From Lysobacter firmicutimachus (lineage in GTDB: Bacteria; Pseudomonadota; Gammaproteobacteria; Xanthomonadales; Xanthomonadaceae): a DNA stretch of 64,000 nucleotides. Every line of letters starts with the position of its first letter. Position 1 is the first letter of the stretch. The translations under genes were made by a program, and so were the position numbers. The stretch covers positions 248,001 through 312,000 of the forward strand of contig NZ_JBANDL010000002.1 of assembly GCF_037027445.1 (NCBI RefSeq), read 5' to 3'. Below are positions 1-64,000 of the stretch, one piece after another. Under the pieces are notes generated by a model. It made no database searches. It was given only the letters and a program-made list of their open reading frames with translations, and was not told the DNA's origin.

Positions 1-1
1 G

Positions 2-2089
2 CAGGATGTGTTCAAGTTGGTCGCCAACGGTGCCGGGCAGGGCCTGGACGCCGTGCCCGAGCGCTTGCGTCCCTACCGCTATCTGTTGTCGCCGACGTTG
101 GACGAGCAGACCTTCGACGCCGACTACTTGCGCGAACAGCTCGATCAGCGCGTGCAGGACCTGGGCTCGCCCGCCGGCGAGCTGATCGAGCCCTTGCTGC
201 CCGGCGATCCGACCCTGGAGATGCTGCGCCTGGCCGAGGCCTGGCAGCCGGCGCAGGCGCCGCAGACCTTGCACGGGGTGTGGTTCGACCGCGCCGGCCG
301 GCAGGCGCTGCTGGCGGTGGAAACCCGCGCCGCCGGCTTCGACCCCACCGGCCAGCACAGCGCGATCGAGGCGATCCGCAGCGCATTCGCAAGCGCCCGC
401 GGCGCCAGCCCGGCGCAACTGACGATCAGCGGCCCGGGCGCGTTCTCGGTCGAGATCGGCGGCCGCACCCAGCGCGAGGCCAGCCTGATCGGGACCATCG
501 ACGGCATCGTCTTCGCCCTGCTGCTGTGGCTGGCTTACCGCAGCTGGAAAGTACCGCTGCTCGGTGGCCTGCCGCTGGCGACCGCCGGGCTGGCCGGCCT
601 GGGCGCGGTGGCGGCGCTGTTCGACGGCGTGCACGGCATCACCGTCGCGTTCGGCTTCACCCTGATCGGCGTGGTCCAGGACTATCCGATCCATTTGTTC
701 AGCCACCAGCGGCCCGGACTGTCGCCATGGGCCAGCGCGCGCAGCCTCTGGCCGACGCTCGGCACCGGCGTGGCCTCGACCTGCATCGCTTACCTGACCT
801 TCTTCGTCTCCGGCGTCGACGGCCTGCAGCAGTTGGCGGTGTTCACCATCGTCGGCCTGGCGACCGCGGCGCTGACCACGCGCTTCGTGCTGCCGGCGCT
901 GATCGACCCGGCACCGCGCGACGCCGCCGGCTCGCCCTGGCTGGCGCGGGCCTGGACGCGGCTGGCGCGCTGGCCGCGGATCGGCCTGGCCGGCAGCGCC
1001 TCGATCGCGGCGCTGGCGCTGGCGGCGATCGTGTTCGTGCCGGGGCCGTTCTGGCAGAACGACCTGGCCAAGCTGACCCCGGTGCCGGCCGACGCGCTGG
1101 CGCGCGACGCGCAGCTGCGCGAGGAACTCGGTGCGCCCGACGTGCGCTACGTGATCGCGATCGAACGCGGCGACGCCGAAGCCGCGCTGCAGGCGTCCGA
1201 AGCGCTGATGGCCGAGCTGCCGGCGCTGCGCCGGCGCGGCGCGATCGCCGGCTACGACCTCGCGGCGCGCTACCTGCCCAGCGCCAAGACCCAGCGCGAG
1301 CGCCAGCGTCGCCTGCCCGACGCCGCGGCGCTGCGCGGTGCGCTCGCCGCGGCGGTCGCCGACACGCCGTTCCGCAGCGATGCGTTCGGCGATTTTCTCG
1401 CCGACGTCGAGCGCGCCCGCGCGGCGCCGCCGCTGAGCGCGCGCGACCTCGCCGGTACGCCGTTGGCCGTCAGCGTCGACGGTCTGCTGCTGCAGCGCGC
1501 CGGCCATGCCACCGCGTTGGTGTCGCTGACCGGGCTGGCCGACCCGGCCGCGGTGGAGGCCGCCGCTCGCCGCCACGGCGGCCGACTGCTCGATCTCAAG
1601 CAGGCGTCCGAATCGTTGGTCGCCGACTACCGCGGCCGGGTGCTGATGGCGTTGGCGCTGGCCGCGGTGCTGTTGGCGGCGGCGGTGTGGATCGCGCTGC
1701 GCTCGCCACGGCGGGTGCTGCGGGTGCTGGCGCCGATGGCGTTGACCACGCTGTTGATCCTGGCCGTGCTGCGCCTGGCCGGGGTCGAGCTCAATCTGTT
1801 CCATCTGGTCTCGCTGATCCTCGCCGCCGGCCTGGGCCTGGACTACGCGCTGTTCTTCGATCACGCCGGCGACGACCGCGCCGAGCAATTGCGCACCCTG
1901 CATGCGGTGATCGTGTGCAGCCTGACCACGCTGCTGGTGTTCGCCCTGCTGGCGCTGTCGTCGATACCGGTGTTGCGCGCGATCGGCGTCACCGTCGCGC
2001 TGGGCGTGGCCGCGAACTTCGCGCTCGCGCTGTTGATCGTGCGCGCGCCGGCGGCGGCCGCGACGGAGGGCGCGCATGCGCACGCGTGA
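2..2089 (+). CDS. MMPL/RND-family transporter, xanthomonadin (aryl-polyene) exporter, 5' truncated by window edge
   Basis: Inner-membrane RND-superfamily transporter, likely exporting or placing the aryl-polyene lipid pigment in the outer membrane. The reading frame is open to the left edge, so the N-terminus lies outside the window; the GTG at position 8 is only the first start-like codon present. Two hydrophobic blocks are visible, each with several membrane segments (about nt 490-920 and 1630-2070). They flank a soluble periplasmic domain, the pattern of the second half of a two-repeat MMPL protein. The second block carries GLGLDYALFF, the conserved TM4-type motif of the family. The stop overlaps the start of the next gene by 14 nt, implying translational coupling. 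Exporter identity is inferred from the dehydratase, ketosynthase and chain-length factor genes nearby. Confidence 0.8.
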   Translation, partial: QDVFKLVANGAGQGLDAVPERLRPYRYLLSPTLDEQTFDADYLREQLDQRVQDLGSPAGELIEPLLPGDPTLEMLRLAEAWQPAQAPQTLHGVWFDRAGRQALLAVETRAAGFDPTGQHSAIEAIRSAFASARGASPAQLTISGPGAFSVEIGGRTQREASLIGTIDGIVFALLLWLAYRSWKVPLLGGLPLATAGLAGLGAVAALFDGVHGITVAFGFTLIGVVQDYPIHLFSHQRPGLSPWASARSLWPTLGTGVASTCIAYLTFFVSGVDGLQQLAVFTIVGLATAALTTRFVLPALIDPAPRDAAGSPWLARAWTRLARWPRIGLAGSASIAALALAAIVFVPGPFWQNDLAKLTPVPADALARDAQLREELGAPDVRYVIAIERGDAEAALQASEALMAELPALRRRGAIAGYDLAARYLPSAKTQRERQRRLPDAAALRGALAAAVADTPFRSDAFGDFLADVERARAAPPLSARDLAGTPLAVSVDGLLLQRAGHATALVSLTGLADPAAVEAAARRHGGRLLDLKQASESLVADYRGRVLMALALAAVLLAAAVWIALRSPRRVLRVLAPMALTTLLILAVLRLAGVELNLFHLVSLILAAGLGLDYALFFDHAGDDRAEQLRTLHAVIVCSLTTLLVFALLALSSIPVLRAIGVTVALGVAANFALALLIVRAPAAAATEGAHAHA

Positions 2090-2507
2090 GGCCATCGCCG
2101 CGTTGATCCCGCACCAAGGATCGATGTGCCTGTGGGAAGAAGTGGCCGAATGGGACGAGGCTTCCATCGTCCTGCTCAGCCACGGCCACCGCGATCCCGC
2201 GCATCCGCTGCGCCGCGACGGTCGCCTGCACGCCGTGCATCTGTGCGAGTACGGCGCCCAAGCCATGGCCGTGCACGGCGGGCTGCTCGCCGTGCGAGCC
2301 GGCGGGGCGGCCAAGCCCGGCGTACTGGTGGCGCTGCGCGGCGTACGCTTGCATCGGGCGCGGATCGACGACCTGGCCGGCGCGCTGGAAGGGCGCGCGC
2401 GGCAACTCGCGGCCGGCGCCGACAGTTGGCAGTACGAGTTCGAGATCGCGCACCAGGGCCGGCTCGTCGCCAGCGGCCGCGCCGCGGTGATGGCGCGCGG
2501 CGACTGA
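2076..2507 (+). CDS. Hotdog-fold 3-hydroxyacyl-ACP dehydratase (ApeP-like)
   Basis: 143-aa protein that probably dehydrates 3-hydroxyacyl-ACP during polyene chain elongation. The N-terminus (IAALIPHQGSMCLWEEV) matches the IPH-x-x-x-M-x-L-x-D/E opening of FabZ/ApeP-type hotdog dehydratases. The stretch HAVHLCEYGAQAMAVHGGL corresponds to the catalytic helix, with Glu and Ala-Gln-Ala residues. Length is normal for a single hotdog domain. It starts inside the preceding transporter gene and is therefore probably co-translated. In aryl-polyene clusters two dehydratases usually occur (ApeI and ApeP types); this one resembles the ApeP type, and the other is not in the window. Confidence 0.8.
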   Translation: MRTREAIAALIPHQGSMCLWEEVAEWDEASIVLLSHGHRDPAHPLRRDGRLHAVHLCEYGAQAMAVHGGLLAVRAGGAAKPGVLVALRGVRLHRARIDDLAGALEGRARQLAAGADSWQYEFEIAHQGRLVASGRAAVMARGD

Positions 2508-2584
2508 GCGCCGCACGCGAGGACCGGTTCACGGCCGCGGCGCGGCCGCGTTTGCGTGGGTAACCTCGCCCCAGACGCGCGCCG

Positions 2585-3094
2585 ATGCCGTTCCAGTTTC
2601 ACTTCGAAAACCCGCATGCGCTGCACGAGGACGGCCGGATCGGCCACGAGTTCCGCCTGCGCCTGGCGTTCGCGCACCGCGAGGGCGCGCGGCTGCACTG
2701 GATCGAGCGCAGCGACCGGCCTTACGACGAGGACATGCTGGCCGGCCGTTGGGTCGACATGCATGCGGTCGCCGGCGCGCGGCTGGCGACGTTCCTGCCG
2801 TGGCTGGAAACCTCGGCCGCGAGCGGCGCGGTGGAGCTGGACTTCGTCCATCGCGTCGGCCTGCGGCGCCGGCCGCTGGCGCAGCGTCGGCTGGAATGGT
2901 GGGTGCTGGCGTTGGACGGCCCGGACCCGGACGACCCCGACGATGAGGAGCGCGACTGGGCGCTGTGGTGCGGCGAGCAACGTCTGCAGTGCGACGGCGC
3001 CGGCATCGCGATCGCGCACGATCTCGAGGAAGTCGAGCGTCGGCACGGTCGCGGCCGGCCGCCGTATCCGCCCGGGTTCGCGCCGCCGGATTGA
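2585..3094 (+). CDS. Hypothetical protein within the pigment cluster
   Basis: 169-aa soluble, acidic and Trp-rich protein that I do not recognise. It has no signal peptide or membrane segment. The middle contains an Asp/Pro/Glu-rich stretch, followed by an Arg/Gly/Pro-rich tail. It lies 77 nt after the dehydratase and 150 nt before the ketoreductase on the same strand. It could belong to the pigment operon or be an unrelated insertion. The coding call rests on GC3-biased codon use continuous with its neighbours and on the sensible spacing. Confidence 0.55.
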   Translation: MPFQFHFENPHALHEDGRIGHEFRLRLAFAHREGARLHWIERSDRPYDEDMLAGRWVDMHAVAGARLATFLPWLETSAASGAVELDFVHRVGLRRRPLAQRRLEWWVLALDGPDPDDPDDEERDWALWCGEQRLQCDGAGIAIAHDLEEVERRHGRGRPPYPPGFAPPD

Positions 3095-3244
3095 ATGCGT
3101 CGGAAACCGGAGGCGAGAAGCGAAGAACGAGCGTCGAGCGCAGCCGGCGATCCACGACGGGACTCGCCGCTGGCATCGTTGCGCTCGCTTCCCGTTCCGC
3201 CCGCATCCGGGGACAATCGGGCTTTGCCGATCGGAGCCGCCCGC

Positions 3245-3985
3245 ATGTCCCAGCCGCTTTCCGCGCCGCGCCGCGTCCTGGTCACCGGCGGCAGCGGCGA
3301 TCTCGGCGGCGCGATCTGCCGTCGTCTGGCCGGCGCCGGCTGGCAGGTGATCGTGCACGCCAGCGCCGGCCTGGAACGCGCCGAAGCGCTGGCCGCGCAG
3401 ATCCGCGCCGGCGGGGGCGCGGCCGAGGCGGCGGCGTTCGACGTCGCCGACGGCGAGGCCGCGCGCGCGGCGCTGGAGCGTCTGCTCGAGGCCGGGCCGA
3501 TCCAGGGCGTGGTCAACAACGCCGGCATCCACGACGACGCGCCGATGGCGGGCATGAGCGCGGCGCAATGGACGCGGGTGATCGACGTGTCCCTGCACGG
3601 TTTCTTCCACGTCACTCAGCCCTTGTTGCTGCCGATGGCGCGCACGCGCTGGGGACGCATCGTCAGCGTGTCGTCGGTCGCGGCGGTGCTCGGCAATCGC
3701 GGCCAGACCAACTACGCTGCGGCCAAGGCGGCGCTGCACGGCGCGTCGAAATCGCTGGCGCGCGAGATGGCCAGCCGCGGCATCACCGTCAACGTGGTCG
3801 CGCCGGGCGTGATCGAGGGGCGGATGGCGGCCGGGGCTTTTCCGCCCGAGGCGATCAAGCAGATGGTGCCGGCCGGCCGCGCCGGCCGCGCCGACGAGGT
3901 CGCCGCGCTGGTCGCGTTCCTGTGTTCGGACGATGCCGGTTACATCAACGGCCAGGTGATCGGCGTCAACGGCGGCATGGGCTGA
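3245..3985 (+). CDS. 3-oxoacyl-ACP reductase (FabG-like SDR), pigment cluster
   Basis: 246-aa short-chain dehydrogenase/reductase that reduces 3-ketoacyl-ACP with NADPH. Visible landmarks are the Rossmann motif TGGSGDLGGAI near the N-terminus, NNAG for the adenine-binding site, the catalytic Ser in SVSSVAA, YAAAK for the Tyr-x-x-x-Lys pair, and the C-terminal GQVIGVNGG typical of FabG. The frame is open 50 codons further upstream, but that stretch is Arg/Ser-rich and unlike FabG. The ATG at 3245 places the glycine motif at the normal position. In the aryl-polyene pathway this corresponds to the ApeQ-type ketoreductase, serving the ketosynthase pair encoded on the opposite strand. Confidence 0.88.
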   Translation: MSQPLSAPRRVLVTGGSGDLGGAICRRLAGAGWQVIVHASAGLERAEALAAQIRAGGGAAEAAAFDVADGEAARAALERLLEAGPIQGVVNNAGIHDDAPMAGMSAAQWTRVIDVSLHGFFHVTQPLLLPMARTRWGRIVSVSSVAAVLGNRGQTNYAAAKAALHGASKSLAREMASRGITVNVVAPGVIEGRMAAGAFPPEAIKQMVPAGRAGRADEVAALVAFLCSDDAGYINGQVIGVNGGMG

Positions 3986-4049
3986 GTCGCGAGCGGTGGG
4001 CGCGCCGCCGCCCGCGGCGGACGGCGCGCGATCGCGTGGCCGCGACGGA

Positions 4050-4358
4050 TCAGAAGCCGGTTTGCCAGGTCACCGACAGATTGCTCAGGTACAAGGTGTA
4101 ATCGCGGTTCGATGTGGTCGAGGGCGCGATGTAGTAGCCGGTTTTGTTCGGGTAGCCGGCCAAGCCGCCGGGGTAATGCGCGGCCGCGTTGTAGGTCTGG
4201 CCCTGGATCGGCGCCAGCGTGGCGCTGTCGGTCACTTGGTACTGGATCGCCCCGGCATCGGAGACCTTCACCGTCACCCGATAGGAAAGGTTGTTCTGCA
4301 TCGGGATCGGGTCTTGGAACTTGTCGTTCGGATCGTAGCTGCGACCGAGGCTCTCCAT
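4050..4358 (-). pseudogene. 3' remnant of a secreted or surface protein gene
   Basis: A 102-codon open stretch, read from the first plausible ATG, encodes a polar, Tyr/Asn/Thr-rich beta-type sequence ending NLSVTWQTGF. Its composition (many Asn, Tyr, Ser, Thr) and lower GC differ from the neighbours. It resembles the C-terminal end of a secreted beta-sandwich protein such as a polysaccharide lyase, but I cannot name the family. The frame continues upstream only as Arg/Pro-rich noise, and no signal peptide or ribosome-binding site precedes it. The simplest reading is a gene whose 5' part was deleted. A short intact gene cannot be excluded. Confidence 0.4.
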
Positions 4359-4635
4359 TGAGACGCATGAATTCGGGACGGATGCGTGGTTCCGCGCCGC
4401 TTGGCCTTGGACGAGCCGGACGGCGTGCGGCGAGGACACGCGCATCAAGCCATGCCGCGGTCGCAGGCGCGGTGACCGGCGTCGGAATGCGCGACGCGGC
4501 GCACCTGCCGGCCGCGTCGCAGGTGCGGCTGTGCCGGCCGTCGCCGGTCGGCGACCGCTCGCCGGGCCCTCACCCGGCGCTGCGCCGCGCGGCGTAGCAT
4601 GGGCCGTCCGCCGCGCAATCCGCCGGGAGATCTCC

Positions 4636-5106
4636 ATGCCGCGCACCCTGCTTGTCGTCCTGTCCGCGCTTGTGCTGTCCGCCTGCGCCAGTTCCCATGT
4701 CCTGACCGGGCGGCCGCGGCCGCCGGTGCCGGTCTCGCAGGTGCGGGTGTACTTCGCGCCGCCGCCGGGCCGCTACGAGGAAATCGCCCTGTTGCAGAGC
4801 AATAGCGGCCCGTTCACCTACGGCGAACAGAACAAGATGGACTCGGTGATCGGCAAGCTGCGCAACGAGGCCGCCAAGCTCGGCGCCAACGGGGTGCTGT
4901 TCCAGGGCACCGAAGACGGTTACGGCGGCGGCGGGGTCAGCGTCGGCGCCGGCGGCGGCCGCATCGGCGGGCGCAGCTACACCGGCGGCGGGGTCGGCAT
5001 CGACATCAGCCCGCGGCAGAAATTCGCCCACGGCGTGGCGATCTACGTGCTGGATCCGCCGCCGCTCAGCGATCCGGGACCGCAAGGCCCGCCGCCGCGT
5101 CCCTGA
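4636..5106 (+). CDS. Small outer-membrane lipoprotein of unknown function
   Basis: 156-aa lipoprotein. The ATG at 4636 follows a GGGAGA ribosome-binding site. It starts a signal peptide with lipobox LSAC, so Cys would be lipidated around residue 18. The mature part has a conserved-looking segment on responses and copy-like repeats (EEIALLQ, then KLRNEAAKLGANGVLFQG), resembling small heavy-metal-binding or DUF4156-like lipoproteins. A Gly-rich linker and a Pro-rich tail follow. The frame extends further 5', but only through Arg/Pro-rich codons with no signal sequence. It is oriented toward the glycosyltransferase stop. A role in pigment transport is not indicated. Confidence 0.7.
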   Translation: MPRTLLVVLSALVLSACASSHVLTGRPRPPVPVSQVRVYFAPPPGRYEEIALLQSNSGPFTYGEQNKMDSVIGKLRNEAAKLGANGVLFQGTEDGYGGGGVSVGAGGGRIGGRSYTGGGVGIDISPRQKFAHGVAIYVLDPPPLSDPGPQGPPPRP

Positions 5107-5125
5107 GTCAGGCAGGCGCCGGGGA

Positions 5126-6010
5126 TCAGCGCAGGTGGGTCTGCGGCTTGGCCGGCGCGGAGGCGAATTCGCCGCTGGGATCGTCGATCAGCGGCGGATT
5201 GGCGCGGATGCTGCGGTACATCGCCGGTACGCCGCCGCGGCGCAGGCACTGCAGCACGATGTGCGAAGTGATGCGGGTGAAGTCGCGCAGCGGCTTGAAA
5301 TGGCTGGCGCGGAACTGCTCGTCCGAATCCTGGCTCCGGTAGCGCGATTCGATCGGCACCGAGACGCAGCGCGTGCCCAACTGCTGCGCCGCCGACATCA
5401 GGATCTGCGCCTCGAACACGAAGTCTTCGCCGGGCACCTCGCGCAAGGCCATGACTTCGGCCGGGTACAACCGCTGCCCGCTCTGGCTGTCGGCGATCTG
5501 GTAGCCGGTGCCCCAGGCCACGCCCCAATCGCCGAAATTGTTGGCCAGCCGGCGGTAGGTCGGTTGCGCCGCGCGCTTGCGCAGGCGCGCGCCGATGACG
5601 ATGTGGCCGGGATGGCGATTGGCGCTGTCGATCAGGCGCGCGATGTCGCCGGCCGAATGCTGGCCGTCGCCGTCCATGGTGACCGCGGCCAGAAAGCCGC
5701 GCCGCAAGGCTTCGGCGAAACCGTCGCGCAGGCTGGCGCCCTTGCCCTGGCGCTGGGCGTGGCGCAACACGGTCACCGGCAGATCGGCGATGCGCTCGCC
5801 GGTGCCGTCGTCGGAGCCGTCGTCGATCACGATCACGTGCGGGCACTGCGCCAGCGCGCCTTCCACGACCTCGCGGATGCGCAGGGCTTCGTTGAGCGCG
5901 GGAATCACCACGGCGACGTTGTTGCGGTCCAGCCGCGCGGCGCGCGGTCGGTCGGCGGCGTTGCCCGGGGCGGCTGCGTCGCGTCGCGGCGACCCGGCGA
6001 GATCAGTCAT
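5126..6010 (-). CDS. Family 2 glycosyltransferase (dolichol-phosphate-mannose synthase-like), pigment cluster
   Basis: 294-aa GT2 enzyme with a GT-A fold. It opens with VVIPALNEALRI, then has VIDDGSDDGT (nucleotide-sugar binding) and VTMDGDGQHS (the D-x-D-type metal site), the standard order for polyprenyl-phosphate glycosyltransferases. No membrane helices follow, so it acts in the cytoplasm or on the membrane face. ATG at 6010 overlaps the stop of the chain-length-factor gene by 8 nt and gives the correct N-terminus; the open frame further upstream lies within the neighbouring gene. It is the last gene of the three-gene minus-strand operon. Glycosyl or acyl transfer to the polyene head group is the inferred role. 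Confidence 0.82.
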   Translation of the reverse strand: MTDLAGSPRRDAAAPGNAADRPRAARLDRNNVAVVIPALNEALRIREVVEGALAQCPHVIVIDDGSDDGTGERIADLPVTVLRHAQRQGKGASLRDGFAEALRRGFLAAVTMDGDGQHSAGDIARLIDSANRHPGHIVIGARLRKRAAQPTYRRLANNFGDWGVAWGTGYQIADSQSGQRLYPAEVMALREVPGEDFVFEAQILMSAAQQLGTRCVSVPIESRYRSQDSDEQFRASHFKPLRDFTRITSHIVLQCLRRGGVPAMYRSIRANPPLIDDPSGEFASAPAKPQTHLR

Positions 6011-6836
6011 GGGCGAACTCCACCCGCAGAATCCGGCCGGCGCCCGCCGGCAGTGCGAGCCGATCATGGCCCGAGGCCAGGGCGTCGAACAAGGCCAACA
6101 TCGGCGCGCCGGCGTTGCCGGTTTCGCGTCCAGACAGCTTGCCGCCGTTGGGCCAAGCGGGCTCGCCATCGGCGTCGTCCATCCACGCGGACAGGCGCGG
6201 CCCGTGCGCCGCGGACGACACGTGCGCCAGCACCAGCGCGGCGCCCAGCAGGCCGCGGCTCGGCGCCACTTCCTGCAGCGGGCCGGTGGCTGCGCCGTCG
6301 TAGCCGACCAGCAGCACCGCTTCGTCGCCGGCGGCGAGTTGCGCCAGCGCTTCGATCAGGCCCTGGGCGAAGCTGGCTTCGAGCGCGCTGATCGCGGTCG
6401 CCGGGCGCATCGCACCGGCGCCGATGGTCCAGTAGCCGGCGGCGGCGTTGTGCACCGAGTTGTGGAAGCGGGTCGGCGAGATCGTGCGCGGCTCGCGGGC
6501 AAGGGTGGCGCACATGTAGTCGGTGATGGCGATGTCGCCGTGGCTGGAGGCGAACACCGACGGCAGGCTGGCCGGATCGCGGCCGGCGTCCTGGCAGGCC
6601 GCCAGGGCCACTTCCAGCGCCACCGCGACCGTATCCGGCGCGCGCCGGCGCTCGTTCGGCGCCAGCAACTGCGGCGAGGGCCGGCTCGGCGCCGCTTCGG
6701 CGTCGCTGCCGTGGGCGACGAACTCGCGCGCCGCCGCCCACGAGGGCAGGCCGCGACTCCAGTAACCGATGCCTTCGACGATGGCGCTCAGGCCGGCAGA
6801 CGCGCCGGTGCGGGGTTGCGTGACGGCGGAACTCAT
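6003..6836 (-). CDS. Beta-ketoacyl synthase chain-length factor (ApeC-like)
   Basis: 277-aa protein of the Ketoacyl-synt_2 family, the partner subunit of the polyene ketosynthase. The characteristic stretch is SPTRFHNSVHNAAAGYW, with FASSHGD earlier. It lacks the Cys-His-His set of an active ketosynthase, as expected for a chain-length factor. ATG at 6836 overlaps the TGA of the upstream ketosynthase (ATGA), so the two subunits are probably made in equal amounts, as usual for heterodimeric KS-CLF pairs. The mature partner complex sets polyene chain length in aryl-polyene and xanthomonadin synthesis. Confidence 0.85.
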   Translation of the reverse strand: MSSAVTQPRTGASAGLSAIVEGIGYWSRGLPSWAAAREFVAHGSDAEAAPSRPSPQLLAPNERRRAPDTVAVALEVALAACQDAGRDPASLPSVFASSHGDIAITDYMCATLAREPRTISPTRFHNSVHNAAAGYWTIGAGAMRPATAISALEASFAQGLIEALAQLAAGDEAVLLVGYDGAATGPLQEVAPSRGLLGAALVLAHVSSAAHGPRLSAWMDDADGEPAWPNGGKLSGRETGNAGAPMLALFDALASGHDRLALPAGAGRILRVEFAHD

Positions 6837-8032
6837 GCGCGGCCGAACACCAGCGAGCAATTGTTGCCGCCGAAGCCGAAGGAATTGTTCATGGCGTAGC
6901 GGATCTCGGTGCGGGCGTCGGCGAAACGGATCTGCGGGCCGTTGCCCGGGTCCGGCGCGACGCTGTTGAGCGTGCCCGGCAGATGACCGCGCTCGAGCGC
7001 GAGCAGGGCGATCGCCGATTCGACGATGCCGGCCGCCCCGAGCGTGTGCCCGGTCCAGCCCTTGGTCGAACTGGCGTGCAGGCCGGGCGGGAACAGCCCG
7101 GCCACCGCCAGCGCCTCGATCGAATCGTTGGCCGGCGTGGCGGTGCCGTGCAGGTTGAGATAGCCGACCTGGCCGGCGTCGATGCCGGCGCGGGCGAGAG
7201 CGTCGCGCATCGCCAGCCGCGCGCCCAGGCCTTGCGGATGCGGCGAGGACATGTGGTGGGCGTCGCTGGACTCGCCGTAGCCGCACAGTTGCAGCGCGGC
7301 CTCGTCGCCGGCGTCGAGGCGTTCGAGCACGGCGAAGCCGCCGGCCTCGCCCAGCGACAACCCGTCGCGCTGCGCGTCGAACGGGCGGCAGGGCGCAGTC
7401 GACACCAACTGCAGCGAGTTGAAGCCGAACAGCACGCTGCCGCACAAGGTGTCGACGCCGCCGACCAGGGCCGCATCGGCGAGCCCGGCGCCGATCAGGC
7501 GCGCGGCCTGGGCGAACACTTTGGCGCTGGACGAGCAGGCCGTCGCCACGGTCACGCAGGGGCCGCGCAGGCCGGTGGCCGCGGCGACGAAGGCGCCGAG
7601 CGAATGCGGGGTATGCAGGGACGGCCGTGCCAGGTCCTCAGGAAAGCGACCGTCGTCGCCGAGCCGCGCATAGGCCTCCTCGGTGGCGCCGATGCTCGAG
7701 GTCGAGGTGCCGACGATCACCGCGACCCGCTCGGCACCGTGGCGCGCGACGGCGGCGGCGATCGCCGTTTCCATGCCGTCGGCTTGCAGGCTCAGCCAGG
7801 CCAGGCGATTGTTGCGGCAGTCCCAGTCGGCCAGAGGCGCCGGCAGGGCGGCCTCCTCCAGCCCCTCGACCCGACCGATCCAGCAGTCCAGCGGTGCTTC
7901 GCCCGGCGCCAGCGGCACCAGATCGTTGCGGCGCAGGCCGCTGCGGCGCTCGCGCAGGGCCTGAGCCTGGGCCTCCAGGCCGCGGCCGAGCGCGGTGGTG
8001 GCGGTATAGGCGCGGACCGCCAACGGCGGCAT
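6833..8032 (-). CDS. 3-oxoacyl-ACP synthase (KAS II-like ketosynthase) of the pigment cluster
   Basis: 399-aa ketosynthase that performs decarboxylative Claisen condensation on the growing polyene chain. The catalytic triad is complete: Cys166 in TACSSSAK, His295 in LHGTATP and His329 in GWTGHTLGAAG. It ends with the Gly-rich FGFGGNNCSLV motif. The start is uncertain: ATG at 8032 is chosen, but an in-frame GTG at 8053 would add seven residues; neither has a clear Shine-Dalgarno. A TATACT hexamer at 8094-8089 on this strand is a reasonable -10. It is first of three overlapping genes (KS, CLF, GT2). Confidence 0.88.
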   Translation of the reverse strand: MPPLAVRAYTATTALGRGLEAQAQALRERRSGLRRNDLVPLAPGEAPLDCWIGRVEGLEEAALPAPLADWDCRNNRLAWLSLQADGMETAIAAAVARHGAERVAVIVGTSTSSIGATEEAYARLGDDGRFPEDLARPSLHTPHSLGAFVAAATGLRGPCVTVATACSSSAKVFAQAARLIGAGLADAALVGGVDTLCGSVLFGFNSLQLVSTAPCRPFDAQRDGLSLGEAGGFAVLERLDAGDEAALQLCGYGESSDAHHMSSPHPQGLGARLAMRDALARAGIDAGQVGYLNLHGTATPANDSIEALAVAGLFPPGLHASSTKGWTGHTLGAAGIVESAIALLALERGHLPGTLNSVAPDPGNGPQIRFADARTEIRYAMNNSFGFGGNNCSLVFGRA

Positions 8033-8088
8033 CGGAGCGGGTGCGGACGTCACGTAGTCGGTAGAATCGGGCGAGGGGAACCGCCGGC

Positions 8089-8094
8089 AGTATA
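8089..8094 (-). promoter_or_regulatory. Candidate -10 element for the KS-CLF-GT2 operon
   Basis: TATACT on the minus strand, about 35-55 nt before the ketosynthase start. No convincing -35 is visible at the right spacing. A TAGAAT hexamer on the plus strand at 8062-8067 could serve the divergent DUF218 gene. Confidence 0.35.
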
Positions 8095-8217
8095 GCGAGG
8101 GGGCCGCGGGGCCCGCCGGACCGCCCCGGCGGGGCGCGCTGAACGCTTCATCGGCCGCCGCCGCGCGCACCCGGGTTTTCGTCCACACAGGTCGCCGAGG
8201 TTTTCGCGCCGCATCGC

Positions 8218-8901
8218 ATGAGCAGTCGCCTGTCCCATCGCCTGTCGTTGTTCGGCGACCGCGACGTGCTGCACGTCGCGGCGGTGGCGTCGGCCGCCTG
8301 CGTGCTCAGCGCCGGCCTGGTCTACGTCGGTTACTTCGTCCATGTCCTGCGGGTGGCGCGCAATGCGCCCTGTCAGCCCGAGCGCGGCGAGTGCGTGTTG
8401 CTGTTCGGCAAGCACGCGCCGGGCGGACGCCTGGACCACGATTTCGAAGCGCGCCTGGACCGTGCGGTGTCGTTGTGGCGCGAACGGCCGCCGGCCAGCG
8501 TGGTCCTGCTCGGCGGCGGCGCCGACGACGAGCCCACCGAAGCCGAGCTGGCCCGTTCCGGGCTGCTCGCGCGGGGGCTGTCCGCCGATGCGCCGTTGCG
8601 TCTGGAGGCCGAATCGCGCGACACCCTGCAGAACCTGCGCAACGCCCGCGCACTGCTCGGCGAGGGCATGCGCTCGCGGGTGACCCTGCTCAGCAGCCGC
8701 TACCATTTGGCGCGTTGCGCCTTGTTCGCGCGCCAGCTCGGCTACGACTGGGAACTGTGCGCGGCCGAGCCGCGGCTGCAGCTGAGCCCGCGCATGCTGT
8801 TGCGCCTGGCCGGCGAAGCGGCCTACGTGTGCATGAGCGACATCGGCGCGCGCTGGGCGCGGCTGATCGGCAACCGGCGCATGCTCGAGCGGATTCGCTG
8901 A
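8218..8901 (+). CDS. DUF218 (YdcF/SanA-like) membrane protein
   Basis: 227-aa protein with one N-terminal membrane helix (about residues 18-40), followed by a cytoplasmic or periplasmic DUF218 domain. Family signatures are VLLFGKHAPGGRLDHDFEARLDRA, VVLLGGG, the acidic ESRDTLQNLRNA and LLSSRYHLARC. These match the S-G-G, E-x-x-S-x-x-T-x-x-N and H-x-x-R positions of YdcF/SanA proteins, which are linked to envelope integrity, although the biochemical reaction is unknown. It is divergent from the ketosynthase operon, with a 185-nt gap. Length is normal for the family. Confidence 0.8.
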   Translation: MSSRLSHRLSLFGDRDVLHVAAVASAACVLSAGLVYVGYFVHVLRVARNAPCQPERGECVLLFGKHAPGGRLDHDFEARLDRAVSLWRERPPASVVLLGGGADDEPTEAELARSGLLARGLSADAPLRLEAESRDTLQNLRNARALLGEGMRSRVTLLSSRYHLARCALFARQLGYDWELCAAEPRLQLSPRMLLRLAGEAAYVCMSDIGARWARLIGNRRMLERIR

Positions 8902-8979
8902 TTCGCTGATTCGCTGATTCGGGATTCGGGATTGGGGATTCGGGATTGGGGATTGGGGATTGGGGATTGAGGATTGGGG
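8892..8979. repeat. Short tandem repeats GATTCGCT and GGGATTSGGGATT
   Basis: Three GATTCGCT units begin in the last codons of the DUF218 gene and its stop. They run into an array of GGGATTCGGGATTGGGGATT-like 7-8 bp units. Related strings occur at 21113-21141 and 40689-40711, both near gene ends. Confidence 0.8.
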
Positions 8980-9169
8980 CGATGCTGCGGGCGCACATCG
9001 CCGGGGCGGTCCGTGCGGGGGCGACGGATGTCGTTTTTCCTTGTTTTCCAGGTTTTTTTACGGGTCCCGGACGGTACGGCGGCGGCGTCGCCCGATTCCG
9101 GGGCGGGGGCCGCGTTGCGAAGCCGCTCACGGTTTGCGTGCGTGGCGGCGAAGGCCGCGCGGGCATGGG

Positions 9170-9175
9170 CTAGAG
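9170..9175 (+). promoter_or_regulatory. Candidate -10 (TAGAGT) upstream of the peptide operon
   Basis: TAGAGT lies about 120 nt before the first precursor start. TAGA-type hexamers precede several other genes in this window (polA, the tandem-receiver regulator). The -35 is not recognisable. If used, the transcript would carry the structured leader at 9184-9228. Confidence 0.3.
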
Positions 9176-9183
9176 TCGGGGCA

Positions 9184-9228
9184 GCTTCGCTGCGGGCGTA
9201 CGGAGGTACGCGCGGTACGCCGCGAAGC
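9184..9228 (+). promoter_or_regulatory. Structured leader upstream of the precursor peptides (alternative hairpins)
   Basis: Two mutually exclusive pairings can be drawn. A short perfect hairpin pairs GCGTAC (9196-9201) with GTACGC (9206-9211) around a GGAG loop. A longer one pairs GCTTCG (9184-9189) with CGAAGC (9223-9228) and closes inward on the same GCGTAC copy. The GGAG loop is Shine-Dalgarno-like. Whether this regulates expression is unknown. Confidence 0.35.
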
Positions 9229-9295
9229 GCTCGTGCGCGGAGTCGCCGTCGGTGTCTCTCCGCGCGTCGCAACGCGTCGTTCAAGGAGAGCCATC

Positions 9296-9457
9296 GTGAA
9301 GCAATCCAGTACCGCGAAAGCGTCCGCACCGGTCGTCGCACCGGTCCCGCGCGTCAAGCTGCAACCGACTTCGGCGCCGCTGAGCAAGCACGCGCCGGCC
9401 TCGGCCTCGGCCTCGTACGCGCCGCGTTCGTGCAGTCGTTTCATCTACTGCGTCTGA
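9296..9457 (+). CDS. Putative RiPP precursor peptide 1
   Basis: 53-aa peptide starting at GTG 9296, preceded by a strong AAGGAG site with 8-nt spacing. The first two thirds are Ala/Pro/Ser/Lys-rich without structure, like a leader. The C-terminus reads YAPRSCSRFIYCV, with two Cys, a Ser directly before the first Cys, and a single Arg-Phe-Ile-Tyr between them. The next small gene ends in the same pattern. The frame is open upstream, but only across the tandem repeats and the leader, so the GTG with its ribosome-binding site is preferred. It lies directly upstream of a LanM-like gene, so it is probably a substrate. No database match was checked. Confidence 0.65.
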   Translation: MKQSSTAKASAPVVAPVPRVKLQPTSAPLSKHAPASASASYAPRSCSRFIYCV

Positions 9458-9521
9458 TCCTGCGTCCCTGGCTGCGGCGCATCCGCGCTGCGGCTCGCCA
9501 ACCGTCGAAGGAGATGGTCCG

Positions 9522-9674
9522 ATGAAGATGAAGAAGTCCAAGCCCGCCCCGACCACCGCGTCCAAGCAGCGCCAGGCCGTACCGGCGCTGGCGATCGGCG
9601 AACTGCGCAAGCAGGCCGCTTCCGGCGCGAGCTTCGTGCCGGCCACCTGCCGCCGCATCTATTGCATTCCGTGA
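9522..9674 (+). CDS. Putative RiPP precursor peptide 2
   Basis: 50-aa peptide starting MKMKKSKPAP after an AAGGAG site (9508-9513). It is only partly similar to peptide 1 in the leader (Lys/Ala/Pro-rich, then ALAIGELRKQ), but its C-terminus PATCRRIYCIP repeats the [S/T]-C-x-R-I-Y-C pattern. The ALAIGELRKQ helix may be a recognition segment for the modifying enzyme. Stop at 9672-9674 leaves 58 nt before the DUF4135 gene. The two peptides look like diverged paralogues feeding the same enzymes. The gene is short, but ribosome-binding site, spacing and the shared core make it credible. Confidence 0.68.
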   Translation: MKMKKSKPAPTTASKQRQAVPALAIGELRKQAASGASFVPATCRRIYCIP

Positions 9675-9732
9675 GCGGCACCGCGGCCGGCGCCTCGCGC
9701 CGGCCGCGCCGTTGCGAGGGCGACGCGGCGCG

Positions 9733-12108
9733 ATGAGCGAATCCCTGCTGGACCTCGCGCCCGCGCCTGCGCGCGCGGCGCCGCCCGCTTCGCCTGCCGC
9801 CCGTCGTCTGCTGGCGGCTGTGGCCGGCGGCGGCTCGGCCTGGTGGTGGCCGCGGCGCGCGCGCATCGGCGAGGACGGTTTGCTCGTCCCTTTGCGCGCA
9901 TGGCGCGGCGCGCGTGCGGCGCGCCGCATCGGCGCGGCCTTGCACGACGCGCGTCTGGCGCCCTGGCTGCGTTTTCTCGATGCGCTCGATCGCGATTGCG
10001 CCGCGCTGGCGCGCGCGCATGCGCGACGCGTGGCGCCGTCCGCGCTGGCGCTCGACAACGGCGAGTTGCATGCGCCGGTGCTCGACCTCGCCCTGCATTG
10101 GTGCCTGGCGCCGCGCCGCCCGCGCCTGGAAGCGCGCCTGCGCGCTCTGCGCGAGCGCCACCGTGAGTTCCTGGCCTTGTTCCTGCGCCGGCTGCGGCGC
10201 GATCTGCGCAGCGGCGCGCTGCAGCGGCAGGCCGGGGCCGACGGCCGCGTCGCGGCGTTGTGGGCGCATCCGGAAGAAACCCACCACGGTGGCCAGCGGG
10301 TGCTGCGTGCGACCTGGGACAACGGCGTCGCCCTGGCCTACAAGCCGCGGCCGGCCGATGCCGAAATCGCCTTCCTCGGCGCCGACGGCGTATTCGCCTG
10401 GATCAATGGCCTGCGCGGCGGCCCCGCTGCGCTGCGGCTGCCGACACTGAACAGTTTTCATGGCGATGGCCGCGATCGCGACTATCTGTGGCAGGAGTGG
10501 ATCGGCGCGCCGCCCGGCTACGGCCGCGTGCGCGGCGGGCCGCTGCGCGCCGTACGCTTGAGCCGGTCCCGGGCGCGACGTCTGTGGCGCGACGCCGGCG
10601 CATTGGCCGGCGCCTGCTTCGGCTTCGGCCTGGTCGACCTGGGGCCGGGCAATGTGGTCTGCGGCCTGCGCCGCGGTCGCCCGCAGTTGTTGCCGGTCGA
10701 CCTGGAGGTCTGTCTGTTTCCGGTCCAGGGCCTGGAGGACACCGGCCTGACCGTCGGCGACCGCGACCGCGGCCGCTATCCGGCCGGGTTCGAGCGCGAT
10801 CCCGGGCGCGGCGACAGCGAAGGCCCGGACTGGGCGTTCTTCGATGCCGACGACGGCTCGGCGCGATTGTGCGCGGTGGCGCGGCCCTGGCGGCGCGAGA
10901 GCGCGCCGGGGCTGGTCGCCGATCGCGACGGCCGGGTCGGCTACGGCGCCTATGCGCCCGATTTCCTGCGCGGCTTGTTCGATCTGTGGATGCGCATCCA
11001 TTGTCATCGGGACGCGCTGGGCGCCGCCGTGGGGGGACGATTGCGCGGGCGCCTTACCCGGGTGTTGTTGCGGCCGACCCCGGCGTACGCCGAGGCCTTG
11101 GATCCGTTCGCCGGTGCCGCACCGGACCTGCGCGGCTATGTCGCCGCCGAGCGCGCGCAGCTGCGCCGCGGCGACGTGCCGTACTTCTACACCCGGCTCG
11201 ACCGGCCGGCGCCGTTGCTGACCTTGCCGCCGCCCCCCGGGACGCCGCACGCCGTCGCCGGGCGCTTGCCGCATCCGCGCGCGCAGCTCAATCCGCAGCC
11301 GGCGCGCGCGCGCGGCGAGGGGTTCGGGTTGCTCGATCTGGCGGTCGCGGCGCGCGACGCGATCGCCCACGTGATGGCCGATCTGAGCGCGGCGCACGGC
11401 GTCTGCGGCGAATTGCACGAACCGCGCCTGGGCGTGCGCCTGCAATGGTGGGGTGCGCAGGACGGCGAGGCGTGTTTCGACTGGGCCCGGCAGGACCGCC
11501 GGGTGATCTGCCGCTGGCAGGGCGAGCAGGTCGGCCTGCGGGTGGAGGCCTTGGCGGCGCCGGCCGAGCCCGCTGCGCCGCAAGACGACGCCGAGGCGAT
11601 GGCCGCGCGCCTGCTGCGCATCGACCGCATCGACGCGGCCCTGCGCACGCCCTGGACCGACGGCGGTTTCGCCGATCCGGCATTGGAGGCCAGGCTGGAC
11701 GCGCATGTGCGGGAATCGATGGCATGGTTGCAGGCGGTGGTCGATCGTCACGGTTGGCCCGGACGCACCCTGGTCGGCGAGGCCGCGGCCGCGGCGGCCT
11801 GCCGCCTGCTGCAACATGCCGACGGACCGCGGGCGTTTCAGGACCGTTGCCTGCGGCTGATCGCGGCGGCCGCGCGCGCCGGCGACATGGCACTGCGCGA
11901 ACTGGCCTATCTGACCGACGCCCTGCGCGTGCAGCGCGGGCGCAAGCAGCGCTACGGCACCAAGTTCCGGCGGCGCGGGCAGGGGTTCGAGCCTTGTCCG
12001 ATCGAGCGCCCGGGCCAGGTCGACCACCGCCGCCTGGCGATGGGACTGGAGCCGTTGGCCGAGTACGCCGAGCGCATCCGGCGCCAGTTCGCGGCGGCGC
12101 GCGGATGA
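9733..12108 (+). CDS. LanM-like DUF4135 kinase/dehydratase-type protein fused to DUF6624
   Basis: 791-aa protein whose N-terminal about 550 residues match the DUF4135 (LanM dehydratase) fold. Visible are ALAYKPR (Lys204, nucleotide binding), VDLGPGNVV (Asp302, Asn307) and VDLEV (Asp323), which align with the LanM kinase residues. Differences: the usual His of T-D-L-H is Gly304, and the G-D-x-H elimination motif is E-E-T-H (182-184). The C-terminus (about 615-791) is not a LanC cyclase, as no zinc-ligand Cys/His motifs are visible. It matches DUF6624 instead (GWPGRTLVGE, LQHAD, YGTKF, GLEPLAEY). ATG 9733 is preferred over an in-frame TTG at 9712. Its stop overlaps the next start (ATGA). Phosphorylation of the precursors is the inferred activity; dehydration is less certain. 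Confidence 0.78.
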   Translation: MSESLLDLAPAPARAAPPASPAARRLLAAVAGGGSAWWWPRRARIGEDGLLVPLRAWRGARAARRIGAALHDARLAPWLRFLDALDRDCAALARAHARRVAPSALALDNGELHAPVLDLALHWCLAPRRPRLEARLRALRERHREFLALFLRRLRRDLRSGALQRQAGADGRVAALWAHPEETHHGGQRVLRATWDNGVALAYKPRPADAEIAFLGADGVFAWINGLRGGPAALRLPTLNSFHGDGRDRDYLWQEWIGAPPGYGRVRGGPLRAVRLSRSRARRLWRDAGALAGACFGFGLVDLGPGNVVCGLRRGRPQLLPVDLEVCLFPVQGLEDTGLTVGDRDRGRYPAGFERDPGRGDSEGPDWAFFDADDGSARLCAVARPWRRESAPGLVADRDGRVGYGAYAPDFLRGLFDLWMRIHCHRDALGAAVGGRLRGRLTRVLLRPTPAYAEALDPFAGAAPDLRGYVAAERAQLRRGDVPYFYTRLDRPAPLLTLPPPPGTPHAVAGRLPHPRAQLNPQPARARGEGFGLLDLAVAARDAIAHVMADLSAAHGVCGELHEPRLGVRLQWWGAQDGEACFDWARQDRRVICRWQGEQVGLRVEALAAPAEPAAPQDDAEAMAARLLRIDRIDAALRTPWTDGGFADPALEARLDAHVRESMAWLQAVVDRHGWPGRTLVGEAAAAAACRLLQHADGPRAFQDRCLRLIAAAARAGDMALRELAYLTDALRVQRGRKQRYGTKFRRRGQGFEPCPIERPGQVDHRRLAMGLEPLAEYAERIRRQFAAARG

Positions 12109-13298
12109 GCGCGCCGATCGACTGGAGCGGCTTGCGCGCGCACTGGGGGCGTCGCGCCTGCCGCTTGCCGGGCGCTGCGCCGGCGTTGGATCCGGTCCGG
12201 GCCTACGCGCTGGTGCGCCGCGCGGCGCAGCCGTTCCGCGCGGGCACGCGCTTTCTGGCTTTGCCGGACGTGCGTTTCTACGTAGACGGCGGTTGGATGC
12301 GCGCGCCGGGCGATCTGTTGCCCGGCGCCGAAGACGCCGATCCGGCCGGATACGCGCAGCGGGTGCGGGCGCGGCTGGACGGGCGCCGATTCCAGTTGCG
12401 GGTGACCCAGCCGCTGTTTCTCGATTACGAACTCTGGGCGCAGGCGCGCGCGGCCCTGGCCGGTTTGTTCGCGCAGGTCGGTCAGCCGAGTCTGGCGTTG
12501 ACCGCGACCTTGTGGCTGGGCGACGCCGATGCCGCCACGCGCGGGCCGCAAGTCGAGCCGGCCGCGGCGAGTCTGCGCCTGCCGCTGTTGGGCGGTTGCC
12601 TGGCGCGTTGCCGCCGCACCCGTCCGCGCGCGGCAGGCGCGGCGGGGCGGACGCTGTGCGCCGATGCGGGCGAGGCGCTGTACTGGCCGGCGGGCCATTG
12701 GGTCGAAGAGGCCGATCGGGGCACGACGCTCGGACTGGCGGTGAGCATTCCGGTCGGCGGCGAAGAAGCGGCGGTAGCGGTCAAGGACCTGTTGGCCGAC
12801 CTGGTCGACGCCGAACTCGGCACGCAGGCCGAAGTCGCCATGCTCGACTATCCGCCACGTGCGCGCGGCCGCGATGCGATCGCGCCCTTGCGCGCGGTCG
12901 CCGCGCAGATGCGCAGCGCGGTGGCCGGCGGCGCGCTGGAGCGCGCGTTGCGCGCCAGTTGGGCTGCGCGCGCCAGCGCGGCCGGCCTGGAACCGCCACC
13001 GCCGCCGCGCGCGGACGATGCGCTGAGGCCGGCCGACCGCGTCCGCCTGGACCGGCGCAGCCCCCTGCTGCGGCTGGCCGAGGGCGCGCAAGAGTGGTGG
13101 GCCGTCAACGGCCATGTGTTCTCGGTGCCGGTGCATCCGCGGGCGCAGGCGCTGTGGCGGGCGTTGCACGAGCCGGCCGCGGCGACGGTCGCGCAGCTGT
13201 GCGCAGGGCCGCGCCGGCGCATCGACCCGGGGGCGCTGGCCTTGTTGCAGCGCTTGCACGATCTGCGTGCGCTGCAGTGCGAGCGGGCATCGGCATGA
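12105..13298 (+). CDS. JmjC/cupin-like protein with degenerate metal site
   Basis: 397-aa protein, paralogous in layout to the next gene: N-terminal helical part, a cupin-like core ending ALYWPAGHWVEEADRG, and a C-terminal winged-helix-like domain (RSPLLRLAEGAQEWWAVNGH). The H-x-D iron motif of JmjC hydroxylases is replaced by Gln149-Val-Glu151. The distal region has His198, but not at the position of the partner's third ligand. Loss of Fe(II)/2-oxoglutarate chemistry is therefore likely, making it a candidate pseudoenzyme or peptide-binding partner. The start overlaps the DUF4135 stop and its own stop overlaps the next start, so the three proteins are probably translationally coupled. Confidence 0.7.
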   Translation: MSAPIDWSGLRAHWGRRACRLPGAAPALDPVRAYALVRRAAQPFRAGTRFLALPDVRFYVDGGWMRAPGDLLPGAEDADPAGYAQRVRARLDGRRFQLRVTQPLFLDYELWAQARAALAGLFAQVGQPSLALTATLWLGDADAATRGPQVEPAAASLRLPLLGGCLARCRRTRPRAAGAAGRTLCADAGEALYWPAGHWVEEADRGTTLGLAVSIPVGGEEAAVAVKDLLADLVDAELGTQAEVAMLDYPPRARGRDAIAPLRAVAAQMRSAVAGGALERALRASWAARASAAGLEPPPPPRADDALRPADRVRLDRRSPLLRLAEGAQEWWAVNGHVFSVPVHPRAQALWRALHEPAAATVAQLCAGPRRRIDPGALALLQRLHDLRALQCERASA

Positions 13299-14620
13299 AC
13301 GGCCCCTTCGTGCTGCCGCCGCAGGCGCCGATCGAGCGCGACGCGTTGGACTGGGACACGTTCGCGGGCGAAGACTGGGACCGGCGCCCGGTGCTGTTCA
13401 AGGGCGTGCTCGATCGCGCGGGCCCGTTTCGCCTCGACGAGGTCTATCGCAGCGCCCTGGTGGCGACCCGGCGCAGCCGCGCGCGCCTGCCGGGCGATCC
13501 GGACAATGCGGTGGTGACCTTGGACCGCTTGCAGCAACTCGATCCTGCGCCGTGGATGCCGCAGGCCGCGGACGGTTCGTTGGCCGGCTATCGGCGGCGC
13601 ATGCTCGACACGCTCGGCGCGCGCCGCTACGCCCTGGTGATCAGCGCCTTTCATTCCTTCCACCGGCCGTTGTGGCGGCGCGAGCGCGCATTCTTCGCGC
13701 CGCTGTGGCGACGCACCGGCTTGCCGTTGACCGGGGCGATCACGACCTTGTTCCACGGCAACTACGAGTCGACGCCGGTCGGCGTGCACCGCGATCGCTT
13801 CGCCACCTTCATGGTGCCGGTGGAAGGCCGCAAGCGCATGCGCTTCTGGGCGCAAAAGCCGTGGACCGAGGCGGTGTCGACCTTGCCCGACTACCGCGCG
13901 CATCTGGCGACCTCGTTCCTGGTCGAGGCCGGCCCCGGCGACCTGCTGTACTGGCCGGCCGACTATTACCACGTCGGCGAGAGCGTCGGCGGCGGCGTCT
14001 CGACCAGCGTCAACATCGGCATACCGCGCACCGAGCACCGGCCGGTCTACGACCTGGAGGACCTGCTGGTCGAGATAGGCGACGCCGCATCCCTGGTCGA
14101 TCCGGCCGCGCCGCTGCTGCGCGCGCGCATGCCGGCCGGGGTGGCGGCGCTGTGGGACGCTGCCGCGCCCGCGCCGGGGCATTTGCCGCCGCAGTTGCCG
14201 CCGGCCCTGGAGGCGGCGCTGGGCTTGCTTCGCGCCGCGGCGCAGGCGCCGGCGCTGGCCGCGCGGGTGGGCGCGGTGTCGTTGCAGCGCTGGTCGGCCG
14301 GCGGTTTCGAGCCGGTGCCGCCGTTGCGGCGCGTCGCTCGGCCGCCGGCATCGGCGCGGCTGGCGCTGCGGCCCGACAGCGTGGTGTTGCAGCGGCGCGA
14401 GCGCGGCGGCTGGCGTTTCGCCGCCGACGGCCACGGCCTGCGCCTGGACGGCGATGCCGCCGCGGCGCGGGCGCTGCTGGCGCGGCTGCGCGCGGGCGGC
14501 GCCCTCGGCCCGGCCGAGGCCGTGCGCGATGCGAGCCGTCGCGGCCGCGGCGAACGCGAGAGCGTGCTGCGCTGGCTGCTGGCGACCGGCGCGCTGCAAG
14601 TGCGGCGCGGCCGCGAATAA
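13295..14620 (+). CDS. JmjC/cupin-like Fe(II)/2-oxoglutarate hydroxylase
   Basis: 441-aa protein with a cupin_8/JmjC core. The expected facial triad is present: His165-x-Asp167 in VGVHRDRFATFMVP and His226 in LYWPADYYHVGES. The preceding TTLFHGNYEST is typical of bacterial ROXA/MINA-type peptide and protein hydroxylases. The C-terminal 180 residues form a winged-helix-like domain as in that family. It is the last gene of the ATGA-overlapping operon. By context it would hydroxylate the precursor peptides (Arg, Ile or Tyr near the C-terminus are candidates), but a ribosomal or other protein substrate is possible. The stop is TAA, followed at once by a palindrome. Confidence 0.78.
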   Translation: MNGPFVLPPQAPIERDALDWDTFAGEDWDRRPVLFKGVLDRAGPFRLDEVYRSALVATRRSRARLPGDPDNAVVTLDRLQQLDPAPWMPQAADGSLAGYRRRMLDTLGARRYALVISAFHSFHRPLWRRERAFFAPLWRRTGLPLTGAITTLFHGNYESTPVGVHRDRFATFMVPVEGRKRMRFWAQKPWTEAVSTLPDYRAHLATSFLVEAGPGDLLYWPADYYHVGESVGGGVSTSVNIGIPRTEHRPVYDLEDLLVEIGDAASLVDPAAPLLRARMPAGVAALWDAAAPAPGHLPPQLPPALEAALGLLRAAAQAPALAARVGAVSLQRWSAGGFEPVPPLRRVARPPASARLALRPDSVVLQRRERGGWRFAADGHGLRLDGDAAAARALLARLRAGGALGPAEAVRDASRRGRGERESVLRWLLATGALQVRRGRE

Positions 14621-14637
14621 TTTTCCGATCGGGAAAA
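14621..14637 (+). terminator. Palindrome TTTTCCGATCGGGAAAA after the peptide operon
   Basis: It begins at the base after the hydroxylase stop codon, with arms TTTTCC and GGAAAA around a central CCGATCGG. The stem is short and no T-run follows on the plus strand. It may be a weak terminator, or an operator for the convergent XRE regulator gene. Confidence 0.35.
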
Positions 14638-14720
14638 TCCGGCGCCGTGACCGCCGTTTGCGGCCGCTGTGACGGGTATTCGCGCGCCGCCGTGCGCGCG
14701 GTCGGACCCCGCGCGGCCGT

Positions 14721-15410
14721 TCAGCCGGACAGCCGGTGCGGCTGCGCCTCGCGCGGGGCTTCGATCGCGTAACGGTTCGACAGCGCTGCGCGCAGATGGT
14801 TTTCGTTGCCCGAACACACTGCGAGCAGACGGCAGGGGCCGGGCGCGGCGGCGATGTAGGCGTGGCCCATGGAGCTGTCGAAGTAGATCGAATCGCCGAC
14901 CTCCAGGCGCATCGGTGCATACAGCTCGCTGTGCATCTCGACGCAGCCTTCCAGTACCAGCGCGAACTCTTCGCCGGCGTGGCGGATCAATTCGCCGAAC
15001 TCGTCCAGGCTGCGCGCATGCACGTCGACGATGATCGGCACCAGCCGTTTGTTGAGCAGTTCCGAAGCCGGATATCGATGATCGTAATGCTCGCTGCGGA
15101 TCGCATAGCCCTCGCCGGCGCGGGTGATGCTGCGGCGGCCGGCGAACTGGTCGCTGCCGCTCGCCGCCGGCGCCGCGAACAGTTCGCCGATGTCGACTTC
15201 CAAGCCCTGCGCGATGCGGGTGAGCTTGTCGAAACTCAGCGACATCTTGCCGTTTTCGATCTTCGACAAAGTGGAGATCGGCAGGCCGGTGCGCGCGCCG
15301 ATCTCGGCCAGCGTCCAGCCGCGCTGCCGCCGCAGCGCGCGCAGCGCGACGCCGGGATTGTGGGCGCTGGGAGCGACGGCGGTTACGTGCTTGCTGCGCA
15401 TGGCGGGCAT
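14721..15410 (-). CDS. XRE-family transcriptional regulator with C-terminal cupin domain
   Basis: 229-aa two-domain regulator. The N-terminal HTH_3 (LRALRRQRGWTLAEIGARTGLPISTLSKIENGK, split across residues about 25-60) is followed by a cupin (HAGEEFALVLEGCVEMHSE, then LEVGDSIYFDSSMGHAY). Members of this HTH-cupin group (PuuR/SutR type) sense small amines or amino acids through the cupin. The start is uncertain: ATG at 15410 is used, ATG at 15401 is equally placed, and no strong ribosome-binding site is seen. It is convergent with the RiPP-like operon and divergent from the serine hydrolase gene. A perfect palindrome about 90 nt upstream may be its own operator. Confidence 0.85.
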   Translation of the reverse strand: MPAMRSKHVTAVAPSAHNPGVALRALRRQRGWTLAEIGARTGLPISTLSKIENGKMSLSFDKLTRIAQGLEVDIGELFAAPAASGSDQFAGRRSITRAGEGYAIRSEHYDHRYPASELLNKRLVPIIVDVHARSLDEFGELIRHAGEEFALVLEGCVEMHSELYAPMRLEVGDSIYFDSSMGHAYIAAAPGPCRLLAVCSGNENHLRAALSNRYAIEAPREAQPHRLSG

Positions 15411-15495
15411 GGGAGCGGCCGTAAAGGTTGCCTGCAACGACTCTAGGCGCGCCGCGGGGGCCTTGCCAAGCGGGGGACGGCCCCGTCGCATGCAG

Positions 15496-15523
15496 GCAAA
15501 AGCGATTTTGCGAAAGGCGAAAT
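15496..15523. promoter_or_regulatory. Candidate operator for the XRE-cupin regulator
   Basis: Perfect inverted repeat GCAAAA-GCGA-TTTTGC (15496-15511), followed by an extra half-site GCGAAAT (15517-15523). It lies between the divergent regulator and serine-hydrolase genes. It stands out as A/T-rich in a very GC-rich region and has the form of sites used by HTH-cupin regulators. Confidence 0.4.
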
Positions 15524-15673
15524 GCGCGCGCAGCGCGAACGCAGGCGAGGGCCGCGCGCGCCGAGCGCGTACACTGCGCGCGGCGTTGCGAACGGTTTCT
15601 GATCGCCATCACATCGCGTCGCGGGCCGGAGGGCTCCGCACGGATCTTGGCGCCGAGGGCTTGCGGGGGACGA

Positions 15674-17935
15674 ATGAAGGCGAGAGCGAACAAGAGCGGT
15701 TGGCTGGCGGCGCTGCTGGCGGCCGGGTTGTGCGGGGCCGGGGTCTGGGCGCAGCCCGCGCCGCGGCCGGTGGACCCGGCCGAAGTGCGGCCCGACCCGC
15801 CGCCGATGTCCGCCGACGCGCCGGCGCCGGCCGCGCCCGGTGCCTTCCCTGCCGCGACCATGCCGGTGCCGTTGCGCACATCGCCGGTCGAGGCGCGCAT
15901 CGCACCTGCCGCCCCGGCCGAGGCGATCGATCCGCAGGCGCTGGCGCTGGACGTGATCCCGGCGCCGAAAGCCGGCGCGGCGCGAGCGCCGGTCCTGATC
16001 GAGCTGCCGCCGCCGATCGAGCTGCCGGCGGCGTTGGCCGAGCCTGCGGCGGCCGACGGGGCAATCCTGCTCGAGCCCGGTACGCGCCTGCCGGCGCCGG
16101 CGGTGAGCGCGGCCGACCTGGAGGCCTACGTCGACGGCCTGGTGCCGTCCGCGCTGGCGCGCGGCGGCCTGGCCGGTGCGGTGGTCGTGGTGGTGCGCGA
16201 CGGCCGGACTCTGCTGTCCAAGGGCTACGGCTATTCGGACCTCGCCCGGCGCCGGCCGATGGACCCGGCGCGCACCCTGGTGCGGCCGGGCTCGGTGTCC
16301 AAGTTGTTCGTCTGGACCGCGGTGATGCAATTGGTCGAACAGGGCCGGCTCGATCTCGATGCCGACGTCAACCGATACCTGGACTTCCGTATCCGCGACT
16401 ACGCCGGCCAGCCGGCGACGTTGCGCCAGTTGATGACCCACAGCGCCGGTTTCGAGGAATCGACCAAGCATCTGTTCGCGCGCGACGCGGCGCACTTGCA
16501 GCCGCTCGGGCGCTATCTGCGCGAAGTGCAGCCGCAGCGGATCTATCCGCCCGGCCGGGTGCCGGCCTATTCCAACTACGGCGCGGCGTTGGCCGGTTAC
16601 ATCGTCCAGCGCGTGTCCGGACTGCCGTTCGACGACTACGTCGAGCGCCGCATCCTGGCGCCGCTGGGCATGCGCCATTCCAGTTTCCGCCAGCCGCTGC
16701 CGAAGGGGCTGGCGGCGGACCTGGCCCAGGGGTATGCGACGGCCGGCGGACCGCCGATCGGCTTCGAGTACGTCAATCCCGCGCCCGCCGGCAGCCTGTC
16801 GGCGACCGCGCAGGACATGGCGGCGTTCATGAACGCCCAGCTCGGTGCGGGCCGTTACGGCGATGCCGTGCTGTTGCAGCCGCACAGCGTGCAGCGACTG
16901 CACGCGGCAAACTGGCGGCCGATCGCCGGCCTGGACGCGATCGGGTTGGGCTTCTTCCGTCGCGACGGGCGCGGCCCGTTGGCGATCGGCCATGGCGGTG
17001 CGACCGAGGCCTTCCAGAGCATGCTGGTGCTGTTGCCGGAGCACGGCGTCGGCTTGTTCGTCTCCGCCAGCGGTCCGGGACGCGCCGGCCGCGCGCTGCA
17101 CCGCGACTTGGTGGACGGCGTGATCCGGCGCTACTTCCCCTCGTCGGCGCCGGCGCGGCCGACCCTGGCCACCGCGCGCCTGCACGGCGAACAGATCGCC
17201 GGGCATTACGAGAACAGCCGCAGCTCGGCGAGCAACTTCCTCGCCATCGCGCGCTTGCTCGGAGGCGCGAGCATCCGTGTCCACGACGACGCCACGGTCA
17301 GCGTGTCGACCCTGCGCACGACGGACGGCCGGCCCAAGCGCTGGCGCGAGGTCGGCCCCTATCTGTGGCAGGAGGTGGGCGGCGACAGCCTGCTGGCGGC
17401 CAAGCTGCGCGGTCAGCAAGTGATCGCGGTGAGCAGCGACGACGTGCCGGCGGCGATGTGGCTGCAGCCGGTGCCGGCCTGGCGCTCGCCGGCGTGGGTG
17501 CTGCCGGTGCTGGGGCTGGCATTCGCGCTGCAATTGGCGGCTGTAGTGCTGTGGCCGGTCGCCGCGCTGGTGCGCCGGCACTTGCGCCGTGGGCTGGGCC
17601 TGGACGCGCGGGCGCTGCGCTGGCGCCGTTGGCTGCAGGCCGGCGTCGTCGCCAACGTCGCGCTGGTGTCGCTGTGGGCGTGGATCCTGGCCCGCATCGA
17701 GTCCTCGGTGCGGATGCTGGACGGCGGCCTGGACGGTTGGCTGCGTCTGGCGCAGGCGCTGGGGCTGATGAGCGTCGCGACGGCGACGGTCGCCGTGTTG
17801 TATGCGCACCGGTTGTGGCGCTCGCCACCGCATCGCCTGCGACGAGCGTGCGCGGTGGCGATCGCGCTGGCGTGCGCGGCGACGGTCTGGGCGGTGTTCG
17901 CGTTGAAGACGGTGACGCCGGCGCTGGTCTATTGA
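15674..17935 (+). CDS. Secreted/membrane serine hydrolase, class C beta-lactamase-like
   Basis: 753-aa protein with an N-terminal signal peptide (WLAALLAAGLCGAGVWAQ) and a Pro/Ala-rich linker of about 110 residues. The beta-lactamase/PBP4*-like domain carries S207-V-S-K210, Y299-S-N-Y and H440-G-G, the three active-site motifs of class C-type serine hydrolases. About 130 C-terminal residues contain four hydrophobic helices, so the catalytic domain is likely held on the outer face of the inner membrane. ATG 15674 is chosen because the signal peptide begins there; the upstream frame is Arg/Ala-rich. Substrate unknown; D-amino-acid peptides or peptidoglycan fragments are plausible. Confidence 0.85.
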   Translation: MKARANKSGWLAALLAAGLCGAGVWAQPAPRPVDPAEVRPDPPPMSADAPAPAAPGAFPAATMPVPLRTSPVEARIAPAAPAEAIDPQALALDVIPAPKAGAARAPVLIELPPPIELPAALAEPAAADGAILLEPGTRLPAPAVSAADLEAYVDGLVPSALARGGLAGAVVVVVRDGRTLLSKGYGYSDLARRRPMDPARTLVRPGSVSKLFVWTAVMQLVEQGRLDLDADVNRYLDFRIRDYAGQPATLRQLMTHSAGFEESTKHLFARDAAHLQPLGRYLREVQPQRIYPPGRVPAYSNYGAALAGYIVQRVSGLPFDDYVERRILAPLGMRHSSFRQPLPKGLAADLAQGYATAGGPPIGFEYVNPAPAGSLSATAQDMAAFMNAQLGAGRYGDAVLLQPHSVQRLHAANWRPIAGLDAIGLGFFRRDGRGPLAIGHGGATEAFQSMLVLLPEHGVGLFVSASGPGRAGRALHRDLVDGVIRRYFPSSAPARPTLATARLHGEQIAGHYENSRSSASNFLAIARLLGGASIRVHDDATVSVSTLRTTDGRPKRWREVGPYLWQEVGGDSLLAAKLRGQQVIAVSSDDVPAAMWLQPVPAWRSPAWVLPVLGLAFALQLAAVVLWPVAALVRRHLRRGLGLDARALRWRRWLQAGVVANVALVSLWAWILARIESSVRMLDGGLDGWLRLAQALGLMSVATATVAVLYAHRLWRSPPHRLRRACAVAIALACAATVWAVFALKTVTPALVY

Positions 17936-17943
17936 GTCCTCGC

Positions 17944-18325
17944 CGCAGGAGGCGGGCGCAAGCCGCGCCCCCTGCGATTGCGTCGCGCCTTGGCACTGGC
18001 CCCTGCAGGAGCGGCGCAAGCCGCGACCGCGGGACGCGCAGAGAAATCAACGCCTTCGCCATCAATCGAAGCTCGAAACCCTCGCGGGGTAGGAGCGGCG
18101 CAAGCCGCAACCGCGCGCGCTCCCGCTCGCCGCGTCTTTTTCCTTGGCCCCTGTAGGAGCGGCGTAAGCCGCGACCACGGGACGCGCAGAGAAATCAACG
18201 CCTTCGCCATCAATCGAAGCTCGAAACCCTCGCGGCGTAGGAGCGGCGCAAGCCGCGACCGCCATCCTTCACTCTCGCCGCGTCTTAGTCCGGGGCCTCC
18301 TGTAGGAGCGGCGTAAGCCGCGACT
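17944..18325. repeat. Array of GTAG-type REP elements with a duplicated 110-bp composite block
   Basis: At least five copies of GTAGGAGCGGCGYAAGCCGCGACC or close variants begin near 18005, 18089, 18153, 18237 and 18302, with a degenerate one at 17944. Each can form a hairpin (GCGGCG with its complement). Copies at 18005-18112 and 18153-18260 sit in a near-identical 110-bp block repeated 148 bp apart. That block includes the shared spacer segment GAGAAATCAACGCCTTCGCC. They mark the gap after the serine hydrolase. Confidence 0.85.
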
Positions 18326-18424
18326 GCGCTCGTGCGGTCTCGCGGCGTTTGTCGTTCGAAGGCCTCTGAGGCTTTAAGACGCAAAGCGCAAAGCCAAGCT
18401 TCCGTCCGCAAGCGGCCGGGTCAC

Positions 18425-18486
18425 TTTCTTTGTCCAGGGCGACAAAGTCCTACTGGATTTCCTTCGGTCAAAAGTAACCAAAGAAA
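18425..18486. repeat. Imperfect inverted repeat TTTCTTTG...CAAAGAAA
   Basis: Arms at 18425-18432 and 18479-18486 enclose GACAAAGTCC and GTCAAAAGTAACC. The AAAGTAACCAAAGAAA string looks like a dispersed intergenic repeat of this bacterial family, from memory. No transposase gene is nearby. Confidence 0.45.
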
Positions 18487-18650
18487 ACGCCATGGCTGTT
18501 TCGGATCAAGAGCCACTATGGTTCGGAACTTGCGCAGGGCTGCTCCGCACAGGCCCTCCCTGGCCTGGCTGCGCACGGCCCGCCTCCCTGTGGGCCGCCC
18601 TTCGGGGCTTGAGGGCGTTCTCGCAAGATCGATGCGGCGCCAAGCTCTTT

Positions 18651-18700
<50 letters not shown>

Positions 18701-18721
18701 AGCCGCATCGCAGCTGTTGGG

Positions 18722-18798
18722 GTAGGAGCGGCGCGAGCCGCGACCGCCATGCGCCGATCTCGCGGCGATCCCTGGTAGGAGCGGCGTAAGCCGCGACC
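18722..18798. repeat. Two further GTAG-type REP copies
   Basis: Direct copies begin at 18722 and 18775. A truncated inverted piece (GCTCCTACAG) follows near 18919. The rest of 17936-19004 (over 1 kb) shows no gene on either strand; it is a repeat-rich spacer between convergent genes. Confidence 0.8.
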
Positions 18799-19004
18799 GC
18801 CGGAGCCGTGCGATACCAGGTGGGTTCTCGAAGCTCGAACTTGCGGGAGACGTGTCCGGTGGGCCGGGCTTCGGCGGCATGAGTTTGCGTGCGTAATTTC
18901 GGTTGGTCGAGGTTTGCGCTGCTCCTACAGGCGGACCGCAGCGAAAACGACGAAGGCCGCGGTTCGCGCCGCGGCCTTCGTCCGGCGTTTGCGGGCCGGG
19001 TCGT

Positions 19005-20807
19005 TCAGCGCTTGCTCTGTTGCGGCACGAACTCCTCGCGCACCGCCTGGCCGAGCAGGCCCGGCGGCAGCAGGCCCTGGTCGAGCAGGAAGTTGTTGAA
19101 CTTGAGCCGGTCGAAGCGGTCGCCGAGCTTGAGTTCGGTTTCCATGCGCAGCTCCAGGATCCGGCTGTAGCCGTAGAAGTAGCTGCCGGCCTGGCCCGGT
19201 GCGTTGAACATGTAGCGGTCCAGTTCCTGCTTGGTCATCGCCTCGGAGAAGCCGACCTGCTCGGACAGCACCTTGCCGGCGCTGGCGCGGTCGGTCAGGC
19301 CGAGGTTGAGCATCGGGTCGAGGATGGCGCGGGCCGCGCGCAACAGGCGGAACTGCAGCGCAATCAGCTGACCGTCGAGCGGCTCGTACGGCACCATCTC
19401 GGCTTCGGCGTACAGCGCCCAGCCTTCGACGTTGACCGAGTTGAACGCGAACATGGTGCGCGCCAGCGACACGCCGCGCTCGACCATGGCGGTGAATTGC
19501 AATTCATGGCCCGGGCGGCCTTCATGCGCGGACAGGGTCCAGGCCGCCGACTCGTAATTGAAATCGTCGTACTGCAGCGCCTTGCCGCCGGGGCTGGGCA
19601 CCGCCACGGGCAACACGAACTGGCCCTGCTGGCCGGTGTTGCCGACCAGCGGCGCGGGCAGGAAGTGCGGCGCCGGTTGCGCGGCGGACTCGGCCTCGCT
19701 GCCCAGGCGCATCACCATCGGCCGCTGCGGCACGTCGACGATCTGCTCCTTGCGGATGATCGGGTCGATCGCGTCGATGATCTTGCGGTAGCGCGGCTCG
19801 AGCTGATCGTTGGGGATGGTGTCCTGCTTCAACGCGCGGATCACCGCCACGTAATCGTGCGGGTCGGCCACCTTCAAGCCCTTGGCCTGGGCCACCAGCG
19901 GCGCGAGCTGGCGCATCGCCGCGCGGGTTTCCATGAACTCGACCTGGGCGCGGCGGATCAGCAGCTGCGGGTCGACGTCGATGCCGTACTGCTTGAGCGA
20001 ATAGGCGTACAGCTCCGGCGGCAGGCGCGCGTCGCTGCGCGCCTTGGGCAGCACTGCCGTGCGGGTCCATTGGCCGTACTCGCGCAGCTGGGTCTCCATC
20101 GCCTTCAGCGCCGGCTCGGCGCCTTCGACCTTGTACTTCTCGAACAGCTTGCGGATGCCGGCGACGTAGGTGTCGACATTGCCCAGCGCCTGATCGACCT
20201 CGAGCTTGGTCGGTTGCAGCAGGTTCTTGTCGGCCAGGCGCTCTTCGTAGCGCTGGCGCGCCAGCACGGTCAGCGGCTGGCTGCCCGGGGCCAGGCCGAC
20301 GTAGGCCTGCAGGCGTTCGAGCGCGCGGGCGCGGCGCTCCGGCGGGGTCTGGTCGGAGAGCAGGGCGCGCATGCCCGAGAACACCGTCTGCGGCGCATCG
20401 AACCACGGCAGGACCAGGCGTTCGTTGAGCGCGCTGCCTTCGATGTTGTCGCTGGCGGCCTGGATCAGGATCTCCAAGTCCTGGCGCACGTTGGGATCGC
20501 GCTCGGTCGCCAGCTTGGCCTGCAGCTCGCGCTTGGCCTCGGCCATCGCGGCGCGGAAACGCTTGCCGACCTCGGGCTTGAGGTCGCTGACCTTGTCGTC
20601 GTAGCCGGGCACGCCGAAGAACGACATCTGCTCGGGCGAGAACTGGCCCTGGGCCTTGATCAAGATCTGGGTGTATTCGTTGCTCTGGGTCACCCAGGCC
20701 GGGGCCGGCTTGGCGGCGGGAGCGGCCGCAGCGGGAGCGGCGTCGGCGGCGTGGGCGAGGATGGGCGCGGACAGCGCCAGGGCGACGGCGAGGACGAGCG
20801 GCTTCAT
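19005..20807 (-). CDS. Secreted DUF885 family protein (putative metallopeptidase)
   Basis: 600-aa protein with signal peptide MKPLVLAVALALSAPILAHA, then an Ala/Pro-rich linker and a helical DUF885 domain. The domain includes the zinc-like motif H-E-G-R-P-G-H near residue 428 and the downstream EGWALYAEAEM containing the third ligand Glu. This is the arrangement of M3/M32-like peptidases of the DUF885 group. ATG 20807 fits the signal peptide; the 19 codons upstream are not signal-like. It ends 1 kb from the convergent serine hydrolase. Substrate unknown, periplasmic location expected. Confidence 0.85.
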   Translation of the reverse strand: MKPLVLAVALALSAPILAHAADAAPAAAAPAAKPAPAWVTQSNEYTQILIKAQGQFSPEQMSFFGVPGYDDKVSDLKPEVGKRFRAAMAEAKRELQAKLATERDPNVRQDLEILIQAASDNIEGSALNERLVLPWFDAPQTVFSGMRALLSDQTPPERRARALERLQAYVGLAPGSQPLTVLARQRYEERLADKNLLQPTKLEVDQALGNVDTYVAGIRKLFEKYKVEGAEPALKAMETQLREYGQWTRTAVLPKARSDARLPPELYAYSLKQYGIDVDPQLLIRRAQVEFMETRAAMRQLAPLVAQAKGLKVADPHDYVAVIRALKQDTIPNDQLEPRYRKIIDAIDPIIRKEQIVDVPQRPMVMRLGSEAESAAQPAPHFLPAPLVGNTGQQGQFVLPVAVPSPGGKALQYDDFNYESAAWTLSAHEGRPGHELQFTAMVERGVSLARTMFAFNSVNVEGWALYAEAEMVPYEPLDGQLIALQFRLLRAARAILDPMLNLGLTDRASAGKVLSEQVGFSEAMTKQELDRYMFNAPGQAGSYFYGYSRILELRMETELKLGDRFDRLKFNNFLLDQGLLPPGLLGQAVREEFVPQQSKR

Positions 20808-21132
20808 GGGCGGTCCCGGTGGATGATTGCCGGCCAGCATCGGCGCTGGCCCGACCCCAGCCAAGCGCCGAAGGTCATGCGTGCGATGGCCCGCTCGTTT
20901 CCCCGCGCGAACCCCTGCAGGAGCGGCGTCCCACGGGACTTGCTCCGGTCCTCAGCCGCGATCAACCGCGGCGCCGCACGCAAGCGCAGCCGTCGAGCCT
21001 GGGGGCTCGGTTTCGCCCTGGGAAAAATTGGCTTACCCAAGCCGCGCGGTATGTCACCGTTTTGATGGCCGTCGCTCGCGCCGCTCCCACACGAGCAGCC
21101 CACCGCTTATGCCAATCCCCCATCCCGAATCC
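20808..21132. other. Intergenic spacer with degenerate REP and GGGATT-type repeat
   Basis: No gene seen. It contains a truncated REP-like string (GCAGGAGCGGCG at 20918) and, at 21113-21141, a complementary-strand version of the GGGATT repeat. That repeat overlaps the last codons of the Coa1-like gene. Confidence 0.6.
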
Positions 21133-21564
21133 CTAATCCCCGCCCTCAAGCAAATCGATGTTCTCGTGGCTGTCGTCGATATCGACCTGCATCACCCGGT
21201 AGTCCCAGGCGCGGTCGCGGTAGGTGCCTTCGACTTGCACATCGGCCTTGCCGCGCGGACCGCGGACGAAGATGAACAACTGTGCGGCGCCGCCGTCCTT
21301 CTGCTCGACCGCGCCGAGGATGGTGCCGGTGGGTTCGATGGGCTGGCCCAGGGCGGCGATCGCGCGCGGGTGGGATTGAGTGCGCCGCATCGCCTCGCGG
21401 TAGGGCTCGGAGTCCTTCATCGACGACATGAACAGGTACATCATCCCCAGCCCCACCGCGCCCGACAACGCGATCATCAGCACCAGGCTGAGGATCAGCA
21501 GCAGGATCCAATGCCGCTGGACCCAGGGTTTTTCGGCGGCGCGGGCGGGGCGGGGAGCGTTCAT
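21133..21564 (-). CDS. Coa1-like (cytochrome oxidase assembly factor) membrane protein
   Basis: 143-aa protein with one membrane helix (about residues 20-45) and a small C-terminal domain with the pattern SEPYREAMRRTQSHPRAIAALGQPI and then GTILG. This matches Coa1/Tim21-type domains, where the AL-G-x-P-I motif recurs. In mitochondria Coa1 helps cytochrome c oxidase assembly. The bacterial members are not well characterised, so the function is inferred only from fold. It is 33 nt downstream of the S9 peptidase on the same strand, so possibly co-transcribed. The final codons run into a simple repeat. Confidence 0.7.
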   Translation of the reverse strand: MNAPRPARAAEKPWVQRHWILLLILSLVLMIALSGAVGLGMMYLFMSSMKDSEPYREAMRRTQSHPRAIAALGQPIEPTGTILGAVEQKDGGAAQLFIFVRGPRGKADVQVEGTYRDRAWDYRVMQVDIDDSHENIDLLEGGD

Positions 21565-21597
21565 GCAGTCGATTCCGTTCGTTGCGTGGGCGTGTGG

Positions 21598-24604
<3,007 letters not shown>

Positions 24605-24778
24605 GGGGGATGACTCCGCTGGCAAAGGCCGCAGTGTAAGTGCGGTCCGGCGCGCGGGGCCGGCTTGCCGATGGAATGGCGTGTGCCGCCGGCCGCCCCC
24701 GGGGCGCCCCGACATGACGGCGGGCCTCGTCGCGGGCTACTCTTGGGCGCTGTATCTGTCTGATTTCACGAGTAACCC

Positions 24779-25423
24779 ATGTCCGATCCCAAGATCAACC
24801 GACTCAATCCCCTGCCGGCCCTGATCTTCAGCTCGCGCTGGCTGCAGTTGCCGCTGTACCTGGGCCTGATCGTCGCCCAGGGCGTGTACGTATTCCAGTT
24901 CGTGCGCGAACTGATCCATCTGGTGCACGACGCCGCCACGCTGACCGAGCAGTCGATCATGCTGATCGTGCTCGGCCTGATCGACGTGGTGATGATCTCC
25001 AACCTGCTGGTGATGGTGATCGTCGGCGGCTACGAGACCTTCGTCTCGCGCCTGCGCCTGGAGGGCCACCCGGACCAGCCGGAATGGCTGAGCCACGTCA
25101 ACGCCAGCGTGCTCAAGGTCAAGCTGGCGATGGCGATCATCGGCATCTCCTCGATCCACCTGCTCAAGACCTTCATCGGCGCCGGCGACCTGGGTTTGCC
25201 GCTGTGCGGCACGCCGCAGGCTTTCGCGGCCGCCCAGGCCGCGGCCGCGGCGACCGCCAACGGCGTGGCCAACGCCACCGCCAACTGCAGCAAGCTGACC
25301 GAGCAGGGCGTGATGTGGCAGGCGCTGATCCACTTCCTGTTCATCATTTCGGCGATCGGCATCGCCTGGACCGACAAGCTCATGAGCAGCGCCGCGCACA
25401 GCAAGCCGGCCAAGGCGCACTGA
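24779..25423 (+). CDS. yqhA: UPF0114 (YqhA, TIGR00645) inner-membrane protein
   Basis: 214-aa integral membrane protein with about four helices. The start (ALIFSSRWLQLPLYLGL) and the middle (LLVMVIVGGYETFVSRL, then LKVKLAMAIIGISSIHLLKTFI) are hallmark segments of the YqhA family. An Ala-rich insertion (about residues 143-170) between helices is longer than usual in memory of the E. coli protein. Function unknown. It is divergent from the GST gene. A TACTCT hexamer lies about 40 nt upstream. Confidence 0.9.
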   Translation: MSDPKINRLNPLPALIFSSRWLQLPLYLGLIVAQGVYVFQFVRELIHLVHDAATLTEQSIMLIVLGLIDVVMISNLLVMVIVGGYETFVSRLRLEGHPDQPEWLSHVNASVLKVKLAMAIIGISSIHLLKTFIGAGDLGLPLCGTPQAFAAAQAAAAATANGVANATANCSKLTEQGVMWQALIHFLFIISAIGIAWTDKLMSSAAHSKPAKAH

Positions 25424-25463
25424 GTCTCGCCGGCGGCGCGCCGCGACCGGCGCGCCGCACCAT

Positions 25464-26438
25464 TCAAGGCGCTGCCGCCGGCGCGCGCATGATCGCCGCG
25501 CGCAGGCGCGCCGCGTCGGCGCGCGGCGACAGCCGCAGGCGACCGTCTTCGACCTCCAGGCCGAGCGCCCGATAGCTCGCCGCCTGCGAAGGAAACTCGC
25601 GCAGCGCGGCGTGGCGCCGATACAGGCGCGCGAACACGCCCTCGCCGCCGGCGCGGTCCAGCGCGGCGACGAACTGCTGCGCGCTCAGTTCGGCCTGGCC
25701 GTCGAGGCAGCAGCGCGCATAGCGCGCCAGCACCCGGTCCAGGCTGCTGCCGTGGTCGCGGCGCAGGATCACGTCGGCGTCCAGCCAGTAGGCGGCGCCG
25801 GCCCAGTACACGCGCATGGTGCTGCCGCGATCGCGACCGATCGCGTCCATGCGCGCGCCGGGGCCGACCCGGCGTCCGCGCGCGAAACCGGCTTCGAGCC
25901 GGCGCCAGGCCTCGTCGGCGCCGAGCAGGCCGGCGCGGGCGCGCAGCACGTTCTGGTAGTAGCTGGCCAGGCCCTCGGCCAGCCAGCGGCCGTCGTCGCC
26001 GAGGAAGGGGTGGAACAGATGGGAGAGTTCGTGCACCGCGGTCCAGTCCGCGCGCAGCTCGTCCAGCCCGGCATCGGCGCGCACGAACAGCAGCACCGCG
26101 ACCTCGTCGCCGTCGCGCCGGGTCTGGCCCCAGGGCACCGGGCTGCGGTCGCGGCCCGGCGGCACCTCGCGGATGCGCACTTGCGCGCGCTCCAGCGGCA
26201 AGTGCCCGAATGCGGTCAGCGCGGCGCGCACGCATTCCTCCAGCCAGGTCTGCAGCAGCGCGGCGCGGACCGGGTCGGCGGCGTTCTCGACCGTGACCCG
26301 CAGGCGGCGCGCGCCGTCGCCAAACTCGCGTATGTCCTCGTGCACGTCTCCGTCCGCTGCCGCGGCTTGTGCGCACAGCGTCGCCGCGGCGAGCGCGACG
26401 GCCGCGAGACGGCGCAACCAGGGGGAACGGGACCGCAT
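25464..26438 (-). CDS. Secreted HExxH-type putative metalloprotease
   Basis: 324-aa protein with a signal peptide (LAAVALAAATLCAQAAAA). A zinc-peptidase core follows: HELSHLFHP (H-E-x-x-H) and WLAEGLASYYQN, where Glu 18-20 residues downstream is the third ligand, as in gluzincins (M1/M61-like). The rest contains the helical region typical of such peptidases. ATG 26438 begins the signal peptide; the frame remains open for a further 2.4 kb upstream, but that is the antisense of uvrD. The catalytic residues are present; substrate unknown. Confidence 0.75.
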   Translation of the reverse strand: MRSRSPWLRRLAAVALAAATLCAQAAAADGDVHEDIREFGDGARRLRVTVENAADPVRAALLQTWLEECVRAALTAFGHLPLERAQVRIREVPPGRDRSPVPWGQTRRDGDEVAVLLFVRADAGLDELRADWTAVHELSHLFHPFLGDDGRWLAEGLASYYQNVLRARAGLLGADEAWRRLEAGFARGRRVGPGARMDAIGRDRGSTMRVYWAGAAYWLDADVILRRDHGSSLDRVLARYARCCLDGQAELSAQQFVAALDRAGGEGVFARLYRRHAALREFPSQAASYRALGLEVEDGRLRLSPRADAARLRAAIMRAPAAAP

Positions 26439-26489
26439 GACCGGCTTGGATCTCCGTGGCGCCGGGAAGGTTCCCGCGGGCATCGCCGT

Positions 26490-26495
26490 TACAAT
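26490..26495 (+). promoter_or_regulatory. Candidate -10 (TACAAT) of uvrD, leaderless arrangement
   Basis: TACAAT ends 6 nt before the ATG. Transcription would begin at or beside the start codon. No Shine-Dalgarno is visible, and the -35 region is weak. Confidence 0.5.
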
Positions 26496-26501
26496 AGCGG
26501 G

Positions 26502-28679
26502 ATGGACGTATCGCACCTGCTCGACGCACTCAATCCGGCCCAGCGCGAAGCCGTTTCGGCGCCGCCCGGCCATTATCTGGTCCTGGCCGGCGCCGGCAGC
26601 GGCAAGACCCGGGTGCTGACCCATCGCATCGCCTGGCTCAACGAAGTCTTCGGCGTGCCGACCCACGGCATCCTCGCGGTGACCTTCACCAACAAGGCCG
26701 CCGGCGAAATGCGCCAGCGCGTCGATGCGCAATTGCAGCGCGGCGCGCGCGGCATGTGGATCGGCACCTTCCACGGCCTGGCCCATCGCCTGCTGCGCCT
26801 GCACTGGCAGGAGGCCAAACTGCCGGAAGGCTTCCAGGTGCTCGACAGCGACGACCAACTGCGCCTGGTCAAGCGCGTGGTGCAGGCGCTGGAATTGGAC
26901 GAGACCCGGTTCCCGCCGCGCCAGATCGCCTGGTGGATCAACGCCCAGAAGGACGAGGGCCGGCGCCCGCGCAACATCCAGCCCGCCGGCGACGATTGGT
27001 CGGACGTGATGCTGCGCTGTTACGAGGCCTACCAAGAGCGCTGCGAGCGCGCCGGCCTGGTCGACTTCGCCGAGCTGCTGCTGCGCGCGCACGAGTTGCT
27101 GCGCGACAACCCGGCCCTGCTGAGCCACTACCGCACCCGGTTCCGCGAGATCCTGGTCGACGAGTTCCAGGACACCAACGCGATCCAGTACGCCTTCGTG
27201 CGCGTGCTGGCCGGCGAGACCGGCCATGTGTTCGTGGTCGGCGACGACGACCAGGCCATCTACGGCTGGCGCGGCGCCAAGGTCGAGAACGTGCAGCGGT
27301 TCCTGCGCGACTTCCCCGGCGCGCAGACCATCCGCCTGGAGCAGAACTACCGCTCCAGCGCCAACATCCTCGACGCCGCCAATGCGGTCATCGCCCACAA
27401 CCCGGACCGGCTCGGCAAGAAGCTGTGGACCGACACCGGCCACGGCGAGCCGATCGACCTGTACGCGGCCTACAACGAGATGGACGAGGCGCGCTTCGTG
27501 GTCGAGCGCCTGCGCCAGTGGGTGCGCGACGGCGGCAGCTATGGCGATGTCGCCGTGCTCTATCGCAGCAATGCGCAGTCGCGCGCCTACGAAGAAGCCT
27601 TGCTGTCGGAACAGGTCCCGTACCGGGTCTACGGCGGACAGCGCTTCTTCGAGCGCGCCGAAATCAAGGACACCCTGGCCTATCTGCGCCTGATCGCCAA
27701 CCGCGACGACGACGCCGCGTTCGAACGCGCGGTCAACACGCCGACCCGCGGCATCGGCGAGCGCACCCTGGACGAGGTGCGCAAGCGCGCCCGCGCCGAC
27801 GCGGTGTCGCTGTGGGAGGCCGCGCGTCGCGTGTCCGGCGAAAGCGTGCTGGCGGCGCGCGCGCGCAACGCCCTGGCCGGCTTCGCGGCGCTGATCGACG
27901 CCTTGCAGGCCGACGTGGCCGAGATCCCGCTGCAGGAGAAGATCGACCACGTGTTGCAGCGTTCGGGCCTGCGCGACCACTACGCCAACGAATCGCGCGG
28001 GCAGCTCGATTCGCGCACCGACAACCTCGACGAACTGGTTTCGGTGGCCTCGCGCTTCACCCGCAGCGACGAGGACGACGCGGCGGCGATGCCGGAGCTG
28101 ATCGCGTTCCTCAGCTACGCCGCACTGGAAGCCGGCGAGGGCCAGGCCCAGGCCGGCGAAGACGGGGTCCAGCTGATGACCCTGCACAGCGCCAAGGGCC
28201 TGGAGTTCCCGCTGGTGTTCCTCGGCGGGCTGGAAGAAGGGCTGTTCCCCAGCGGGCGTTCGACCGAGGAGTCCGGACGCCTGGAAGAGGAGCGCCGCCT
28301 GGCCTATGTCGGCATCACCCGCGCGCGCGAGAAGCTGGTGCTGAGCTACGCCGAGACCCGGCGCATCCACGGCATGGACATGTTCGGCGTGCCCTCGCGC
28401 TTCTTGCGCGAGATTCCCACCGCGCTGCTCAACGAAGTGCGGCCCAAGGTGCAGGTGTCGCGGCCGATGTACAACGCCGCGCCGCGCCGCGACCCGGGCC
28501 ATGCCGCGATCGAGGCGCCGCCGGTGCGGTTGGGCGCGCAGGTGCGTCATCCCAGCTTCGGCACCGGCACGGTCACCGACTACGAGGGCAGCGGCGCGCA
28601 TGCGCGGGTGCAGGTCAATTTCGACGACGCCGGCAGCAAGTGGCTGGTGTTGGCGTACGCGAACCTGCAGCCGGCCTGA
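26502..28679 (+). CDS. uvrD: DNA helicase II UvrD
   Basis: 725-aa superfamily 1A 3'-5' helicase for nucleotide excision and mismatch repair. Walker A is AGAGSGKT (residues 29-36), motif Ia TFTNKAAGEMRQR, Walker B EILVDEFQDTN, motif III VVGDDDQAIYGWRGA, and motifs IV-VI include QNYRSS and YVGITRAREKL. The last about 60 residues (RHPSFGTGTVTDYEGSG, ANLQPA) form the UvrD-type C-terminal Tudor-like end, absent from Rep. The start at ATG 26502 fits the consensus N-terminus (LLDALNPAQREAV). Length is as expected. Confidence 0.97.
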   Translation: MDVSHLLDALNPAQREAVSAPPGHYLVLAGAGSGKTRVLTHRIAWLNEVFGVPTHGILAVTFTNKAAGEMRQRVDAQLQRGARGMWIGTFHGLAHRLLRLHWQEAKLPEGFQVLDSDDQLRLVKRVVQALELDETRFPPRQIAWWINAQKDEGRRPRNIQPAGDDWSDVMLRCYEAYQERCERAGLVDFAELLLRAHELLRDNPALLSHYRTRFREILVDEFQDTNAIQYAFVRVLAGETGHVFVVGDDDQAIYGWRGAKVENVQRFLRDFPGAQTIRLEQNYRSSANILDAANAVIAHNPDRLGKKLWTDTGHGEPIDLYAAYNEMDEARFVVERLRQWVRDGGSYGDVAVLYRSNAQSRAYEEALLSEQVPYRVYGGQRFFERAEIKDTLAYLRLIANRDDDAAFERAVNTPTRGIGERTLDEVRKRARADAVSLWEAARRVSGESVLAARARNALAGFAALIDALQADVAEIPLQEKIDHVLQRSGLRDHYANESRGQLDSRTDNLDELVSVASRFTRSDEDDAAAMPELIAFLSYAALEAGEGQAQAGEDGVQLMTLHSAKGLEFPLVFLGGLEEGLFPSGRSTEESGRLEEERRLAYVGITRAREKLVLSYAETRRIHGMDMFGVPSRFLREIPTALLNEVRPKVQVSRPMYNAAPRRDPGHAAIEAPPVRLGAQVRHPSFGTGTVTDYEGSGAHARVQVNFDDAGSKWLVLAYANLQPA

Positions 28680-28824
28680 GCGGGCCGGCCGCAGCGGCTC
28701 GATCGGGTAGCATCGAGCGCGCCGAATCGATAGCAACGCCGGCCCGGCCGCGAGCGGCCGCCGGCGCAAGGACGAACCACCCCGCCGCCGCATCCGGCGA
28801 CGGCGCAGCCAAGGAAAGCGACTC

Positions 28825-29346
28825 ATGGATGCAAGCCAAGCTTCGGACCGGCCTGCTTCGAACCGGCCTGCTTCGGATCGGGGTGTTTCGGATCGGCGTG
28901 CTTCGGATCGGCACTGGAACCTGGCGATGTTCGGCTACGGCCTGATCGGCCTGTCCGCGGTCGTGGCGGCGCACCCGCAAGCCTATCTGTTCGGCAAGAT
29001 CATGAGCGTGCCGGGCTGGGCCCCGGACTTGCCGTTCGGCATGGGCTTTCACGAACTGGTCGGCTTCGCCTTCCTCGCCCCGATCGCCTGGCTCAGCCGC
29101 GGCACCGCGGCGGCGTTGCGCGGGCTGCTGTTCTGTCTGCTGCTGACCCCGTTGCCGGCGTTGCTGCGCTTCGCCGCCGACCCGGGCCAGTGGCACAGCG
29201 GGCTGCCGATCAACCTCGCGTTCAATTACTTGTGGATCCAGTTGTCTTGCGTCGCGCCGGCGCTGGCGGTGCTGGTGCCGCGGCTGGCGCTGGCGTTGGG
29301 GCGACGGCTGCGTCGCGGCCGGACAGGCGCGAACGGCGAGGGCTGA
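28825..29346 (+). CDS. Membrane protein with N-terminal pentapeptide repeats, unknown
   Basis: 173-aa protein. Residues 6-30 are five copies of [AV]-S-[DN]-R-x encoded by a 15-bp tandem repeat. After that come about four membrane helices (AMFGYGLIGLSAVVAAH, LVGFAFLAPIAWL, GLLFCLLLTPLPALL, LSCVAPALAVLVPRLALAL). Ribosome-binding site AAGGAAAG precedes ATG by 6 nt. I do not recognise the membrane domain. It is between uvrD and a lipoprotein gene on the other strand. The repeat number could vary among strains. Confidence 0.7.
   Translation: MDASQASDRPASNRPASDRGVSDRRASDRHWNLAMFGYGLIGLSAVVAAHPQAYLFGKIMSVPGWAPDLPFGMGFHELVGFAFLAPIAWLSRGTAAALRGLLFCLLLTPLPALLRFAADPGQWHSGLPINLAFNYLWIQLSCVAPALAVLVPRLALALGRRLRRGRTGANGEG
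28840..28914 (+). repeat. 15-bp in-frame tandem repeat, five units
   Basis: Units follow GCTTCGGATCGGCSN, each encoding A/V-S-D/N-R-x. Substitutions are few and mostly conserve the reading frame. The length (75 bp) is a multiple of three, so copy-number change would not frame-shift the protein. Confidence 0.85.
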
Positions 29347-29358
29347 GCGTCCTCCGCG

Positions 29359-29943
29359 TTAAGGCGCTTCCGGCAGCTCGAACGAGCGCAGCAGCAGATC
29401 GAAGCCGGGCTGGGTCTTGGCGAGGTCCTGTTCGGCGCCCTGGGTGATCAGGAAGGCGCTGCGGCGCGCGCCGGTGACCTTGCGGTACTCGCGCCGGTGC
29501 GGCACGTCGATGCCGCCCAGGCGCAGGCTGTAGCGCTCGCGGATCGCGCCCTCGGCGAAGCCGCTGCGCTCGAAGCGGTGGCCGGGCGCTTGCGCGGCCG
29601 GCAACTGCCGGTCGGCCTCGGCCGAGAAGCCGCGCGCGAACGTGTCCAGCTCCTGGCCGCGGCCGCTGCCGACGATGGCGACGAACAGCGCCGAGCCCGG
29701 GCTCTCCACGGTCAGGTAATGGATCTGGCCGATGCGCCGGTCTTCGCCGACCCGCCAGTTGCCGGGGATCTGCAGGCGCAGGCCGGGCGCGTGGTAGGCC
29801 TGCGGATGGTCCAGATCGGCGGCGCGCTCGCCGCAGCCGGCGAGCAGCCAGGCCAACGACAGCGTCAGCCACAGCCACGACCAACGGCCGGTGCGGTCGG
29901 CCGCTATCCGCCTGCGCGATTGCCGTCGGAACCCGAGCGCCAT
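29359..29943 (-). CDS. Lipoprotein of unknown function
   Basis: 194-aa predicted lipoprotein. After a positively charged N-terminus (FRRQSRRRIAADR) comes the hydrophobic SWLWLTLSLAWLLAGCG, with lipobox L-A-G-C. The mature domain (GLRLQIPGNWRVGEDRR, then VESPGSALFVAIV) has the look of PsbP/DUF-type small beta domains that bind or sense, but I cannot name the family. ATG 29943 gives the shortest signal region with positive charge. It faces uvrD's neighbour (convergent) and precedes nothing on its strand. Confidence 0.6.
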   Translation of the reverse strand: MALGFRRQSRRRIAADRTGRWSWLWLTLSLAWLLAGCGERAADLDHPQAYHAPGLRLQIPGNWRVGEDRRIGQIHYLTVESPGSALFVAIVGSGRGQELDTFARGFSAEADRQLPAAQAPGHRFERSGFAEGAIRERYSLRLGGIDVPHRREYRKVTGARRSAFLITQGAEQDLAKTQPGFDLLLRSFELPEAP

Positions 29944-30059
29944 CGACGTCGTCCCTGTCGCCACCCCCCGTGGCCCGGCCACCCTAGCAGGCTGGGCGGA
30001 CGATCTCGCGTGCCGGTCGGGCCGGCGCGGCGGTGCGGTTCAGCGCCGCGGTCCGGCGT

Positions 30060-30485
30060 TCAGTCCAGGGCGACGCCGAAGTGGAAGGCTTCGATGCGCA
30101 GGCGTTCGCGCAGATAGAACGCGTGTGCGTCCTGGCGCTGGGTGCCCGAGTCCAGTTGCAGGCGCCCGCAACCCAGGCGCTTGGCCTCGGCCTTGAGCCA
30201 GTCGAGCAGGGCCTTGCCGTAGCCGCGGCTGCGCACGGTCTGGTCGACGATCAGATCGTCGACATAGACGTGCAGGCCGACCGCGAGCATTTCCATCACC
30301 CGCCAACAGGCGAACCCGCGCGGCACGCCCTGCTCGTCGTAGACCACGGTGGCGCGGCAGCCTTCGGCGATCTGCCGGTGCATCTGGGCGACGAAGCGCT
30401 GCTCGTCGAATTCCGGGCGCAGTTGCGAGACCAGCGGCCAGACCTGGCGCAAGGCGGCGTCGCCGACGATGGTGCGGATATCCAT
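30060..30485 (-). CDS. GNAT family N-acetyltransferase
   Basis: 141-aa protein with the GNAT core: acceptor-strand segment (VYVDDLIVDQTVRSRGYGKALLDW), where R-S-R-G-Y-G-K is the acetyl-CoA pyrophosphate loop (Q/R-x-x-G-x-G/A). It ends with HAFYLRERLRIEAFHFGV, the Tyr-containing motif B. Length is normal for a single GNAT domain. Substrate unknown. It is on the minus strand, upstream in the same orientation as the adjacent DUF2782 lipoprotein gene. Confidence 0.85.
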   Translation of the reverse strand: MDIRTIVGDAALRQVWPLVSQLRPEFDEQRFVAQMHRQIAEGCRATVVYDEQGVPRGFACWRVMEMLAVGLHVYVDDLIVDQTVRSRGYGKALLDWLKAEAKRLGCGRLQLDSGTQRQDAHAFYLRERLRIEAFHFGVALD

Positions 30486-30617
30486 GAGGCGCAGGAACGG
30501 TCGGTTAGGAGTCGGGAGACGGCGAACGCAGGGACTTCGACGGGCCGGGCGAGCGGAAGCCGGGGCGGCGCACCAGGCCCGCCGTCGCCGGACCAGGGCT
30601 CGCCGACCCGTGCTGCG

Positions 30618-30962
30618 TCACCAACTGAAAAGCTTGAAATACACCGGCGACACCGTGCCCTCGCCCTTGCTGCTGTCGAGGCGGCCGTCGCCGTTCTCGT
30701 CGACCAGGTAATAGACCGGGCCGCGCGCCGGGGTGACCTTGACCGCGCGCAGCTGGCCGGCGACGCGGTATTCCTCCAGCACGTCGCCGTTTTCGACCGT
30801 GCGAGTGCGGATTTCGGCGTTGCTGAGGCCGGCGGTGGGGTCGTCCGCGGCGGCGCCGGTGCTGGCGCAGCCGCTCAGGGCCAGGGCGAGCAGGGCGATG
30901 GCGGCGAACCGGGGCGGGGCAGGAGCGAACGTTGCGGCCGGCGTCGCGTGGGGGGCGCGCAT
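30618..30962 (-). CDS. DUF2782 lipoprotein beside polA
   Basis: 114-aa lipoprotein with signal peptide and lipobox LSGC. The remainder matches DUF2782: EEYRVAGQLRAVKVTPARG followed by YYLVDENGDGRLDS. From memory, DUF2782 genes often neighbour polA in gammaproteobacteria, as here (divergent, 121 nt apart). ATG at 30962 is preferred over an upstream start, since the signal peptide begins there. Function unknown. Confidence 0.8.
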   Translation of the reverse strand: MRAPHATPAATFAPAPPRFAAIALLALALSGCASTGAAADDPTAGLSNAEIRTRTVENGDVLEEYRVAGQLRAVKVTPARGPVYYLVDENGDGRLDSSKGEGTVSPVYFKLFSW

Positions 30963-31070
30963 GGCGGTTCTCCATTCTTGGGCGGTCTTTGCAGGCCGAC
31001 AGGATACGCCGGATGGGGTGAAGCGCACGCATGACGCGGTGCCGGTTTCGGGCTGCGAGACCGGCAAGCG

Positions 31071-31076
31071 TAGAAT
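31071..31076 (+). promoter_or_regulatory. Candidate -10 (TAGAAT) of polA, leaderless arrangement
   Basis: TAGAAT ends 7 nt before the polA ATG. A transcription start at the codon itself is therefore likely. No ribosome-binding site precedes the ATG. Confidence 0.5.
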
Positions 31077-31083
31077 CGAGGGC

Positions 31084-33855
31084 ATGAAACGACTCGTCCT
31101 CATCGATGGTTCCAGCTACCTCTACCGCGCCTTCCATGCGTTGCCGCCGCTGAGCAACGACGCGGGCGAGCCCACCGGCGCCCTGTTCGGCGTGGTCAAC
31201 ATGCTGCGCTCGACCTTGAACGAACGGCCCGACTTCGTCGCCTTCGTGGTCGACGCGCCCGGCAAGACCTTCCGCGACGACCTCGACCCGCAGTACAAGG
31301 CCAACCGTCCGCCGATGCCGGACGACCTGCGCGCGCAGGTGCTGCCGATGTGCGAGATCGTCGAGGCGCTGGGCATCCCGATCTTGCGCATCGACGGGGT
31401 CGAGGCCGACGACGTGATCGGCACCCTGGCCCTGCGCGCCGCCGCCGAAGGCATCGACGTCACCATCTCCACCAGCGACAAGGACTTCGCTCAGTTGGTG
31501 CGGCCCGGCGTGGTCCTGGTCAATACCATGAGCGGCAGCCGCATGGATTCGGACGAGGCGGTGTTCGCCAAGTTCGGCGTCCATGCCAATCAGGTCATCG
31601 ATCTGCTGTCGCTGATGGGCGACAGCGTCGACAACATCCCCGGCGTGGAGAAGTGCGGGCCCAAGACCGCGGCCAAGTGGCTGGGCGAGTACGGCACCCT
31701 GGACGGGGTGATCGAGCACGCCGCGCAGATCAAGGGCAAGATCGGCGACAACCTGCGCGCGGCGCTGCCGCGGCTGCCGTTGAACCGGCAGCTGGCGACG
31801 ATCAAGACCGACGTCGAGCTCGAGCGCGGCCCGCAGGAGCTGGCCCTGCGCGAGCGCCACAACGAATCGCTGCGCACGCTGTATGCGCGCTACGGCTTCA
31901 AGCAGGCGCTGCGCGAACTCGAAGGCGGCGCCGCGGCGGCCGCCGACGACCTCGCCGCAGACCGCGCCGGCTTGCGCGCCACGGCCGCCGGCCATGCCCG
32001 TTCGAGTGCCGCCGCCGAAGCCCCGGACGCGGCCCTGGCCGCGCCGGGCGAGTACCAGGCGGTGACGAGCCCGGCCCAGCTCGACGCCCTGGTCGCCGAA
32101 TTGCAGGCGTCCGACGAGTTCGCCTTCGACACCGAAACCGATTCTCTCGACGCGATGCAGGCCAATCTGGTCGGGCTGAGTTTCGCCACCCGCAGCGGCC
32201 GGGCGGTGTATGTGCCGGTCGGCCACGATTATCCCGGCGCGCCGGCGCAACTCGATCGCGAGCAGGTGCTGGCGGCGCTGCGGCCGGTGTTCGCCGACCC
32301 GAGCAGGCGCAAGATCGGCCAGCACGGCAAGTACGACCTGCACGTGCTGCGCCGGCACGGCGTCGAGGTCGCCGGCTACGCCGACGACACCATGCTCGAA
32401 AGCTTCGTCTACAACGCCACCGCCAGCCGTCACGACATGGACTCGCTGGCCAAGCGCTACCTGGGCTACGACACGATCAAGTACAGCGATGTCGCCGGCA
32501 AAGGCGCCAAGCAGATTCCGTTCTCCCAGGTCGCCATCGACGATGCGACCCGGTACGCCGCCGAAGACGCCGACGTGACCCTGCGCCTGCATCGGGTGCT
32601 GGGCCCGCGCCTGGCCGCCGAGCCGGCGCTGGAGCGGGTCTACCGCGAGATCGAAATGCCGCTGGTGCCGGTGTTGGCGCGGGTCGAAGCCAACGGCGTG
32701 ATGATCGACGGCGACGAACTGCGCCGGCAGTCGGCCGACCTGGCGCGGCGCATGCTCGCCGCGCAGCAGAAGGCGACCGAGTTGGCCGGGCGCGCGTTCA
32801 ACCTGGATTCGCCCAAGCAGCTCGGCGCCCTGCTGTTCGACGAGCTCAAGCTGCCGGCGCTAATCAAGACCCCGTCCGGCGCGCCCTCGACCAACGAAGA
32901 GGCGTTGGAAGCCATCGCCGACCAGCACGAACTGCCGCGGGTGATCCTGGAGTACCGCGGCCTGGCCAAGCTGCGCAGCACCTACACCGACAAGCTGTCG
33001 GAGATGGTCAATCCGCACACCGGCCGCGTGCACACCAGCTACCACCAGGCCGGCGCCGCCACCGGCCGGCTCGCCTCCAGCGATCCGAACTTGCAGAACA
33101 TCCCGATCCGCACCGACGACGGCCGCCGCATCCGCCGCGCCTTCGTCGCTCCGGAAGGCCGCCGCCTGGTCGCCTGCGACTATTCGCAGATCGAATTGCG
33201 GATCATGGCCCATCTGTCGGAGGACACCGGCCTGGTACGCGCGTTCGAATCCGGCGCCGACGTGCACCGCGCCACCGCCGCGGAAGTATTCGGCAAGGCC
33301 TCGCTCGAGGAGGTCAGCGGCAACGAGCGCCGCGCCGCCAAGGCGATCAACTTCGGCCTGATGTACGGCATGAGCGCGTTCGGACTGGCGCGCCAGCTCG
33401 GCATCGGCCGCGGCGAGGCGCAGGGCTACATCGCCCTGTACTTCAGCCGCTATCCGGGGGTGCGCGATTTCATGGAGCGCACCCGCCAGGACGCGCGCGA
33501 CAAGGGCTATGTCGAAACCGTGTTCGGCCGCCGCCTGTACTTGGACAACATCAAGGCCTCCAACCAGGGCCTGCGCGCCGGCGCCGAGCGCGCCGCGATC
33601 AATGCGCCGATGCAGGGCACCGCGGCCGACATCATCAAGCGCGCGATGATCGACATCGACGGATGGCTAGCCGGACAGGGCGAGCGGGCGAAGATGATCC
33701 TGCAGGTCCACGACGAACTGGTGTTCGAAGTCGAGGCCGGCTTCGTCGACACCCTGGTCGCCGAGGCGTCGCGCCGGATGGCGGCCGCGGCCAGTCTGCG
33801 GGTACCGCTCGTCGTCGACAGTGGGGTGGGTATTAACTGGGACGAAGCGCATTGA
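31084..33855 (+). CDS. polA: DNA polymerase I
   Basis: 923-aa three-domain DNA polymerase. The 5' nuclease domain (about 1-290) shows VLIDGSSYLYRAFHA, ADDVIGTLA and the helix-hairpin-helix segment (SLMGDSVDNIPGVEKCGPKTAAKW). The 3'-5' exonuclease domain starts AFDTETDSLDAM, with D-x-E intact. The polymerase domain has motif A VACDYSQIELRIMAHL, motif B RRAAKAINFGLMYG and motif C ILQVHDELVFEVE. So all three activities should be present. Start at ATG 31084. Acts in Okazaki-fragment processing and repair. The sX13-like sRNA lies about 115 nt downstream. Confidence 0.98.
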   Translation: MKRLVLIDGSSYLYRAFHALPPLSNDAGEPTGALFGVVNMLRSTLNERPDFVAFVVDAPGKTFRDDLDPQYKANRPPMPDDLRAQVLPMCEIVEALGIPILRIDGVEADDVIGTLALRAAAEGIDVTISTSDKDFAQLVRPGVVLVNTMSGSRMDSDEAVFAKFGVHANQVIDLLSLMGDSVDNIPGVEKCGPKTAAKWLGEYGTLDGVIEHAAQIKGKIGDNLRAALPRLPLNRQLATIKTDVELERGPQELALRERHNESLRTLYARYGFKQALRELEGGAAAAADDLAADRAGLRATAAGHARSSAAAEAPDAALAAPGEYQAVTSPAQLDALVAELQASDEFAFDTETDSLDAMQANLVGLSFATRSGRAVYVPVGHDYPGAPAQLDREQVLAALRPVFADPSRRKIGQHGKYDLHVLRRHGVEVAGYADDTMLESFVYNATASRHDMDSLAKRYLGYDTIKYSDVAGKGAKQIPFSQVAIDDATRYAAEDADVTLRLHRVLGPRLAAEPALERVYREIEMPLVPVLARVEANGVMIDGDELRRQSADLARRMLAAQQKATELAGRAFNLDSPKQLGALLFDELKLPALIKTPSGAPSTNEEALEAIADQHELPRVILEYRGLAKLRSTYTDKLSEMVNPHTGRVHTSYHQAGAATGRLASSDPNLQNIPIRTDDGRRIRRAFVAPEGRRLVACDYSQIELRIMAHLSEDTGLVRAFESGADVHRATAAEVFGKASLEEVSGNERRAAKAINFGLMYGMSAFGLARQLGIGRGEAQGYIALYFSRYPGVRDFMERTRQDARDKGYVETVFGRRLYLDNIKASNQGLRAGAERAAINAPMQGTAADIIKRAMIDIDGWLAGQGERAKMILQVHDELVFEVEAGFVDTLVAEASRRMAAAASLRVPLVVDSGVGINWDEAH

Positions 33856-33970
33856 TTATCTGGAAGCTATTGATTTTGCTGGAGTGGGCTTAATGAATCA
33901 CTCCTGAATCCAACAAATTATTAACTCCGATCTTCACGAACTATCCATGTGGGAGATGGTCATATAGGCC

Positions 33971-34096
33971 GCGACAGATGCAACGTCTGTCGCTGATCTC
34001 TCCCTCCCCTGGAGTGATCCCCCGGAGCGTACGACCCCTCCCCAGGTCCCGCTCCACCAGCCCCGCCGGCCCCCCCTGCCCGCGGGGCTTTTTATT
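33971..34096 (+). ncRNA. sX13-like small RNA with C-rich loops
   Basis: A short transcript is predicted in the polA downstream gap, which has no gene. A -10-like CATATA/TATAGG lies at 33961-33968. Four hairpins follow: GCGACAGA/TCTGTCGC (33971-33993); GATC-CTCC with GGAG-GATC around loop CTCCCCT (33995-34019); GGAGCG/CGCTCC (34024-34055), holding an inner GACC/GGTC stem with loop CCTCCCCA; and a terminator. The multiple C-rich loops and the position after polA match what I recall of Xanthomonas sX13, an Hfq-independent virulence-related sRNA. Sequence identity was not checked. Confidence 0.7.
34060..34096 (+). terminator. Rho-independent terminator of the sRNA
   Basis: A perfect 7-bp stem GCCCCGC (34060-34066) / GCGGGGC (34082-34088), with a C-rich loop, is followed by TTTTTATTT. 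This is the clearest intrinsic terminator in the window. Confidence 0.85.
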
Positions 34097-34283
34097 TGTG
34101 CCATGGAAAGTGCCGCGGGCCGATTTCATTCAGCGAGTTAATGTGCGGCGGTGCCGACATTAATCCAGTCACAGTTAACTATATAAATGTGCCAACTTCG
34201 TGGCGAGTCTTTGCTCGAACGCGCCGGCATGCCCGTATCGCCCCCACCGATGCCCCCGGCCCGTGCGCGCGACGGCGCCGACC
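34097..34283. other. AT-rich spacer between sRNA and the TonB receptor gene
   Basis: No gene seen. The stretch around 34160-34200 contains a palindromic GTTAAC and a TATATA, so it could carry a promoter. It is markedly lower in GC than the chromosome average. Confidence 0.4.
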
Positions 34284-36275
34284 TCAGAACCGGTAGGTCA
34301 GCGACAACGACAGCTCGCGGCCCGGCGAGGGGAAGCCGATGTAGCTCTTGGTCCCGGCCTGATAGCCATAAGTGCCGTGGTCGTAATAGAAGCGGTCGAA
34401 CAGGTTGTTGACCGCCGCGCCGAGCTTGAGCCGGTCGTCGCCGAGCAGGTTCCAGTTCGCCATCACGTCGACTACCGCATAGCCGGGCTTGTCCGGCGCA
34501 CCGGCGGCGATGGAGTTGCGCTCGTCCTCGACCAGGCGCGCACGGATCGCGTAGTCGGCCCGGGCCGAGGCCGGCTGCCAGTCGAAGCGCGCGGTCCAGG
34601 TGCGGCCGATGCTGGTGCCCAGGCCGAGGTCGGCGTCGTTGAGCGGGCGGCCGGCGAGCTTGTTGTCCGAGTTCCACACGCCCAGGCTCCAGCCCATGCG
34701 CTCCCAGCGTTGGCCGATCTCGGCCTCGTAGCCGTCGACCTCGGCCTGGCCGACGTTCTCCCAGTAGCCCCAGGCGCTGGCGCCGTCGTAGACCGCACTG
34801 ATGTAGTCGTCGATGTGCTGGCGGAAGGCGGTGGCGCGGGCGAAGAAACCGTCGCGCTCCCAGGCGATGCCGATCTCCAGGTTGTCGGCGCGTTCGCCGT
34901 CGAGGTCGCCGCGATGGGTGTAGAGCGAGCTGAAGAAGGCCTCGCGGATGGTCACGCCGCGGAAGGCTTCCGAATAGGCCGCGCGCAGGCTCAGCGATTC
35001 GACCGGGGTCCAGGTCAGCGACAGGTTGGGGCTGAGCCTGGCCTGATCGTTGCGCGCGCCGGCGCTGATGCCGGATTCGCCCTTGTGCCGGTAGTCGTCC
35101 CAGCGCAGGCCGGCCGACAGCTTCCACTGCGGCGACGCCTGCCAATCGCCTTGAGCGTAAGCGCCGAACACCGTGGCGGTCTGCTCGGTGCGGCCCCAGA
35201 ACGGGCGCGGCGTAGCCTGCTGCAGCGCGTGCAGACGGTCGCTGCGGTAGTCCACGCCGTAGGTCAGCGACAGCGCGTCCCGGGCCGAGGTGTTGCGCAG
35301 GTCGAAGCCGGTGCTGGTCTGCTCGCCCCAGCCGTACAGCAGGCCGGTGGTGTTGCGCCGGTTCTGGTAGTCGCTGCGGGTGCGGTAGGCGTTGAAGCGC
35401 AGGTTCAGCGCGTCGCCGTCGGGATCGAAGCGGTGCTCGTAAGCGTAGGTGGTGCGGCGCATGCGGTGGTCGGACAGCACGTAGCGGCCGGTGAAGTTGG
35501 TCATGTGCGGGCGTTCGTAGTACGTGCCGGTGTCTTCCAACTGCTCGGCCGAGACATCGAACTGGTGCGCGTCGAACAGGCCGCTGAGCTTGGCCTGGGC
35601 GCGTTCGTGGCGGTAGGCGGTCGGCTTGACCCGGTCGCCGTGGCCGTCGTCGTAGTCGCCGCCGTCCTGGTAGACGTAGGTGGCGAGCAGGCCGAGCCGG
35701 TCGGACAGGCGGCCGTAGCCGGCCAGCACGCCCTTGGCGCTGTTCTCGCCGTTGATTCCGGCCTGGGCCTTGATCAGCACGCCGGCGTCCTGGCCGGGGC
35801 GCAGCAGGTCGAAGGCGTCGCGGGTGCGCACCCGCATCGCGCCGATCAGCGCGCCGGCGCCGGCGGTGGCCGCGCCGGCGCCGGCGTCGAGTTCGATCGA
35901 CTTGATGAACTCCGGTTCGATCTGCACCCGGGTCTGGTGGTGATAGAGCTCGGCCGGTTCCTGCGCGCCGTCGATGGTGACGTTGAGCAGGGTGTCTTCG
36001 AAGCCGCGCACATAGACCTTCTGCGCCACCGGCGAGCCGCCGCCGACCGCCACGCCGGATTCGTTCGACAGCAGGTCGCCGAGATCGGAAGCCTGGGTCA
36101 GTTCGATCTCGCCGCGATCGAGGTCGAAATTGCCGGGCTCGCGCTCGGCGACCACAGTGATCGCGTCCAGGGTGCGGGCGCTGTCGCCGCTGTCGGCGGC
36201 GTCGGCCGCATGCGCCAGCGGCGCGCAGGCGAGCAGGGCCAGGCCGGACAGCAGGCGGGAGGAAGAGGCGGACAT
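34284..36275 (-). CDS. TonB-dependent outer-membrane receptor
   Basis: 663-aa receptor with signal peptide and TonB box LDAITVVAE. A plug domain follows (VYVRGFEDTLLNVTIDGAQ), then a 22-strand barrel ending SYIGFPSPGRELSLSLTYRF with the terminal Phe. ATG 36275 starts the signal peptide after AAGGAACG; the longer frame upstream is not signal-like. The upstream candidate Fur box suggests iron-siderophore uptake, although the ligand is unknown and no siderophore genes are adjacent. It is divergent from the DUF421 gene. Confidence 0.9.
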   Translation of the reverse strand: MSASSSRLLSGLALLACAPLAHAADAADSGDSARTLDAITVVAEREPGNFDLDRGEIELTQASDLGDLLSNESGVAVGGGSPVAQKVYVRGFEDTLLNVTIDGAQEPAELYHHQTRVQIEPEFIKSIELDAGAGAATAGAGALIGAMRVRTRDAFDLLRPGQDAGVLIKAQAGINGENSAKGVLAGYGRLSDRLGLLATYVYQDGGDYDDGHGDRVKPTAYRHERAQAKLSGLFDAHQFDVSAEQLEDTGTYYERPHMTNFTGRYVLSDHRMRRTTYAYEHRFDPDGDALNLRFNAYRTRSDYQNRRNTTGLLYGWGEQTSTGFDLRNTSARDALSLTYGVDYRSDRLHALQQATPRPFWGRTEQTATVFGAYAQGDWQASPQWKLSAGLRWDDYRHKGESGISAGARNDQARLSPNLSLTWTPVESLSLRAAYSEAFRGVTIREAFFSSLYTHRGDLDGERADNLEIGIAWERDGFFARATAFRQHIDDYISAVYDGASAWGYWENVGQAEVDGYEAEIGQRWERMGWSLGVWNSDNKLAGRPLNDADLGLGTSIGRTWTARFDWQPASARADYAIRARLVEDERNSIAAGAPDKPGYAVVDVMANWNLLGDDRLKLGAAVNNLFDRFYYDHGTYGYQAGTKSYIGFPSPGRELSLSLTYRF

Positions 36276-36423
36276 CGGGCGGCGTTCCTTCGGCAGGGGC
36301 GCGAACGCGCGCCGCCGGACGGTCGCCGGGCGCCGGTTCTGCGCGGATATGGGAGAGGCTCCGCGCTGGCTGAAAATCACGGGCGGGCGAAGCGTGCGCA
36401 TTCTGCGACGGTGGCGCAGAAGA

Positions 36424-36438
36424 TGCAAATGCGAATCA
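36424..36438. promoter_or_regulatory. Candidate Fur box
   Basis: TGCAAATGCGAATCA matches 10 of 14 non-N positions of the 7-1-7 Fur consensus. It lies midway (about 149 nt) between the divergent TonB receptor and DUF421 starts. The remainder of 36276-36586 holds no gene. Confidence 0.35.
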
Positions 36439-36586
36439 AACTCAACAAGTGGCGCGGCGCACATTGCGCGACACGGCCGCATGCCGGCGGCTGCACGCGC
36501 GCTGCACGCGATCGCGGTCCAGAATCGACGCGTCCTGCCGTCGCGGTGCGGCCGCGGCGGCGTCCAAGCGATGCGGAGCCGTGCCG

Positions 36587-37069
36587 ATGTCCGAAGCCTT
36601 CGATCTGTCTATGCCCTGGTGGCACTACCCGCTGCGGGCCTGCGTGGTCTATTTCGTGCTGCTGGCGCTGATCCGCCTGTCGGGCAAGCGCACCATGGGC
36701 CAATTCACCTCGTTCGACATGCTGCTGATCGTGTTGCTCGGCAACGCGGTGCAGAACGCTCTGCTCGGCAGCGATACCTCGGTCGGCGGCGGCCTGTTGC
36801 TGGCCGCGACGCTGATGGCCCTGAACTGGAGCGTGGGCTACGTCGCCGCGCGCAGTTCGCGCGCCGAACGCCTGCTGGAAGGCGAGCCGGTGGTGCTGGC
36901 GCGCCACGGCCGGGTACTCCGTCAGGTGCTGCGGCGCGAGCTGGTCAGCCGCGCCGACTTCGAAAAAGCGATGCGCGAGAACGACTGCGACGAAGTCGAT
37001 CAGATCGAGGTGGCGATGCTGGAGACCAACGGGCGCATCACGATCTTGAAGCGGGGAGTCGGCCAGTAG
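36587..37069 (+). CDS. DUF421 (YetF-like) membrane protein
   Basis: 160-aa protein with three N-terminal membrane helices (VVYFVLLALIRLSGKRTMGQF, MLLIVLLGNAVQNALLG, LLAATLMALNWSVGY). A small C-terminal domain has the family pattern VLARHGRVLRQVLRRELVSRADFEKAMREN and ends VAMLETNGRITILKR. R-L-x-G-K-R-x-x-G-Q near the N-terminus is the DUF421 hallmark. Start at ATG 36587 places the first helix normally. Function unknown. Confidence 0.85.
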   Translation: MSEAFDLSMPWWHYPLRACVVYFVLLALIRLSGKRTMGQFTSFDMLLIVLLGNAVQNALLGSDTSVGGGLLLAATLMALNWSVGYVAARSSRAERLLEGEPVVLARHGRVLRQVLRRELVSRADFEKAMRENDCDEVDQIEVAMLETNGRITILKRGVGQ

Positions 37070-37151
37070 GAGGCGACGGGCGACGCGCGGGGCGAGCGCG
37101 TTCGTGCGGTGCCTGCGGTCTCAGGCCTTCCATCCGGTGATCTGCGTTCCT

Positions 37152-38051
37152 TCAGATCCAGTCCCGCGGCACCAGATACTCCGCCAGCCGCGCCTCGTCG
37201 CTGCCGGCTTCGGGTTGGAAGCCGTATTCCCAGCGCACCAGCGGCGGCAGGCTCATCAGGATCGATTCGGTGCGGCCGCCGGACTGCAGACCGAACAGGG
37301 TGCCGCGGTCGAAGACCAGATTGAATTCGACGTAGCGGCCGCGGCGGTACAACTGGAACTGGCGTTCGCGTTCGCCGTAGGGCGTGTCGCGGCGACGTTC
37401 GATCAGCGGCAGGTAGGCGTCGAGGAACCCGTCGCCGACCGCACGCTGGTAGGCGAAGTCGCGTTCGAAGTCCTCGTGCAGATCGTCGAAGAACAGACCG
37501 CCGACGCCGCGGGTTTCGTTGCGGTGCTTGAGGAAGAAGTACTCGTCGCACCAGCGTTTGTGCGCCCGGTAGCGCTCGTCGCCGCCGAACGGCTCGCACA
37601 GCGCGCGCGCAGTGCGGTGCCAATGGCGCACGTCTTCGTCGAAGGGATAGAACGGGGTCAGGTCGAAACCGCCGCCGAACCACCAGGCCACGGTTTCGCC
37701 GTCGCGCATGGCGCGGAAGTGGCGCACGTTGGCGTGGGTGGTCGGCAGGTAGGGGTTGTGCGGATGGAACACCAGCGACACCCCGACCGCGCGCCAGGAG
37801 GCGCCGGCCAGTTCCGGCCGCGCCGCGCTGGCCGAGGGCGGCAGCTTGCTGCCTGACACGTCGGAGAAGCCGATCCCGGCTTGCTCGAACACCTTGCCGC
37901 CGCGCAGCACGCGGGTGCGCCCGCCGCCGCCTTCGGCGCGCTGCCACGGGTCTTCGACGAAGCGGGCGCCGCCGTCGGCCTGTTCGATGGCGGCGCAGAT
38001 GCGGTCCTGCAGGCCGGTGAGGTAGTCGCGTACGCGGTCGAAATCGTTCAT
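37152..38051 (-). CDS. hemF: Oxygen-dependent coproporphyrinogen III oxidase
   Basis: 299-aa enzyme converting coproporphyrinogen III to protoporphyrinogen IX with O2 in heme synthesis. Conserved stretches: [64 protein letters not shown]-like [17 protein letters not shown], and PLVRWEYGF near the C-terminus. Length matches E. coli HemF. It lies opposite the S9 peptidase; the gap (38052-38230) has no gene. Confidence 0.97.
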
Positions 38052-38230
38052 CCGCGCATTCTAGCGGCGTCGGCCGGCACGGATTTGATTTGGGTCAGAC
38101 CGCCGCCTGCGGCGGCCTGTCGCAGCGGCGGCCGCGGAGGAGACCGGGACGACGGATAAGCAACCCGCGCCGGGGGGAGCGCCCGGCTCCCCCTCGTTGC
38201 TCGCTCCTCCGTCCTGCTGACCGGCTTCGC

Positions 38231-40600
38231 TTACTTCAGCGTGCGGTTGAACAGCTCATGGATGCGCCGGTACTCGTCGTACCAGGCGTCCGGATGGACG
38301 AAGCCGTGGCGCTCCAGCGGATACGGCGCGATCTCCCACTTGTCCTTGCGCAGTTCGATCAGCTTCTGGGTCATCATCACCGAGTCCTTGAAGAACACGT
38401 TGTCGTCGATCATGCCGTGGGCGATCAGCAGGTTGTCCTTGAGCCCGGCGGCGTACTCGATCGGCGAGGACTTCTTGTACGCCTCCGGATCGAGCTCGGG
38501 GGTGTTGAGGATGTTCGAGGTGTACTCGTGGTTGTACTGCGACCAGTCGGCGACCGGGCGCAGCGCGGCGCCGGCCTTGAACGTGCCGGGACTGCGGAAC
38601 AGCGCCATGAAGGTCATGAAGCCGCCGTAGGAGCCGCCGTAGATGCCGGCGCGGTCGCGGTCGCCCTGTTTGTGGGCGACCAGCCAGTCCAGGCCGTCCA
38701 GGTAGTCCTCCAGTTCCGGATGGCCCATCTGGCGGTAGATCGCGGTGCGCCAGTCGCGGCCGTAGCCTTCCGAGGCGCGGTAGTCCAAGTCGAGCACGAT
38801 GTAGCCTTCCTGCACCAGCAGGTTGTGGAACATCTGCTCGCGGAAGTAGTTCGGGTAGCGCGCGCTGACGTTCTGCAGGTAGCCGGCGCCGTGCACGAAC
38901 ATCACCACCGGGTACTTCTTGCCCGGTTCGACGGTCTTGGGCCCGTAGTACTTGCCCCAGACCGTGCCGGCGCCGTGCTTGGACGGGATCTGCACGTACT
39001 CCGGACGGATCCAGTCGCGCGCCTTGAACGCGTCCTTGCGGGTGTCGGTGAGCTTGGTCAGGCCTTCGCCGTCGCTGCCGACCACCGCCAGCTGCGGCGG
39101 CAGATAGCTGTCGGAATAGCGCACCAGCAGCTTGCGGCCGTCCGGCGACAGGGCGAAGTTCTCCACGCCGTCGAGTGCGGTGACCTCGCGCACGGCGCCG
39201 CCGTTGCGATCGACCGCGCAGACTTCGTAGTCGCCCGGCCACTTGCGGTTGCACAGGAAGTAGAAGCTCTTGCCGTCGGCGGACAGGCGCGGCTCGGAGA
39301 CCTCCCACTGGCCCGAGGTCAGCGCGCGCGGCGCGCCGCCGTCGCTGAGGTAGAGGTGCGAATAGCCGCTCTGTTCCGACAGCAGCCACAGCGCGCCGTC
39401 CGGGGTCCAGCCGAAATCGTTGAAGTTCCAGCCGATCCAGGCCGGATCGGTGAGCCGGTGGCGGGTCTGCAGCTTGGCCTGGGCCAGGTCGACCGAGGCC
39501 AGCCAGCGGTCCTTGTTGTCGATCGCGCGGATCAGCACCGCGGCCTGGCGGCCGTCGTCGCTCCAGCGGATCGACACGCCGCTGCCGTCGCCGTCGGTTT
39601 CCACCCGCACCGGGCGGTCGCCCTTGAGCGGCTCCTGCTTGGCCGCCTTGCGCAGCGCCGCCAGCGGGTCGACGGCGATGCCCGGCAGCGCGTCGAACTT
39701 GAGTTCGCTGGCCTTGGCGTTGGCGACATCGATCAGCCACAGCTTCTGCGCCAGGGGGTCGTTGCGGCCGACGCGCGTGCGGACTTCCTCGAATTCCTCG
39801 TAGCCCGACTCGGTCACGTACTTGGGCATCTTGCCGCCCTGGCCGGCGTCGCCCTTCTTGGCCTGGGTCACCACCAGCAGGTAGCGCGCGTCCGGCGACA
39901 GCGCGCTGTCGGCGATCTCGACCTCGTCGCCGAGGTAGACCGGCCTGGGCGCGCGGCTGGGGTCGGCGCGGCGCCAGGCCTCGTCCTGCTCGCGCGCGGC
40001 CTCGCGCTGGGCGCGGTCGTTGCGCAAGGTGTCGATGGTCGCCAGCTGGAAATCGCGCAGCGCGTCGGCCTTGGGCGCCTTGGCCGGGTCGTTCTCGGCG
40101 CGCACCTGCGCGGCCTGGCTCACGCCCTGGCCGGCGCGCCACTGGTACCACTGGTTGTCGACCCGGAACACCAGGTTGCCGTCGCGGCCGAATTGCGGAC
40201 GCGCCTCGGTGTCGTTGCTGCGGGTGACCTGGGTCAGCGCACCGCTGCGCAGATCGCGCACGAACACATCGCCATTGCGGACGAAGGCCATGCGCGTGCG
40301 CTGGGCGTCGTAGACCGGCGCCGCGGCGTCGAGTTCGGCGCGCGCCGCGCCGTCGACGCGTTGCGGCGCGCCGCCGGCGACGCCGGCCTGCCAGGTGTCG
40401 CGGATGATCGAATCGTCGCGCTTGAGCTGGTACTGCACGCGCTGGCCGTCCCAGGCCCACCAGGCGGCCTCGACCGGTGCGCCGATCCAGTCCGGGTTGG
40501 CCATGGTGTCGGCCAGGGTCAGCGGCGCGCTTTGGGCGAACGCGGCGGTGGCGAGCAGGGCGCAGGGCAGCGCGGCGAGCGTGGCGAAGGAGATGCGCAT
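38231..40600 (-). CDS. S9 family prolyl oligopeptidase-type peptidase
   Basis: 789-aa secreted serine peptidase with signal peptide (FATLAALPCALLATAAFAQ), a beta-propeller with DPPIV_N-like blades (about 100-560) and the catalytic domain: Ser657 in GGSYGGF, Asp in HGMIDDNV, His in ERHGF. ATG 40600 begins the signal peptide; the frame is open further upstream through Arg/Pro-rich sequence. It is a second S9 peptidase in the window, of a different subgroup from the DPP4-like one at 21.6 kb. Likely a periplasmic dipeptidyl or acylaminoacyl peptidase. Confidence 0.9.
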   Translation of the reverse strand: MRISFATLAALPCALLATAAFAQSAPLTLADTMANPDWIGAPVEAAWWAWDGQRVQYQLKRDDSIIRDTWQAGVAGGAPQRVDGAARAELDAAAPVYDAQRTRMAFVRNGDVFVRDLRSGALTQVTRSNDTEARPQFGRDGNLVFRVDNQWYQWRAGQGVSQAAQVRAENDPAKAPKADALRDFQLATIDTLRNDRAQREAAREQDEAWRRADPSRAPRPVYLGDEVEIADSALSPDARYLLVVTQAKKGDAGQGGKMPKYVTESGYEEFEEVRTRVGRNDPLAQKLWLIDVANAKASELKFDALPGIAVDPLAALRKAAKQEPLKGDRPVRVETDGDGSGVSIRWSDDGRQAAVLIRAIDNKDRWLASVDLAQAKLQTRHRLTDPAWIGWNFNDFGWTPDGALWLLSEQSGYSHLYLSDGGAPRALTSGQWEVSEPRLSADGKSFYFLCNRKWPGDYEVCAVDRNGGAVREVTALDGVENFALSPDGRKLLVRYSDSYLPPQLAVVGSDGEGLTKLTDTRKDAFKARDWIRPEYVQIPSKHGAGTVWGKYYGPKTVEPGKKYPVVMFVHGAGYLQNVSARYPNYFREQMFHNLLVQEGYIVLDLDYRASEGYGRDWRTAIYRQMGHPELEDYLDGLDWLVAHKQGDRDRAGIYGGSYGGFMTFMALFRSPGTFKAGAALRPVADWSQYNHEYTSNILNTPELDPEAYKKSSPIEYAAGLKDNLLIAHGMIDDNVFFKDSVMMTQKLIELRKDKWEIAPYPLERHGFVHPDAWYDEYRRIHELFNRTLK

Positions 40601-41066
40601 GGAGCGGGCTCTGGGGCGTGGGACAAAAGTGTGCGCAGGGTAGCAGCCGGGTGGGGGCGGGCGGGTCGGCCGTTGGTCACGGGGGAGCGGGGATTCGGGA
40701 ATGGGGAATCGTTTGGGGCAATAGCCGGAGCGACGGGGTTTGCGGAATCGGGGATGGGGGCGGTGAGAGGGTTTGCGCAAAACTCGGGTGAGGGGCGGGC
40801 AACGGGGCGGAATCGGCTTGCGCGGGCGTGCTGCGGTTTGTCGCAGGGGCGCCGGCGATCGGCGCTGCGGCGGTGCGGCCGGTGGCGGCGGTACGGGCCT
40901 TGCGGCGACGGTGTTTGCGTTCGTGCGCGGGCTTCGGGCAAGCCGCCACCACGCTGCGCTCACCGGCTTTGCGGTTTATGTGGTTCCGGCAAGCCGTCGT
41001 CGCGGTTGCGTGCTGCGACGCAATATGACCCGGCCGGCGCACGCATCGCGCCGTGGAGGCAAGCGC
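40601..41066. other. Intergenic region with GGGATT-type repeat
   Basis: No gene seen on either strand. A short GGGGATTCGGGAATGGGGAATC string lies at 40689-40711 and is related to the repeats at 8.9 kb and 21.1 kb. The rest looks like promoter and leader for the quinol oxidase operon. Confidence 0.5.
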
Positions 41067-42470
41067 GTGGACGCCCTGTTGCTGTCGCGGATCCAGTTCG
41101 GCTTCGTGGTTTCGTTCCATATCCTGTTCCCGGCCTTCACCATCGGCCTGGCGAGCTGGCTGGCGTTCGTGGAATGGCGCTGGCTGCGCACCCGCGACAC
41201 CGGCTGGCGCGATCTGTATTTCTTCTGGACCAAGATCTTCGCCGTGTCGTTCGGCATGGGCGTGGTGTCCGGCATCGTCATGAGTTTCCAGTTCGGCACC
41301 AACTGGGCGGTGCTCAGCGAACAGGCCGGCAACATCCTCGGCCCGCTGCTGTCCTATGAGGTGCTGACCGCGTTCTTCCTGGAAGCGACCTTCCTCGGCG
41401 TGATGCTGTTCGGCTGGAACCGGGTCGACGAGAAGATGCATTTCCTCGCCACCTGCATGGTCGCGCTGGGCACGCTGATTTCGGCGTTCTGGATCTTGTC
41501 GGCGAACAGTTGGATGCAGACTCCCGCCGGCTACAAGATCGTCGACGGCGTGTTCGAACCCGCCGACTGGTGGGCGATCGTGTTCAACCCCTCGTTCCCG
41601 TACCGCCTCACGCACATGGTGCTGGCGGCGTTCATCACCACCTGCTTCGTGGTCGGCGGCGTGGCCGCGTCCTATCTGCTGCGCGGCGCGCACGTGGACG
41701 CGGCCAAGCGCATGCTCAAGGCGGCCACGGTATTCGCCGCGATCACCGTGCCGGCGCAGGTGCTGGTCGGCGATCTGCACGGGCTGAAGACCCGCGAGTA
41801 CCAACCGATCAAGGTCGCGGCGATGGAGGCGCACTGGGAATCCAGGCCGGCCGGCGAGGGCGTGCCGCTGATCCTGTTCGCGGTGCCGAACGAAACCGCC
41901 GAGCGCAACGATTACGAAATCGCCGTGCCCAAGCTGGGCAGCCTGATCCTGACCCACACCCTGGACGGCGACATCCAGCCGCTGAAGTCGGTGCCGGCCA
42001 GCGAGCGGCCGCCGGTGAAGCCGGTGTTCTATGCGTTCCGGGTCATGGTCGGGCTGGGCGTGGCGATGCTGCTGGTGGCGCTGTTCTCGGCCTGGCAGTT
42101 GTGGCGCGGCCGACTGTACGGCTCGCGCCTGGCCCTGCACGGCTGGCGCTGGCTGAGCCTGAGCGGCTTCGTCGCCTTGTTGGCCGGCTGGTACGTGGTC
42201 GAGATCGGCCGCCAGCCTTACGTGATCTACGGCCTGCTGCGCACCGCCGACGCGGTCAGCCCGACGGTGGAGGCGGCGAGCGTGATGAGCTCGCTGCTCG
42301 TGTTCGCGGTGGTCTATCTGGTCGTGTTCGGCGCCGGCATCCGCTACCTGTTCCGCCTGGTGGCCAAGGGGCCGCACCCGCACGAGCCGCCGCCGCGCAC
42401 CGTGCAGGGCGAGCGCACCGCGGCGCGGCCGCTGTCGGTGCCGGACGAATCCAGCGAGGCCGGCGCCTGA
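41067..42470 (+). CDS. cydA: Cytochrome bd-type quinol oxidase subunit I (CioA-like)
   Basis: 467-aa heme-binding subunit of a bd-type quinol oxidase, an inner-membrane terminal oxidase. Landmarks: SHILFPAFTIG (His heme ligand), GVVSGIVMSFQFGTNW, the Q-loop start GLKTREYQPIKVAAMEAHWES and EIGRQPYVIYGLLRT. The Q loop is short, so it is of the CioA (cyanide-insensitive) type rather than the long-loop E. coli CydA. Start GTG 41067 follows GGAGG by 8 nt. subunit II starts 31 nt downstream. Works in microaerobic or cyanide-resistant respiration. Confidence 0.93.
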   Translation: MDALLLSRIQFGFVVSFHILFPAFTIGLASWLAFVEWRWLRTRDTGWRDLYFFWTKIFAVSFGMGVVSGIVMSFQFGTNWAVLSEQAGNILGPLLSYEVLTAFFLEATFLGVMLFGWNRVDEKMHFLATCMVALGTLISAFWILSANSWMQTPAGYKIVDGVFEPADWWAIVFNPSFPYRLTHMVLAAFITTCFVVGGVAASYLLRGAHVDAAKRMLKAATVFAAITVPAQVLVGDLHGLKTREYQPIKVAAMEAHWESRPAGEGVPLILFAVPNETAERNDYEIAVPKLGSLILTHTLDGDIQPLKSVPASERPPVKPVFYAFRVMVGLGVAMLLVALFSAWQLWRGRLYGSRLALHGWRWLSLSGFVALLAGWYVVEIGRQPYVIYGLLRTADAVSPTVEAASVMSSLLVFAVVYLVVFGAGIRYLFRLVAKGPHPHEPPPRTVQGERTAARPLSVPDESSEAGA

Positions 42471-42501
42471 GCGCCGCCGCATAGCGAGACGGAGTGCAAC
42501 G

Positions 42502-43506
42502 ATGGACTACTGGCTGCCGGTGATCTGGTTCGGCGTGATCGGCTTCGGCGTGTTGATGTACGTGCTGCTGGACGGCTTCGTGCTCGGCCTGGGCATCCTG
42601 GCGCCGTTCGCCGAGGACGAGGGCCAGCTCGACCATATGATGAACACCGCCGCGCCGATCTGGGACGGCAACGAGACCTGGCTGGTGCTCGGCGGCGCCG
42701 GGCTGCTGGCGGCGTTTCCCAAGGCCTACGCGCTGGTGCTGTCGGCGCTGTACCTGCCGGTGCTGTTGATGCTGATCGCCTTGGTGTTCCGCGGCGTCGC
42801 GTTCGAATTCCGGTTCAAGGCGCGCCGCGCCAAGCCGGCCTGGGGCGCGGCGTTCGCGTTGGGTTCGCTGTTCTGCGCTTTCGCCCAGGGCGTGATCCTC
42901 GGCGCCCTGGTCGAGGGCATGCCGATGCAGGAAGGCAAGTACGTCGGCGGCGTGTTCGACTGGTTCAGCCCGTTCTCGATGTTGACCGGCGCGGCGGTGG
43001 TGTTCGGCTACGCCCTGCTCGGCTCGACCTGGCTGATCCTCAAGACCGAGGGCCGCATGCAGCAGGTCGCGCGCACCCTGGCGCGCCCGCTGGTGCTAGT
43101 GGTGGCGGTGTTCATCGGTCTGGTCAGCGCCTGGCTGCCGTTCTTGGACTCGCGGATCATGGCGCGCTGGTTCGAGGGCGGGAATTTCCTCTGGCTGTTC
43201 CCCGTGCCCTTGCTGGTGATCGCCAACGCCTGGGCGCTGTGGCGCTCGGTGATGCGCGAGGGCCACGACGGCCATCCGTTCCTGCACGCGCTGGCGTTCT
43301 TCGTGCTCGGCTTCCTCGGCCTGATCCTGGGCCTGTGGCCGGACATCGTGCCCGGCCTGTCGCTGTGGGACGCGGCCTCGCCGCCGTCGTCGCAGGGTTT
43401 CGTGCTGGCCGGCCTGGTGGTGCTGTTGCCGGCGATCCTGGGCTACACGTATTGGTCGTACCGGGTGTTCCGCGGCAAGATCGCGGCGGACGCGGGGTAT
43501 CACTGA
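42502..43506 (+). CDS. cydB: Cytochrome bd-type quinol oxidase subunit II
   Basis: 334-aa integral membrane subunit with about eight helices, starting MDYWLPVIWFGVIGFGVLMYV, followed by DGFVLGLGILAPFAEDE and the conserved WDGNETWLVLGGAGLLAAFP. No heme ligands, as usual for CydB/CioB. It is paired with the subunit I gene 31 nt upstream. The small CydX-like subunit was not seen after it. Confidence 0.95.
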   Translation: MDYWLPVIWFGVIGFGVLMYVLLDGFVLGLGILAPFAEDEGQLDHMMNTAAPIWDGNETWLVLGGAGLLAAFPKAYALVLSALYLPVLLMLIALVFRGVAFEFRFKARRAKPAWGAAFALGSLFCAFAQGVILGALVEGMPMQEGKYVGGVFDWFSPFSMLTGAAVVFGYALLGSTWLILKTEGRMQQVARTLARPLVLVVAVFIGLVSAWLPFLDSRIMARWFEGGNFLWLFPVPLLVIANAWALWRSVMREGHDGHPFLHALAFFVLGFLGLILGLWPDIVPGLSLWDAASPPSSQGFVLAGLVVLLPAILGYTYWSYRVFRGKIAADAGYH

Positions 43507-43837
43507 GGGGGGCGGTTTCGGCGACGGCGGAACGGTTTCGACGCTTGCCTTTCGGCTCGCCTCCGCGGCGGCGGTCCGGAGACCTCGGCGCCATGCCTGG
43601 ACGAAGTCCACGGCGGCCTGCTCCGGCGACGGGCCGCAGAACGACTTGGGACGATTCGCGGGGCGACTCACCGAGCGCAGGACGCCGGTCCGCCGTCACC
43701 CCGCCGCCGGCCGGCCTACCATCCCGGTCTGCGCCCCGCGCTGAACGCGGAAGTTCGCGCGACACGGACGGGCGGGTATGCTGTATGTCATATCTGCGGC
43801 GCAGAAACACCCGTCCCCCGGCCGTACCGCCCGCCCC
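43507..43837. other. Intergenic region before the YcgL gene
   Basis: No gene seen. A possible promoter for the YcgL-ankyrin pair is TTCGCG (43754-43759) with 17-nt spacing to TATGCT (43777-43782). Confidence 0.4.
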
Positions 43838-44095
43838 ATGCAAGCCTACGTTTACAAAAGTCTCCGCAAGGCAGACACCTACGTGTTCCTGAGCGCGCGC
43901 GACGACTTCGCACGCCTGCCCGATCCGGTGCGCGAGCAACTGGGGTCGCTGCAGTTCGTGCTCGAAGTCGAGCTGAGCGAGCAGCGCAAGCTGGCCCGCG
44001 CCGATGCGACGACCGTGCGCGAACACCTGCAGTCGCGCGGTTTCCATATCCAGTTTCCGCCGACCCTGGCCAGCGCGGTCGCGCCCGATGCCTGA
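43838..44095 (+). CDS. YcgL domain protein
   Basis: 85-aa protein. The start MQAYVYKSLRKADTYVFLSARDDFARLPD and LEVELSEQRKLARADATTVREHLQSRGFHIQFPP match the small YcgL family of gammaproteobacteria. Function unknown. The start MQAYVYKS is the conserved one; an upstream extension of 20 codons is possible but not family-like. Its stop overlaps the ankyrin gene start by 8 nt, so co-expression is likely. Confidence 0.85.
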   Translation: MQAYVYKSLRKADTYVFLSARDDFARLPDPVREQLGSLQFVLEVELSEQRKLARADATTVREHLQSRGFHIQFPPTLASAVAPDA

Positions 44096-47000
44096 CGCCC
44101 GAACCGCGCATACCGCCTCCCGCGACCTCGGCATCGCTGCCGGCGCCGGCCTGGTGCTGGCCCTGGCCACCGGCTTGGGCGGAACCCTCGGCGGCGCGCT
44201 GATCGCCCTGCTCGGCGGCGCGCTGGCCCAGCCGGCATTCGCGATCGCCGCGCGACTGTGGCGCCGGCGCGATGCCGCGCCGCGCTGGAAGCCGGAGCTG
44301 CTGGCGCTGTCGGCGCTGTGGGGCGGGGCGACCGTCGCCTCCGCGGCGCTGGTGGCCTGGCCGTTGAGCGCTTTGCTGCAGACCGGTTCGCTGCTCGCCG
44401 TGCTCGGCCTGAGCGCGGTCGCCGGGCTGATCTTGCTCGGCCTGTGGCGGCTGTGGCCGCTGTACCAGGAGGTCGAACGCGACGGCGCGCCGCTGGCGCC
44501 GACCTGGGCGCGGTTGGCCGATCTCGATCTGGGCGCCTGGCGCGGCCTGGGCGCGGCGGCGATCGTCGCCGGTCTGGTCGGGCTGGTGCTGGTGCTGGCC
44601 TGGCCGGGGCTGATCGTCTCCGGCGGCCTGCGCTGGGGCCTGGCCGTCGCGCTCGCGGTGCTGTCGCCGGCGCTGCATTTGTGGCTGCAGCGCATTCCCG
44701 CGGCCGAGGCGCTGCCGGGCATCGAATTCGCGCCCGAACTGGACCCCCCCGTCGCCGCCGACGATGCCTTGGCCGACGAGGATCTGGAGCCGGCGCTGTA
44801 CGCCGCCGCGCGCGGCGGCAAGGTCGAACGCGCGCTGGAACTGATCGAACTCGGCGCCGACGTGCGCGCGCTGCCGGCTGCCGACGACCGCGATCGCCGC
44901 AGCCTGCCGGTGCTGGCCGCGGTACTGCCCGACCTGCGCCTGCTGCGCGCACTGATCGCCAAGGGCGTCGACCTCAACGCCGCCATCGCCGGGACTACGC
45001 CGCTGTTGGCGGCGACCCGCGACAGCTGGCACGGCCGTCCCGACGCGGTCATGACCCTGCTCGCCAACGGCGCCGACCCGCGCCTGGCCGATCACGAAGG
45101 CAACACCCCGCTGCACCACGCCGCACGCAGCTCCGACCCGGGCGTGGCCGCGCTGCTGTTCGACGCCCAGGCCGAACTGGACCCGCTCAACGAGGACGGC
45201 CTGACCCCGCTCGGCGTAGCCTGCGCCAGCGGCAACTGGCGCCTGGGCAAGTTCCTGCTCGAACGCGGCGCCAAGACCGAACACCCCGGCGGCACCCCGG
45301 CCCTGCTCGCCGCGGCCGGCGCCGACGAGGACGATCCGGCCGGCGTGCAGCTGTTGCTCAAGCACAAGGCGCGCATCGATGCGCGCGATGCGCAGCGCCG
45401 CAGCGCGCTGCACGTGGCCGCGTTCGCCGGCCACCTCGATATCGTCACCGCCCTGCTCGCCGCCGGCGCAGACGCCAAGGCGATCGATCTGCAACAGCGC
45501 ACGCCGTTGCTGGAAGCCGCGCGCGGCGGCCGCCCGGCGGTGCTGGAGCGCCTGCTCGAACACCTGCCGCAGGGCGGCGTGGCCGAAGCCGCGGCGGTCG
45601 ACGCCGACGGCGCCAGCGCGCTGATCCTGGCCTGCCAGGCCGAGACCGCCTCGGCGCCGCTGGTGGTGCGCCTGCTCGATCTCGGCCTGGACCCGGAACT
45701 GCGCGACCGCCAGGGCAAGCGCGCGGTCGACCGCGCGGCCGAGGCCGGTCGCTGGTCGCTGGTCGCGGCGTTGGACCGCGCCTATCCGCTGCCGGCCGCG
45801 GTCAGCGGCGAGGGCGACGCGGACGCCGGCGAGGGCGAACGGGTGATCGTCGACCGCATGCCGGCGGCGTTGCTGCGCGACGGCCTGCGCGAGGGCCACG
45901 AGGCCGACCTGACCGGTCTGGCCAAGCTGTTGAGCCCGGTCGAGCTGGGCGCGCAATTGTTCGAAGACGAAGGCGCGGTGCCCACCGCGCAGCGGATCGA
46001 GTGGCTGCTGGCGCAGGGCGCCGACCCGGCGGTGCGCGACGAGCGCGGCGATACCGTGCTGTTCGTTTTGCTCAGCCGCGGCACCGAGGCCTTGCCGGCG
46101 TTGCAGGCGCTGCTGCGCCACGGCGTCTCGCCGGCCGGCCGCGGCGGCCTGGGCCGCTTCCTCGCCACCTGCTCGGCGGGCGAACAGGCCACGCGCGGGT
46201 TGGAGCAGTTCGCCCTCGACCTGCTCGAGCGCGGCGCCGACGCGTTTGCGCCGACGCCGGCCGGGGACCCGCCGCTGGCGATCGCGGTGCGGCTGGGCTG
46301 GAACCGCCTGCTCGAACGCCTGCTCGCCGCCGGCGTCGACCTCAACACCCGCGACAGCCACGGCATGAGCGCGCTGCACCTGGCGGCGGCGCTCGGCCGC
46401 GAGGCCATGCTCAAGCGCCTGGTGGCGCAGGGCGCGGCCCCCGACCTGCTTGCCGCTGACGGCCAGACTCCGCTCGGGGTGGCCCTGGCTTCTGGCCGGC
46501 GCGACCTGGCCGACTGGCTGGACTGGCGCGGCTGGCCGCTGCCGCGGCGTGCGCTGCACGAGGCCGACGTACCGGCCGCGGCGATCGTCGGCGACGCCGA
46601 CGCGGTGCGCCGTCTGCTCGATCTCGGCCTGCCGGTGGACGCGCCCGACAGCCAGGGCTGCACCGCCCTGCTGCGCGCCGCCGGCGGCGGCCACCGAGCA
46701 GTGGTCGACCTGCTACTGGCGCGCGGCGCCGATCCACAGCGCGCCGCCCATTCCGGCGCGACCCCGCTGTCGGCGGCGGTCAGCATGCGCCACGGCGAGA
46801 TCGTCGACCGCCTGGTCGCTGCCGGCGCCTCGCTGGAGCAGCGCCTGCCGGGCGACCTGACCGTGCTGATGGTGGCCTGCGCCCTGGGCCTGACCGATCT
46901 GGCCGCGCGTCTGCTCGCCGCCGGCGCCGACGTGCATGCGCGCGACGCCCAGGGCCGCATGGCCCTGCATTGCGCGGCGATGTACGGCTTCACCGCGCGC

Positions 47001-47438
47001 GAGCGCAGCCGCCTGGTGGCCTTGTTCGACACCTTGTTGTTGGCCGGCGTCGACGCCGACCAGTCCGCGGCCGGCGCCACGCCGCTGCTGTTGCTGCTCG
47101 GCGCGCGCGCCGAGCCGGGCACCGCCGCCGACGAGGACGTGCTGATCGCCGGTCTGGAATTGCTGCTGGATCACGACGCTTCGCTCGACGTGCAGGACCC
47201 GCGCGGTTTCGGCCCGCTGCACCTGGCGGCGCTGCACGGTCTGTTGCGCGTAGTGCAGCGCCTGCTGCGCCACGGCGCCAACCCGGACCTGCGCGACGCG
47301 CTCAACCGCACGCCGCGCGAGATCGCGGTGATGCGCGGCTTCGTCGACATCGCCGCCGAGTTCGCCCCGCCCGCGCCGAGCAACGGCAGTAGCCGCGACA
47401 TGTCGATGGCCCGGTTCCTGCGCGGCCCGGGGCACTAA
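44088..47438 (+). CDS. Large membrane-anchored ankyrin-repeat protein
   Basis: 1116-aa protein. The first about 220 residues contain several membrane helices (LGIAAGAGLVLALATGLGG, LLAVLGLSAVAGLILLGLWRLW, and others). Residues about 240-1090 are ankyrin repeats: the G-x-T-P-L-x-x-A pattern recurs more than a dozen times (for example GTTPLLAAT, GNTPLHHAAR, GQTPLGVALASG). It probably faces the cytoplasm or periplasm as a scaffold for a partner protein. It overlaps the YcgL start. No enzymatic motif seen. An immunity or toxin role is possible but unsupported. Confidence 0.8.
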   Translation: MPDARTAHTASRDLGIAAGAGLVLALATGLGGTLGGALIALLGGALAQPAFAIAARLWRRRDAAPRWKPELLALSALWGGATVASAALVAWPLSALLQTGSLLAVLGLSAVAGLILLGLWRLWPLYQEVERDGAPLAPTWARLADLDLGAWRGLGAAAIVAGLVGLVLVLAWPGLIVSGGLRWGLAVALAVLSPALHLWLQRIPAAEALPGIEFAPELDPPVAADDALADEDLEPALYAAARGGKVERALELIELGADVRALPAADDRDRRSLPVLAAVLPDLRLLRALIAKGVDLNAAIAGTTPLLAATRDSWHGRPDAVMTLLANGADPRLADHEGNTPLHHAARSSDPGVAALLFDAQAELDPLNEDGLTPLGVACASGNWRLGKFLLERGAKTEHPGGTPALLAAAGADEDDPAGVQLLLKHKARIDARDAQRRSALHVAAFAGHLDIVTALLAAGADAKAIDLQQRTPLLEAARGGRPAVLERLLEHLPQGGVAEAAAVDADGASALILACQAETASAPLVVRLLDLGLDPELRDRQGKRAVDRAAEAGRWSLVAALDRAYPLPAAVSGEGDADAGEGERVIVDRMPAALLRDGLREGHEADLTGLAKLLSPVELGAQLFEDEGAVPTAQRIEWLLAQGADPAVRDERGDTVLFVLLSRGTEALPALQALLRHGVSPAGRGGLGRFLATCSAGEQATRGLEQFALDLLERGADAFAPTPAGDPPLAIAVRLGWNRLLERLLAAGVDLNTRDSHGMSALHLAAALGREAMLKRLVAQGAAPDLLAADGQTPLGVALASGRRDLADWLDWRGWPLPRRALHEADVPAAAIVGDADAVRRLLDLGLPVDAPDSQGCTALLRAAGGGHRAVVDLLLARGADPQRAAHSGATPLSAAVSMRHGEIVDRLVAAGASLEQRLPGDLTVLMVACALGLTDLAARLLAAGADVHARDAQGRMALHCAAMYGFTARERSRLVALFDTLLLAGVDADQSAAGATPLLLLLGARAEPGTAADEDVLIAGLELLLDHDASLDVQDPRGFGPLHLAALHGLLRVVQRLLRHGANPDLRDALNRTPREIAVMRGFVDIAAEFAPPAPSNGSSRDMSMARFLRGPGH

Positions 47439-47470
47439 CTGCAGCCCCGTAAAGCGGCGTGAGCTCTTGT

Positions 47471-47629
47471 GTAGGAGCGGCGTAAGCCGCGACAGCCGAA
47501 GCGGTGGAATACCACGTATTCAGCCGAGGTCGCGAGCCTGCATGAAAAGCAAAAGCGCCGTCTTACCGGGCTTCGGCTACGGCGCTTGCGTGCACCGCTT
47601 TGGTTGGTCGCGGCTCACGCCGCTCCTAC
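47471..47629. repeat. Inverted pair of GTAG-type REP elements
   Basis: A forward copy (47471-47494) and a reverse-complement copy (47607-47629) form a BIME-like pair, 110 nt apart, in the gap between the convergent ankyrin and antiporter genes. They would fold into a large cruciform or hairpin. Confidence 0.85.
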
Positions 47630-47657
47630 AGGAGCCCGTGCGTTCGCGGCGACGGCC

Positions 47658-49508
47658 TCAATGCCGGGTCGAATTCTCCGGCCCGACCGACGTGTGCTTC
47701 TCGACCATGTTCGCCAGCAAGCCCTCGCCGCGATCGGCGTCGAACAGCGCTTCCAGCTCTTTGCGCGCGTCGCGCGCAGTCTGCAGGATCGCGTCCTCGT
47801 CGTCGTGGACCAGATACTGGGCATTGAGCATGCGTTCGTCGAGTTCGCGGAAACGTTCGACGTGGTCGCGCGCCGTCTCCGGCGGCACGCCCAGTTCGAC
47901 CAGCACGTCCTCGCCGAGCTTGAGGCTGGAATAGAACGTCTCGCGCATCGGTTCTGCGCCCAGGTCCATCAATTCCCAGGCGTGGCGACGGTCGCGCGCG
48001 CGGGCGAACACCTTGGCCTTGGGATACAGGCGGCGGATGGTGCGCACGGTGCGGATGCCGGATTCGCGATCGTCGATCGCGATCACGAACACCTTGACCT
48101 GGGCCGCGCCGGCCGAGCGCAGCAGCTCCGGCCGCGCCGGGTCGCCGTAGTAGATCATGGTGCCGAAGCGGCGCATGAAGTCGACCTGGTCGGCGCTGTT
48201 CTCGATCGCGATGAACGGCGTGCGATGCGCGACCAGCAAGCGGGCGATGATCTGGCCGAAGCGGCCCATGCCGGCCAGCAGCACCTGCGGATGATGGTCG
48301 GGGATCTCGTCGTAGGGGCGCTTTTCCTTCGCCGTCGGCGCCGCGTCGAGCATGCGCTGGGCGGCGATCATCAGCAGCGGGGTCAGCGCCATCGACACGC
48401 CGACCGCGGCGATCAGGCGGTCGCGGGTCGGGTCGTCCAGCAGCCGCGCCTTGACCGCTTCGTTGAACACGATGAAGGCGAACTCGCCGCCCAGCGACAT
48501 CACCGTGGCGAGCTGGAACGCGCCGCGCTTGTCCAGGCCGCCGGCGCTGATGCCGACCCCGAACAGCAGGATGAACTTCACCGATAGCAAGGCGAACACG
48601 ATCGCGGCGATGGTGACCGGCTCGGCCAGCACCCGCTGCAGGTCGATGCTCATGCCCACGGCCATGAAGAACAGGCCCAGCAGCAGGCCCTTGAACGGCT
48701 CGATCTGCGATTCCAGCTCGTGGCGGAATTCCGAATCGGCCAGCAGCACGCCGGCCAGGAACGCGCCCAGGCCGGCGGACAGGCCGGCGATCTGCATGAT
48801 CCAGGCCGAGCCGAGCACGGTCAGCAGCGCCGCGCCGGTGAACACTTCCGGCATGCGGGTGCGGGCGACGACCCGGAACACCTGGCGCAGCAGCACGCGG
48901 CCGCCGAACACCACCGCCGCGATCGCGCCCAGCGCCTTGGCCACCGCGATCCAGTTCAGCCCCTCCACTGCCGCGGCCTTGCCGAGCAGCGGAATCGCCG
49001 CCAGCAGCGGAATCGCGGCCAGATCCTGGAACAGCAGGATCGCGAACGCGAGCCGGCCGTAATCGGTGGCCAGGCTCTTGCGCTCGGACAGCAACTGCAG
49101 GCAGACCGCGGTCGAGGACAAGGCCAGGCCCAGGCCGATCACCGTCGCCGCCTTCCAGCCCACCGGCACGTCGGCCAGCGGCGCACCGAACAGGGCCAAC
49201 GCGCCCAGTGCGATGCCGCTGAGCAGCACTTGCAGGCCGCCCGCGCCGAACACCGGCTTGCGCATCACCCGCAGGCGCGCCGGCGACAGTTCCAGGCCGA
49301 TCACGAACAGCATCATGACCACGCCGATTTCCGAGGCGCCCAGCACCGGTTCGGCGTCGCGGATCACCTTGACCCCGTAGGGGCCCAGCACCACGCCCGC
49401 GGCGAGATAGCCCAACACCGCGCCGAGGCCGAATTTGCGGAACACCGGCACCGCCACCACCGCGGCCAGCAGGAACAACAACGCGAGTTCGAGACCGCCA
49501 CCGTGCAT
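47658..49508 (-). CDS. KefC-like cation/proton antiporter of the CPA2 family
   Basis: 616-aa protein: about 12 membrane helices (1-400) with GLGAFLAGVLLADSEFRHEL and the preceding ALSSTAVCLQLL, typical of KefB/KefC. A cytosolic TrkA-N domain (QVLLAGMGRFGQIIARLL) and a C-terminal extension follow. ATG 49508 with GGAGG spaced by 5 nt is preferred over an upstream GTG in the same frame. Likely exports K+ or Na+ under electrophile or pH stress; no KefF/KefG ancillary gene is adjacent. Confidence 0.92.
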   Translation of the reverse strand: MHGGGLELALLFLLAAVVAVPVFRKFGLGAVLGYLAAGVVLGPYGVKVIRDAEPVLGASEIGVVMMLFVIGLELSPARLRVMRKPVFGAGGLQVLLSGIALGALALFGAPLADVPVGWKAATVIGLGLALSSTAVCLQLLSERKSLATDYGRLAFAILLFQDLAAIPLLAAIPLLGKAAAVEGLNWIAVAKALGAIAAVVFGGRVLLRQVFRVVARTRMPEVFTGAALLTVLGSAWIMQIAGLSAGLGAFLAGVLLADSEFRHELESQIEPFKGLLLGLFFMAVGMSIDLQRVLAEPVTIAAIVFALLSVKFILLFGVGISAGGLDKRGAFQLATVMSLGGEFAFIVFNEAVKARLLDDPTRDRLIAAVGVSMALTPLLMIAAQRMLDAAPTAKEKRPYDEIPDHHPQVLLAGMGRFGQIIARLLVAHRTPFIAIENSADQVDFMRRFGTMIYYGDPARPELLRSAGAAQVKVFVIAIDDRESGIRTVRTIRRLYPKAKVFARARDRRHAWELMDLGAEPMRETFYSSLKLGEDVLVELGVPPETARDHVERFRELDERMLNAQYLVHDDEDAILQTARDARKELEALFDADRGEGLLANMVEKHTSVGPENSTRH

Positions 49509-49865
49509 GAGCACCTCCGGCTGGGATTATGACGCGATGCGCCGGGCTGCGGCGGTGCGGCGCGCATCGTGCGAGTGAACGCAGTGTCGCGCCGGCGGAT
49601 GACGCCGGGGCTCTGCTATGGATGCCGGCAAGCGCGATTTCAACCTGCGGATGCCGCGTCGCGCGCGTGCGTCCCGAGTGACGGCGGCCGCGGCGACGCG
49701 TGCGCGGCGGCGCAAATCGTGCTCGCGCCAGGCATTGCCTCTGGCCCGTCGCGGGCTGCGCGACAGGCGGGGCGGACAATGACGGACGCCAGGCCGGCCG
49801 CGTCCGAACCGGTCCGCAACGGCGTCGATTCGTCGTCATCCGTCGTCGTCCACAAGGAGGTTGTC
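49509..49865. other. Gene-free region between antiporter and small lipoprotein
   Basis: No gene or repeat that I can recognise. It contains the promoters of two divergent genes; no clear hexamers were found. Confidence 0.4.
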
Positions 49866-50051
49866 ATGAAGGGATTGATCGTTGTGTTGGCGGCGCTGCT
49901 GTGCAGCGCCTGTGCTCCGACCCTGGTCGATGGCTGGCCCGGCAGCGAGCTCGCGGCGGCGGCGGGCAACGCCCGGGAGGCGGCCGTCGCTGCTGCGCCC
50001 GTGCCCGCGTCGGTGTCGGTGCCGGGGACGCCGCGGCCGGCACGAGGCTGA
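49866..50051 (+). CDS. Small lipoprotein, unknown
   Basis: 61-aa peptide, MKGLIVVLAALLCSACAPTLVD, with lipobox CSAC at residues 13-16 and a mature part of only about 45 residues, Ala/Pro/Val-rich. Ribosome-binding site AAGGAGG lies 5 nt before the ATG, the strongest in this part of the window. It is upstream (273-nt gap) of the putative T4SS effector in the same direction. Small lipoproteins next to such effectors can be immunity proteins. However, 45 residues is short for this, and an entericidin-like peptide is equally possible. Confidence 0.6.
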   Translation: MKGLIVVLAALLCSACAPTLVDGWPGSELAAAAGNAREAAVAAAPVPASVSVPGTPRPARG

Positions 50052-50324
50052 GTCGCCGCGGCCGGCATGTGGGGTGCGAACCGCGGCCCGCATCGGGCCG
50101 CGTCCGCCTGCGTCGAGGGCGCAGCGCCGCAATGCCTGAATACGCTGCGGCACGAAGCAGGCCGCCGCAAAACCGGCCGCAGCGCCCGGTTCCGATTGTC
50201 ACCATTCGGTAGCGAATTGCCCCAGCGCCGGGACGGGGGCATCATGCGGGTCCGCCCGCGGCCGTGCCGCCGGCGCGACAGGGGGGTCATGACGACTTCG
50301 TAACGGGGACAAGGAGCCAGTGCA

Positions 50325-52127
50325 ATGAATGCAGCAGTCGATTCGATCTCGGCGGGGAACCGAGCCCAAACCACCACTGCGGCCCTGCGGCGCTACGCCG
50401 GCCAGGGCAGCGCGCAGGAGCGCGCCCAGGACTACACCGTGTTGCTGCCGGCCGACGACGAGTGGTCGCGCGACAGCGTGCTGCGCGCCGTCGTCGCCGA
50501 CGCGTTGCAGCGCAACGGCCAGGTAGTCGACGAAGATACGTTGGAAGCGACCGTGGCCCAGGTCGGTGGCCCCGGCGGCGCGCTGGCCCAGCTCGCGCCG
50601 GCCTGGAAACTGCATCCGGGCGAAACCCGCGCCGACGGCCGCGTCGCGCCGCCGTTCCACGGCTATGCGCTGGACGTGCCGGCGACGCTGCAGGATTCGA
50701 TGGTCGACTACGCCAAGCGCTGGTCGGCGCAGCGCGATGCCGGCCCGCAGGCGCCGGTCGACGCGCCCTTGAACGAACTGCGCCAGCTGGCCCGCAACGG
50801 CGGCCGCGGCGACGTCGCCGACACGCTCGATGCGATCGACGGCGCGATCAAGGCCGGCACCGCCGCGCGCGCCTCCGGCCAGCCGATCGACGCCGCGGCG
50901 ATGAGCGCGCTGATGGAGTTCGCCCACCGCACCGGGCGCGAGCGCCAGGCGGCCAAGATTCTCGAACGCTACACCGCGATCAAGGACGTCGGCCACGACG
51001 TGCGCGACCTCGGCCAGAACGCCGGCCGCGTGTTCAACGGCCGCGATCCGGTCAGCGGCCGTCCGCTGGACACCGACCAGCGCGTCGACGCCGCGTTCGA
51101 CATGCTCAGCGGCGGCTTCAAGCTCGCCGGCAGCGTGGGCAACACCGCGGTGCTGCTCGGCGCGCGCAACGCCGGCCTGGTCGGCAGCCTGATCGGCATC
51201 GCGCCGGTGGGCATGGCCATCGTCGCCTTCGCCGCCGGTGCGTTCGAGTTGATCAAGCGCGCCCGCGAGGCCTTGCTGGCGCCGCGTTGGGACGAGTTCC
51301 GCGAGCGCTTCCCGTTCGCTCAGGGCATGGAGCCCAAGCGCGCGATCAGCGCGGTGATGCGCCAGATCGAGGGCATGCCGACCGATGCCGGCAACGCTTT
51401 GTCGACCGCGACGCGCATTCTCGACGGCGTCGGCCAGAACCCGGAAACGCGCGAGCGCTTCCTGTCCTTCCTCAAGCAGAAGGTGCCGGAGTCGTTGGTC
51501 GACGCGCTGGGCTCGGGGCAGGGGCTGGAGAAACTCAGCGCGCAGCAGCAGATGCTGCTGGCGCAGGCGGCGAAGAATTCGTCCAAGGAGTTCTTCGATC
51601 TCGAGCTCAAGGACGTCAAGCGCTATGTCGCCGACCGCGACGGCCAGCGCGAGCGCGGCACCTACCTGTTGCCGCCGGAACTGCGCGAGGCCGCCAACCA
51701 CAACGGCAACCGCGTCGGCGGCGGGTTCGACGAGGGATTGCGCGTGGCCGGCATCCTCAGCAGCGGCGCGCACGCGATGAACGGGCTGTACAAGGAACTG
51801 CTCGGCAAGGTCCAGGGCGGCGAGCTCAACCGCGACCTCGGCCGGCTCGGCGAGCAGCAGCAGAAGAACCTCGCCGCAGCGCTGATTCCGGCGATGCGCG
51901 ACGGCGGCCTGAGCCAGATCGATCACTTGCTGGCGAGCAAGGACGGCAGCCGGCTGTTCGCGGTGCAGGGCGACCCGCAGTCGCCGAGCCGGCGCATGGT
52001 CGCGATCGACGTGTCCGCGGCGGCCCACCAGAGCGTGGAAGCCAGCAGCCTGCTGGTCGCGCGGCAGATGGCGACGATGGAAACGCAGAACCCGCAGACG
52101 CAGTTGGCGGGCGGCCGCGGGCTGTAA
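50325..52127 (+). CDS. Putative Xanthomonadales T4SS effector (XVIPCD-type C-terminus)
   Basis: 600-aa protein. Residues about 529-582 contain LSQIDHLLASKDGSRLFAVQGDP, followed by the pattern that ends SSLLVARQ. This fits the XVIPCD (X-Tfe) targeting domain of Xanthomonadales antibacterial T4SS effectors: G/S-x-I-D-x-x-x-x-S-x-D-x-x-R-L-F-A-V-Q-G, then an S-S segment and a Gln-rich tail (QNPQTQL). The N-terminal about 500 residues are helical and Arg/Ala-rich, with a hydrophobic Gly/Ala stretch (about 276-311) that could insert in a membrane. No enzymatic motif recognised. Ribosome-binding site AAGGAG precedes ATG 50325. Confidence 0.7.
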   Translation: MNAAVDSISAGNRAQTTTAALRRYAGQGSAQERAQDYTVLLPADDEWSRDSVLRAVVADALQRNGQVVDEDTLEATVAQVGGPGGALAQLAPAWKLHPGETRADGRVAPPFHGYALDVPATLQDSMVDYAKRWSAQRDAGPQAPVDAPLNELRQLARNGGRGDVADTLDAIDGAIKAGTAARASGQPIDAAAMSALMEFAHRTGRERQAAKILERYTAIKDVGHDVRDLGQNAGRVFNGRDPVSGRPLDTDQRVDAAFDMLSGGFKLAGSVGNTAVLLGARNAGLVGSLIGIAPVGMAIVAFAAGAFELIKRAREALLAPRWDEFRERFPFAQGMEPKRAISAVMRQIEGMPTDAGNALSTATRILDGVGQNPETRERFLSFLKQKVPESLVDALGSGQGLEKLSAQQQMLLAQAAKNSSKEFFDLELKDVKRYVADRDGQRERGTYLLPPELREAANHNGNRVGGGFDEGLRVAGILSSGAHAMNGLYKELLGKVQGGELNRDLGRLGEQQQKNLAAALIPAMRDGGLSQIDHLLASKDGSRLFAVQGDPQSPSRRMVAIDVSAAAHQSVEASSLLVARQMATMETQNPQTQLAGGRGL

Positions 52128-52199
52128 GCGATCGGTCCGGCGCGGCCCGGGCCGCGCCGGACTTCGTGGTCGCAGCTGCAGTAGCGCGCCGTCGCCAGG

Positions 52200-52223
52200 G
52201 TAGGAGCGGCGCGAGCCGCGACC
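52200..52223 (+). repeat. Single GTAG-type REP element
   Basis: GTAGGAGCGGCGCGAGCCGCGACC, next to the 3' ends of the effector and rho genes, which converge here. Confidence 0.8.
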
Positions 52224-52246
52224 GCGATGCCGCAGGCGGCGGCGCG

Positions 52247-53965
52247 TCAGCGCTTCATCGAGCTGAAGAACTCGTCGTTGGACTTGGTGTTCTTCATCTT
52301 GTCGAGCAGGAATTCCATCGCGCCGATCTCGTCCATGCCGTGCAGCAGCTTGCGCAGGATCCAGATCTTCTGCAGCAGCTCCGGCTCGATCAGCAGGTCT
52401 TCGCGGCGGGTGCCCGAGCGGTTGATGTTGATCGCCGGGTAGACGCGCTTTTCGGCGATGCGGCGGTCCAGGTGCACTTCGCTGTTGCCGGTGCCCTTGA
52501 ACTCTTCGTAGATCACCTCGTCCATCTTGCTGCCGGTGTCGATCAGCGCGGTGGCGATGATGGTCAGCGAGCCGCCTTCTTCCACGTTGCGCGCGGCGCC
52601 GAAGAAGCGCTTCGGGCGGTGCAGGGCGTTGGCGTCGACGCCGCCGGTGAGCACCTTGCCCGAGGACGGCACCACGTTGTTGTAGGCGCGGGCCAGGCGG
52701 GTGATCGAGTCGAGCAGGATCACCACGTCCTTCTTGTGTTCGACCAGGCGCTTGGCGCGCTCGATCACCATTTCCGCGACCTGCACGTGGCGCGCGGCCG
52801 GTTCGTCGAAGGTCGAGGAGACCACTTCGCCGCGCACGGTGCGCTGCATTTCGGTCACTTCTTCCGGACGCTCGTCGACCAGCAGCACGATCAGGTGCAC
52901 GTCGGGGTGGTTATGGGTGATCGCGGTCGCGACCTGCTGCATCAGCATGGTCTTGCCGGCCTTGGGCGGCGAGACGATCAGGGCGCGCTGGCCCTTGCCC
53001 TGCGGCGCCATCAGGTCGAGGATGCGGCCGGTGATGTCCTCGGTCGAGCCGTCGCCGCGCTCGAGCTTGAACTTGCGGCGCGGGAACAGCGGGGTCAGGT
53101 TTTCGAACAGGACCTTGTTCTTCGACGCTTCCAGCGGTTCGCCGTTGATGCTGTCGACCACCGAGAGGGCGAAATAGCGTTCGCCGTCCTTGGGGAAGCG
53201 GATGCGGCCGGACAAGTGGTCGCCGGTGCGCAGGTTGAAGCGGCGGATCTGGCTGGGCGAGATATAGGTGTCGTCCGGGCCGGCCAGGTAGCTGGCCTCG
53301 GCCGCGCGCAGGAAGCCGAAGCCGTCGGGCAGGATCTCCAGCACGCCGTCTGCGGCGACGCCTTCGCCGTGGCGGGTCAGCACCTTGAGCAGGGCGAAGA
53401 TCACGTCCTGCTTGCGGGCGCGGGCGACGCCGTCGGTGATGCTCAGCTGTTCGGCGATCTCCAGCAGGCGCGGCGCGGGCATGCGCTTGAGGTCGCCCAG
53501 CGAATATTGCGGGAAGCCCTCCGGAACCTGCGGGTGCGGGCGGGGAACGAAGTTCTCGCCGTTGTCGGCGTAGTCGTCGCCGCCGCCGCCGCGCTGCTGC
53601 GGGCGGTTGTTGCGATCGCGGTCGCGGTCGCGGCGGTTGCGGAAGCGGTCGCGGCGGTTGCCGCGGTTGTTGTCGAAGCCGCCTTCGCGCTGGCCCTGGG
53701 CCTGCTGCGATTGCGGGTTGCCGCCGCCTTCGTTGCCCTGCTGCGGCGCGGCGCTCTCGGCGCCGGAAGCGGCGGCCGGTGCGGACTCGCTGGCGCTGGG
53801 GGCCGGGGCGGGCTTGGGAGGCGCCGCTTCGACGGGAGCGGGCGCGGGAATCAGAGGGCTGGCGTCGCCGACCACGGCCGGAGCGGCTTCGGCGGCTTTG
53901 CTGGCGCGCGGCTTGCGCACGCGCTTTTCGGCGGTATCGCCAGCGTCGGGGGTCTTATCGGACAA
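52247..53965 (-). CDS. rho: Transcription termination factor Rho with N-terminal disordered extension
   Basis: 572-aa Rho. The standard part starts at about residue 155 ([19 protein letters not shown]) with the OSB and RNA-binding region. Walker A is [14 protein letters not shown], then Walker [17 protein letters not shown], and the Q/R-loop segment [26 protein letters not shown]. About 150 N-terminal residues are extra and low-complexity: Ala/Pro/Glu first, then Asn/Arg/Asp/Gly-rich. Such insertions occur in several high-GC lineages and may affect RNA binding or phase behaviour. It converges with the effector gene. Confidence 0.97.
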
Positions 53966-54170
53966 GCGGAGGTTCCTCGCTAAGCGGCGAGCGCTCGCGT
54001 AGAGGCGAGCGGGACGTCAGGGACGTAGGTGGATAGATGGGTATGTCAGACGGGGTGCGGCGCGGGGACGCGAAGTCCGACGCCGGGTACAGCGAAACTA
54101 GCACTGCCGCTGCGTGGCGGCAAGCTTCCCGAGCGATGCCGTTCACCTTGCCGGGCAAGGCCCGGAGCGG

Positions 54171-54200
54171 CTCGCGCCCGCGGCGGGGCAGGGGCGCGAG
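54171..54200 (-). terminator. Hairpin after trxA
   Basis: CTCGCGCCC (54171-54179) and GGGGCGCGAG (54191-54200) form a 9-bp stem directly after the trxA stop on the minus strand. No T-run follows, so it may be a processing or pausing hairpin. Confidence 0.4.
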
Positions 54201-54211
54201 ACCGGGGCGCG

Positions 54212-54538
54212 TCAGAGCGCCTTGTCGATCATCTGGCTCAGCTGGGCCTTGCCGACCGCGCCGATCTGGGTGGCCTGGACCTGGCCGTCCTTGAACAGCA
54301 GCAGCATCGGGATCGAGCGCACGTGGTACTTCATCGCCGTGGTGCGGTTGTGGTCCACGTTGACCTTGGCGATCTTGACCTTGCCGTCGTAGACCTCAGC
54401 CAGTTCGTCCAGGGCCGGAGCGATCATCTTGCACGGACCGCACCATTCGGCCCAGAAATCGACCAGGACGGGTTCGGACGACTGCAGCACGGCGGCGTCG
54501 AAGTCGGAATCGCCGACATGCAGAATTTTTTCGCTCAC
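54212..54538 (-). CDS. trxA: Thioredoxin
   Basis: 108-aa thioredoxin: [24 protein letters not shown] with the W-C-G-P-C redox motif, then [28 protein letters not shown] including the cis-Pro region. Length and motifs are those of Trx1. It faces rhlB divergently and follows rho on the same strand; a trxA-rho pairing is common in proteobacteria. Confidence 0.97.
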
Positions 54539-54792
54539 GGGGGTCTCCTGCGGATACTGGACCGTACGGTACAGGTGAATCTTGAATGGAACACCCGGAA
54601 GGTCATGCCGGGTGGGGGCTTACGTTAAACTGGGGCGTTTCGCGGCACCTTCAAGGGCTGCGCCACGGCCCCATCGAGCCCGCCACGGAGTCCAAACTCG
54701 GGCGCCGGCTCGGCCCCGGCAGTCTGCTTCGCCGACGCCACCCACGCAAGCGACACCCTACGGCGCCCGAACGGCGCGGACTTCTGAAACGC

Positions 54793-56556
54793 ATGAGCGA
54801 CAAGCCTTTAACCGACGTAACATTTTCCTCCTTCGATCTGCACCCGAGCCTGCTGGCCGGCCTGGAGGGCGCCGGGTTCTCGCGCTGCACGCCGATCCAG
54901 GCCCTGACCCTGCCGATCGCCCTGACCGGGCGCGACGTCGCCGGCCAGGCCCAGACCGGCACCGGCAAGACCCTGGCCTTCCTGGTGGCGGTGATGAACC
55001 GCCTGCTGACCCGCCCGGCCCTGGCCGAGCGCAAGCCGGAAGACCCGCGCGCGCTGATCCTGGCCCCGACCCGCGAGCTGGCGATCCAGATCCACAAGGA
55101 CGCGGTCAAGTTTGGTTCCGATCTCGGCCTGAAGTTCGCCCTGGTCTACGGCGGCGTCGACTACGACAAGCAGCGCGAGCTGCTGCAGAAGGGCGCCGAT
55201 GTCATCATCGCCACCCCGGGCCGGCTGATCGACTACGTCAAGCAGCACAAAGTGGTGTCGCTGCACGCCTGCGAAATGTGCGTGCTCGACGAAGCCGATC
55301 GGATGTTCGACCTGGGCTTCATCAAGGACATCCGCTTCCTGCTGCGGCGCATGCCGATCCGCACCGAGCGCCAGACCCTGCTGTTCTCGGCGACCCTGAG
55401 CCACCGCGTTCTGGAGCTCGCCTACGAGCACATGAACGAGCCGGAGAAGGTGGTCGTCGAGACCGAGTTCATCACCGCCGCCAAGGTCCGGCAGAAGGTC
55501 TATTTCCCGGCCGACGACGAGAAGATCCCGCTGCTGCTGGGCCTGCTGTCGCGCAGCGAAGGCGCGCGCACCATGGTGTTCGTCAATACCAAGGCATGGG
55601 TGGAGCGGGTCGCGCGCGCGCTGGAACGCGGCGGCTACCGGGTCGGCGTGCTGTCCGGCGACGTGCCGCAGAAGAAGCGCGAGTCGCTGCTGAACAAGTT
55701 CCAGAAGGGCCAGCTCGAGATCCTGGTCGCCACCGACGTGGCGGCGCGCGGCCTGCACATCGACGGCGTCAGCCACGTCTACAACTACGACCTGCCGTTC
55801 GACGCCGAGGACTACGTCCACCGCATCGGCCGCACCGCGCGCCTGGGCGCCGAGGGCGACGCGATCAGCTTCGCCTGCGAGCGCTATGCGATGAGCCTGC
55901 CGGACATCGAGGCCTACATCGAGCAGAAGCTGCCGACCGCTCCGGTCGACGCCGAGCTGCTGGTCGCGCTGCCGCGCGCGCCGCGCGAAGTGCCGGCCGG
56001 CGAGGACGGCGAAGAGAACGAAAGCATCGGCGCGATCTTCAAGGAGGCGCGCGAGCAGCGCGCCGCCGACGAGCAGCGCCGCGGCGGCGGTCGCAGCCGC
56101 AGCGGTTCGGGCTCGGGTTCAGGCTCGGGCCGCGGCGGCCGCAGCGAAGGCCGCCGGGACGGCGCGCCGCGCCGCGAGCGTCCGCGCAGCGAGGACGGCG
56201 CTGCCGTCGCTGCTGTCGCCGCGGGCGGCGAAGCCGCTGCGCCGCGTCCGCCGCGCGCACCGCGTGCGGAAGCCGCTGCCGCGTCCGCCGTGCCGGCCGC
56301 CGAAGGCGAGCGTGCGCCGCGCAAGCGTCGCCGCCGTCGCGGCGGTCGCCGCATCGAAGGCGCCGAGGGCGCTGCCGCCCCGGCCGCCGCCGCCGCCCCG
56401 GCGCAGGGGCACGCGCCGAAGGCCGCGCCGGCGTCCGCCGCGAAGCCGACCGTTGCCGCCCCGGCCGCCTCGGCCGAGGCCAAGCCCTCGCTGCTCGGCC
56501 GCATCGGCCGCAAGCTCAAGTCGCTGGTCGCGCGTCCGCCGCGCAGCCAGCACTGA
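54793..56556 (+). CDS. rhlB: DEAD-box RNA helicase RhlB with C-terminal extension
   Basis: 587-aa DEAD-box helicase: [12 protein letters not shown] (Q motif region), [56 protein letters not shown]. Residues after about 400 form a long Arg/Ala/Gly-rich tail ([28 protein letters not shown]), the type of disordered RNA-binding extension in many RhlB proteins. ATG 54793 is chosen ([20 protein letters not shown] is the family start). Works with Rho and RNase E in mRNA decay; here it is divergent from trxA-rho. Confidence 0.95.
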
Positions 56557-56730
56557 CGCGCTCCGGCGGCCGGCGCTCGCGCCGGCCGCCGTCGTCCTGC
56601 CCGTCCGGGTCTGCGCGTGCGCAGGCCCGGTGCGCCGTCCTCGGTCAGCTGGCCGCGCGGGCCTGGCCCGCACCTCCATCGCCTCTCCCCATCCCCTGCG
56701 AAACGGCGGCCCGCAGGCCGCGCGGCGCGC

Positions 56731-57168
56731 TCACTGGGTGCGGCTGAGGTACACCGACCAGGTGTTGGCCGCGGTTTCCACCAACTGGAACACGTCCAGG
56801 TCGCCGTCGATGTCGATGTCCAGCGACTGATACTGGTTGCCGTAGTTCGGCGAGGCCGGCCAACCGACGCCGAACGCGCCGCCGGCATACGGCCAGGCGC
56901 TGAACACGCCGCCGGAACCGGGTTCGAAATGGCCGCGACGGCCGCTGCCGCCGGCGTTGCACCAGATCGTCATGCGCCAGTTCGGCGGCGCGCTGCCGAA
57001 CGAGGGGAAGACGATGAAGCGCGCGTTGCCGTAGCCGCTGGAACCGGCCGGGCAGACCAGGGTGCCGATGTTGAGCGGCGGATCGTATTGCTCGGCGCGG
57101 GCGTCTTGGGCATGCAGGCCGAGCGCGAACAGGCCGGCGAGCGCCAGCGAGGCGGGAAGAGTGCGCAT
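56731..57168 (-). CDS. Secreted protein of unknown function
   Basis: 145-aa protein with signal peptide (ASLALAGLFALGLHAQDARA). The mature part is Gly/Tyr/Trp-rich, with two Cys (LVCPAGSS, IWCNAGGSG) that could form a disulfide, and ends NTWSVYLSRTQ. An IDGDLDVF segment looks like a calcium-binding-like or beta-repeat fragment. I do not recognise the family. It is on the strand opposite rhlB and ftsE and stands alone. Confidence 0.55.
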   Translation of the reverse strand: MRTLPASLALAGLFALGLHAQDARAEQYDPPLNIGTLVCPAGSSGYGNARFIVFPSFGSAPPNWRMTIWCNAGGSGRRGHFEPGSGGVFSAWPYAGGAFGVGWPASPNYGNQYQSLDIDIDGDLDVFQLVETAANTWSVYLSRTQ

Positions 57169-57468
57169 GTCGGGTGCTCCTAGGTCGTGGACAGGGGCGG
57201 TCCGCCGCCGCCGGGAATCGGCGCGGCGCGTGATGTCGGACGTAGGCAGCGTTGCAAGAGGGCTAGCGTGCGCCGGCCGCGCGCCGCGGCGGCACGCGCC
57301 GGTGCGGCGGAACGGTGGCCTGCGGTCGCGCGAGCCGTGCCGGCCTGAACGGTCGGTCTGTGTCGTCGAGCACGTCGGCGATGCCGCGCCGACCGCAGCG
57401 CGAACATAGGCCAAACCCGGATGCCGAAACGTGATGAAGCCGGCGATTCGCTCTGCGATACTTCCGCC
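57169..57468. other. Gene-free region upstream of ftsE
   Basis: No gene recognised. A GATACT hexamer at its right end precedes ftsE by 6 nt. Confidence 0.4.
57457..57462 (+). promoter_or_regulatory. Candidate -10 (GATACT) of ftsEX, leaderless arrangement
   Basis: Ends 6 nt before the ftsE ATG, with no Shine-Dalgarno visible, so the transcript may start at the codon. Confidence 0.4.
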
Positions 57469-58155
57469 ATGACCGTCCTGCGCTTCGACAACGTCAGCAA
57501 ACGCTACGACAGCGGCCACGAGGCCCTCAGCGAAGTCAGCTTCGAGGTGGCGCCCGGCGAGATGCTGTTCGTGACCGGCCACTCCGGCGCCGGCAAGAGC
57601 ACTTTGCTCAAGCTCATCCACCTCAGCGAGCGCCCCAGCCGCGGCGCGGTGCTGTTCGGCGAACGCAGCCTGCACAAGGTCGGCGGCCGCCGCGTGGCCC
57701 TGCACCGGCGCGAGATCGGCGTGGTGTTCCAGGACCACCGCCTGCTCGCCGATCGCAGCGTCGCCGACAACGTCGCCCTGCCGCTGCTGCTGCGCGGCCT
57801 GCGCCGGCCCGACATCGGCCGGCGGGTGCGCGCCACGCTGGAGAAAGTCGGCCTGGGCGCGCGCGCCGAAGCGCTGCCGGGCCAGCTCTCGGCCGGCGAG
57901 CAGCAACGCGTCGGCATCGCCCGCGCGATCATCGGCGAACCGCGCCTGCTGGTCGCCGACGAGCCCACCGGCAATCTCGATCCGACCCTGTCGGCGGAGA
58001 TCATGGCCCTGTTCCAGTCGCTGCCCGAACGCGGCACCAGCGTGCTGGTCGCCAGCCACGACCTGGCCCTGGTCAAGCGCATGCGCAAGCGCGTGCTGGT
58101 GCTGAACCAAGGCCGCCTGGTCGACGACATCGCGCCGGAGGACCTGGCCGAATGA
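57469..58155 (+). CDS. ftsE: Cell division ATP-binding protein FtsE
   Basis: 228-aa ABC ATPase: GHSGAGKSTLLKL (Walker A), LSAGEQQRVGIARA (signature) and LLVADEPTGNLDP (Walker B plus the FtsE-typical E-P-T-G-N-L-D). With FtsX it activates septal peptidoglycan hydrolases during division. ATG 57469 is chosen from the conserved N-terminus; an in-frame ATG at 57421 is unlikely. The stop overlaps the ftsX start (ATGA). Confidence 0.96.
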   Translation: MTVLRFDNVSKRYDSGHEALSEVSFEVAPGEMLFVTGHSGAGKSTLLKLIHLSERPSRGAVLFGERSLHKVGGRRVALHRREIGVVFQDHRLLADRSVADNVALPLLLRGLRRPDIGRRVRATLEKVGLGARAEALPGQLSAGEQQRVGIARAIIGEPRLLVADEPTGNLDPTLSAEIMALFQSLPERGTSVLVASHDLALVKRMRKRVLVLNQGRLVDDIAPEDLAE

Positions 58156-59141
58156 ACGCATTGCCGCAGGACGGCCGGGACCAGCGCGGCCCCGCCCACG
58201 ATCACGACGACGCCATCGCCGCGGCCGCGCGCTCCGGCTTGGGGCCGTGGTTCGAACACCATCTGCACAGCCTGGTCGCCAGCCTCGGCCGCCTGCTGCG
58301 CAAGCCCTGGGCGGCGCTGCTGACCATCGGGGTCATGGCGGTGGCGCTGGCACTGCCGTTGGGGCTGTGGGCGGCGCTGAGCAACATCGAGCGTTTCGCC
58401 GGCGACGTGCAGCGTTCGCGCCAGATCAGCCTGTTCCTCAAGCCCGACATCGCGGTCGAGCGCGCCCGCGCGCTGGCCGCGGCGCTGCGCGCGCGGCCCG
58501 AGGTCGGCACGGTCGAGCTGCGCACGCCCGAGCAAGGCCTGGCGGAGCTGCGCGAGAAGAGCGGCCTCGGCGACAGCCTCAGCGCGATCGAAGGCAATCC
58601 ACTGCCGAGTCTGCTGCTGGTGACGCCCAAGGGCGACGAACTGGCCCTGGCGCAATCGCTGGGCGAGTTGGCCGAAGCCGATCTGGTCCAGCACGACGCC
58701 GGTTGGCGCCAGCGCCTGGACGGTTGGCTGCGCTTCGGCGGCCGCCTGGCCTGGATGCTGGCGATCGGGCTGGGCCTGGGCGCGCTGCTGGTGGTCGGCA
58801 ACACCGTGCGCCTGGACATCCAGTCGCGGCGCGAGGAGATCGGTGTGCTGCAATTGCTCGGCGCCACCGACGGTTTCATCCGCCGACCGTTCCTGTACCT
58901 GGGCGCGTGCTACGGCCTGGCCGCCGGCGCGGTCGCGTTGGCCTTGCTGACCGTGGCCGACCGCAGCCTGCGCGAACCGCTGGGCGCGCTCGCCGCCAGC
59001 TACGGCAGCCGCTTCGTGCTGGAGGGCTTCGGCCCGCTGCAGGCGCTGGCGATCCTGGCCGGTTCGGCCGCGCTGGGCTGGTTCGGCGCCGGCCTGGTGA
59101 CCGGACACCACCTGCGCCAGGCCCGCGCCGGCCGCGGCTGA
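58152..59141 (+). CDS. ftsX: Cell division protein FtsX
   Basis: 329-aa permease with four membrane helices: one near the N-terminus (AALLTIGVMAVALALPLGLWAAL), a large periplasmic loop (about 75-190), then three helices near the C-terminus (LGLGALLVVGNTVRLDIQ, CYGLAAGAVALALL, LAILAGSAALGWFGAGL). The loop fits the EnvC/amidase-activator-binding domain. RREEIGVLQLLGATDGFIRRPFL is the conserved cytoplasmic coupling segment. Partner of FtsE, which it overlaps. Confidence 0.95.
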   Translation: MNALPQDGRDQRGPAHDHDDAIAAAARSGLGPWFEHHLHSLVASLGRLLRKPWAALLTIGVMAVALALPLGLWAALSNIERFAGDVQRSRQISLFLKPDIAVERARALAAALRARPEVGTVELRTPEQGLAELREKSGLGDSLSAIEGNPLPSLLLVTPKGDELALAQSLGELAEADLVQHDAGWRQRLDGWLRFGGRLAWMLAIGLGLGALLVVGNTVRLDIQSRREEIGVLQLLGATDGFIRRPFLYLGACYGLAAGAVALALLTVADRSLREPLGALAASYGSRFVLEGFGPLQALAILAGSAALGWFGAGLVTGHHLRQARAGRG

Positions 59142-59313
59142 GCCGGGCGGCCGCGCCGCCGCGGGCGCCCGCGTGCCGATCGCCAGCCTGATGCGCAAGA
59201 CTCGGAATCTGCGACCGCTTGCGCCTAGAATCGGGGTTCCCCCGCCTGCGCGCCGCGCATCGGCGCCCGTCGGCGCCGGACGCGCGTCGCCGACCCGGTA
59301 ATCATCGATCGCC

Positions 59314-60174
59314 ATGCAAAGCCAGAATCTGCGACATTTCGACAGCGCCGCGCCGCGGGTGATGGTGGTCGACGGCTCCAAGCTGGTGCGCAAGCTGATC
59401 GCCGACGTGCTGCTGCGCGAGCTGCCCAACCTGCGCTTGGTCCAGTGCGGCAACATCATCGAGGCCAAGCTCGCGCTCGATCACGGCGAGGTCGATCTGG
59501 TCACCACCGCCCTGGTGCTGCCCGACGGCGACGGCATCGCCCTGGCGCGGGCGGTGCGCGAGGCCGCCGGCCAGGCTTACGTGCCGGTGATCGTGGTCTC
59601 CAGCGACGCCCAGTCGCATCTGGAGGCGCGCCGTTTCACCGAAGACGTCACCGACTATTTCGACAAGTCGCTGGGCCCGGCCGCGCTGGCCGCGTTCATC
59701 CGCGGCTACGTGCAGCCGCAGCCGATTCCCGGCGCGCGCGTGCTCTACGTCGAGGACAGCCGGGTCGTGGCGGTGGCGACCAAGCGCATGCTCGAACGTC
59801 ATTCGCTGCAGGTGCTGCACTTCATCGGCGTGGAAGAGGCGCTGGAGCACCTTGAGGCGCACCGCGCCAGCGGCCGCGACGGCGGCGACGCCGGCGCCGA
59901 CCTGGTGCTGACCGACGTCTACCTGAAGGGCGAGCTCGGCGGCAAGGACCTGCTGGCGCGGCTGCGCGGCGATTTCGGCTACGGCAAGCGCCGCCTGCCG
60001 GTGCTGGTGATGACCGGCGACGCCAACCGCGACAACCAGAGCGAGTTGCTGCGCGCCGGCGCCAACGATCTGGTGCTCAAGCCGATCGAAGAGCGCCTGC
60101 TGGTGACCAAGACCTTGTTCCAGCTGCGCCTGTCGCGGCTGTCCGAGCCCAGTGCGACGGTGGTGCCGGCATGA
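59314..60174 (+). CDS. Tandem-receiver response regulator (first receiver degenerate)
   Basis: 286-aa protein with two REC domains and no output domain. REC1 (about 15-130) opens [12 protein letters not shown], but the phosphoacceptor position reads VTTALVLP, so the Asp is replaced by Ala and the domain should be non-phosphorylatable. REC2 (about 145-275) opens [11 protein letters not shown] and has LTDVYL with Asp present, then VMTGDA and the Lys at DLVLKP. It may signal by protein contacts. A TAGAAT at 59226-59231 is a likely -10, 82 nt before the ATG. The stop overlaps the ung start (ATGA), so the two may be co-translated. Confidence 0.88.
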
Positions 60175-60875
60175 GCGACGGCGATCGCGACATCAAGCTC
60201 GATCCGTCGTGGAAGGCGCGGGTCGGCGATTGGTTCGGGCGCGAGGACATGCAGTCGTTGTCGCGCTTCCTGCGCGAGCGCAAGGCCGCCGGCGCGCGGA
60301 TCTTCCCGCCCGGGCCGCAGATCTTCTCCGCGTTCGACGCCACGCCGTTCGAGCAGGTCAAGGTGGTGATTCTCGGCCAGGACCCTTACCACGGTTACGG
60401 CCAGGCGCACGGGTTGTGCTTCTCGGTGCAACCGGGCGTGCCGGTGCCGCCGTCGCTGGACAACATCTTCAAGGAAATCCAGCGCGACCTCGGCATCGCC
60501 CGGCCCGATCACGGCTGCCTGCTGCCGTGGGCGCGGCGCGGCGTGCTGCTGCTCAATGCGGTGCTGACGGTCGAGGAAGGCCGCGCTGGCGCGCACCAGG
60601 GCAAGGGCTGGGAAGGCTTCACCGACCACGTCGTCGACGTGCTCAACCGCGAGCGCGAGGGCCTGGTGTTCCTGCTCTGGGGCAGCTACGCCCAGGCCAA
60701 GGGCAAGGTCATCGACCCGCGCCGCCACCGCGTGCTCAAGGCGCCGCATCCCTCGCCGCTGTCGGCGCATCGCGGCTTCATCGGCTGCGGCCATTTCTCC
60801 GCGGCCAACGAATACCTGTCGCGCCAGGGCCAGGCGCCGATCGACTGGACCTTGCCGCCGCGCGAGCAGTTGTAG
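60171..60875 (+). CDS. ung: Uracil-DNA glycosylase
   Basis: 234-aa family 1 enzyme removing uracil from DNA. Motifs: [22 protein letters not shown] (catalytic Asp and His-containing water-activating loop), [11 protein letters not shown] (substrate pocket Asn), and [11 protein letters not shown] (minor-groove loop with His). Start overlaps the regulator stop. Length is normal. Confidence 0.97.
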
Positions 60876-60886
60876 CCGCGCCTTCT

Positions 60887-61041
60887 GTAGCAGCGGCGTG
60901 CGCCGCGACGACCGCTGCGGTGTGCGCGAGCGTTGCGACCGAAGCCCGGGTGGACGAGCTCTGCGCCTGCAGGTTCGATCGGCTCCGGGGCCGCACGCGT
61001 TGTCGCGTCGCTTCGGCTGTCGCGGCGTACGCCGCTCCTAC
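60887..61041. repeat. Inverted pair of GTAG-type REP-like elements
   Basis: A slightly diverged forward copy (60887-60909, GTAGCAGCGGCG) and a reverse-complement copy (61019-61041) lie between the convergent ung and LysR genes. The pair resembles the one at 47471-47629. Confidence 0.75.
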
Positions 61042-61049
61042 AGGGTGCG

Positions 61050-61910
61050 CTACGCGAAGTAGGCGTGCAGGGCGGCGCCGGCTTCGCGCAGCGCGGCATT
61101 GGCGCCGGGCGAGGGCAGGATCAGGCGGAAGCTGCAGTCGGGTAACGCCGGCAGGCGCGGCGACTGCGCTACCGCCAGGCCGTCGCCGATCGCCGAGGCG
61201 TTGAGGCAGCCGACGCCGAGCCCGGCGCGCAGCGCCGCCTGCAGGCCGGCCACGCCGCTGGCCTGATGGGCGAGGCGGCAGGCGCTGCGGTGCTTGCGCA
61301 GCCGCTCCACTGCCAGCCGATGCAGGGCGCAGTCCGGCGGCAGCAACACCAGCGGCAATTCCTCTTCGGCGCGTAGGTCCAGCCCGGCAGCGGCGACCCA
61401 GGCCAGCGCTTCGCGTCGCAGCGGCGCGCCCGCGCCGGCGGCGCGCGGCGCCGTGCTTTCCACCTGCATGATCAGGGCTGCGTCGTAAGCGCCCTCGGCA
61501 TGGCCGCGCGCGATCGCCGCGCTGGTGCCCAGCGCGACCTGCAGGCGCAGTTGCGGGCAGTGCCGGGCGAGGTGGCGCAGCAGCCCGGCGATCTCGTCGG
61601 GCCGGTAGTAATCGCTGATGCCCAGGCGCAAGTCGGTGCGGCGCAGTTCGCGGCGCACGTCGTGCAGGGCCAGTTCGCCCAGCGCGAGCAACTGCCGCGC
61701 ATGCGCGAGCAGGCGCTGGCCGGCGGCGGTGGGCGCGACGCCCTGGCGCGAGCGCAGCAGCAAGACGGCGCCGGCGGCGCGTTCGAGCTTCTGCAATTGC
61801 TCGCTGATCGCCGACTGCGAGCGGAACACCTGCGCCGCGCCGGCCGAAATGCTGCCGGCGTCGGCGACCGCGACGAAGGCCTTGAGCTGGTCCAGGTCGA
61901 ACGATGCCAA
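61050..61910 (-). CDS. LysR family transcriptional regulator
   Basis: 286-aa LysR protein: N-terminal HTH (FVAVADAGSISAGAAQVFRSQSAISEQLQKLE) and a substrate-binding domain ending PGANAALREAGAALHAYFA. It is divergent from the tautomerase gene (145-nt gap), the typical LysR-target layout; regulation of the tautomerase is an inference. Length normal. Confidence 0.92.
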   Translation of the reverse strand: MASFDLDQLKAFVAVADAGSISAGAAQVFRSQSAISEQLQKLERAAGAVLLLRSRQGVAPTAAGQRLLAHARQLLALGELALHDVRRELRRTDLRLGISDYYRPDEIAGLLRHLARHCPQLRLQVALGTSAAIARGHAEGAYDAALIMQVESTAPRAAGAGAPLRREALAWVAAAGLDLRAEEELPLVLLPPDCALHRLAVERLRKHRSACRLAHQASGVAGLQAALRAGLGVGCLNASAIGDGLAVAQSPRLPALPDCSFRLILPSPGANAALREAGAALHAYFA

Positions 61911-62055
61911 GGCGCGTCTCCCACTATCGGATTGGCCGATGGATGCCCTTCAATATTCCCGCTTTTCCGATGGACGGCGCAAGCCTACTCTGCAAGGGCA
62001 TTCCCGGGCCGAGTCATGCCGGCCCGCCCCGACGCCCCATCACGGAACCCCGCTC

Positions 62056-62466
62056 ATGCCGCACATCGCCCTGCAGATTTCCGCCGCGCCCGACGCCGAG
62101 CTGGCGCGCGCCGCCGCCGCCCTGGTCGCCGACCTCACCGTCGAGGTGTTGGGCAAACCGCGCGAACTGGTCGCGGTCGCGATCCAGTTCGTCGACCGCA
62201 ACCATTGGTTCATCGACGGGCGCAGCCTGGCCGAACACCAGCGCCGCGCCTATCACCTGGACATCAGCATCACCGACGAGACCAACACCAAGGCCGAGAA
62301 GGCGCGCTATCTGCAACGCATGCATGCGGCGCTGTCGGACTTGCTCGGCGACGCGCACGACACGTCTTATATCCACATCATCGATGCGCGCGCCGCCGCC
62401 TACGGCTACGGCGGCCTGAGCCAGGAACAGCGCTACCAGGCCGCGCGCCAGCGCGCGGAAGGCTGA
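62056..62466 (+). CDS. Tautomerase-superfamily protein
   Basis: 136-aa protein beginning MPHIALQISA, with Pro2 after Met removal as catalytic base. This fits a tautomerase (PF14552-like or 4-oxalocrotonate type). The rest includes ELVAVAIQFVDRNHWFIDGRSL and DTSYIHIIDARAAAYGYGG. Length is longer than classical 4-OT (62 aa) but normal for the two-domain-length subgroup. Likely isomerises a keto or enol acid, substrate unknown. Upstream divergent LysR may control it. Confidence 0.78.
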   Translation: MPHIALQISAAPDAELARAAAALVADLTVEVLGKPRELVAVAIQFVDRNHWFIDGRSLAEHQRRAYHLDISITDETNTKAEKARYLQRMHAALSDLLGDAHDTSYIHIIDARAAAYGYGGLSQEQRYQAARQRAEG

Positions 62467-62471
62467 TCCGC

Positions 62472-63365
62472 CTAGGCTGCCGCCGCCTGCGCGCGCAGCC
62501 AGTCGCGCAGCGCGGTCACTTCCGCGCGCGGCGCGCGTTGCGGATAGACCAGCCAATGCGGGTAGCCGTCCAGCGCGAGCTCGGGGGCGAACGGCTGCAC
62601 CAAGGTGCCGGCGGCGAGATCGTCGGCGACCAGGGCCAGGCTCAACAGGGCCACGCCGTGGCCGGCGATGGCGGCCTGGATGGCATGGCTCTCGTCGGTG
62701 AAGCGCAGGCCCGCATCGACCTCCAGGCCGTCGACGCCGGCCAGCGCGCACCAGTTGCGCCAGGTCGGCGTGTCGGCGGTGGGGTGGCGCCATTCCGAAT
62801 GCAGCAGCGCATGCTCGCGCAGGTCCTGCGGCCGGCGCAGGCCGAGGCGCGGGTTGCACACCGGCGCGAAGCGGTTCTCGATCAGGCGTTCGGCGATCAG
62901 GCCGGGGTAGGGGCCGCGGCCGTAGCGGATCGCCGCGTCGGCGACGCCGGCGGCGAGGTCGACCGGGTCGTCGGAGGCGTGCAGGCGCAGGTCCAGTTGC
63001 GGCTGCGCGGCGCGAAACGAGGCCACCCGCGGCACCAGCCATTTGGCGGTGAACGACAGCGTGGCCGATAAAGTCAGCGCGCGCCGCCGGCGCCGCGCCG
63101 CGATCGCCGCGACCGCCTCGGCGAAGGCGTCGAAGCCGTCGCGCAGCACCGGATACAGCAGGGCCGCCTCGGCGGTCAGCGCAACCCGCCGGGTCTGGCG
63201 TTCGAACAGGCGCACGCCCAGTTGCTCTTCCAGCAAGCGGATCTGATGGCTGATCGCGGTCGGGGTCACCGACAACTCGTCGGCGGCGCGCTTGAAGCTA
63301 GCCAGCCGGGCGGCGGCTTCGAACGCGCGCAGGGCGCCGAGCGGGGGCAGTCGAGGGCGGCTCAT
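62472..63365 (-). CDS. LysR family regulator (GcvA-like)
   Basis: 297-aa LysR protein. HTH FEAAARLASFKRAADELSVTPTAISHQIRLLEEQLGVRLFERQTRRVALT is of the GcvA type. The effector domain includes LSATLSFTAKWLVPRVASFRAAQP. It is divergent from the azoreductase gene with a 140-nt gap, so it is the probable regulator of that gene. It converges closely (6-nt gap) on the tautomerase stop. Confidence 0.92.
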   Translation of the reverse strand: MSRPRLPPLGALRAFEAAARLASFKRAADELSVTPTAISHQIRLLEEQLGVRLFERQTRRVALTAEAALLYPVLRDGFDAFAEAVAAIAARRRRRALTLSATLSFTAKWLVPRVASFRAAQPQLDLRLHASDDPVDLAAGVADAAIRYGRGPYPGLIAERLIENRFAPVCNPRLGLRRPQDLREHALLHSEWRHPTADTPTWRNWCALAGVDGLEVDAGLRFTDESHAIQAAIAGHGVALLSLALVADDLAAGTLVQPFAPELALDGYPHWLVYPQRAPRAEVTALRDWLRAQAAAA

Positions 63366-63505
63366 GGATGAGAAAATCTAATCCGTTCGCTGAGAAATCG
63401 GAGTTTGTCGTCTCTTTCCGGCAGATACAACATGGCTCGAAAGCCGGGTGGCGCGCCAGCGAGCGCTAACCGGGCTCATCCATAATTGCCTTCGAGACCG
63501 CCCCC

Positions 63506-64000
63506 ATGACCCGCCTGCTGCACCTGGATTCCAGTGCCCGTTCCGACAGTTCCGAACGCAGCCGCTACGGCTCGCACAGCCGCCGCCTGAGCGAGCGCTT
63601 CGTGCGCCGCTGGCGCGAACGCCGACCCGACGACGAGGTCGTCTACCGCGATGTCGGCACCGCGCCGCCGTCGCCGGTCACCGGGGCCTGGATCCATGCC
63701 GCCTTCACCCCGCACGGGCAGCGCTTGCCGTGGATGCACGAGACTCTGGCCGAGAGCGATGCCCTGGTCGACGAGCTGATCGCCGCCGACGTGATCGTCG
63801 CCGGCGTGCCGATGTACAACTTCGGCATGCCGGCGCAGTTCAAGGCCTGGATCGACAACGTGGTGCGGGTCGGCCGCACCTTCGGCTTCGATCGCCAGCG
63901 CCAGGGCGAGCCGTACTGGCCGATGCTGGCCGGCGCCGGCAAGAGCCTGGTGTTGCTGAGTTCGCGCGGCGACGTCGGTTACGGCGCCGGCGAGCGGTTG
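63506..64000 (+). CDS. FMN-dependent NADH-azoreductase-like protein, 3' truncated by window edge
   Basis: First 165 codons of a flavodoxin-fold NADH-dependent oxidoreductase. MTRLLHLDSSAR opens the phosphate-binding strand. Residues S-x-R-x-L-S-E follow; VPMYNFGMPAQFKAWIDNVVRVGRTF matches the AzoR signature. The C-terminus is outside the window. ATG 63506 is the family start. Located divergently from a GcvA-like LysR gene. Confidence 0.88.
   Translation, partial: MTRLLHLDSSARSDSSERSRYGSHSRRLSERFVRRWRERRPDDEVVYRDVGTAPPSPVTGAWIHAAFTPHGQRLPWMHETLAESDALVDELIAADVIVAGVPMYNFGMPAQFKAWIDNVVRVGRTFGFDRQRQGEPYWPMLAGAGKSLVLLSSRGDVGYGAGERL

Follow-up and report, generated by a model that had tools for sequence, protein, structure and literature searches.

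A conserved five-gene cassette in Lysobacter encoding Cys-tailed peptides, a LanM-like DUF4135-DUF6624 protein and two JmjC-fold proteins

Gene content and distribution of the cassette

The window, a 64,000-nucleotide stretch of the 5.3 Mb genome of Lysobacter firmicutimachus, carries a cassette of five genes, all on the forward strand: two small genes for candidate precursor peptides, a gene for a LanM-like protein, and two genes, J1 and J2, for proteins of the JmjC type. The features are as follows.

9296..9457, + strand: precursor gene 1; GTG start, 53 amino acids, AAGGAG site, tail SCSRFIYCV
9428..9454, + strand: predicted core of precursor 1, S-C-S-R-F-I-Y-C-V, from conservation of the tail motif and the DNA pattern
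9522..9674, + strand: precursor gene 2; ATG start, 50 amino acids, AAGGAG site, tail TCRRIYCIP
9645..9671, + strand: predicted core of precursor 2, T-C-R-R-I-Y-C-I-P, from the tail alignment
9733..12108, + strand: LanM-like DUF4135-DUF6624 enzyme, 791 amino acids; predicted Ser/Thr dehydratase with no recognised LanC domain
11608..12072, + strand: DUF6624 domain, residues 626-780 of the LanM-like enzyme (PF20329, E 3.7e-13)
12105..13298, + strand: J1, JmjC/ribosomal-oxygenase fold lacking the iron ligands; predicted pseudoenzyme partner
13295..14620, + strand: J2, JmjC protein with HxD...H formed by H165, D167 and H226 (PF08007 JmjC_2, E 3.3e-7); predicted 2OG/Fe(II) oxygenase

The initial annotation had described these genes as tightly spaced or overlapping, and they are: the LanM-like gene and J1, and likewise J1 and J2, overlap by four bases. 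Its proposal of an unclassified RiPP system is supported by the conserved precursors, the LanM-type dehydratase lacking LanC and the JmjC-fold proteins described below.

We searched genomes of the family using a profile built from 21 of 39 database relatives together with the LanM-like protein of the window. Full-length matches were found in 14 of 395 genomes (window genome counted), which belong to three genera. Up to 20 kb was then fetched around each of the 13 other loci. Homologues of both J1 and J2 adjoin the LanM-like gene in all 13, arranged as LanM-J1-J2 or J1-LanM-J2; at one locus (L041) the contig ends within J2, and at another (L039) J2 is split into two frames. Recurrence of small genes beside DUF4135-DUF6624 genes, which had been proposed as a check on the system, was found at every one of the 13 loci in the form of one or two open reading frames with the tail described below, and also at the one readable actinobacterial locus, that of Nonomuraea gerenzanensis. 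The existence of a cassette composed of two precursor genes, the LanM-like gene, J1 and J2 is therefore confirmed.

A near-identical LanM-like gene (99.6%) is present in Lysobacter antibioticus HS124 (family Lysobacteraceae). The cassette homologue of Nonomuraea, the single actinobacterial locus that was read, shows about 40% identity, and database relatives carrying both domains include proteins of Streptomyces, Kitasatospora and Micromonospora. A draw of 398 genomes from the phylum contained the cassette in the window genome alone, and searches of a plasmid collection with J1, J2 and LanC of Nonomuraea returned the Nonomuraea record alone.

Within the genus (n=20), the cassette lies between a ketosynthase-like gene (6836-8188) and an XRE-cupin-like gene (14724-15491), both named by eye. 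In the seven cassette genomes that have both on a single contig these flanking genes are separated by 6.5-7.3 kb, as against 0.8-2.8 kb in 11 cassette-free genomes; the comparison omits one cassette genome with the flanks on separate contigs (G116) and one cassette-free genome with no match to the ketosynthase gene (G205). In the two other genera the same set of genes is found among different neighbours. The cassette is a discrete insert. We considered the flanking genes as members of the system and rejected them, because they occur together in cassette-free genomes as well. Another window gene between the flanks (8218-8901) has a length that would fit most of the short gaps.

Precursor peptides and their tail

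Precursor reading frames were picked by a screen for a tail with two cysteines, so that a precursor lacking such a tail would escape. The screen gave 25 family precursors in the 14 genomes, representing 23 distinct sequences; every one of them ends in [S/T]-C-x(3-4)-Y-C followed by one or two residues, as does the Nonomuraea precursor (26 of 26 in total). The shared motif reported initially is thus real, while its description as Cys-rich was overstated, because it holds just two cysteines. The precursors are 43 to 60 residues long, and orthologues of precursor 1 are present in eight genomes of the genus, the window genome counted. Alignment by eye shows that the Ser/Thr preceding the first Cys is the sole Ser/Thr conserved in all precursors; outside the tail their sequences are variable, save for a loose L-x-I-G-like patch. 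Besides this Ser/Thr and the two cysteines, Tyr is the only residue common to all tails. The tail Arg is near-constant in the Lysobacter family and absent in Nonomuraea. Used as a database query, the Nonomuraea precursor matched only itself.

At the DNA level, the strict tail pattern TGYNNNMGNNNNATHTAYTGYNTNTRR matches in 12 of the 14 cassette genomes and in one of the 381 others; the reversed pattern, used as a control, has 0 matches in all genomes. Tails of the two cassette genomes without a match (G070 and G369) deviate in spacing or residues. The single outsider match (G298) was rejected as a lone precursor, since it lies antisense inside another gene. From its reading we take that gene to be of the sspA type. 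The codon for the Ser after the first Cys is AGT, AGC or TCG among genomes of the genus; such synonymous exchange means that the peptide, rather than the DNA, is kept, which points to selection acting on the precursor peptide.

The LanM-like enzyme, the JmjC pair and outside factors

Pfam assigns the LanM-like protein to PF13575 (E 5.7e-18) and to DUF6624 (PF20329, E 3.7e-13), and Pfam and NCBIfam together give DUF4135, a partial LanM match, DUF6624 and nothing else, although a divergent cyclase could escape these profiles. There is no Pfam LANC_like match at E<=1, and the DUF6624 part lacks the motifs CHG, CCG and WCYG; to this extent the earlier reading of a DUF4135 protein in which DUF6624 replaces LanC is supported. 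The predicted structure has the CylM fold. Residues of CylM with roles in phosphorylation and elimination have been described (PMC4550811), and we compared the equivalent positions in 29 LanM-like sequences. Those of K274, D347, N352, H254 and R506 are present in all 29; D252 is represented by Glu in all 29, and T512 by Thr in 28 and by Ser in one. With Glu counted for Asp252, and with the Asp364 equivalent assigned by position alone, eight of nine catalytic positions are kept in at least 28 of the 29 sequences. The exception is His349, which is kept in two and replaced by G, I, Y, F or M in 27. Since the four elimination residues are present (Glu for Asp252), the enzyme is expected, judging from these residues, to dehydrate Ser/Thr; the initial annotation had peptides that are phosphorylated and perhaps dehydrated, and its second alternative is now the expected result. 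The DUF6624 part contains many invariant residues across the 29 sequences. A search of solved structures gave no stand-out match for this domain, which was folded only within the LanM-like protein.

A tblastn comparison shows J1 and J2 to be related to each other (E 1e-9, about 26% identity). All 13 J2 sequences retain the HxD...H iron triad. J1 is assigned to no Pfam or NCBIfam family, with no family E-value below 0.19 across 13 J1 sequences, and its predicted structure has the overall fold of the ribosomal oxygenases YcfD, NO66 and MINA53; residues 321-386 of the model fall inside the range aligned to YcfD and NO66, their C-terminal part included. In a merged alignment neither the His nor the Asp of the HxD columns is kept in any of 14 J1 sequences, and His stands in the third triad column in three of 14. 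One J1 (L047) has HRD two columns off, with no His at the third position. Because the triad is lost, J1 looks like a pseudo-oxygenase, a dead paralogue of J2. Both proteins had been taken for hydroxylating enzymes. This remains the prediction for J2 but is not supported for J1, and the candidate reading of both as oxygenases was rejected, as HxD is absent at the aligned columns in 14 of 14 J1 sequences. We know of no other instance of a live and a dead JmjC protein paired in a peptide pathway.

None of the five genes encodes a cyclase, a protease or an exporter. A LANC_like domain is found somewhere in 12 of the 14 cassette genomes, and 37 of 38 such matches sit in open frames of at least 900 codons, as in whole LanM proteins. 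Two cassette genomes, G089 (97% complete) and G240 (75% complete), showed none, and for this reason we rejected the idea that the cassette requires a trans-acting LanC in the Lysobacter family. C39 peptidases are likewise present in 12 of 14; a dedicated C39 protease was rejected, as G342 and G369 showed none. The initial statement that no cyclase is adjacent is correct for the Lysobacter unit; in Nonomuraea, by contrast, a stand-alone 453-codon LANC_like gene (E 6.6e-47) overlaps the 3' end of J2. Ring closure by LanC is plausible in Nonomuraea, and a general need for LanC does not look likely. The Nonomuraea LanC is of a common type, and its association with the cassette is that of one locus.

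Proposed pathway, alternatives and relation to known systems

We regard it as moderately probable that the cassette encodes a conserved five-gene RiPP pathway, in which the tail Ser/Thr undergoes LanM-type dehydration and J2, probably aided by J1, hydroxylates the peptide. The basis is the gene order, the conservation of the parts, the near-exclusive tail, the retention or loss of active-site residues, and the folds predicted for J1 and the LanM-like protein; from these we infer the following course. The leader would be held by the enzymes, perhaps via C-terminal winged-helix parts of J1 and J2. The DUF4135 domain would phosphorylate the Ser/Thr beside the first Cys and then eliminate the phosphate to give Dha or Dhb; attack on this residue by the YC cysteine may form a (methyl)lanthionine ring. 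Closure of this ring might be enzyme-free in Lysobacter and its relatives and carried out by the stand-alone LanC in Nonomuraea. J2, probably with J1, would hydroxylate the core, with Tyr as a candidate site and Arg as an alternative in the Lysobacter family. DUF6624 may substitute for LanC as a substrate-binding or stabilising part, and leader removal and export would be provided by genes elsewhere.

A more ambitious form of this reading, which we advance tentatively and hold to be somewhat less probable than the pathway itself, is that the cassette is the first representative of a new RiPP class spanning two phyla, in which a cyclase-free LanM-DUF6624 enzyme and a live/dead JmjC heterodimer, with the dead JmjC protein as leader reader, convert an eight-residue tail into a small macrocycle that is both dehydrated and hydroxylated. 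A new RiPP class is possible, and its recognition needs the product.

Among the alternatives, the order of reactions may be reversed: J2 (with J1) would oxidise Cys or Tyr first and dehydration would follow, giving a disulfide-held product with no lanthionine. The invariant Ser/Thr directly before an invariant Cys resembles the substrates of CcaM, the enzyme of the dehydrazoles, which according to excerpts of PMC10676384 acts only on a Ser preceding an azole and yields a product without lanthionine; the lack of LanC in the nearly complete G089 genome would also fit. However, there is no YcaO among the five genes, we can cite no precedent for JmjC oxidation of Cys, and LanC is present in Nonomuraea, and we consider this order unlikely. 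Slightly less likely still is that the DUF4135 enzyme halts at phosphorylation, so that a phosphorylated, hydroxylated peptide results. Replacement of the His349 equivalent in 27 of 29 sequences and the lack of a cyclase would be consistent with such a product, but the elimination residues (Glu for Asp252, His254, Arg506, Thr512) are conserved with hardly an exception, and a mere kinase would presumably need Arg506 and Thr512 less. That the locus is a decaying class II lanthipeptide cluster whose proteins no longer cooperate, as the lost active site of J1 and the frame break in J2 of L039 (one of the 13 other loci) might suggest, is very improbable, given that tails, active sites and membership persist in two phyla, even where protein identity is about 40%, and that the varied Ser codons point to selection on the peptide.

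The favoured pathway, dehydration with J2-dependent hydroxylation, has partial counterparts among known systems. With the class II LanM enzymes CylM and LicM2 the cassette enzyme shares the fold of the DUF4135 dehydratase and almost every catalytic residue, but it has DUF6624 instead of a recognised LanC and has lost His349, its core is of about eight residues with two Cys, and the JmjC pair is encoded in the operon. The dehydrazole enzyme (CcaM, LanMbC) is likewise a divergent DUF4135 protein, whose modified Ser precedes a heterocyclised residue where the cassette has an invariant Cys; CcaM, as excerpts of PMC10676384 describe it, has a class III cyclase domain and a YcaO partner, whereas the cassette has DUF6624 and JmjC proteins. 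JmjC-type oxygenases also occur in RiPP clusters of the biphenomycin type, namely the ornithine hydroxylases BipG/BpmG and PbsQ (excerpts of PMC12707348 and PMC12257519). Those clusters contain an MNIO, an arginase and a B12 radical-SAM protein, none of which is among the five genes, whereas the partners of J2 are a dead paralogue and a DUF4135 dehydratase. From these partial sources, two elements are known separately: a DUF4135 enzyme with no lanthionine product, in the dehydrazoles, and hydroxylases of the JmjC type in a RiPP pathway, in the biphenomycins. The ribosomal oxygenases YcfD, NO66 and MINA53 share their overall fold with J1 and the JmjC_2 family with J2, but, judging from the titles of their structures, their targets are Arg or His residues in ribosomal proteins; J1 lacks an iron site, and small Cys-tailed peptide genes accompany the cassette.

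No description of the cassette, and no paper treating DUF4135 and DUF6624 together, was found in the literature searched, outside which most subscription papers lie; accounts joining lanthipeptides and JmjC proteins, as far as their accessible text goes, concern other systems. A preprint on Lysobacter genome mining (PMC11451712) reports class II clusters, the majority of which have DUF6229 precursors; the cassette is not mentioned in the available excerpts.

If true, the proposed pathway would show a LanM dehydratase, known from lanthionine antibiotics, working cyclase-free with another helper domain. Since the cassette is small, its substrates of 43 to 60 residues share one tail, and occupied and empty sites occur naturally, each step is directly testable. 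The pathway would also provide a role for DUF6624, which is given none in the excerpts of a study of graspetide groups (PMC13097080), the sole paper of the literature searched in which the domain is named. There DUF6624 recurs near RiPP clusters and a 2OG oxygenase works with the help of a partner protein (CorC/CorD), but none of the five cassette genes encodes an ATP-grasp ligase, and in the cassette DUF6624 is fused to DUF4135. In a further 59 genomes of the family the listed matches to our profile span the DUF6624 part only. Reading of seven such family loci and one Armatimonadota locus revealed no shared RiPP-like context around DUF6624-only genes, and several of the DUF6624-only proteins have, by reading, a signal-peptide-like start.

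Sequence around the cassette

Upstream of the cassette (the two precursor genes, the LanM-like DUF4135-DUF6624 gene and the two JmjC-like genes) lie the following genes, which we named by eye:

genes resembling ketosynthases and glycosyltransferases, on the minus strand (5126-8188)

The ketosynthase of this region is present in 19 of the 20 genomes of the genus set. Directly 5' of the cassette, at window positions 8896-8980, short near-repeats follow one another in a run (GATTCGCTGATTCGCTGATTCGGGATTCGGGATTGGGG...). A simple repeat is found at about 18660-18710 of the window, one frame of which gives alternating Gly-Asn.

Related genes at other loci

The window's own genome encodes, at a distance from the window, a further DUF4135 protein with a LANC_like domain (G000:C2:2170895-2175013), which is apparently a full LanM. 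Genes carrying DUF6624 only were observed in a further seven family genomes (loci L048-L054); they lie in unrelated surroundings, and several of them have signal-peptide-like starts.

The Nonomuraea precursor (L055:11655-11819) had zero family matches in NCBIfam and Pfam; one source labels it 'Thiazolylpeptide-type bacteriocin'. In genome G273 the match to J2, the JmjC protein with the HxD...H triad, is split over two reading frames (about 13630-13660 of its cassette locus, L039); either the gene is disrupted there or the sequence contains an error.
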